32,855 nt of DNA from Alphaproteobacteria bacterium (GTDB lineage: Bacteria > Pseudomonadota > Alphaproteobacteria > ATCC43930 > CGMCC-115725): assembly GCA_030041385.1 (NCBI GenBank), contig JASHNY010000116.1:1-32855 (forward strand). Reading direction: 5' to 3'. Numbering within the stretch: position 1 is the first letter of the stretch; each line of letters opens with the position of its first letter. Below the pieces are notes generated by a model. That model did no database searches. It worked only from the letters and a program-made list of their open reading frames with translations, and was not told the DNA's origin. Of this stretch, positions 1 through 32,855 are shown in pieces. Position numbers and translations under genes: made by a program.

Positions 1-1
1 C

Positions 2-28
2 GACGAGTACCACGGGTTCAACCGATAA
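2..28 (+). CDS. Possible C-terminal tail of a truncated upstream gene
   Basis: Eight codons (DEYHGFNR) followed by TAA. Seven of the eight end in G or C, as in real genes of this window, so this is the likeliest coding frame at the left edge. The alternative is the frame from position 3 to TGA at 96-98, which is open and would overlap the next ATG by four bases (ATGA), but only about half of its codons end in G/C. No function can be given. A pairing subunit of the following thiamine-diphosphate gene would be expected here, but too little is visible. Confidence 0.3.
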   Translation, partial: DEYHGFNR

Positions 29-94
29 TTTAATGGGAGCGCTTCTGTTCCGCCCGCATGCGGCTGGGACGGAAGCGGACCTGGGAGATCTCCA

Positions 95-682
95 ATGATG
101 CGCATCGCCGAAGCGTTGCAAGTGTTCCGCCCGCATCGCGGCGACGCGATCGTCGTGCCCGGCCGCGGCGGGCGCTATTGGAAGGACCTGACGACGCGGG
201 AAAATCTCGACGTGCCGCTCGGCGACCCGGCGATGGGCGGCCATGCCGGGTTTGCGCTCGGCCTCGCTTTGGCGCAGCCGCAGCGGCGGGTCGTCTTGTT
301 CGATTCCGAGGGCGACATCCTGATGAGCCTCGGCATCCTTGCCACGATCGCCGAGCAGGCGCCGGCCAATTTCTATCACTTCCTGCTCGACAACGAGGTC
401 TATGCGACCACCGGCGGCCAGCCGGTGCCAAACGCGAAGAACGTGGCCTACGACAAGATCGCGCTCGGCGCCGGCTATCCCCGCGCCTACGCCTTTACCG
501 AGATCGGCGACCTGTCGGGCGAGATCGCCGGGATTTTCGCCCGGCCCGGCCCGGTTTTCGTGGCGCTGAAGGTCTACCCCGAGATCGAGAACGAGCCGAT
601 CGGCCGGCGCCGCCGCTGGCAGACCCGCAGCCGCGACCAGGTGCTTGCGGATCTGCGCGGCGGGCTGGGGATCGCGCCGTAG
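95..682 (+). CDS. Thiamine-diphosphate-binding enzyme, C-terminal-domain-only subunit (sulfopyruvate/phosphonopyruvate decarboxylase beta-like)
   Basis: A 195-residue protein matching only the C-terminal, cofactor-binding domain of the pyruvate decarboxylase/acetolactate synthase superfamily. Residues 49-60 resemble the glycine-rich entrance of this domain. The SEGD segment, followed about 25 residues later by LDNEVYATTGG, fits the GDG-to-N motif that holds Mg2+ and the diphosphate, although the usual GDG is GDI. Single-domain subunits of this kind occur in two-subunit sulfopyruvate decarboxylase and related phosphonopyruvate decarboxylases, where the other half is a separate gene; if present, it lies left of this window. 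ATG 95 is chosen because GGGAG (83-87) sits seven bases upstream; ATG 98 follows in frame. It converges with clpB, with only nine bases between the stops. The substrate cannot be read from the sequence. Confidence 0.75.
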   Translation: MMRIAEALQVFRPHRGDAIVVPGRGGRYWKDLTTRENLDVPLGDPAMGGHAGFALGLALAQPQRRVVLFDSEGDILMSLGILATIAEQAPANFYHFLLDNEVYATTGGQPVPNAKNVAYDKIALGAGYPRAYAFTEIGDLSGEIAGIFARPGPVFVALKVYPEIENEPIGRRRRWQTRSRDQVLADLRGGLGIAP

Positions 683-691
683 CGGCCGGTG

Positions 692-3286
<2,595 letters not shown>

Positions 3287-3354
3287 GGGATGCGCCTCCG
3301 ATGAACCGGCCGCAGCACCCCCATCAGGCAGAAGCCACAGCCCTTCGACGCTAG

Positions 3355-3382
3355 ATATAAGGTGGCACTCGGCCGCCTCAAC
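3355..3382 (-). promoter_or_regulatory. Candidate RpoH (sigma-32) heat-shock promoter of clpB
   Basis: Read on the minus strand, GTTGAG (3377-3382) is followed after 14 bases by CCTTATAT (3355-3362). This resembles the heat-shock promoter pattern CTTGAA-N13/17-CCCCATNT and its alphaproteobacterial variants with a CYTAT-type -10. It would give a leader of about 60 bases before the clpB ATG. ClpB is a classic RpoH target. The match is imperfect and judged by eye. Confidence 0.45.
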
Positions 3383-3494
3383 CCGGCGATCGGCGCTCTT
3401 GCCCGGATGCGCCAGTCCCGGGAGCGGGTGCTGCTATGCGGAAAGCCCGGGCGAAGCCGGCTGGGAGATCGAGGCGCCAGGAACCCGTTGCGGC

Positions 3495-3914
3495 TCAAAA
3501 ACCCGGGGGCTGGTCGTCCTCGGGCGGCACCGGCGGCGGCACCGGCGCGTGCATCGGCTGCATCTGCGCATCTTCCGGCGCCTGCGGATCGCCGTCGACG
3601 GCGAGTTCCGGATCGGCCGGGGTTATTGGCCGGGGCTGGCCTTGCCCGTATCCCTCGCCGGTCGCGTTCATGACACGGAAATAATGCTCTGCATGCTGAT
3701 ACAGGTTTTCCGCGGCGATGCGGTCGCCGCTCGACGCCGCTTCGCGCGCCAGGGCTACATAGCGCTCGAAGACCTGATAGGCGTTGCCGCGTATTTTGAC
3801 GTTGGGGCCGTTGCTGTCGAAGGTCTGGATTCGGTGCGGCGGCCGCGGGCGATTGCCATGATGGGGATTGTTGCCATTGCGGCCGCGCGAGCGTTTGCCT
3901 TGTCCTGGTCTCAT
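3495..3914 (-). CDS. DUF4167 domain-containing protein
   Basis: A 139-residue alphaproteobacterial protein of unknown function. The N-terminus (1-30) is very basic and low in complexity (Arg, Gly, Asn, His, Pro), suggesting nucleic-acid binding. Residues about 42-82 form the conserved DUF4167 helical core, including YQVFERY and SSGDRIAAENLYQHAEHY. The C-terminal third is acidic and proline-rich and looks disordered. The gene sits in its customary place next to prmC-prfA, 173 bases downstream of prmC and on the same strand, with clpB 208 bases beyond it. The link to translation or RNA comes from neighbourhood and basic composition only. Confidence 0.88.
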   Translation of the reverse strand: MRPGQGKRSRGRNGNNPHHGNRPRPPHRIQTFDSNGPNVKIRGNAYQVFERYVALAREAASSGDRIAAENLYQHAEHYFRVMNATGEGYGQGQPRPITPADPELAVDGDPQAPEDAQMQPMHAPVPPPVPPEDDQPPGF

Positions 3915-4087
3915 GGCCCTATCTAGTCGAGGTGGAGCGAAAGCGGACTATCGTCCGGCAGGAACCTCGCGCGCACGCCGCTCGATTTCGGTGATCGGCG
4001 GCGCCTCCGCCACAGCTGCGCAGACTCCCGTATAACGTCAGCCTAGCGGCGAGCGCGGTTCATTCCAATCTTTTTCTCGCCGACCTT

Positions 4088-4942
4088 TCATCCGCGAGCG
4101 ACGATGCAGCGCGGGATTCCAGCGAGGTCGCCGATCAAGGCTTCGACGCAAAGCCCGTGCCGGCCGAGGATTTCGGCGACGGCCGCATCCTGCCCGGCGC
4201 CGAGCTCGGCGGCGAACACCCCGCCCGGCGCCAGCAAGCGCGGCAGGTCGGCGGCGATCGCGCGATACGGGTCGAGCCCGTCCGGCCCGCCATCCAGGGC
4301 CCGGCGCGGGTCGTGCTCCCTGACCTCGCGCGGCAATTGGGCGATTGCCGCGGTCGCGATATAGGGCGGGTTGGCAACGATGGCGTCGAACCTTCCGGCA
4401 ATCGCCTCGGCCCAATTGCCGACGACGATGACTGCGCGGTCGGCAAGCCCGAGCGTAGCGGCGTTCGCCGCCGCGGTTTTTGCTGCGCCCGGCGCAAGAT
4501 CGACCCCCACCCCCGTTGCCGCCGGCAGCTCGGACAATAACGCCAGCAACAGGCACCCGCTGCCGGTGCCGAGATCGAGGATACGGTAGTCGCGGCGCCT
4601 CTCGGCCAGCCGCGCCAACACTGCTTCGACCACGGTCTCGGTTTCGGGGCGCGGATCGAAAGCATCGGCCGAAAGGGCGAATTCAAGCCCCCAGAACTCG
4701 CGCCGGCCGAGTGCCCGGCTCAGCGGCTCATGCGCGGCAATGCGGGCGAGCAAGGCCGCAACCCGGTTCCGCTCGCCATCGGCCAGCGTCCGCTCGGCGT
4801 GGGCGAACACCTCGGAGGCCGACAGGTCGAGCGCTGCGGCGACGACCCGACGCGCCCGCCGCCGCGGCTCGTCGAAGCCGGACGCCGCGAGCATTGCAGC
4901 CGCTTCGGCGATGATTGAGGCGATTGTGACGGTGCCGTTCAC
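4088..4942 (-). CDS. prmC: Peptide chain release factor N5-glutamine methyltransferase PrmC
   Basis: S-adenosylmethionine-dependent enzyme that methylates the glutamine of the GGQ motif in release factors RF1 and RF2, raising termination efficiency. The 284-residue length is normal. The N-terminal helical domain (1-80) carries the FWGLEF segment and a PRPETE motif; the Rossmann domain has SAM motif I DLGTGSG (123-129) and the NPPY motif (191-194) that binds the substrate glutamine. The start codon is GTG at 4942, which overlaps the prfA stop by four bases (GTGA), so translation is probably coupled to that of its own substrate. The residue before PRPETE is Asp rather than the Ile common in E. 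coli relatives. Confidence 0.96.
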
Positions 4943-6021
4943 GCCGCGGCGGCGAGACGGGCGGCGCGGTCGGCGGCAAGGATCGCCTCGATGATCTCGT
5001 CGAGCGCCTCGCCGCTCATGACCTTGTCGATCTTGTAGAGGGTCAGGTTGATGCGGTGATCGGTGACCCGGCCCTGCGGGAAATTGTAGGTGCGGATGCG
5101 CTCCGAGCGGTCGCCGCTGCCGACCTGGCTCTTGCGGTCGGCGGCACGGGCGGCGTCTCGCGCCTCGCGCTCCTGCTCGTAAAGGCGCGCGCGCAAGACC
5201 TTCATCGCCCGCGCCTTGTTCTTGTGCTGCGATTTCTCGTCCTGCTGGATCACGACGAGCCCGGTCGGCAGGTGGGTGATGCGGACCGCGCTGTCGGTCG
5301 TGTTGACCGACTGCCCGCCGGGCCCCGAGGCGCGGAACACGTCGATGCGCAGATCCTTGTCGTCGATCTTGATGTCGACCTCTTCCGCCTCGGGCAATAC
5401 CGCGACGGTCGCCGCCGAGGTGTGGATGCGGCCCGACGCCTCGGTCTCGGGCACCCGCTGGACGCGGTGGACGCCGCTTTCGAATTTGAGCCGGGCAAAG
5501 ACGTCGCGGCCGGTGATCGAGGCCGTCGCCTCCTTGAACCCGCCGATCCCGGTTTCGCTGAGGTCGAGGAGCTCGAAGCGCCAGCCGCGCAACGCCGCAT
5601 AGCGCTGGTACATGCGGAACAGGTCGGCGGCGAACAACGCCGCTTCCTCGCCGCCGGTGCCGGCGCGGATTTCGAGGATCGCGTTGCGCTCGTCGTCTTC
5701 ATCTTTGGGCAGCAACGACAATTTGACCCGCATTTCCAGTTCGGGGAGCTGCGCGCGCAGAGTCTGCATCTCCTCTTCGGCCAGCGCCTTCATCTCCGGG
5801 TCGTCGCCGCCTGCCGCCACCTCTGCCGCTTCCGACAGGTCAGTCCGGGCGCGGCGCAACGCCTCGATGCCTTCGATGATCGGGCTCAGCTCGCTGTATT
5901 CCTTAGAAAACTTGGCGAACTCGGCACCCGACAGGCCGCTGCCGGCGAGCCTATCGCGCAACTCGTCGCGGCGGCGGATGATCTGGTCGAGGCGCGATTC
6001 GAGCGCGGCTTCCATGGCCAT
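4939..6021 (-). CDS. prfA: Peptide chain release factor 1 (RF1)
   Basis: Recognises UAA and UAG in the ribosomal A site and triggers peptide release. The 360-residue length is standard. The codon-recognition tripeptide region reads PET at 191-193 within [10 protein letters not shown], a PxT form that marks RF1 rather than RF2 (SPF). The catalytic GGQ is at 235-237 in [12 protein letters not shown], and the C-terminal [16 protein letters not shown] stretch is present. The ATG at 6021 lies two bases after the hisS stop; a second ATG two codons in (6015) is an alternative start. The 3' end overlaps prmC, giving a hisS-prfA-prmC operon. Confidence 0.98.
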
Positions 6022-6023
6022 GT

Positions 6024-7268
6024 TCAGACCAGCGCCTTGAGGCGGGCCGGCAATTCGCCGAGCGGCACGGCCGCCTGAGCACCGCTGTCGAGGTCGCGCA
6101 AGGTCGCGACCCCGGCGGCAATCTCGTCGTCCCCGAGCAATACCGCCGCCCGAGCGCCGATGCGGTCGGCTCGCCGCATCCGGCGCTGCACATTGCCCGA
6201 ATAGCCAAGATCGACGACCAGGCCGGCATCGCGCAGGGTCTCGGCGAGCGTCAACGCCGCCGCCTCGGCCGCCTCGCCGATCGGCACCAGGGCCACCGGG
6301 CGCGGCGGCCCTGGCGGCTCGGCGATCAGCAGGGCCAGCCGTTCGATGCCGGCGGCCCAGCCGACGCCAGGCATCGCCGGCCCGCCCATCAACTCGACCA
6401 AGCCATCGTAGCGCCCGCCGGCCAGCACCGTGCCCTGCGCGCCGAGATCGGTGGTGACGAACTCGAATACCGTGTGCGTGTAGTAATCAAGGCCGCGGAC
6501 GAGGCGCGGGTTGAGCCGATAGGCGATGCCGATGCGGCCGAGCCCGTCGCGAACATGCGCAAAGAAGTCGCGCGATGCGTGATTTAGGTAGGCATCAAAC
6601 GGCGGCGCATCGGCGTTGATGCGCACATCCTCCGGGTCTTTCGAATCGAGGATGCGCAGCGGGTTGCGTTCGAGCCGGCGGCGGCTGTCTTCCGAGAGTC
6701 GCGCGTGATGTGCCGAGAAATACGACACCAGAGCGTCGCGATAGGCGGCGCGGCTTTCCGGGTCGCCGAGCGTGTTGAGCTCGAGCACGACATGCTTGGC
6801 GATGTCGAGCGCCTTGAGGATGCGCCAGCCGAGCGCGATGCATTCGATATCGGCCTGAGCCCTGGCCGCGCCGAGAATTTCGACGCCGATCTGGTGAAAC
6901 TGGCGAAAGCGGCCGCGCTGCGGCCGCTCGTAGCGGAACATCGGCCCCGAATAGAAATATTTGAGCGGCGTCGACTGGGTCAGCCCGTTCGACAGCACCG
7001 CACGCACCACCCCGGCGGTGTTTTCCGGCCGCAACGTCAGCTCTTCGCCGCCGCGGTCGGTGAAGGTGTACATCTCCTTCGAGACGATATCGGTGTGCTC
7101 GCCGATCGGCCGGGAAAACACCTCGGTGAATTCGAAGATCGGCGTGGCGATCTCGGCAAAGCCGTACAATTCGCCGAGCGTGCGCGCGGTTTCGCTGACC
7201 ATGCGGTGGCGACGCGCGGTCTCGGGCAACAAATCCTGCGTGCCGCGAGCCGGCTGCAAGGCGGGCAT
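6024..7268 (-). CDS. hisS: Histidine--tRNA ligase
   Basis: Class II aminoacyl-tRNA synthetase that charges tRNA-His. The 414-residue protein begins with the typical RGTQDLLP segment (8-15). Visible motifs are motif 2 (about 111-125, [15 protein letters not shown]), the histidine-binding segments [13 protein letters not shown] (258-270) and AGGRYDGL (283-290), and motif 3 GIERLAL (307-313). The last ~90 residues form the anticodon-binding domain. The ATG at 7268 has GAGGG about ten bases upstream. It is the first gene of a packed cluster with prfA and prmC, and the region ahead of it (7269-7438) contains palindromic repeats. Confidence 0.98.
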
Positions 7269-7290
7269 GAATGTGATTCCCTCGGCCTAT

Positions 7291-7375
7291 CGGTGTCGTC
7301 CCGGCGAACGGCGGGACCCATTCGTCAACCACTCGAACGGCGGAGAGATGGATCCCGGTTTTTGCCGGGATGACA
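7291..7375. repeat. Two short palindromes of a probable dispersed intergenic repeat
   Basis: Between hisS and purH lie two hairpins. One is GTCCCG/CGGGAC (7298-7303 and 7312-7317). The other is ATCCCGG/CCGGGAT (7352-7358 and 7365-7371), a perfect 7-bp stem with a TTTTTG loop. The second type (ATCCCGG...CCGGGATGAC) resembles small palindromic repeats scattered between genes in many alphaproteobacteria. The hairpins could also end purH transcription, whose stop is at 7439 on the minus strand. No gene is visible in the interval 7269-7438. Confidence 0.5.
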
Positions 7376-7438
7376 ACCTAATCGAACGCCGATATGGCGA
7401 TTTTCGCCCGGCTTCGCAATCGCCTTGCCGTCCTGCCG

Positions 7439-9004
7439 TCAATGCCGGAAATGCCTGAGGCCGGAAAAGACCATCGCGATCCCGGCCTTGTCGGCGGCGG
7501 CGATGACTTCCTCGTCACGGCGCGAGCCGCCCGGTTGGATCGCCGCGGTGATGCCGGCGGCAATGCCCGCTTCGAGCCCGTCGGCGAACGGAAAGAATGC
7601 ATCGGAGGCGAGCACCGAGCCGCGGATCGGCAGGCCGAACTCGGCCGCCTTGGCGGCGGCGATCTTGACGCTGTCGACACGGCTCGGCTGTCCGGCGCCG
7701 ATCCCGACCGTGGCGCCATCCTTGGCGAACACGATCGCATTCGACTTGACATGCTTGGCGACGATGTCGGCGAACAGCAGATCGGCGATCTCCGCCGCCG
7801 TCGGCGCCCGCCTGGTGACGATCTTCAAGTCCGCCGGTGCCGCCCGGAGGCGATCGCGCCCCTGCAGCAGAAGCCCGCCCGAAACCGAGCGCAATGTCCA
7901 CCCCGGCGCCTTCGGGTCGGGCATGCTGCCGGTTGCCAGCACGCGCAGGGCCCGGCGCGGCGCCAGCAGTTCCGCCGCTGCCGGCTCGATCTCCGGCGCG
8001 ATCACGACCTCGACGAACAATTCGGCGATCGCCGCGGCAGTCTCGGCGTCGAGCGCGCGGTTGACCGCGACGATGCCGCCGAAGGCGCTGACCGGGTCGC
8101 AGGCCAATGCCCGCACCCAGGCCTCATGCAAATTTGCCCCGGTGGCGACACCGCACGGATTGGCATGCTTGACGATGACCACCGCCGGCGCGTTCTCGAA
8201 TTCGGAAACCGCCTCGAATGCCGCGTCGGCGTCGCTGTAATTGTTGTACGAGAGTTCCCGCCCCTGCACCTGGCGCGCCGAGGCCACGCCGGGGCGCCGC
8301 TCGCCCGTGCGATACAGCGCGCCCTGCTGGTGCGGGTTCTCGCCATAGCGGGTGCGGTCGGCAAGGCGGGCGGAAAGCACCAGCGTATCGGGGAATTCGC
8401 CCCCCTCCTCATGCGCCATCCACGCGGCGATTGCTGCGTCGTAGGAAGCGGTCGCGGCAAACGCCTTGTGCGCGAGACGACGCCGCATCGCGTCGCCAAC
8501 CCCGCCGTGCTGAGCCGCCATTTCTGCGAGAATGGGATCGTAATCGGCCGGGTCGGTCACCACGGTGACGAATTCGTGGTTTTTGGCGCCGGCGCGGAGC
8601 AAGGCGACGCCGCCGATATCGATATTCTCGATACATTCGGCGTAACCGGCCCCCGCGGCCACCGTTTCGGCGAACGGGTAGAGGTTGACCACCAGCAGGT
8701 CGATCTCGGCGATGTTGTGGGCCGACAGTGCGGCGCGATGGTCGGGGCGGTCGCGCCGCGCCAGGAGCCCGCCGTGGATCGCCGGATGCAGGGTCTTGAC
8801 CCGGCCGTCAAGCATCTCGGGAAACCCGGTCGCCGCGGCGACCTCGGTCACCGCCATCCCCGCCTCGACCAGCACTCTCGCCGTACCCCCGGTCGACACC
8901 AGCGCAATGCCCCGGGCCGCGAGTTGGCGGGCAAACGGCACCAGCCCCGTCTTGTCGCTGACGGAGATCAGGGCGCGGCGGATCGGGCGCGGCGAGGCAG
9001 TCAT
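7439..9004 (-). CDS. purH: Bifunctional AICAR transformylase/IMP cyclohydrolase
   Basis: Carries out the last two steps of de novo purine synthesis: formylation of AICAR by 10-formyl-THF, then ring closure to IMP. The chosen start, ATG 9004 ([20 protein letters not shown]), gives 521 residues, the usual length; the open frame continues 26 codons further upstream but that part lacks family similarity and would overlap the preceding gene. The cyclohydrolase domain (about 1-145) has STGGT (38-42) and the [10 protein letters not shown] segment (65-74). The transformylase domain carries [10 protein letters not shown] (251-260) and KHANPCG (279-285), which includes the catalytic Lys-His pair. The C-terminus (GLRHFRH) is typical. 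It lies 19 bases after the glycosyltransferase gene on the same strand. Confidence 0.97.
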
Positions 9005-9023
9005 CGCGGCCTTTCGAGATGTC

Positions 9024-10031
9024 TCAGGCGCCGGTATAGCGCGGCCGCGACAGGGCGACGAGCAGGATCGCGACCACTGCAACCGCCGCTGCCAGCGCGC
9101 CCAGGCCGAAGCCGTTCTCGGCCGCCCAGGCGCAGCCGATCAAGACGATGTTGGCGAGGCTCGCGCGGCGCACCAACCCGGCATGGCTGAGACCGCGCAA
9201 TACCGCGCGCTGGTAGAAATGCTCGCGGTGCGCCTGCCATACCCGCTCGCCGCGCACGGCCCGCCGGACCAACGTGATCGTCGCATCGGCGAGGAAATAA
9301 AGCGGCAGGATCAGCGCGGCCTTCCACCATCCCTCGCTGGCCAGCCGCAGCAACAGAAAGCCGAGCAGATAGCCGAGCGGTACGCTGCCGGCATCGCCCA
9401 TGAAGACCCGCGCCGGCGCCCAGTTCCAAACCAGGAAGCCGAGCGCGGCGGCGGCTATTGCGGCGCCCAGAACCGCGGTCGCCGGGTCGAACGCGACGCC
9501 GACCGCTGTCACCAATGTGAGGCCCGCGCCGATCGTCGCCGCCTCGCTGCCGGCAAGCCCGTCTGCGCCGTCCATGAAATTGAACAGATTGACGAACCAC
9601 AGCCACAGCAAAGCCGTCGCGGCGCGGTCGAGCACCGGAGGAAGGCAATGCTGGAACACCGTCGGCGACAGGACGCCCGTATAGATGCTCAGCCCGATCA
9701 CCAGGATCTGGACGACGAGCCGGCCGCCGATAGCCACGCCGACGCGGTCATCGAGCCATGAAATCACGGTCAACACCAGCGTGCCGAACGGGATCGCAAG
9801 CCGCGCCGCCGGAGCCCATCCGGCATAGCCGAACGAGATCCAGACCAGAAGGATCGCGAACACCGGAACGATGCCCCCGCCGCGCGGCGTCGGCGCGGCG
9901 TGCAACGACCGCTCGTTCGGCTGGTCCACGAACCGGCCCCACCGCAGAAACGGGATCAGGGCACGGGTGCCGACCGCCGAGGCCAGCCCGGTGCAGAGCA
10001 CGATCACGGCGAGCAGGATCGGCAGCGTCAT
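9024..10031 (-). CDS. Glycosyltransferase family 4 protein (WecA/MraY-type polyprenyl-phosphate sugar-1-phosphate transferase)
   Basis: Integral membrane enzyme of 335 residues that would transfer a sugar-1-phosphate from a UDP-sugar to undecaprenyl phosphate, the first step of many surface polysaccharides. About ten hydrophobic segments are visible. Family motifs are PTPRGGG (47-53), the Asp pair WLDD (92-95), [12 protein letters not shown] (150-161), FMGDAGS (210-216) and the HREHFYQR signature (268-275) of the WecA/WbpL branch, which separates it from MraY. It sits between a heparinase-family gene (16 bases upstream) and purH (19 bases downstream) on one strand, so it is probably co-transcribed. 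The sugar and the polysaccharide cannot be deduced; no other glycan genes are present. Confidence 0.88.
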
Positions 10032-10047
10032 CGCAGAATGCGGCGCC

Positions 10048-11754
10048 CTATGCCGGGCCGGAACCGCCCGATTGGCGCTGGATCGCCCATCGCACCAACG
10101 CTCCGGTCGGGCCGGTGGTGCCGCTCAACACCACTTGCTGCGTCTTCCTGGCTTCGCCCGAGCCAAGATAGATGCTTTCGCCAAGGCTCATCGCCGCGCC
10201 GGCGGCGCGCAGCAGCCACACCGAGCCGCTGCCCAGGCGCAATGTCGCCCCGCCGCCATTCTCCGCCAGCGCCGCCTCGATCGCCGGATGAAGATGGAAC
10301 CGCACGGCAAAATCGACGCCCGAACGGCCGGTCACCTTGTCTTCACCGCGGAGGTCTTCGCCGTCGTCGGCAAGGTACAATTCGCGCGAATAGACGAGGC
10401 CGAGGCGCGAGCGATACCCGTCGTGGCTCGCCGCCACCCATTGATGGCCGCCCTCCTCGGCGCGATCGTAGCGCACCGGGTGCGGGGTATTGCCGAGCGA
10501 GCCATCATCGCGGATTTCGACCGCGTTGGTGTCGCCGACAACGAGAACCGAATGCGCCGCGCTCGCCCGTGTGACCCGCTGCCAGGCCGTCTTGATCCCG
10601 CGGTAGCCGCCGCAATTGACGATGATGCGCTCGCGCCCGTGGCTCAATTCGAACGACAAGGCGCCGGCATGAGCCCGCCGGTCGAACCCGGGCGGCGGCG
10701 GGTCGCCGGTATCGACGATGACAAGGCTGTTGCCGGCCTGCAGGCGCTGATAGCCGCTGTGCGGAGCCTGGCTCGGCGCGCGCCCCTTGGTCTCAGACCG
10801 GCTGAGCACGAGATCGACCAGTACCGCGTCCTCTTCGACCGAGTTGTTGAACAGCGCGAGCCGGCGATCGCCATGGCGGAAAAACCGCAGCATCGGCGCC
10901 ATCCGCTCGATCGCGTCCTGCAACGCGCGCGGCACCTCGATGCGGCCCGCCCGCAACGCCGCGCGCGTCTCGATCAAGTCGCGCAGTACCGCCAGCTGCG
11001 CCGACGGGCTGCGCGACAGATGTCCGCCATCCGGCAGAATCTGCAGCGCCAGTTCGCGCTCGAAGGCGCGCAGCGCGCGGGTAATCCGCTGCTCGGAGCG
11101 GCCGAAGGCGATCAGCCCGACGATCAGGCCTTTCAGGGCACAAATCCGTGCCGCGCCGGTCAGCTCCCACGTCGCGGTGCGCGCTAGGTGGCGAAGCTGC
11201 CGGGTGAGGCTGGTCAGAACCGCCCGTCGCAGCGGCCGATCGGCGTCGCGGCTGGCGATCTCGTCGAGATGCACGATCCAGGCGACAAGGCGCGTCGCCA
11301 GCACATCGGAACGCCACGCCACCGGATGCCACGAACCGTTCTCCGCGAGCCAGCTGCGGACCAGTGCGCGGATCGCGTCACGGGTGCTGGCGCCGACGCT
11401 GACGAGGTCTGCTAGCCAGGTAAAACCGTGCCACGCGGCGAGCCATTCCGGGCCGACGCCGGCCGGAAACCATACCGGCGACGGATTGCGCACCAGTTCG
11501 CCGGCGAGCTCGATGTCGCCCGCGAGGATGGCGGCGCCGCGCTTCGGGTCGCCCGGCCACCGCTCCCCGACCCGCAACTGCACGTCGGCCGGCACCGGCC
11601 CGATCAGCGTGTGGCGATAGAGCGGCCGGGCGGCAAACGTTCGCAGGATTTCGCGCCGCGCCCGCATGGCGATGTCGGGCATCTCCGCCGCCGCGGGCGA
11701 TGGCCGCGCGCCGGGCTGTCCATGACGCCGGGTCGGCGCGGACTTCATGCGCAT
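10048..11754 (-). CDS. Heparinase II/III family protein
   Basis: A 568-residue protein of the alphaproteobacterial heparinase II/III-like family, whose members resemble polysaccharide lyases but mostly lack a proven substrate. The N-terminal half is an alpha/alpha-toroid-like helical domain; the C-terminal half (from about residue 320) matches the family's beta-sandwich, with GYQRLQAGNSLVIVD, the SFELSHGRERIIVNCGG stretch and AHSVLVVGDTNAVEI. No clear signal peptide is visible, which is odd for a secreted lyase. The start is uncertain: ATG 11754 is nine bases from a strong hairpin and lacks a ribosome-binding site, and ATGs at 11748, 11682 and 11667 are alternatives. It lies between the rsmB-type gene and the WecA-like gene; a role in glycan turnover is inference. 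Confidence 0.85.
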   Translation of the reverse strand: MRMKSAPTRRHGQPGARPSPAAAEMPDIAMRARREILRTFAARPLYRHTLIGPVPADVQLRVGERWPGDPKRGAAILAGDIELAGELVRNPSPVWFPAGVGPEWLAAWHGFTWLADLVSVGASTRDAIRALVRSWLAENGSWHPVAWRSDVLATRLVAWIVHLDEIASRDADRPLRRAVLTSLTRQLRHLARTATWELTGAARICALKGLIVGLIAFGRSEQRITRALRAFERELALQILPDGGHLSRSPSAQLAVLRDLIETRAALRAGRIEVPRALQDAIERMAPMLRFFRHGDRRLALFNNSVEEDAVLVDLVLSRSETKGRAPSQAPHSGYQRLQAGNSLVIVDTGDPPPPGFDRRAHAGALSFELSHGRERIIVNCGGYRGIKTAWQRVTRASAAHSVLVVGDTNAVEIRDDGSLGNTPHPVRYDRAEEGGHQWVAASHDGYRSRLGLVYSRELYLADDGEDLRGEDKVTGRSGVDFAVRFHLHPAIEAALAENGGGATLRLGSGSVWLLRAAGAAMSLGESIYLGSGEARKTQQVVLSGTTGPTGALVRWAIQRQSGGSGPA

Positions 11755-11763
11755 TCAGCCGTT

Positions 11764-11789
11764 GCGGCGGGTTGCGCTAAACCCGCCGC
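11764..11789. terminator. Perfect 10-bp stem hairpin between rsmB and the heparinase gene
   Basis: GCGGCGGGTT (11764-11773) and AACCCGCCGC (11780-11789) form a perfect inverted repeat with a six-base loop. It lies about 120 bases downstream of the rsmB stop (minus strand) and nine bases before the annotated heparinase ATG. There is no T-run, so it could be a Rho-assisted terminator, an RNA-stabilising structure or a translational control element. Confidence 0.5.
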
Positions 11790-11907
11790 GAGGCGGCAGA
11801 TCTGCCCGGCGGTGGAGTCCATTCCGTTTCGTAACAAGGAAACGCGGGCGCCGCAAGCCGTGCTCCCGCAGAGAAGCAACGGGCGCAATAGCGGCGACCA
11901 AATCTAC

Positions 11908-13200
11908 CTACTCGCGCTTGACCAGCCGCGCTCCATAGAACCCGTCAACCCCGTCGTACTCGCCGAAATGACACGGCAATGTGCGCAGATCTCCTTCGGC
12001 CGTGATCCATTCGGCGGGCACGCCGATCTCGGCCGGATCGAGCGGTCGGCGTTCGAGCGGTGCTCCGCCCTCCAATAGCGCGGCCACCCGCCGCGGCCCC
12101 TCCTCGGGCTCGAGCGAACAGGTGCAATAGACCAGCGTCCCGCCTGGGCGCAGCATGTCGACCGCAGCCAGCAGCAGGTTTTCCTGTACGGCGGAGAGTC
12201 GGCTCACATCCTCCGGCTGCTTCAGGTGCAAGACATCGGGATGGCGACGGATGGCCCCGGTCGCCGTGCACGGCGCGTCGAGCAGCACCGCGTCGGCAGG
12301 CTGGGCCGGACGCCAATTCAACGCATCCGCCGCGACCGCCGACACCGGCAGTCCCAGGCGCTTCAGATTGCCGATCAGCCGTTCGAGCCGGCGCGCCGAT
12401 CGATCCACCGCCGTCACTCGTGCGCCGGCATCGGCGAGCTGCGCGGTCTTCCCACCGGGCGCCGCGCACATATCGATGACATCGAGGCCGGCGACCGGCC
12501 CGAACAGGCGCGCCGGAAGCGCCGCCGCCGCATCCTGAATCCACCAAGCCCCCTCGGCATATCCGGGAAGGGCAATCACCGAGCCGCCGGCGGCGCGCCG
12601 CAAGGTGCCGGTGGGCAGCCGCCTGGCGTGAAGCTGCTCGCACCATTCCCCGCCATCGGTGCGCAGGGTCAAGTCGAGCGGCGCCTCCTTCAGGTGCGCG
12701 GTGGCGATCGCGTGCGCGAGATCCTCGCCATAGGCGCGGCTCCATGACCGCCATAGCCAGTCCGGCGTGTTGAGCCGGCCGGGGTTGTGCCGCTCGATCC
12801 GCTCCGGACCCTCGACGCTCAAGCGCCGCAGCACGGCGTTGACGAGGCCCTTGTGCGACAGGAACCCGCGGTGATGAGCAAGATCGACGCTGGTTGCGAC
12901 CGCCGCATGAGGCGGCGTGCGCAGAAACAGCAACTGCGCGATGCCAAGCCTCAAGATATCGTGGACGGTCGCCGCGCGGGCCGCCAGCGGCGCGTTGAGG
13001 CAACTCGCGATCAGCGCGTCGATCTGGCCGAGCCGACGCAACACGGTCGCGACCAGCAGCCGGGCAAAGGCGCGGTCGCGCACCGACAACTCGGCCATCG
13101 TGGTGCTGTCCTCGATGGCATCGTCGAGCGGGTGCTTGCGCCGCAGCACGGCACCCAGCAAATCGAGCGCTACCTGGCGCGCGGAGGGGATTGCAGACAT
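11908..13200 (-). CDS. rsmB: RsmB-family 16S rRNA (cytosine-C5) methyltransferase
   Basis: SAM-dependent RNA methyltransferase of 430 residues when started at ATG 13200 (MSAIPSARQVALDLL). The first ~130 residues form a NusB-like helical RNA-binding domain; the C-terminal domain is the NOL1/NOP2/Sun fold, with SAM motif CAAPGGK (245-251) and the two cysteines of this family, DAPCTATG (C311) and YCTCSLEPEE (C361), one forming the covalent RNA intermediate and the other releasing it. An earlier in-frame ATG (13227) exists only because of the tandem duplication at 13202-13253, so I prefer 13200. Neither start has a good ribosome-binding site. The gene is divergent from the DUF1674 gene, a common alphaproteobacterial pairing. 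Confidence 0.92.
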   Translation of the reverse strand: MSAIPSARQVALDLLGAVLRRKHPLDDAIEDSTTMAELSVRDRAFARLLVATVLRRLGQIDALIASCLNAPLAARAATVHDILRLGIAQLLFLRTPPHAAVATSVDLAHHRGFLSHKGLVNAVLRRLSVEGPERIERHNPGRLNTPDWLWRSWSRAYGEDLAHAIATAHLKEAPLDLTLRTDGGEWCEQLHARRLPTGTLRRAAGGSVIALPGYAEGAWWIQDAAAALPARLFGPVAGLDVIDMCAAPGGKTAQLADAGARVTAVDRSARRLERLIGNLKRLGLPVSAVAADALNWRPAQPADAVLLDAPCTATGAIRRHPDVLHLKQPEDVSRLSAVQENLLLAAVDMLRPGGTLVYCTCSLEPEEGPRRVAALLEGGAPLERRPLDPAEIGVPAEWITAEGDLRTLPCHFGEYDGVDGFYGARLVKRE

Positions 13201-13201
13201 C

Positions 13202-13253
13202 AACGTTCGGTTATGCCTTCGCCCCATAACGTTCGGTTATGCCTTCGCCCCGT
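13202..13253. repeat. 26-bp tandem duplication at the rsmB start
   Basis: Positions 13202-13227 and 13228-13253 are identical at 25 of 26 bases; the only difference is A13226 versus G13252. Each unit starts AACGTTCGGTTATG. The second unit runs into a small inverted repeat, GCCCCG/CGGGGC (13247-13260). The duplication covers the leader of the minus-strand rsmB gene and supplies an extra in-frame ATG. Confidence 0.85.
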
Positions 13254-13357
13254 GCGGGGCGCAGTCGCTCGTAAACGCCGATCGGAGCCGCAGCGTTCCT
13301 CGCAATTGCATCCCCCAATGCGGTTGAGTGCGCGCGGCGGCAACCCACATTGTAGCG

Positions 13358-13528
13358 ATGAGCGAGGATTTGCACGACGACGCAAAGCCGCAGGCGCCGA
13401 CGCCGCCGGCTTCGCCCGATAGCGCGCCGCCCGCCCCGCAGCGCCCGCGCGAGATCGGCGGCCCCAAGGGTCCCGAGCCGACCCGCTATGGGGATTGGGA
13501 AGTTGGCGGTCGCTGCACCGACTTCTGA
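13358..13528 (+). CDS. DUF1674 protein, succinate dehydrogenase assembly factor 4 (SDHAF4)-like
   Basis: A 56-residue protein. The N-terminal half (1-33) is proline- and alanine-rich and probably disordered. The C-terminal 25 residues hold the whole DUF1674 signature: EIGGPKGPEPTRYGDWE followed by a short GRCTDF ending, with the invariant YGDWE and the final DF. Eukaryotic members (SDHAF4/Sdh8) bind the flavinylated SdhA subunit and shield it before complex II assembly; a matching bacterial role is inferred. The start ATG 13358 (MSEDLHDD) is preferred over an upstream in-frame GTG (13328), which adds ten residues unlike the family. It is transcribed away from rsmB and converges with the substrate-binding protein gene. 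Confidence 0.88.
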   Translation: MSEDLHDDAKPQAPTPPASPDSAPPAPQRPREIGGPKGPEPTRYGDWEVGGRCTDF

Positions 13529-13552
13529 ACCCGCGGCCATGCCGAGCCCCCG

Positions 13553-15130
13553 TTATTTCACGGTCACCCAACGCAGGTAGAAGGCATTGTCGGCGGGCTG
13601 TACGACTTGGATATTGTCGCGCACCGCCCAGACGATGACCTGCTGATGCAGCGGTATCGTGGCGACGTCGTTCTGCACGATCCGGGCGGCCTGATCGATG
13701 ATCTGCCGGCGCTTTTCCGGATCGAGCTCGTGCGCCATCTCGTCGGTCAGTTTGTCGACCGCGGGATTGGAATAGCCGCCGTTATTGGTCTGGCCGCGCC
13801 CGGTTTTGGGGTCGCGGGTCGACAATAGCGTGTAGAACACGTTGTGGGCGTCGTAGGTCGCCGGCGTCCACCCCTGCAGAGAAAAGCTGAGCTTGTAGTT
13901 AGGGTAGCCGACATCGGCGAAGAACTTGACCTTGGTGCGGGCATAGACGTCGACCTTGATATTGATGCGCGCCAGCATCGCGGCCACGGCGGTGCAGATC
14001 TGCTCGTCCATCACATAGCGGTCGTTGGGGCAGTCGAGCTGGATCTGGAACCCGTCGGGATAGCCCGCCGCGGCGAGCAGCGCCTTGGCCTTGTTCAGAT
14101 CGACCGCGGGGCGATGGTCGAGCGCCGGGTCATAGCCGTTGACGCCCGGACCGTACATCAGCCAGGTCGGGTGGCCCATCCCGTTCATCACGTGCTTGAC
14201 GATCGCGTTTTCATCGATCGCCAGCGCAAAGGCCCGGCGCACCCGCACGTCCTTCAGCGGGTTCTTGCCCTTGACGTTCGAGAACAGCAACTGCGGCCGG
14301 TTCTGGTCCATCGCCAGATAGATCGTGCGCAATTCCGGTCCCTGGATCAGCCGCACGCCCGAGGTCTTGGCGATCCGTGCCATGTCTTGCGGCGGCACCG
14401 AATAGATCATGTCCACCGCGCCCGACAGCAGCGCGGAGACGCGGGTCGCCGCGTTGGCGATCACGTCGAACTCGGCACGATCGACGTTGCCGTCGAGCTT
14501 GCCCCACCATAGCGGGTTGCGCTCGACCACGGTCTTGCGGTCGGGCTCGCGGTCCACAAGCTTGTACGGGCCGGTGCCCATCGCGTGGCGCAGCGCGTAG
14601 TTCTCGCCCTTGCCGAACACCACGTTCTCGACCGCGTCGTGCTTTTCGCACCACGCCTTCGACATGATGTCCATCTCGGTGAGTTCCGAGGGCAGGATCG
14701 GGTCGGTGCCGTTGGTGACGAAATCGACGGTCATGTCGTCGATCTTGCGCGCGTCCTTGATTGTTGCGACCTGCGAGCGCAGGGCCGAGTTTTTGCCCTT
14801 GATGCGCTGATACGAAAAGATCACGTCGTCGGCCGTGAACGGCGTGCCATCCTGCCATTTGACGTTGGGACGCAGGTGAAAGCGCCAGGTATCGGGGCCG
14901 GTGGCTTCCCACTTGACCGCCAGGCCGGGTTCGAGGCCGAGCTGCTTGTTGCGGCGAACCAGCGGCTCGTAAATGTTCGCCAGAAACGAGTTCTGCACGG
15001 TCTCGTTGAACGTGTACGGGTCCATCGCCCGCACGTCGCCGTCATTGGCCCATTTGAAACTCGCCGCCTGCGCGATCGGCGCTACCGCCACTGCGACCAC
15101 GAGCGCGAACCCGACGCCACGCCAATTCAT
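13553..15130 (-). CDS. ABC transporter substrate-binding protein, family 5 (peptide/nickel/opine type)
   Basis: Periplasmic solute-binding protein of 525 residues. ATG 15130 is preceded at seven bases by a strong GGGGGAGG; a TTG two codons upstream is not needed. Residues 1-22 form a Sec signal peptide ending AQA-A. The mature part starts with the family opening (FKWANDGDVRAMDPY), followed by NIYEPLVRR and the WRFHLRPNVKWQDGTPFTA signature of SBP_bac_5 proteins such as DppA/OppA. No lipobox cysteine is seen, so it should be soluble. No permease or ATPase gene is nearby, so the transporter must lie elsewhere. An M20 peptidase gene lies 188 bases upstream on the same strand, which hints at peptide use. 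The ligand is unknown. Confidence 0.93.
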   Translation of the reverse strand: MNWRGVGFALVVAVAVAPIAQAASFKWANDGDVRAMDPYTFNETVQNSFLANIYEPLVRRNKQLGLEPGLAVKWEATGPDTWRFHLRPNVKWQDGTPFTADDVIFSYQRIKGKNSALRSQVATIKDARKIDDMTVDFVTNGTDPILPSELTEMDIMSKAWCEKHDAVENVVFGKGENYALRHAMGTGPYKLVDREPDRKTVVERNPLWWGKLDGNVDRAEFDVIANAATRVSALLSGAVDMIYSVPPQDMARIAKTSGVRLIQGPELRTIYLAMDQNRPQLLFSNVKGKNPLKDVRVRRAFALAIDENAIVKHVMNGMGHPTWLMYGPGVNGYDPALDHRPAVDLNKAKALLAAAGYPDGFQIQLDCPNDRYVMDEQICTAVAAMLARINIKVDVYARTKVKFFADVGYPNYKLSFSLQGWTPATYDAHNVFYTLLSTRDPKTGRGQTNNGGYSNPAVDKLTDEMAHELDPEKRRQIIDQAARIVQNDVATIPLHQQVIVWAVRDNIQVVQPADNAFYLRWVTVK

Positions 15131-15277
15131 GGACAAGCCTCCCCCTTATTGACGGCGGAGGATAGTCCTTCGCGGTTTCGGTGCAAGCGCGAGGCGCCCC
15201 ATCAGCCTGGCTTCAACCGCAATGCCGGGACCAGAAAGGCCGCAACGGTCTTCTCCCGCTCGTCTCCGCCCGCCATC

Positions 15278-15300
15278 TGGCGCCCCCGGATGGAGTCGAA
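15278..15300 (-). other. Possible tRNA 3'-end fragment (T-loop to CCA)
   Basis: On the minus strand, 23 bases read like the last part of a tRNA: a T-loop TTCGACT, a 3' T-stem strand CCATC, an acceptor strand CGGGGGC, one discriminator base G and CCA. The sequence 5' of it does not continue as a tRNA: the bases before the loop (GTTCG) do not pair with CCATC, and no D or anticodon arm is found. It may be a relic of a site-specific integration target or a chance match. Confidence 0.35.
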
Positions 15301-15318
15301 CGAACCGCGTTTGCGAGG

Positions 15319-16704
15319 CTAAGCCGAAGGCGCCCCGCCCTCGCCCAAATCCCAATAAATCCCCGTCATTACCCTGAGTCCTTCGCGCGCGACCGGAGCG
15401 AGCAGGTGCTCGTTGGGGGCGTGCTGCGAGCACGAAGCGTAGGAGTGCGGGACCCAGATCGTCGGCAATCCGAGATCGTGCGCGAAAATATCGTTGGGCA
15501 ACGAGCCGCCTAGATTCGGCAGGATCGCCGGGCGCTTGCCGGTCGTCGCGACGATCGAGCGGGCGGCCCAGCGCACCCAGTCATGGTCGGGATCGAGCCG
15601 GGTCGCCGGGAAATACGCCTTCTTCCACGGCTCGATCCGCACCATTGGAAAGCCGTGCGCATCGAGGTGGCGGCGCAGGGCCGGCATGAACCCCTCCGGG
15701 TCGACGCCGACGACGAAGCGGATCTGGCAGGTCGCGGTCGCCTTGGGCGGGATCGCGTTGACCGGGTTCTCGGGGTTGCCGGTGGTGAAGGCAAGAATCT
15801 CGAAGCTGCACCAGCCGAACACCTTCTCGCTCGGCGTCAATCCGGGCTCGCCCCAATCGGGGTCGATTTCGGGCGCGTCCTCTCCGCCCTCCACCGTGCA
15901 GTCGGCGAGCGCGATGCGCACCGAGTTCGGCATGTGGCTCGGCACCCATTCCCTGATCCTTATCGCGCCCTTCTCGCTGGCGATCGTCGCCAGCGCGTGG
16001 GCCAGGATCACGCCGGGATTGGCCAGCAGACCGCCCCAGTTGCCGGAATGGTGGCCGCCCTCGCGCAATTCGACGACCAGGTCGAAATTCATCGCGCCGC
16101 GGGCACCGAGAAAGATCGTCGGCCGCTCGGGCGCCAGGCGCGGCCCGTCGGAGGCGATCAGCACGTCGGCGGCGAGCTTGTCCTTGTGGTTGCGGCAGAT
16201 TTCGCGCAACCCGGGCGAGCCGATCTCCTCGCCGGTCTCGATCAGGTACTTGGCGTTGAAGCCGAGCCGGCCGCGGGTCTGCAATACGGCGCCAAGCGCG
16301 GCGAAATTGATCGAATGCTGGCCCTTGTTGTCGGCGGTGCCGCGGCCGTAGAGCCGGTCGCCGCGCCGGGTCAATTCCCATGGCGACAGCCCTTCGTGCC
16401 ATTGCGGTTCAAGCCCGCGGATCACGTCGCCATGGCCGTAGCCGAGCACGGTGACCGCTGCGCCCTCGTCGCGCTCGGCGATCAGCGCCGGGCCCCCGCG
16501 CACCGGGTTGTCGACGATCTCGGCGGAAAAACCAAGCCGCTCGAGGCTCGGGGCGATCTCGTCCGAGAGGTAGGCGGCCAGGGTCGGGCCCCGCCCCTCG
16601 ACCTGGCTTTCGGTGGCGATCGCGACCCGGCGAGCGAGATCGGCGGCAAATTGGCCCTCGTCGAAATGGGCTTCGACGGCGGCGATCGCAGCTTCGCGCG
16701 TCAT
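15319..16704 (-). CDS. M20 family metallopeptidase
   Basis: Zinc-dependent peptidase or amidohydrolase of 461 residues. Metal and catalytic residues of the M20 family are all visible: H91 and D93 in GYGHGD, bridging D125 in GRGTADNKGQ, the general base pair E159-E160 in ETGEE, D186 in ASDGP, and H433 in APNEHLL near the C-terminus. The insert after about residue 205 (REGGHHSGNW) starts the dimerisation lid domain. ATG 16704 has AGGAG at six bases. The frame stays open far upstream, giving an apparent 851-residue protein, but that part is the antisense of the paraoxonase-like gene and is rejected. The closest look is to M20 dipeptidase/carboxypeptidase types; the substrate is not known. Confidence 0.92.
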   Translation of the reverse strand: MTREAAIAAVEAHFDEGQFAADLARRVAIATESQVEGRGPTLAAYLSDEIAPSLERLGFSAEIVDNPVRGGPALIAERDEGAAVTVLGYGHGDVIRGLEPQWHEGLSPWELTRRGDRLYGRGTADNKGQHSINFAALGAVLQTRGRLGFNAKYLIETGEEIGSPGLREICRNHKDKLAADVLIASDGPRLAPERPTIFLGARGAMNFDLVVELREGGHHSGNWGGLLANPGVILAHALATIASEKGAIRIREWVPSHMPNSVRIALADCTVEGGEDAPEIDPDWGEPGLTPSEKVFGWCSFEILAFTTGNPENPVNAIPPKATATCQIRFVVGVDPEGFMPALRRHLDAHGFPMVRIEPWKKAYFPATRLDPDHDWVRWAARSIVATTGKRPAILPNLGGSLPNDIFAHDLGLPTIWVPHSYASCSQHAPNEHLLAPVAREGLRVMTGIYWDLGEGGAPSA

Positions 16705-16845
16705 GCTCGGCTCCTGCATACAACCCGTCTCCAGGATGGCGCCGAATCGCGCCCTGAACCAACCGAATTTCCGCCCCGATCGGCGCATCCGCTGGGAAGA
16801 GGATTTCTCGCAACAACGTGCCGGTTCCGAGTAAGATCTCGCAAG

Positions 16846-16914
16846 TTGAAAAAGGGGAAATAAACCAGCTGGTGCAATAATAGTCGATAAATAATCCAAA
16901 TAATCTTGGGAGGG
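16846..16914 (+). promoter_or_regulatory. AT-rich divergent promoter region before the paraoxonase-like gene
   Basis: The 216-base gap between the divergent M20 and paraoxonase-like genes contains the most AT-rich stretch I noticed. It holds a TTGAAA box (16846-16851), two copies of AAATAATC nine bases apart (16889-16896, 16898-16905), and then a strong ribosome-binding site GGGAGGG (16909-16915 region) just before ATG 16921. No -10 box is well spaced from TTGAAA, so the exact promoter is not assigned. Confidence 0.35.
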
Positions 16915-16920
16915 AGCGAG

Positions 16921-17997
16921 ATGAAGGCGATCGTCGTTGCGGCTCTCTTGATTGCCGCCGCCATCGGCACCAGCACGACCGCGGCAGCAGCCGAGCCGTG
17001 CAATCCCGCCGGCAAGCTCGATTTCATTTGCGGGCCGCTCAACACCGAAGACCTGGTGCAAGTGCCGGGGACGCAGTGGATCATCGCCAGCGGCATGGAC
17101 GGGGGCGGCGCCGGGTCGCACGGCGCGCTGCATCTGGTCAGCGCCGAGAGCAAGTCGTGGAAGGTGCTGTTTCCTGGCACCAACCCGCGGGTGCAGCCCG
17201 ACAAGACGACCTATGCCGATTGCCCGGGCGCGCCCGACCTCGGCAAGTTCTCGGCCCACGGGATCAATCTGCGGCCGGGCGCCAATGGCGGCCCGGATAC
17301 GCTCTACGTCGTCAACCATGGCGGTCGCGAGTCGATCGAGATTTTCGCGCTCGACGCCAAAGGGGCGGAACCCGCAATCACCTGGATCGGCTGCGCGGTG
17401 ATGCCGGCTCATACCTGGCCCAACGCCGTGGCGCCGACCCCGGAAGGCGGCTTCGTCGTCACCGACATGTTCGACCCGAAGGACCCGAAGGCGCCTAACC
17501 TGATGGCGGCCGGCAAAAACACCGGCGCAGTTTACGAGTGGCGTCCCGGACAGGGCTTCGCGCGCATCCCCGACAGCGAGATGTCGGGCAACAACGGCAT
17601 CGAGGTCTCGCGCGACGGCAAAAGGATCTACGTCGCAGCGTGGGGGAACAGGGCGGTGGTGCGCCTGTCCCGGGGTGACGGGCCGACCCGGCGAGAGACG
17701 CTGCGCGCGGGCTTCCTCGTCGACAATTTGCGCTGGGCGCCGAACGGCGAACTGATCGCGGGCGGGCAGGCCGTGCCGGTGAAGCAGGTCTTCGGCTGCT
17801 TTCAGAGCAAAGCCCGACGCTGCACCCAGGCCTGGCGCCTCGACGCCTGGGATACCGCGGCAATGAAACTGCACCCGCTGGTCAGCATGGCCGGCAATCC
17901 CGAATTCGGCGATGCCACGACCGGATTGCAGATCGGCAGCGAAATGTTCGTCGGCACCTTTCGCGGCGACCGGATCGCCTATTTCGCGCTGAAATAG
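16921..17997 (+). CDS. Secreted paraoxonase/arylesterase-like six-bladed beta-propeller hydrolase (SMP-30/gluconolactonase superfamily)
   Basis: A 358-residue protein with a Sec signal peptide (1 to about 24, cut near AAAA-EPC), so periplasmic or secreted. Its conserved residues line up with those of paraoxonase PON1: E43 in NTEDL, H113 in SAHGINL, H133 in VVNHGGRESIE, N168 in WPNAVAP, N225 in NNGIEVSRDG, and D268-N269 in VDNLRW. These correspond to the PON1 calcium ligands E53, N168, N224, D269 and N270 and to the His pair H115/H134. A calcium-dependent lactonase or esterase is therefore likely; the natural substrate is unknown. Several cysteines (27, 37, 101, 158, 293, 301) could form disulfides. 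ATG 16921 follows a GGGAGGG site; an upstream TTG at 16906 is not used. It stands alone, divergent from the M20 gene. Confidence 0.82.
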   Translation: MKAIVVAALLIAAAIGTSTTAAAAEPCNPAGKLDFICGPLNTEDLVQVPGTQWIIASGMDGGGAGSHGALHLVSAESKSWKVLFPGTNPRVQPDKTTYADCPGAPDLGKFSAHGINLRPGANGGPDTLYVVNHGGRESIEIFALDAKGAEPAITWIGCAVMPAHTWPNAVAPTPEGGFVVTDMFDPKDPKAPNLMAAGKNTGAVYEWRPGQGFARIPDSEMSGNNGIEVSRDGKRIYVAAWGNRAVVRLSRGDGPTRRETLRAGFLVDNLRWAPNGELIAGGQAVPVKQVFGCFQSKARRCTQAWRLDAWDTAAMKLHPLVSMAGNPEFGDATTGLQIGSEMFVGTFRGDRIAYFALK

Positions 17998-18006
17998 CCG
18001 ACCCGC

Positions 18007-18372
18007 TCAGTGGCGGCGGACCGAACCGGAGGTCGGCGTCCACGCCGGCGGATCGCTGGCCGGGAAGCTTTCCTCGGATGCCCGGCGCACCGGGTCGGCT
18101 TCGGGTGTTGCGGTCCGCCGCCGCGCTGGCCGGCGCGGCGGCGGTGCGTCGCGATCGGGCCGCTCGCCCAACAGCCCGGCCTTGACCGGACAGAAACCGC
18201 TGGCGCCGCGCCAGATCAGCGCCGCGGCGCCGAGCCCGAGCAGCATCGGTCCGAGCACGGCGCGCCCAAGCACCCGCGCCAGCAAGACCGTGCCGAGCCC
18301 GATCGATACCGCGCGCTCGGCGGTGCCGAGATTGATCGGCATCCTGGTTATCGTGCCTGAGCTCTCAGCCAT
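18007..18372 (-). CDS. DUF2892 (YgaP-type) inner membrane protein
   Basis: A 121-residue protein. Residues about 12-70 match the DUF2892 domain: an N-terminal MPINLGTAERAVSIGLG segment, two hydrophobic helices (about 21-34 and 39-54) and a conserved FCPVKAGLLG with its cysteine. The C-terminal 50 residues are a basic linker (PPRRPARRR) and then ASEESFPASDPPAW, a short motif that recurs at the C-termini of other small alphaproteobacterial proteins. ATG 18372 has GGAG about eight bases upstream; the Met at residue 11 is an alternative start, nearer to the usual DUF2892 start. It converges with the paraoxonase-like gene nine bases away. Function is unknown. Confidence 0.82.
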   Translation of the reverse strand: MAESSGTITRMPINLGTAERAVSIGLGTVLLARVLGRAVLGPMLLGLGAAALIWRGASGFCPVKAGLLGERPDRDAPPPRRPARRRTATPEADPVRRASEESFPASDPPAWTPTSGSVRRH

Positions 18373-18449
18373 CGGCTCGCTCCGCCAGGTTTGCGATGAC
18401 CGTTCAACGCCGCCGGCGGAAATGCCGTTCCCTCGCCTCGCCCCGGGCC

Positions 18450-18483
18450 TTGCTGAAATGTCGCCGCAGTTTACCTATATAGG
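18450..18483. promoter_or_regulatory. Divergent promoter candidate with a perfect CCTATATAGG palindrome
   Basis: The 210-base gap between the DUF2892 gene (minus) and the penicillin-binding protein gene (plus) is GC-rich apart from CCTATATAGG (18474-18483), a perfect 10-bp palindrome that could act as a -10 region on either strand. TTGCTG (18450-18455) lies 20 bases before the TATATA, longer than ideal spacing. Promoter activity is a guess. Confidence 0.3.
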
Positions 18484-18582
18484 CCGAGATCGCGGTTCGG
18501 GGGATCGCCGCGAGAATGGGGGAATATCGTGGAGCGCGCCTGGTGACCGGCGCTTGGTTGCGGCTCGGCGGTGCGTCGGCAG

Positions 18583-20619
18583 ATGGCTGATCCGCCACTG
18601 CGTGCCGATCCGCGTGCCCGCGGCAGCGGCAGCGGCGGAAGCCCGCCGCACCGTCCCGGTAATCGCCGCCCGACGCCGCGCCGCCCGCACGGTCGGCGGT
18701 TCGGCGGCACCGCAAAACTCGCCGTTCTGGTGGTTCTGTGGGCCGCGATCGTCGGCGCTGGGGCGGTTGCCTATTTTGCCTGGACGCTCCCCGACACCAC
18801 CCGCCTGACCGCCGCCGAGCGCCGGCCGAGCGTCACGATCCTCGCCGACGACGGCAGCACGATCGCCACGTTCGGCGATCTGTTCGGGCAGCCGCTGACA
18901 CTGCGCCAGATGCCGCCAGCCTTGCCCGAGGCGGTCATCGCCACCGAAGACCGCCGCTTCTATCACCATTTCGGCATCGACCCGGTCGGGCTCGTCCGCG
19001 CCGCGTTTGCCGATTTGCGCGCTGGCCACATCGTCGAGGGCGGCAGTACGATCACCCAGCAGCTTGCCAAGATTCTGTTCCTGACGCCCGAACGCAGCTT
19101 TACCCGCAAGATCCGCGAAGTGCTGCTGGCGCTGTGGCTGGAGCACCGCTTCACCAAGAACGAGATTCTCGAAATCTACCTCAACCGGGTCTATCTCGGC
19201 GCCGGCGCCTATGGCGTCGATGCCGCGGCGCATCGCTATTTCGGGAAATCGGCGTCTCGTCTCAACCTGTTCGAATGCGCGGTGATCGCCGGGCTATTGA
19301 AGGCGCCGACCCGGTTCAACCCGGCCCGCGACCGCGACCTCGCGGCGGCGCGCGCCACCCAGGTGCTCGACAACATGGTCGAGGCCGGCTACATCACCGG
19401 CGCGCAGGCCACGGCGGCGGAACGAACCGGCGCCGCCGGCATCGAAAGCGCCGCCGCAAGGCCGGGCGCGCATTACTTCGCCGACTGGATCGCCGACCAG
19501 GTGCGCGGCTTTGCCGGAGGCGGCGGCCGTGACCTCGTCGTCTCGACCACGCTCGATCCGCGATTGCAGGCGGCGGCCGAGACGGCGATCGAGGGCATCT
19601 TGGCCCGCGACGGGCGCAAATTCGCGGTCGGCCAGGGGGCGCTGGTGGCGCTGTCGCCGGATGGCGCGGTGCGGGCGATGGTCGGCGGCCGCGATTATGG
19701 TGAAAGCGAATTCAATCGCGCCACCCAGGCCCAGCGCCAGCCCGGCTCGGCATTCAAGCCGTTCGTCTATCTCGCTGGGCTCGAATCCGGGCTGCGCCCC
19801 GAGGACGAATTCATCGACCGGCCGATCCGCATCGGCAATTGGGAGCCGCACGACTATCTGAACCGCTACCAGGGCGAGATGACGGTGGCCGATGCGCTCG
19901 CCCAGTCGATCAACACGATCGCCGTGCAGGTCGCGGAGCGTGCCGGCATCGCCCATGTCATCGCCGTCGCCAACCGGCTCGGCATCACCTCGCCGCTTCC
20001 CGCCGATGCCAGCATCGCGCTCGGCACCGGCGCGGTGAACCTGCTGGAGCTGGTATCGGCCTATGCGCCGTTCGCCAATGGCGGCACCGGGGTGCTGGCG
20101 TACGGGATCAGCGAGATTCGCGATACGGCCGGCAAAATCGTCTACCGCCGCACCGGCTCAGGTCCGGGCCAGGTGGTGGCGCCGGAATATGTCGGGATGA
20201 TGAACGAGATGCTGACCGGCGTCGTCGATCACGGCACTGGCCGGGCGGCACGCTTGCCGCGGCCGACCGCGGGCAAGACCGGCACGACCCAGGATTACCG
20301 CGACGCCTGGTTCATCGGCTACACCGCAAACCTCGTCGCCGGGGTCTGGCTCGGCAACGATAACGACACGCCGATGCGCCGGGTGACGGGCGGCGGCTTG
20401 CCCGCCGTCGCCTGGCACCAATTCATGCTGGCGGCGACCGGCAACATGCCGGTCTTGCCCCTGCCCGGCGGGCCGTCGTCGGTGCCCGTGCCGATGCCCG
20501 AACCCCAGCCGACGACGATCGGCACGTTGCTGAGCGCCCTCGGCCTCGCCCACGGCACCCCGGTGCCGGCGCCTCCCGGCGACCGGATGCCCGGCCCGTC
20601 AATCAACGGGTCGCGCTGA
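18583..20619 (+). CDS. Class A penicillin-binding protein (PBP1A family, transglycosylase/transpeptidase)
   Basis: Bifunctional peptidoglycan synthase of 678 residues, anchored in the inner membrane with its domains in the periplasm. Order: a basic, Gly/Pro-rich cytoplasmic tail (1-43), one transmembrane helix (about 45-67), the GT51 glycosyltransferase domain with the catalytic Glu in ATEDRRFYHHFG (E122) and EGGSTITQQLAK, then the transpeptidase domain with active-site SAFK (389-392), SIN (442-444) and KTGT (565-568). The tail after about residue 625 is proline-rich. The start is ATG 18583 (MADPP); a GTG four codons earlier (18571) is possible, and neither has a clear ribosome-binding site. 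It is a lone gene. It is shorter than E. coli PBP1a and lacks its OB-like insert, like many PBP1A-family paralogues. Confidence 0.93.
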   Translation: MADPPLRADPRARGSGSGGSPPHRPGNRRPTPRRPHGRRFGGTAKLAVLVVLWAAIVGAGAVAYFAWTLPDTTRLTAAERRPSVTILADDGSTIATFGDLFGQPLTLRQMPPALPEAVIATEDRRFYHHFGIDPVGLVRAAFADLRAGHIVEGGSTITQQLAKILFLTPERSFTRKIREVLLALWLEHRFTKNEILEIYLNRVYLGAGAYGVDAAAHRYFGKSASRLNLFECAVIAGLLKAPTRFNPARDRDLAAARATQVLDNMVEAGYITGAQATAAERTGAAGIESAAARPGAHYFADWIADQVRGFAGGGGRDLVVSTTLDPRLQAAAETAIEGILARDGRKFAVGQGALVALSPDGAVRAMVGGRDYGESEFNRATQAQRQPGSAFKPFVYLAGLESGLRPEDEFIDRPIRIGNWEPHDYLNRYQGEMTVADALAQSINTIAVQVAERAGIAHVIAVANRLGITSPLPADASIALGTGAVNLLELVSAYAPFANGGTGVLAYGISEIRDTAGKIVYRRTGSGPGQVVAPEYVGMMNEMLTGVVDHGTGRAARLPRPTAGKTGTTQDYRDAWFIGYTANLVAGVWLGNDNDTPMRRVTGGGLPAVAWHQFMLAATGNMPVLPLPGGPSSVPVPMPEPQPTTIGTLLSALGLAHGTPVPAPPGDRMPGPSINGSR

Positions 20620-20631
20620 CGCTCACCCCCT

Positions 20632-20689
20632 TTGCACCCTGGTGCAACGGCCCCACGCTCCCCCGCGTTTGCAAGGGAGCGTTCGGGCC
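20632..20689. terminator. Twin hairpins between convergent PBP and NIPSNAP genes
   Basis: Two inverted repeats fill the 79-base gap. The first is TTGCAC/GTGCAA (20632-20637, 20642-20647) with a four-base loop. The second is ACGCTCCC/GGGAGCGT (20655-20662, 20675-20682), extended outward by GGCCC/GGGCC (20649-20653, 20685-20689) to about 13 pairs. Placed between converging genes, they probably work as a bidirectional terminator, although neither has a T-run. Confidence 0.6.
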
Positions 20690-20698
20690 GAGCGAGGG

Positions 20699-21316
20699 TC
20701 AATGCAGCGGCGAGAATGCCGCCGGCACGACCAGCATGTTCTCCTGGCGGACGAACTGGCCGCGGGTCGCGGGCGGCCAGGCCCCGCTTTCGCGCGCCTT
20801 GTCGCGAACACTGAAGCGCTCGGCGGCGTCCTTGTAGGCCCACACGTGAATCCACTGGTTCAGCGCGCCCAGCTCGGTCGAGCCGCAAAACGCCAGCGGC
20901 GAGAATTTCTGGCGCCCTTCGATCCGCTCCGCCCATCTCTCGGTCACGGTCTGGAGCGCGCCGGGCAGCATCGTATAGGTGCGGATTTCGTAGAGGTTGC
21001 CGAGCCGCCGGTCGCCGAGTTTGGGTGAGAACGGCGCCAGATTGATGATCTTGCTTTCCATCTCCTCGATGAACTCGCCGATCTTCGGCGGCCAGTTCGA
21101 CAGCTTCGCGGCATCCGCCCGCAATTTGGCGCGCTGGCCGAGATCGTCGTAAGGCCAGCAATGGATGATCCGGTTCAGCGGGCCGACCTCGGTGTGAAAG
21201 AACGCGCCGAGCGGAGAGAGCTTGACGCGGTCCGCCAGCGCCTCTCCAAACCGCTTCTCGACTTCGGGGATCGAACCGGGCTTGACCCGATAGGTGCGCA
21301 TCTCGACGATCATCAT
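20699..21316 (-). CDS. NIPSNAP family protein with two tandem domains
   Basis: A 205-residue cytoplasmic protein made of two NIPSNAP (ferredoxin-like, dimeric alpha/beta barrel) repeats, about 2-100 and 108-205. Both repeats share a start like E-RTY---PG (EMRTYRVKPGS, EIRTYTMLPGA), a central FH/FCGSTE-type strand and a W-Y-D segment (HCWPYDD, HVWAYKD). The family has no agreed enzymatic role; some relatives sit in catabolic operons. Two adjacent ATGs (21316, 21313) are possible starts; GGAG lies four and seven bases before them, favouring the second slightly. The gene lies 79 bases downstream of the nucleoside hydrolase gene on the same strand, so the two could be one transcript. Confidence 0.88.
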   Translation of the reverse strand: MMIVEMRTYRVKPGSIPEVEKRFGEALADRVKLSPLGAFFHTEVGPLNRIIHCWPYDDLGQRAKLRADAAKLSNWPPKIGEFIEEMESKIINLAPFSPKLGDRRLGNLYEIRTYTMLPGALQTVTERWAERIEGRQKFSPLAFCGSTELGALNQWIHVWAYKDAAERFSVRDKARESGAWPPATRGQFVRQENMLVVPAAFSPLH

Positions 21317-21395
21317 CTGTCTCCACGCGAGAGGTTTAGCGCCGCCATAATAGCGAGAGACCCCCGGCGCCGCACAAGCGCGCTCTGTGCCTGCC

Positions 21396-22316
21396 TCACG
21401 GAAGCCGCGCGAGGCGCGCGGTCAATAGCGCGTAGAAGCCGGCCGCATCGACCGTTCGCAACACCAGCGCGTTTTCCGCGCGACCGCTGACGCCGCGCCA
21501 GTCGATGACGCTCATGCCCAATGTCAATTCGCCCGCCGTCTCGATCGCGACATTGACACGCCGGCCCCGGAACAACCCGGGCGCGACCAGGTAGGCGATG
21601 ACGCAGGGATCGTGCAGCACTTGCGAGCGCCGCAGCGGCGGCACCGGGCGCAACAATTCGGCCACTGCGGCACCTGCGCGGTTGCCGAGCCCGCGCAGTC
21701 TTGCCACCCGCTCGCGCGTATTGCGGACCTGTCGGGTCAGATCGAGCGGCACCAGCGCGATCGGGGCGCCGCTTGCGAACACGACCGCCGCCGCATCGGG
21801 ATCGGTGTAAAAGTTGAACTCGGCGACCGGGTTGACGACGCCCAGCGGCGACGAAGTTCCGCCCATCACCACGATCCCGGCAAGGCGCGCGGCGAGATCC
21901 GGCGCCCGCTCGAGCGCGGTTGCGATATTGGTCAGCGGGCCGAGCGCGCACCAGGTCACTGCCTGGGGCGGTGCCCGGCGCACCGCCTCGATCAGGAAAT
22001 CGACGCCGTCCTCGACCCGCAATGAGGCTGCTGGCTCGGGCAAGGCGAGCGCGCCAAGCCCGCCTTCGCCGTGCCGTGCGCCGGCCGTCCGCAGGGCCCG
22101 CCGCAACGGAGCGGCACAGCCGGCATAGACCGGTACATCGGGCTGCCCGGCCAGCGCCGCGATGCTGCGCGCATTGCGCTCGGCAACCGCAAGCGAGACG
22201 TTGCCGGCGACCGCGACAAGCCCGAGGACGTTGAGCTCAGGGGAGGCAAGCGCGAGCAAAATGGCGACCGCGTCGTCGATGCCGGGGTCGGTGTCGATGA
22301 TGATGTCGCGCGGCAT
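21396..22316 (-). CDS. Inosine-uridine preferring nucleoside hydrolase family protein
   Basis: Calcium-dependent hydrolase that splits the N-glycosidic bond of ribonucleosides, freeing base and ribose for salvage. The 306-residue length is normal. The N-terminal signature DTDPGIDDA (8-16) gives the metal- and ribose-binding aspartates; EFNFYTDPDAA (166-176) and HDPCVI (235-240), with H235 and D236, complete the active site as in the Crithidia enzyme. No signal peptide is present, so it is cytoplasmic. It is transcribed divergently from lexA, with 158 bases between them, and followed by the NIPSNAP gene. The precise base preference cannot be read. Confidence 0.93.
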   Translation of the reverse strand: MPRDIIIDTDPGIDDAVAILLALASPELNVLGLVAVAGNVSLAVAERNARSIAALAGQPDVPVYAGCAAPLRRALRTAGARHGEGGLGALALPEPAASLRVEDGVDFLIEAVRRAPPQAVTWCALGPLTNIATALERAPDLAARLAGIVVMGGTSSPLGVVNPVAEFNFYTDPDAAAVVFASGAPIALVPLDLTRQVRNTRERVARLRGLGNRAGAAVAELLRPVPPLRRSQVLHDPCVIAYLVAPGLFRGRRVNVAIETAGELTLGMSVIDWRGVSGRAENALVLRTVDAAGFYALLTARLARLP

Positions 22317-22401
22317 GCGCCGCCCCTTTCCGCCGCGGATCGGCGAAGCTAGACGAGTTTTCGATACGGCGAAATCGGTACCCGAGGGCGTATCACGAGG
22401 C

Positions 22402-22430
22402 TTGACCTGGTGTGCGAACTAAACTAGAAC
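22402..22430 (+). promoter_or_regulatory. lexA promoter, sigma-70 type
   Basis: TTGACC (22402-22407, five of six matches to the -35 consensus) and TAGAAC (22425-22430, four of six to the -10) are 17 bases apart. The -10 box shares its bases with the right half of the SOS box, so LexA bound there would block RNA polymerase. The predicted leader is about 38 bases. Confidence 0.65.
22416..22430 (+). promoter_or_regulatory. SOS box (LexA operator), alphaproteobacterial type
   Basis: GAAC (22416-22419), seven bases (TAAACTA), GAAC (22427-22430). This is exactly the direct repeat GTTC-N7-GTTC/GAAC-N7-GAAC known as the LexA site of alphaproteobacteria, unlike the CTGT-N8-ACAG palindrome of E. coli. 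Its place 45 bases before the lexA start shows autoregulation. Confidence 0.85.
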
Positions 22431-22474
22431 ACTACCTATTGTTTTGGATTTGTTCCGAGGGACGGGAGGCTACC

Positions 22475-23191
22475 ATGCTGACACGCAAGCAGCACGAGTT
22501 GCTGACCTTCATCAATCAGCGCCTGGGCGCGAATGGTATTGCGCCGTCCTTCGACGAGATGAAGGACGCGCTGAACCTGCGTTCGAAATCGGGCATTCAC
22601 CGGCTGATCAGCGGGCTGGAGGAGCGCGGCTTCATCCGCCGGCTGCCGCACCGCGCCCGCGCCCTCGAAGTGCTGAAATTGCCCGAGGAAAGCGCCGCGC
22701 CCGGCGGTGCCGGAGGCAACGGCGAGCGCGCCGGCTTTTCGCCGACCGTCATTCGCGGCGATTTCTCGGGCGCCCTGCCCGGCACGCCGGTCGCCGCCGA
22801 GATCGAGGCTGTCGATCTGCCGCTTTACGGCCGCATCGCCGCCGGCACGCCGATCGAGGCGTTGCGCGACCAGACCGCCAGCATCGCCGTACCGGGCGCC
22901 CTTCTCGGCCGCGGCAGCGAGCACTACGCGCTGGAAGTCGCCGGCGACAGCATGGTCGAGGCCGGCATCCTCGACGGCGACACGATCGTGATCCAGCGCT
23001 GCGACACGGCCGAGAACGGCGCCGTCGTCGTCGCCCTCGTCGACAATCTCGAAGTCACCTTGAAGCGGCTTCGTCGCCGCGGTGATTCGATCGCCCTCGA
23101 ACCGGCCAACAAGGCCTATGAAACCCGCATCTTCGGCCCCGACCGGGTCAAGGTTCAGGGCCGGCTCGTCGGCTTGCTGCGGCGGTATTAG
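22475..23191 (+). CDS. lexA: SOS response repressor LexA
   Basis: Transcriptional repressor of the DNA-damage response that cleaves itself when RecA filaments form. With ATG 22475 ([10 protein letters not shown]), preceded by GGGAGG, it has 238 residues, typical of the class, whose linker is longer than in E. coli. The winged-helix DNA-binding domain spans about 1-68 ([18 protein letters not shown] is the recognition region). A linker (70-110) leads to the S24 peptidase domain with the Ala123-Gly124 cleavage bond, nucleophile S159 in GDSMVEAGI and base K197 in VTLKRL. The open frame runs 21 codons further upstream, but that part covers the promoter and SOS box. It is autoregulated through the box at 22416-22430. 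Confidence 0.98.
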
Positions 23192-23231
23192 CGGAGCGCG
23201 CGCGTCGCGTCCGCAATCTCGCTTGTGACGA

Positions 23232-23248
23232 GCGGGCGGGACGCCCGC
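23232..23248. terminator. Hairpin downstream of lexA
   Basis: GCGGGCG (23232-23238) and CGCCCGC (23242-23248) form a perfect 7-bp stem with a three-base loop, 40 bases after the lexA stop. No T-run follows. GCGGGCGGGACGCCCGC-type sequences also recur between genes in many GC-rich genomes, so it may be a repeat instead of a dedicated terminator. The rest of the gap 23192-23363 shows only GC-rich sequence. Confidence 0.4.
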
Positions 23249-23363
23249 GCCCCTCGGGGACGCCCGCCGCTCCTCGCTCCGCCGCCGCCCGCCGCGCATT
23301 GCCTCGCCCGCTGACGGGTGTAGTCTCCCGCCAACGCCTACAAATATGCGGCGGGAGGAAGCA

Positions 23364-24983
23364 ATGCTGCGCGGATTGATGGGCGACCAGCCGCTTCTGG
23401 TCTCGATGTGCATCCGGCACGCGGCGCGCAATCACGCGGATACGGAGATCGTCAGCCGCACCGTCGAAGGGCCGATCCACCGCTATACCTATGCCGAGGC
23501 CGAGCAGCGTGCGCGCCGGGCGGCGAAGGCGTTGCTGCGCCTTGGGGTCGCGCCGGGCGATCGGGTCGCGACGATGGCATGGAATACCTACCGCCATTTC
23601 GAGCTCTATCACGCCATCTCGGGTATCGGCGCGGTGTGCCACACGATCAACCCGGTGCTGTCGGACGAGCAGATCGTCTACATCTTCAATCACGCCGCCG
23701 ACCGGCTATTGTTTCTCGAAAGCACCTTCGTACCGCTGATCGAGCGGCTGCGGCCGCAGCTCCCGGCGGATTTGCGGATCGTGCTGCTGGGCGAGGCGGA
23801 GACGAGCCTGGCGACGGTCGGACTTTACGAGGACCTTGTCGCCGCCGAGACCGACACGTTCGACTGGCCGCAGTTCGACGAACGCAGCGCCAGCGCGCTG
23901 TGCTACACCTCGGGCACGACCGGCAAGCCCAAGGGCGTTCTGTACAGCCATCGCTCGACGATGCTGCACGCGCTTGGCGCCTCGCTGCCCGGCGCGCTCG
24001 CGATGAGCGCGGCCGATGTCGTCTGTCCGGTGGTGCCGATGTTCCACGTCTGCGCCTGGGCGACGCCCTACACCGCGCCGATGAACGGGACCAAACTGGT
24101 GTATCCCGGCCCCAAGCTCGACGGTGCCAGCCTCTACGAGCTGTTCGAGGCCGAAGGGGTCACGCTCGGCCTCGGCGTGCCGACGGTCTGGCTCAATTTC
24201 CACAACTATCTGCGCGACAACAACAAGAACGTCACGACGCTGCGCGGCGTCGCGTCGGGCGGCTCCGCGATCCCGCGATCGCTGCTGCAGGCCTATGAGG
24301 CCCGCGGCGTCGTGATGCTGCATGCCTGGGGCATGACAGAGATGAGCCCGCTCGGCACGACCGCGGCACTGAAGGCCAAGCATTTGCGGCTCGATCATGA
24401 AGAGCAGATGCGGATCAGGCTGACGCAAGGCCGCCCGGTGCTCGGGGTCGAGACCAAGATCATCGACGGCAATGGCAAAGCGCTGCCGCATGACGGCAAG
24501 ACGGTCGGGGAACTGCTGGTGCGCGGCCCATGGATCACCAGCGCCTATTACAACGACGAGGAGGCTACGCGCAAAGCGGTCGAGCCCGATGGCTGGTTTC
24601 ACACCGGGGACGTTGCCTCGATCGATCCGGATGGATACATCCAGCTGACCGATCGGCTGAAGGACGTCATCAAATCGGGCGGCGAGTGGATCAGCTCGAT
24701 CGACCTGGAAAACGCAGCGATGGCGCACGAGGGTGTCGCCGAAGCCGCGGTGATCGCGATCTCACATCCCAAATGGGGTGAGCGGCCACTGCTGCTGGTC
24801 ACCGCCCGCGCCGGTTCCCGCCCCGGGCATGACGACATCATCGCCCTGCTGGCAAAGCGCTTTCCGAAGTGGATGCTGCCCGACGATGTCGTCGTACTCG
24901 ACGAATTGCCGCATACCGGCACCGGCAAGGTGTTGAAAAGCCGCCTGCGCGAGATGTTTGCCGATTACAAGGTGAACGTGTAA
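23364..24983 (+). CDS. Acyl-CoA ligase, AMP-forming (medium/long-chain fatty acid or DmdB-like 3-methylmercaptopropionate ligase)
   Basis: Activates a carboxylic acid to its CoA thioester through an acyl-adenylate. Length is 539 residues from ATG 23364, which has GGGAGGAA just upstream; ATG 23346 in frame is the alternative. Motifs are the P-loop YTSGTTGKPKG (181-191), HAWGMTE (320-326), GWFHTGD (410-416), the hinge DRLKD (430-434) followed by KSGGEWIS, and the catalytic K522 in TGTGKVLK. Several stretches (EIVSR, RVATMAWN, CHTINP, LYSHRST) resemble DmdB of marine roseobacters as I remember it, and the length matches, but no other dmd genes are here and ordinary fatty-acyl substrates are as likely. 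It lies between lexA and gltX on the same strand. Confidence 0.88.
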   Translation: MLRGLMGDQPLLVSMCIRHAARNHADTEIVSRTVEGPIHRYTYAEAEQRARRAAKALLRLGVAPGDRVATMAWNTYRHFELYHAISGIGAVCHTINPVLSDEQIVYIFNHAADRLLFLESTFVPLIERLRPQLPADLRIVLLGEAETSLATVGLYEDLVAAETDTFDWPQFDERSASALCYTSGTTGKPKGVLYSHRSTMLHALGASLPGALAMSAADVVCPVVPMFHVCAWATPYTAPMNGTKLVYPGPKLDGASLYELFEAEGVTLGLGVPTVWLNFHNYLRDNNKNVTTLRGVASGGSAIPRSLLQAYEARGVVMLHAWGMTEMSPLGTTAALKAKHLRLDHEEQMRIRLTQGRPVLGVETKIIDGNGKALPHDGKTVGELLVRGPWITSAYYNDEEATRKAVEPDGWFHTGDVASIDPDGYIQLTDRLKDVIKSGGEWISSIDLENAAMAHEGVAEAAVIAISHPKWGERPLLLVTARAGSRPGHDDIIALLAKRFPKWMLPDDVVVLDELPHTGTGKVLKSRLREMFADYKVNV

Positions 24984-24998
24984 GGCCGGTGCATTGCG

Positions 24999-25045
24999 AG
25001 GTCATTGCTGGGCTCGACCTGCGGCCGCCCCGGAATGACGGGAAT
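24999..25045. repeat. Degenerate dispersed-repeat remnant between the ligase gene and gltX
   Basis: AGGTC (24999-25003) and GACCT (25016-25020) are inverted, and the stretch GTCATTGCTGGGCTCGACCT resembles a decayed GTCATTGCCGGGCTxGACCxGGCA-type intergenic palindrome of alphaproteobacteria; a CCCCGGAATGACGGGA stretch follows. No gene or clear promoter is seen in 24984-25137. Confidence 0.35.
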
Positions 25046-25137
25046 CGTCTGATCCCAGGTTTGCTAGCGAGTCCTCGACGTCACCGGAACAGCGGACCGC
25101 ACGACAACGGCATCGATCCGCGCTACCTTGCCGGGCC

Positions 25138-26559
25138 ATGACCGTCACCGTCCGCTTCGCCCCCTCGCCGACCGGGTTTCTCCACATCGGCGGCGCCCGC
25201 ACGGCGCTGTTCAACTGGCTGTTCGCCCGCCACCATCGGCGGTTCGGCGACGGCGGCGTGTTCCGCCTCCGCATCGAGGATACCGATCGGGTCCGCTCGA
25301 CCCCGGAAGCGGTTGCCGCGATCATCGACGGGCTCGAATGGCTCGGCCTCGACTGGGATGGCGAGATCGTCCACCAGTTCGCCAATGCCGCCCGCCATGC
25401 CGCGGCCGTGCACGAGTTGCTGGACGCGGGCCGGGCCTATCGCTGCTATCTGTCGCCGGCCGAGCTGGAGGCGATGCGTGCTCAGGCGCTGGCTGAAAAG
25501 CGCTCGTTGCGCATCGTCAGTCCGTGGCGCGACCGCGATCCGGCCGAAGCGCCGTCAGGGGTCGCCCCGGTCATCCGGTTGAAGGCGCCGCACCACGGCG
25601 CGACGACGATTGCCGATCTCGTCCAGGGCGCGGTGACCGTCAGCAACAGCGAAATGGACGACCTGATCCTGCTGCGCGCCGACGGCACCCCGACCTACAA
25701 TTTGTCGGTCGTCGTCGACGATCACGACATGGGGATCACCCATGTGATCCGCGGCGACGACCATCTCAACAACGCCTTCCGCCAGACCCAGATTTACCGC
25801 GCGCTCGGCTGGACGGTGCCTGAATTCGCCCACATCCCGCTGATCCACGGGCCTGACGGCGCCAAGATGTCGAAGCGGCGTGGCACGGTCGCGGTCGGCG
25901 CCTACCGCGAGATGGGCTACCTGCCAGAGGCCATGCGCAACTATCTGATGCGGCTGGGTTGGAGCCACGGCGACGACGAGATCATCGCGCTCAACGATGC
26001 GGTGCGGTGGTTTTCGCTGGGCGATGTCGGCCGCGCCCCGGCGCGTTTCGACCCGGCGAAGCTCGACAACGTCAACGCGCATTATCTCAAGGAGGCGGAC
26101 GACGCGCGGCTGGTCGAGTTGATCGCGCCCCGCCTGGAAGCCGGGCTCGGACACGCGCTCGCGGCGATCGACCGCGACCGGCTCCGGCGCGCGATGCCGG
26201 GGCTGAAGCCGCGCGCCAAGACCCTCGCCGAACTCGCCGAGAAGGCAAGGTTCTATGTCGCCCCGCGCCCGCTCGAGCCCGCCGCCGACGCGGCCCAATT
26301 GCTGACCGAGGAGGCGCGCCGCCTGCTCGCCGCGCTCGCCCGTGCGATCGCCGGCAGCGACTGGCAGCCCACTGGGCTCGAAACCGCGCTGCGCAGCTTC
26401 GCTGCGGCGCAATCGGTCAAGCTCGGCGCGGTCGCCCAGCCGTTGCGCGTCGCCCTGACCGGCTCGCTGGCCTCCCCCGGCATTTTCGAGGTGATGGAAG
26501 TGCTGGGTCGCGACGAAACCCTGGCCCGGCTCGCCGATTCCGCGGAACGGCGCGGCTAA
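25138..26559 (+). CDS. gltX: Glutamate--tRNA ligase
   Basis: Class I aminoacyl-tRNA synthetase of 473 residues that charges tRNA-Glu (and, in species lacking GlnRS, also tRNA-Gln). The HIGH motif is HIGG (16-19) in [20 protein letters not shown], and KMSKS is KMSKR (243-247). The IEDTD segment (46-50) binds glutamate. The C-terminal ~150 residues form the helical anticodon-binding domain, which rules out the shorter GluQ-RS that lacks it. Many alphaproteobacteria carry two gltX copies; this one sits just ahead of gltA, the customary place for one of them. ATG 25138 has no clear ribosome-binding site but fits the family start ([13 protein letters not shown]). Confidence 0.97.
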
Positions 26560-26570
26560 AGCCGGTGTTC

Positions 26571-26594
26571 GCATTTGCGATATTGCATTGCGAA
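26571..26594. promoter_or_regulatory. Repeated TTGCGA motif upstream of gltA (possible operator)
   Basis: Just before the gltA promoter lie TTTGCGA (26574-26580) and TTGCGAA (26588-26594), on the same strand about 13 bases apart. The outer bases also pair as TCGCA/TGCGA around the first copy. The pattern recalls TTTGC-type operators bound by the PccR/MccR/RamB regulators of acyl-CoA metabolism, but it is not a perfect match to them. The regulator is not known. Confidence 0.3.
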
Positions 26595-26608
26595 AAATTG
26601 GCAGCCGT

Positions 26609-26637
26609 TTGATAATCCGCCGGGGCAGGCTTATTGT
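26609..26637 (+). promoter_or_regulatory. Candidate sigma-70 promoter of gltA
   Basis: TTGATA (26609-26614, five of six) and TATTGT (26632-26637, four of six) are separated by exactly 17 bases. Transcription would begin near 26644, giving a leader of about 40 bases before ATG 26685. It lies in an AT-richer gap after gltX, so gltA probably has its own transcript. Confidence 0.6.
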
Positions 26638-26684
26638 TTCGCCGACGACGGGCAACGGCCTGCGGGCAGCGACTGAGGTGCACC

Positions 26685-28010
26685 ATGGACGGCAATAATA
26701 CCAAACCGGCCGCGTCGAATGCGACGATGACCCTGACCGATAACTCGACCGGAAGGTCCATCGAATTGCCGGTCATTCCGGGCTCGGTCGGCCCTAAAGT
26801 CATCGATGTCCGCAGCCTCTACGCGAAGACCGGCTACTTCACCTACGATCCTGGGTTCATGGCAACCGCCGCCTGCCGTTCGAGCATCACCTATATCGAC
26901 GGCGACCAGGGCATCTTGATGTACCGCGGCTACCCGATCGAGGAACTGGCTGAAAAGAGCAACTTTCTCGAAGTCGCCTATCTTCTTCTCAACGGTGAAT
27001 TGCCGAACCCGACGCAGCGCGACCAGTTCGTCAGCGACATCACGCACCACACCATGGTGCACGAGCAGATCACCAGCTTTTTCCGTGGCTTCCGGCGCGA
27101 TGCTCACCCGATGGCGGTGCTCTGCGGCGTGGTCGGCGCGCTCTCCGCGTTCTATCACGACTCGACCGACATCAACGACCCGTACCAGCGGATGGTTGCA
27201 TCCCATCGGCTAATCGCCAAGCTCCCGACGATCGGCGCCATGGCCTACAAATATTCGCTCGGCCAGCCCTTTATGTACCCGAAGAATTCTCTCGGCTATG
27301 CCGAAAACTTTCTCCATATGACCTTTGGCGTTCCCTGTGAAGAATACAAGGTCAACCCCGTTTTGGCACGGGCGATGGACCGTATTTTCATCCTTCACGC
27401 CGACCACGAACAGAACGCCTCGACCGCGACGGTACGCAACGCCGGGTCGAGCGGCGCCAACCCGTTTGCCTGTATCGCCGCCGGAATCGCCTCGCTGTGG
27501 GGTCCGGCGCATGGCGGCGCCAACGAGGCGGTGCTAAAGATGCTCGCGCGCATCGGCGACAAGAAAAACATCCCCGAATTCATCAGTCATGTAAAAAACA
27601 AGAACGAACACGAAATCCAGTTTGGCTTTGGCCATCGCGTTTACAAGAATTATGATCCTCGCGCCCGCGTGCTACGCGAAAGTTGTCACCAGGTCCTCGA
27701 CGAGCTTGGCATCAAGGATGATCCATTGCTTGACCTGGCGATGGAACTGGAAAAAATCTCATTGAACGACGAATATTTCATCACCCGGAAATTGTATCCG
27801 AACGTCGATTTTTATTCGGGCATCATCCTGAAGGCGATGGGTTTCCCGACCTCGATGTTCACCGTCCTGTTCGCCATCGCCCGCACGGTCGGGTGGATCG
27901 CGCAGTGGACCGAGATGATCGAAGATCCCGACACCAAGATCGGCCGGCCGCGCCAGTTGTTTACCGGCGCCACCGAACGCCACTACGTGCCGATCAACCA
28001 GCGGCATTGA
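26685..28010 (+). CDS. gltA: Citrate synthase (type II)
   Basis: Condenses acetyl-CoA with oxaloacetate, the entry step of the TCA cycle. With ATG 26685, preceded by GAGGTG, the protein has 441 residues, normal for the hexameric type II enzymes of Gram-negative bacteria. Active-site residues are H276 in [10 protein letters not shown]317 in [14 protein letters not shown] and D375 in NVDFYSG (E. coli H264, H305, D362); [11 protein letters not shown] (238-248) is also family-typical. An upstream in-frame start (26634) would run through the predicted promoter and is rejected. The gene uses GAA, TTT, TAT, GTT and AAA codons noticeably more than its neighbours, judged by eye. It has its own promoter and is followed by a hairpin at 28040. 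Confidence 0.98.
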
Positions 28011-28039
28011 CGAGACGGCGGCGCGTCCTCCGCCCTCTT

Positions 28040-28069
28040 CGGCAAGTCGGGCCCAACACCGGCTTGCCG
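28040..28069 (+). terminator. Strong hairpin downstream of gltA
   Basis: CGGCAAG-T-CGG (28040-28050) pairs with CCG-G-CTTGCCG (28059-28069): eleven pairs including one G-U, with an eight-base loop, 30 bases after the gltA stop. There is no T-run. It sits between convergent gltA and gloA and could end transcription from either side. Confidence 0.55.
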
Positions 28070-28104
28070 CATCAGCGCATGGTTCTGTTGGATTGAAGCG
28101 TTCC

Positions 28105-28143
28105 TGTTTCCCGCTTCCGCCGGATCAAGTCCGGGCATGACGA
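28105..28143. repeat. Dispersed-repeat remnant with CCGGA-TCAAG-TCCGG palindrome
   Basis: CCGGA (28120-28124), loop TCAAG, TCCGG (28130-28134), followed by GCATGACG. The sequence GCCGGATCAAGTCCGGGCAT is like a widespread alphaproteobacterial intergenic palindrome. It lies between convergent gltA and gloA; nothing else is seen in 28070-28212. Confidence 0.45.
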
Positions 28144-28212
28144 AGGGTGAAGGTGCTTCAACATGAACGGACCATGCGCGGCGGCGCCGCAGAAGGGCGC
28201 GCCCGGCCGTGG

Positions 28213-28623
28213 CTATTTTCGCTCGACCAGCTCGATCTTGTAGCCATCCGGGTCCTCGATGAACGCGATGACCGAGCCGCCATGCGCCATCGGCCCGGCC
28301 GGGCGCGGAATTTTGACCCCCGCCGCGGCGAGGCGCTCGCAGGTCTTGTAGACGTCGGGCACGCCGATCGCGAGATGGCCGAAGCCGCTGCCGAGCGTAT
28401 AGGGTTCGGCCTGGCCCCAGTTGTGGGTCAATTCGACGACCGTGTTGTGCTCCTCGTCGCCATAGCCGACGAACGCCAGGGTGAACTTGCCGGTCGGGTA
28501 GTCGCGCTTGCGGATCAGGTTCATGCCGAGTTCTTCGGTGTAGAACTTGAGCGATTTGTCGAGGTCCTTGACCCGGATCATCGCGTGCAGAAGGCGATAA
28601 TGGGCGGTATCAACTGCTGCCAT
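28213..28623 (-). CDS. gloA: Lactoylglutathione lyase (glyoxalase I)
   Basis: Converts the hemithioacetal of methylglyoxal and glutathione to S-lactoylglutathione, the first step of methylglyoxal detoxification. The 136-residue protein has the paired beta-alpha-beta-beta-beta modules of the family and all four metal ligands: H13, E64 in VVELTHNWG, H83 in GFGHLAIGV and E131 in GYKIELVE, matching E. coli GloA H5, E56, H74 and E122 in spacing. The lack of the long inserts of zinc-type enzymes fits the Ni2+ type. Its ribosome-binding site AGGAG lies within the last bases of lpxB, whose stop is only five bases before the ATG, so it is read as the last gene of the lpx transcript. Confidence 0.95.
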   Translation of the reverse strand: MAAVDTAHYRLLHAMIRVKDLDKSLKFYTEELGMNLIRKRDYPTGKFTLAFVGYGDEEHNTVVELTHNWGQAEPYTLGSGFGHLAIGVPDVYKTCERLAAAGVKIPRPAGPMAHGGSVIAFIEDPDGYKIELVERK

Positions 28624-28628
28624 TGAGT

Positions 28629-29822
28629 CTACTCCTGTTGCTGCCGGCGGGCGGCGATGATCGCGAGAATGCGGTCGGCGGCGTTGAGGCTCGGCGACGG
28701 GCCGCCGGCACCGAGGCGCCGCATCGCCTCATCATACGAGCTGAGGTGCTCGGCGCGAACCCGTTCGTCCCGGATCAGCTCGGCGACCGCGGCGGCGAGG
28801 TTCCGCGGCGTGCAACGCTCGCGCAGGTACTCGCCGACAACCGGGCGGTCGAGGATCAGGTTGACCAGGTTTACCTGCCGCACCTTCAGCACGCGGTCGA
28901 GCAACGCCTCGGTCAGCGGGTTGAGGCGATAGGCGACGACCATCGGCAGCCGGGCCAGCGCCAATTCCAGGGCCACCGAGCCCGAGGCCGCCAATGCCGC
29001 CCGGCTCGCGGCAAAGGCGTCGTATTTGGGCTGAACCCCGCGCAGCACGATCGGGCGACCCGGCCAGTCCCGCACCCCGGCGGCGACCGCCCCGGCCACG
29101 GTCTCGACCGTCGGCACGACGACCCGGTGCGACCCGACCATCCCCTCCAGCAGCCGCAAGGCGGAGCCGAAGACCGGCATCAGGCGGCTGACCTCGCCGC
29201 CGCGGCTGCCGGGCAACACGCATACCACCAGCTCCTCTGCGGCGATCCCGTGCGCGGCGCGAAAGCGCGCGCCGTCCCCGTTGCCGGCACCGCTTTCGAT
29301 GACCGGATGGCCGACGCAGGTGCTGGCGAGGCCGACGCGCTCGAAATACGGCGGCTCGAACGGCAACAGGGTCAGCAGGTGGTCGTACCAGCGTGCCATG
29401 CGCCGCGCGCGCCCGGCGCGCCAGGCCCACACCATCGGCGCGACGTAATGGATCAACGGCAAGGTTTCGCCGGCGCGGCGCAGCCGCTGCGCGATCCGCC
29501 AGCTGAAGCCCGAACTGTCGATCGTGACCACGGCGTCGGGCCGCAACCGGCGGATCTCCGCGACCGTCTCGCGCACTCGGCGAAAGATCAGCGGCGCCCT
29601 GGGCAGCACCTCGGCGACGCCGGCCACCGCAAGGTCGGCCAGCGGCACCAGGCTGTCGAGCCCCTGCTCCGCCATGCGCTCGCCGCCGATCCCGGCGATG
29701 CGCACGCGCCCGTCGGTACGCCGGCGCAACGCGGCGATCAGCGCCCCGCCGATCGCATCGCCCGAAGGCTCGCCGGCAACGATGAAGATCAGCGGCGCCG
29801 GCGCGGCGCCCGCTGCACTCAT
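28629..29822 (-). CDS. lpxB: Lipid-A-disaccharide synthase
   Basis: GT19 glycosyltransferase that joins lipid X and UDP-2,3-diacylglucosamine into the tetra-acyl disaccharide-1-phosphate at the inner membrane face. Starting at ATG 29822 (MSAAGAAPAPLIFIVAGEPSGD) gives 397 residues; the open frame extends 17 codons upstream into lpxI but without family similarity. Signatures are AGEPSGD (16-22), GIGGERM, HYVAPMVWAW, CVGHPV, LPGSRGGE and the acceptor segment ASGSVALELAL. It starts ten bases after the lpxI stop and precedes gloA directly, completing the lpxD-fabZ-lpxA-lpxI-lpxB series. Confidence 0.97.
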   Translation of the reverse strand: MSAAGAAPAPLIFIVAGEPSGDAIGGALIAALRRRTDGRVRIAGIGGERMAEQGLDSLVPLADLAVAGVAEVLPRAPLIFRRVRETVAEIRRLRPDAVVTIDSSGFSWRIAQRLRRAGETLPLIHYVAPMVWAWRAGRARRMARWYDHLLTLLPFEPPYFERVGLASTCVGHPVIESGAGNGDGARFRAAHGIAAEELVVCVLPGSRGGEVSRLMPVFGSALRLLEGMVGSHRVVVPTVETVAGAVAAGVRDWPGRPIVLRGVQPKYDAFAASRAALAASGSVALELALARLPMVVAYRLNPLTEALLDRVLKVRQVNLVNLILDRPVVGEYLRERCTPRNLAAAVAELIRDERVRAEHLSSYDEAMRRLGAGGPSPSLNAADRILAIIAARRQQQE

Positions 29823-29832
29823 GCCCGAACGG

Positions 29833-30690
29833 TCACGGCGAGCGCACGCCGACGACGAACAGCCCGGCGGCATCGGCGGCTCGGGCGACCGCGTCGCGAT
29901 CGAGCAGCAATGTCGCGCCGGCCTCGGCGGCGATCCCGCGCAATCCCGACTCGGCGGCGACGGTTACAGTCTGCGGTCCGATCACCGGGCGGTCGACCCG
30001 CCGCTCCTGACCCGGCTTCTCGCCCTTGACCAGCACACCGCCCGGTCCGTCCCGGCGCAATTGGGCGCAGCGCCGCACCAGCGCGTCGGTGCCTTCGATC
30101 GCCTCGATGCCGAGCACCATCCCCTGCTGGACGACGACCGCCTGCCCGATATCGAGCGCGCCGATGGCGCGGATGATGCGGAACCCGTATTCGATATCGG
30201 CGAACGCGGCTTCGTCGGGGTGAAGGGCGCCGACCGGACCGTCAGGCATCGTGGCCGCTTCGCCAAGCAGCGTGTCGGCGCCGACGACCCGGAACCCCTC
30301 GCGCTCGATCTCCTTGATCGCGGCCGACAGCAGCCCGTCGTCGCCGAGCGCCCGAAACCCGATCCGGGCAAAAAACCGGGCCGCCCGCCAATCGGGCCGC
30401 AGCGAGGCCAGCGACGGGCGGCGCACCCCGCCCGCCAGCACCAGTTCCTCCACCCTCGCGCCATGCAGCAGTTCCAGCGCAGTCGCGGCGGCGCCGAGCC
30501 GGCACCAGGCATGCGGCACGCCGCGAACCGTCTCCGCGGTGGCTTCGCCGTCAATGGCGAGAACGAACACGTCGCGGCCGGTGTTGCGGCAGTGCTCGAT
30601 CAGGCGGCGCGGCAGCGCGCCACTGCCGGCGACGATGCCCAAAGGGCTGTCAGGTCCGGCTTCCGGCCGATGGCGGGAGCTACCCGTCAT
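29833..30690 (-). CDS. lpxI: UDP-2,3-diacylglucosamine pyrophosphatase LpxI (DUF1009)
   Basis: Hydrolyses UDP-2,3-diacylglucosamine to lipid X and UMP, the step done by LpxH in E. coli. LpxI is the unrelated alphaproteobacterial replacement, first studied in Caulobacter. From ATG 30690 (MTGSSRHRPE) it has 285 residues, the usual size. The N-terminal domain opens with LGIVAGSGALPRRL (17-30); the C-terminal DUF1009 domain has VVVQQGMVLGIEAIEGTD and VKGEKPGQERRVDRPVIG, which holds the conserved Lys and Asp residues of the active site. The start overlaps the end of lpxA by eleven bases, suggesting coupled translation. Upstream codons of the open frame are antisense-like and rejected. Confidence 0.94.
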   Translation of the reverse strand: MTGSSRHRPEAGPDSPLGIVAGSGALPRRLIEHCRNTGRDVFVLAIDGEATAETVRGVPHAWCRLGAAATALELLHGARVEELVLAGGVRRPSLASLRPDWRAARFFARIGFRALGDDGLLSAAIKEIEREGFRVVGADTLLGEAATMPDGPVGALHPDEAAFADIEYGFRIIRAIGALDIGQAVVVQQGMVLGIEAIEGTDALVRRCAQLRRDGPGGVLVKGEKPGQERRVDRPVIGPQTVTVAAESGLRGIAAEAGATLLLDRDAVARAADAAGLFVVGVRSP

Positions 30691-31480
30691 TCGCCCCTTT
30701 CGGCTGGCAGATGGCCCGGCTCGAATCGGCGCGGATGAAGGCGATGATGTCGTCGACCGGCGGGATCCCGCCAAACCGCGCGGCGGCCTCGTTGACCCGG
30801 TCGTTGAAGGTGCCGCCGTTCGAGAACAGGAATTGATAGGCGCTGCGCAGCCCCTGAATATCCTCGCGGCTGAACCCGTTGCGCTGCATACCGATGATGT
30901 TCAGGCCGTTAAGCCGCGCGCGGTCGCCGATCACCTGGCCGTAGGGGATCACATCGCGCTCGACCCCCGACATCCCGCCGATCATCGCGTAGCGGCCGAT
31001 ACGGACGAATTGGTGTACTGCGCTGAGCCCGCCCAGCACGGCGTGGTCCTCGACGACGACGTGGCCGGCGAGGGTGGCGTTGTTGGCCATCACCACATGG
31101 TCGCCGATCTGGCAGTCATGGGCGATGTGCACCCCGATCATGAACAGGCAATCGTCGCCGACGCGGGTGATCATGCCGCCGCCGCTGGTACCGGGGTTCA
31201 TCGTTACGTATTCGCGGATCGTGTTGTTGCGTCCGATCACCAGCGTCGATTCCTCGCCGCGGTATTTCAAGTCCTGCGGCTCGAACCCGATCGAGGCGAA
31301 CGGGAAAAGCCGGGTCTTCTCGCCGATCGTGGTGCGCCCGTCGATGACGACATGGGATTTGAGCGTCACTCCGGCGCCGAGAATGACGTTTTCGCCGACG
31401 ACGCAGTAGGGGCCGATCACGACGCTGTCGGCCAGCGTGGCGCCCGGCGCGACGATCGCGGTGGGGTGAATCTGCGGCAT
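30680..31480 (-). CDS. lpxA: Acyl-ACP--UDP-N-acetylglucosamine O-acyltransferase
   Basis: First enzyme of lipid A synthesis, moving a 3-hydroxyacyl chain from ACP to the 3-OH of UDP-GlcNAc. The 266-residue protein is a left-handed beta-helix of hexapeptide repeats (about 5-190, for example IHPTAIVAPGATLADSVVIG) followed by a helical C-terminal domain. The catalytic His is H121 in VHIAHDC (E. coli H125). IREYVTMNPGT and VHQFVRIGRYAMIGG are typical. It lies 11 bases after the fabZ stop and overlaps lpxI. Confidence 0.98.
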   Translation of the reverse strand: MPQIHPTAIVAPGATLADSVVIGPYCVVGENVILGAGVTLKSHVVIDGRTTIGEKTRLFPFASIGFEPQDLKYRGEESTLVIGRNNTIREYVTMNPGTSGGGMITRVGDDCLFMIGVHIAHDCQIGDHVVMANNATLAGHVVVEDHAVLGGLSAVHQFVRIGRYAMIGGMSGVERDVIPYGQVIGDRARLNGLNIIGMQRNGFSREDIQGLRSAYQFLFSNGGTFNDRVNEAAARFGGIPPVDDIIAFIRADSSRAICQPKGANDG

Positions 31481-31491
31481 CCGCGGCGGGC

Positions 31492-31962
31492 CTAGTCGTC
31501 GAGGATCATCGCGGCGAACACGGCCTCCGCGACGAGCTGGCCGCGCACCTCGGCCCGCCCCTCGAACTTCCAGACGTTGCGCCGGTTGCGCTGCTTGGTG
31601 ACGTGAACCACAAGGCGATCGCCGGGCACCACCGGGCGGCGAAAACGGGCCTCGTCGATGCTCATGAAATAGACGAGCTTGCCTTCCGCCTCCCGGCCGA
31701 GCGTGTGCACGACCAGCACGGCCGCGGTTTGCGCCATCGCCTCGACGATCAGCACGCCGGGCATCACCGGCCGCGCCGGAAAGTGACCCTTGAAGTAATA
31801 CTCATCGATCGAAACGTCCTTGATGCCGGTGGCCCGCTCGTTCGCCACCGCATCGATCACCTTGTCGACCATCAGAAACGGGTGGCGATGCGGGATCATT
31901 TCCATGACCCGGTCGCGATCGATCTCGACCCCAGAGGAAACGACACCCGCCGGATCGGTCAT
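31492..31962 (-). CDS. fabZ: 3-hydroxyacyl-[acyl-carrier-protein] dehydratase FabZ
   Basis: Hot-dog-fold dehydratase that removes water from 3-hydroxyacyl-ACP in fatty acid elongation, using the same 3-hydroxyacyl pool as LpxA and LpxD. The 156-residue product begins at ATG 31962, which overlaps the lpxD stop by four bases (ATGA); the open frame runs upstream through lpxD but in the wrong frame for it. The catalytic pair is H60 in [15 protein letters not shown] and E74 in [18 protein letters not shown] (25-33) is the family opening. Confidence 0.97.
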
Positions 31963-32855
31963 CGCTCGTCCTTCTTCCCGGCGAGACGCCGCAATATGAC
32001 GCTTTGCCTCAACCACATCGAGAACGGCACCGCAGGAGAGCCGCCGACGCTCTCCCCGGCCGCGACATCGCGGGTGACGCCCGACTGCGCCGCAATGCGC
32101 GCGCGGTCGCCGATCCGCAGATGGCCGATAAACCCGGCCTGCCCGCCCGCCATGACAAAGTCTCCGAGGCTGGTGCTGCCAGAGACACCGACCTGGCCGG
32201 TCAATATGCAACCCCGCCCGATCGTCACATTGTGGCCGATCTGGACGAGATTATCGATCATCGTTCCCGGCCCGATCACGGTGTCGTGACCCGAGCCGCG
32301 GTCGATCGTCGTGTTCGCGCCGATATCGACATCATCGCCGATAATGACCCGGCCGATCTGCGGAATCTTGACCGGCCGCACCGGGTCCGGGGCAAAGCCG
32401 AAACCCGCCTGGCCGATCCGTACCCCCGGGTGCAGCACGACCCGCGACCCGACGAGGCAATGGCTCAGCGTGACGTTCGCCGCGATCCGGCAATCGTCGC
32501 CAAGCTCGACGCAGGCGCCGATGACCGTGCTGGCGCCGACCCGGCAGCGAGCGCCGAGCCGCACACCGGCACCGATCACGACGTGGGCGCCGATCTCGCA
32601 ATCCTCCGGGATCACCGCCGAAGGGTCGATGATCGCCGATGCCGCCCGCCCCGGGATTACCGGCGGCTCGGGATAAAACGCCTGCGCGGCGCGGGCGAAG
32701 GCCTTGTAGGGTTCGGCCGCAATCAGCACGGCCATGCCCTTGGGCGCACGGCCCGAGAGCTCGGCAGAAACAAAGACGGCGCCGGCGCGGGAGCGCTCGA
32801 AAGCGCCGACATATCTGCGATTGTCGAGAAAGGCGATATCGTCGGGGCCGGCGGT
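31959..32855 (-). CDS. lpxD: UDP-3-O-acylglucosamine N-acyltransferase LpxD (5' end beyond the window)
   Basis: Adds the N-linked 3-hydroxyacyl chain in lipid A synthesis. The frame is open to the window edge, and the first visible residues ([18 protein letters not shown]) belong to the family's N-terminal uridine-binding domain, so the start is outside; the internal ATG at 32735 is not the start. 298 residues are visible: the end of the N-domain, a hexapeptide left-handed beta-helix with [10 protein letters not shown], and [14 protein letters not shown], which holds the catalytic His (E. coli H239). A short C-terminal helical tail follows. It overlaps fabZ by four bases and is the first visible gene of the cluster. 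Confidence 0.97.

Follow-up and report, generated by a model that had tools for sequence, protein, structure and literature searches.

Mammalian paraoxonase 1 (PON1; PDB entries 1V04, 3SRG and 9R0Q) is a calcium-dependent six-bladed β-propeller. Excerpts of published accounts give N224, N270, N168, D269 and E53 as the ligands of its catalytic calcium (PMC7766523, and likewise PMC7916636 and PMC7915308), Asp54 and Asp169 as those of its structural calcium (PMC7916636), and C42-C353 as its end-to-end disulfide (PMC7766523, PMC7915308). PON1 retains its signal sequence, and exchange of His115, of the His115/His134 pair, for Trp lowers its lactonase activity and raises its paraoxonase activity, as described in an excerpt of PMC7766523. 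Bacterial PONs are also known, and one of them, PONX_OCCAL, hydrolyses acyl-homoserine lactones (AHLs) according to an excerpt of PMC9878147. More distant relatives, namely the SGL/SMP-30/gluconolactonase family (PF08450), DFPase and the DrSOD propeller, likewise hold a calcium at the center of a six-bladed propeller, which in DrSOD is held by Glu, Asn, Asn and Asp (excerpt of PMC12362111).

We have analyzed a PON-like gene in a 32,855-nucleotide window, the entire stretch of DNA under study, which is contig JASHNY010000116.1 of an Alphaproteobacteria bacterium (GenBank assembly GCA_030041385.1). Positions 16921-17997 of the plus strand form an open frame that begins with an ATG at 16921 and encodes a 358-residue protein (P0001) plus a stop codon. 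An artefactual reading frame was considered and rejected in view of relatives with 61-71% identity and of a confident structural model. The features of the locus are given below, with conservation counted over 29 family rows (near-duplicates L013 and L014 both included) and 14 canonical PON rows; the low-scoring frames L027_2425f and L052_125r were left out.

15319 up to the start codon ATG, placed at 16704 or 16719, minus strand: neighboring gene for a divergent M20-type peptidase (family search)
16908..16916, plus strand: Shine-Dalgarno-like GGGAGGGAG before the ATG (read directly from the sequence)
16921..17997, plus strand: P0001, PON-like protein with a predicted six-bladed β-propeller (open reading frame, AlphaFold2 model, Foldseek, VIA-align)
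16921..16992, plus strand: putative Sec signal peptide, residues 1-24, cut after AAAA (read from the sequence; low-confidence helix at residues 3-14 of the model)
16999..17031, plus strand: C27 to C37, probable disulfide (pair in 21, neither in 6 and a single Cys in 2 of 29 family rows)
17047..17052, plus strand: E43-D44, putative ligands of the catalytic calcium (PON1 E53) and the structural calcium (PON1 D54) by profile alignments with PON1, each in 29/29 family and 14/14 canonical PON rows
17221..17394, plus strand: C101 to C158, probable disulfide (pair in 27, neither in 0 and C158 only in 2 of 29)
17257..17259, plus strand: H113, at PON1 H115 (family rows H 15, R 10, Q 2, S 1, A 1 of 29)
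17317..17319, plus strand: H133, at PON1 H134 (kept in 27/29 family rows)
17422..17424, plus strand: N168, putative catalytic-calcium ligand, at PON1 N168 (kept in 28/29)
17425..17427, plus strand: A169, where PON1 has the structural-calcium ligand D169 (family rows A 9, S 15, G 2, N 1, E 1, D 1; canonical PON rows D 12, G 1, A 1)
17593..17595, plus strand: N225, putative catalytic-calcium ligand, at PON1 N224 (kept in 28/29)
17722..17727, plus strand: D268-N269, putative catalytic-calcium ligands, at PON1 D269 and N270 (each in 29/29)
17797..17823, plus strand: C293 to C301, probable disulfide (pair in 26, neither in 1 and a single Cys in 2 of 29)
18007-18372, minus strand: neighboring gene for a YgaP-like membrane protein (family search)

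The three window neighbors that were scanned against protein families, the M20 peptidase, a peptide-type ABC binding protein and the YgaP-like protein, do not suggest any lactone. Searching the window for Rfam families and tRNA genes gave no match, a promoter scan found nothing, and the single terminator-like site scored below the chance mean. Elsewhere in the window, a 24-bp direct repeat occurs in two perfect copies 26 bp apart (13202-13251), at and just before the start of a minus-strand gene (11908-13227); the genome holds no further exact copy.

Profile searches were needed to recognize PON1 as a relative, since a single-sequence phmmer search of the PDB with P0001 gave PON1 only at an E value of 0.045. 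A profile of P0001 and 14 relatives, built without PON1, had PON1 as its best PDB match (E 4.9e-12, profile positions 37-347), and a 28-member family profile again returned it as the best solved relative (E 5.6e-15). The AlphaFold2 model, computed from an alignment of 34 sequences (22 family and 12 canonical PON rows), reached a pLDDT of 93.3 and a pTM of 0.90. Its ten best Foldseek matches, with E values between 6.8e-15 and 7.6e-14, were without exception entries for PON1, and VIA-align superposed it on PON1 with a Z score of 35.4 (rmsd 2.9 over 301 residues, 18% identity, TMt 0.77). Next came strictosidine synthase (Z 28.3), a related fold with a weaker fold match than PON1 and a partial profile match only, followed by other six-bladed propellers (DFPase and Pizza designs among them) at about 25. 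A canonical bacterial PON obtained in the same searches served as the control; its model (pLDDT 89.0) superposed on PON1 with a Z score of 45.9 (rmsd 1.8, 321 residues, 30% identity). P0001 is thus clearly closer to PON1 than other folds of the superfamily are, and clearly further from it than a true PON. The original prediction had proposed superposition on PON1 and comparison with the Arylesterase and SGL models as checks; the former agreed with it, placing the propeller nearest PON1, and the latter left both models below their cut-offs (PF01731, 11.7 bits against 21.3; PF08450, 25.6 against 26.3). An NCBIfam scan of P0001 found no match, so that the protein stays below the cut-offs of all models in both Pfam and NCBIfam, and other family members gave weak propeller-type matches to NCBIfam only. 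The identity of an ordinary SMP-30 gluconolactonase was considered and rejected, PON1 being far the better match in both fold and profile.

All seven residues to which an active site had been ascribed (E43, H113, H133, N168, N225, D268 and N269) were found at their places in P0001, and in the 15-sequence profile alignment, read by eye, they face E53, H115, H134, N168, N224, D269 and N270 of PON1. In the model, strand 45-47 begins two residues after E43, while H113 falls in strand 112-118, N168 in 167-172, N225 in 224-229 and D268/N269 in 266-272, a placement of the ligands and H113 that would match the mouth of the propeller tunnel. The putative calcium center resembles that of SGL, DFPase and DrSOD, but P0001 has two additions to it: the His pair and, following the Asp, a second Asn as in PON. 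Judged by these residues, the catalytic-calcium site of P0001 is whole and the structural-calcium site is half gone: the Asp54 equivalent is present, whereas the position of Asp169 is Ala in P0001 and non-acidic in 27 of the 29 family rows, while 12 of the 14 canonical bacterial PON rows have Asp there. The description of the site as complete and PON1-like therefore held for the five catalytic ligands and the His pair and failed for the structural calcium; the residues listed cover only the former, and a PON1-like center with two calcium ions is not supported. H113 and H133 are both kept in all 14 canonical rows, while H113 is lost in 14 of the 29 family rows, and for that reason the dyad chemistry of PON1 is not common to the family. 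Departures go further in single relatives. In L006 (genome G008; 1103-2182, plus strand), a family member with 61% identity, Q113, H168 and K225 replace three of the seven active-site residues while the rest of the protein is kept, so that this is possibly an inactive or re-purposed copy; L015 has S113 and R133, and L054 has A113 and L133.

The expectation of a signal peptide with several cysteines, and hence of probable export, was confirmed as far as reading by eye allows: the N-terminus, MKAIVVAALLIAAAIGTSTTAAAA followed by EPC, reads as a Sec signal with likely cleavage after residue 24. This putatively cleavable signal differs from that of PON1, and the canonical bacterial PON that was modeled has an N-terminal membrane-type helix instead. 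P0001 contains six cysteines (27, 37, 101, 158, 293 and 301). Because they mostly occur as pairs across the family, their pattern suggests three disulfides, 27/37, 101/158 and 293/301. No cysteine lies beyond residue 301, and a counterpart of C42-C353 is absent from P0001, whereas the canonical bacterial PONs have invariant cysteines near both ends (12 aligned rows).

The gene is distributed patchily, being absent from all seven other genomes of its genus and present in four of 43 genomes of the order, its own included. A search of the phylum found relatives in at least four of 398 genomes, again counting its own. At class level, a profile search (E up to 1e-15, sorted by score) matched at least 15 of 385 genomes, own included, of which four hold family members and 11 canonical PONs; a search (E up to 1e-40) of f7, the taxonomic family of one relative, matched at least 13 of 249 genomes. 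Up to five candidates per genome were scored in the phylum and class searches, and up to eight in f7. Nine of 72,556 plasmid records matched and seven were taken into the analysis, hits H7 and H9 being left out as second strains of species already included. The plasmid members are annotated as hypothetical protein where they are annotated at all. A contig search added two loci with relatives.

A phylogenetic tree of 29 family and 11 canonical rows was constructed with a midpoint root, leaving out three near-duplicate canonical rows and PON1. The two groups are split by a branch with 100/100 support. Of the 37 inner branches, 16 are open, and the row of L009 is long. Arylesterase (E up to 1) is matched by all 12 canonical PONs scanned (best 1.4e-17) and by six of 28 family members (best 1.9e-6), so for this model the border between the groups is not sharp; SGL is matched at the same threshold by 18 of 28 family members (best 2.1e-8). 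The profile of the canonical bacterial PONs matches PON1 at E 3.4e-71 and the family profile at E 2.3e-35. The canonical bacterial PONs (L021-L031, and PONX_OCCAL in print) share the catalytic ligands and the His pair with P0001. We therefore assign P0001 to a sister subfamily of PON: its family forms a separate clade yet matches the canonical PONs profile to profile, and P0001 itself stays below the Pfam and NCBIfam cut-offs. Membership of PON proper is not supported, in view of this clade, the Arylesterase score and the missing end-to-end disulfide.

Gene neighborhoods were compared by clustering neighboring genes over 29 loci with BLAST and naming one or a few members of each cluster by family search. 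The stretches ranged from 5.3 to 14.5 kb, the window itself apart. The ten rows with Arg in place of H113 form one clade (100/98), six of them from f7 genomes and four from Novosphingobium and Sphingobium plasmids. Genes of one or more of four kinds (carboxylesterase, BD-FAE-type esterase, QuiC-like 3-dehydroshikimate dehydratase, shikimate dehydrogenase) occur in eight of these ten loci and in none of the 19 other loci, the window's included. The gene caller missed the PON-like gene, and probably other genes, in the window and in L015, L057 and L064; the L015 record's own gene table holds no quinate-type gene. In L039, the member tested, the QuiC-like protein scored 681 bits (cut-off 1200) and the shikimate dehydrogenase 398.5 bits (cut-off 235). 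Loci L039 (435-12825) and L016 (1886-12820) combine a carboxylesterase, a BD-FAE esterase, a DUF3237 protein, the PON-like protein, an MFS transporter, a TonB receptor and a shikimate dehydrogenase, with the QuiC-like gene in L039 as well, and look like a quinate/shikimate-ester utilization cluster. The link between the Arg and such loci is suggestive only, since one clade represents one evolutionary event. Two adjoining DUF34/NIF3-type genes lie within a locus of this type in L060 (8032-9832, minus strand). In L063, an SGL-family gluconolactonase-like gene (6999-8207, minus strand; 116 bits, cut-off 26.3) lies directly upstream of the PON-like gene, placing two calcium-propeller relatives side by side.

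Other members have different neighbors. PQQ dehydrogenases occur near L040, L041 and L061, and the two tested (L040, L041) match the glucose/quinate/shikimate family best, below cut-off. The PON-like genes of the three closest relatives are followed by one for an Amidohydro_2 protein (one tested, the rest assigned by cluster), of which the genome of P0001 has a likely orthologue on another contig (70% identity). The view that the setting offers no hint of a substrate thus holds for the window but fails for the family, whose other members are found in quinate/shikimate-type loci, close to PQQ dehydrogenases or ahead of the Amidohydro_2 gene. Among the open-licence papers listed by searches on lactonases of this kind in quinate-type loci and on bacterial PONs, none describes the P0001 subfamily in its title or the start of its abstract, and no biochemistry of any family member was found.

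We hypothesize, with a probability of about 70%, that P0001 is an exported, PON-homologous propeller acting as a calcium-dependent hydrolase of lactones or esters, a member of a sister subfamily whose substrate is unproven; the original suggestion of a calcium-dependent lactonase is thus likely in kind, for a putative lactonase/esterase. The protein would be exported to the periplasm and hold one catalytic Ca2+ at the mouth of the central tunnel of its six-bladed propeller through E43, N168, N225, D268 and N269. A water molecule activated by the H113/H133 pair would attack the carbonyl group of the substrate, a lactone or activated ester, with the Ca2+ stabilizing the oxyanion. Since Ala stands in place of Asp169, the structural Ca2+ that PON1 has as its second ion is probably missing here or bound in another way, and the subfamily-specific disulfides may take over part of its stabilizing role. 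A likely job would be the opening of lactones and esters met in the catabolism of plant-type cyclic acids and sugars.

Narrower functions are less probable. P0001 could, as an esterase or lactonase, act chiefly on plant compounds of the quinate/shikimate type, such as acyl-quinates or quinic acid lactones, as the neighbors of the Arg-bearing relatives, the PQQ dehydrogenases of L040 and L041 and a QuiC-like gene on another contig of its own genome (700 bits, cut-off 1200; 53-54% identical to the QuiC-like genes of the Arg-type loci) would suggest. We regard this as rather unlikely: the association comes from that single clade and vanishes in the loci that lack the Arg, the closest relatives adjoin the Amidohydro_2 gene instead, and the QuiC model also matched four of 14 control genomes, none over cut-off. 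Moreover, a TIGR03074 PQQ dehydrogenase was not found in the organism's own genome, with E. coli as positive control, which argues against a direct link to such dehydrogenases here. Quorum quenching by opening of AHLs, as in PONX_OCCAL, is possible and agrees with the presence of both His residues that all canonical bacterial PON rows keep, but P0001 stands outside their clade and the three window neighbors tested are not quorum genes. Nothing points to AHLs in particular, and we consider this function improbable. A LuxI search matched neither the organism's own genome nor any control genome, and so has no bearing on the question.

Loss of hydrolysis, with the propeller serving another reaction or a binding role, has precedents in fold. 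Strictosidine synthase, the next closest solved structure, is a propeller-superfamily enzyme that is not a hydrolase, and Diels-Alderases, by their titles among the fold matches, are further non-hydrolases. L006, L015 and L054 show that active-site residues can be lost within the family. Even so, a non-hydrolase need not obviously keep five calcium ligands and both His residues, all intact in P0001, and this reading appears quite improbable to us. A hydrolase of lactones or esters therefore remains our preferred explanation. Within it, we tentatively offer, as a conjecture more likely wrong than right, that P0001 and its relatives form a separate PON-like subfamily of bacteria, working with one calcium and disulfides of its own, one branch of which swapped the equivalent of His115 for Arg on joining a quinate/shikimate-ester degradation locus.

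If that is true, the Arg branch would be a natural counterpart of the laboratory change at His115 that switches PON1 activity, and it is this effect of the change in PON1 that makes the natural His-to-Arg exchange of interest. Because bacterial PONs, including an AHL-opening one, are already known (excerpt of PMC9878147), the general picture is unchanged; what is new is a variant subfamily beside PON. By keeping the catalytic-calcium site with the structural site half lost, the subfamily provides enzymes for testing the need of the second calcium, and the natural exchange of a key His in a clade with a recognizable catabolic locus provides enzymes for testing the substrate.
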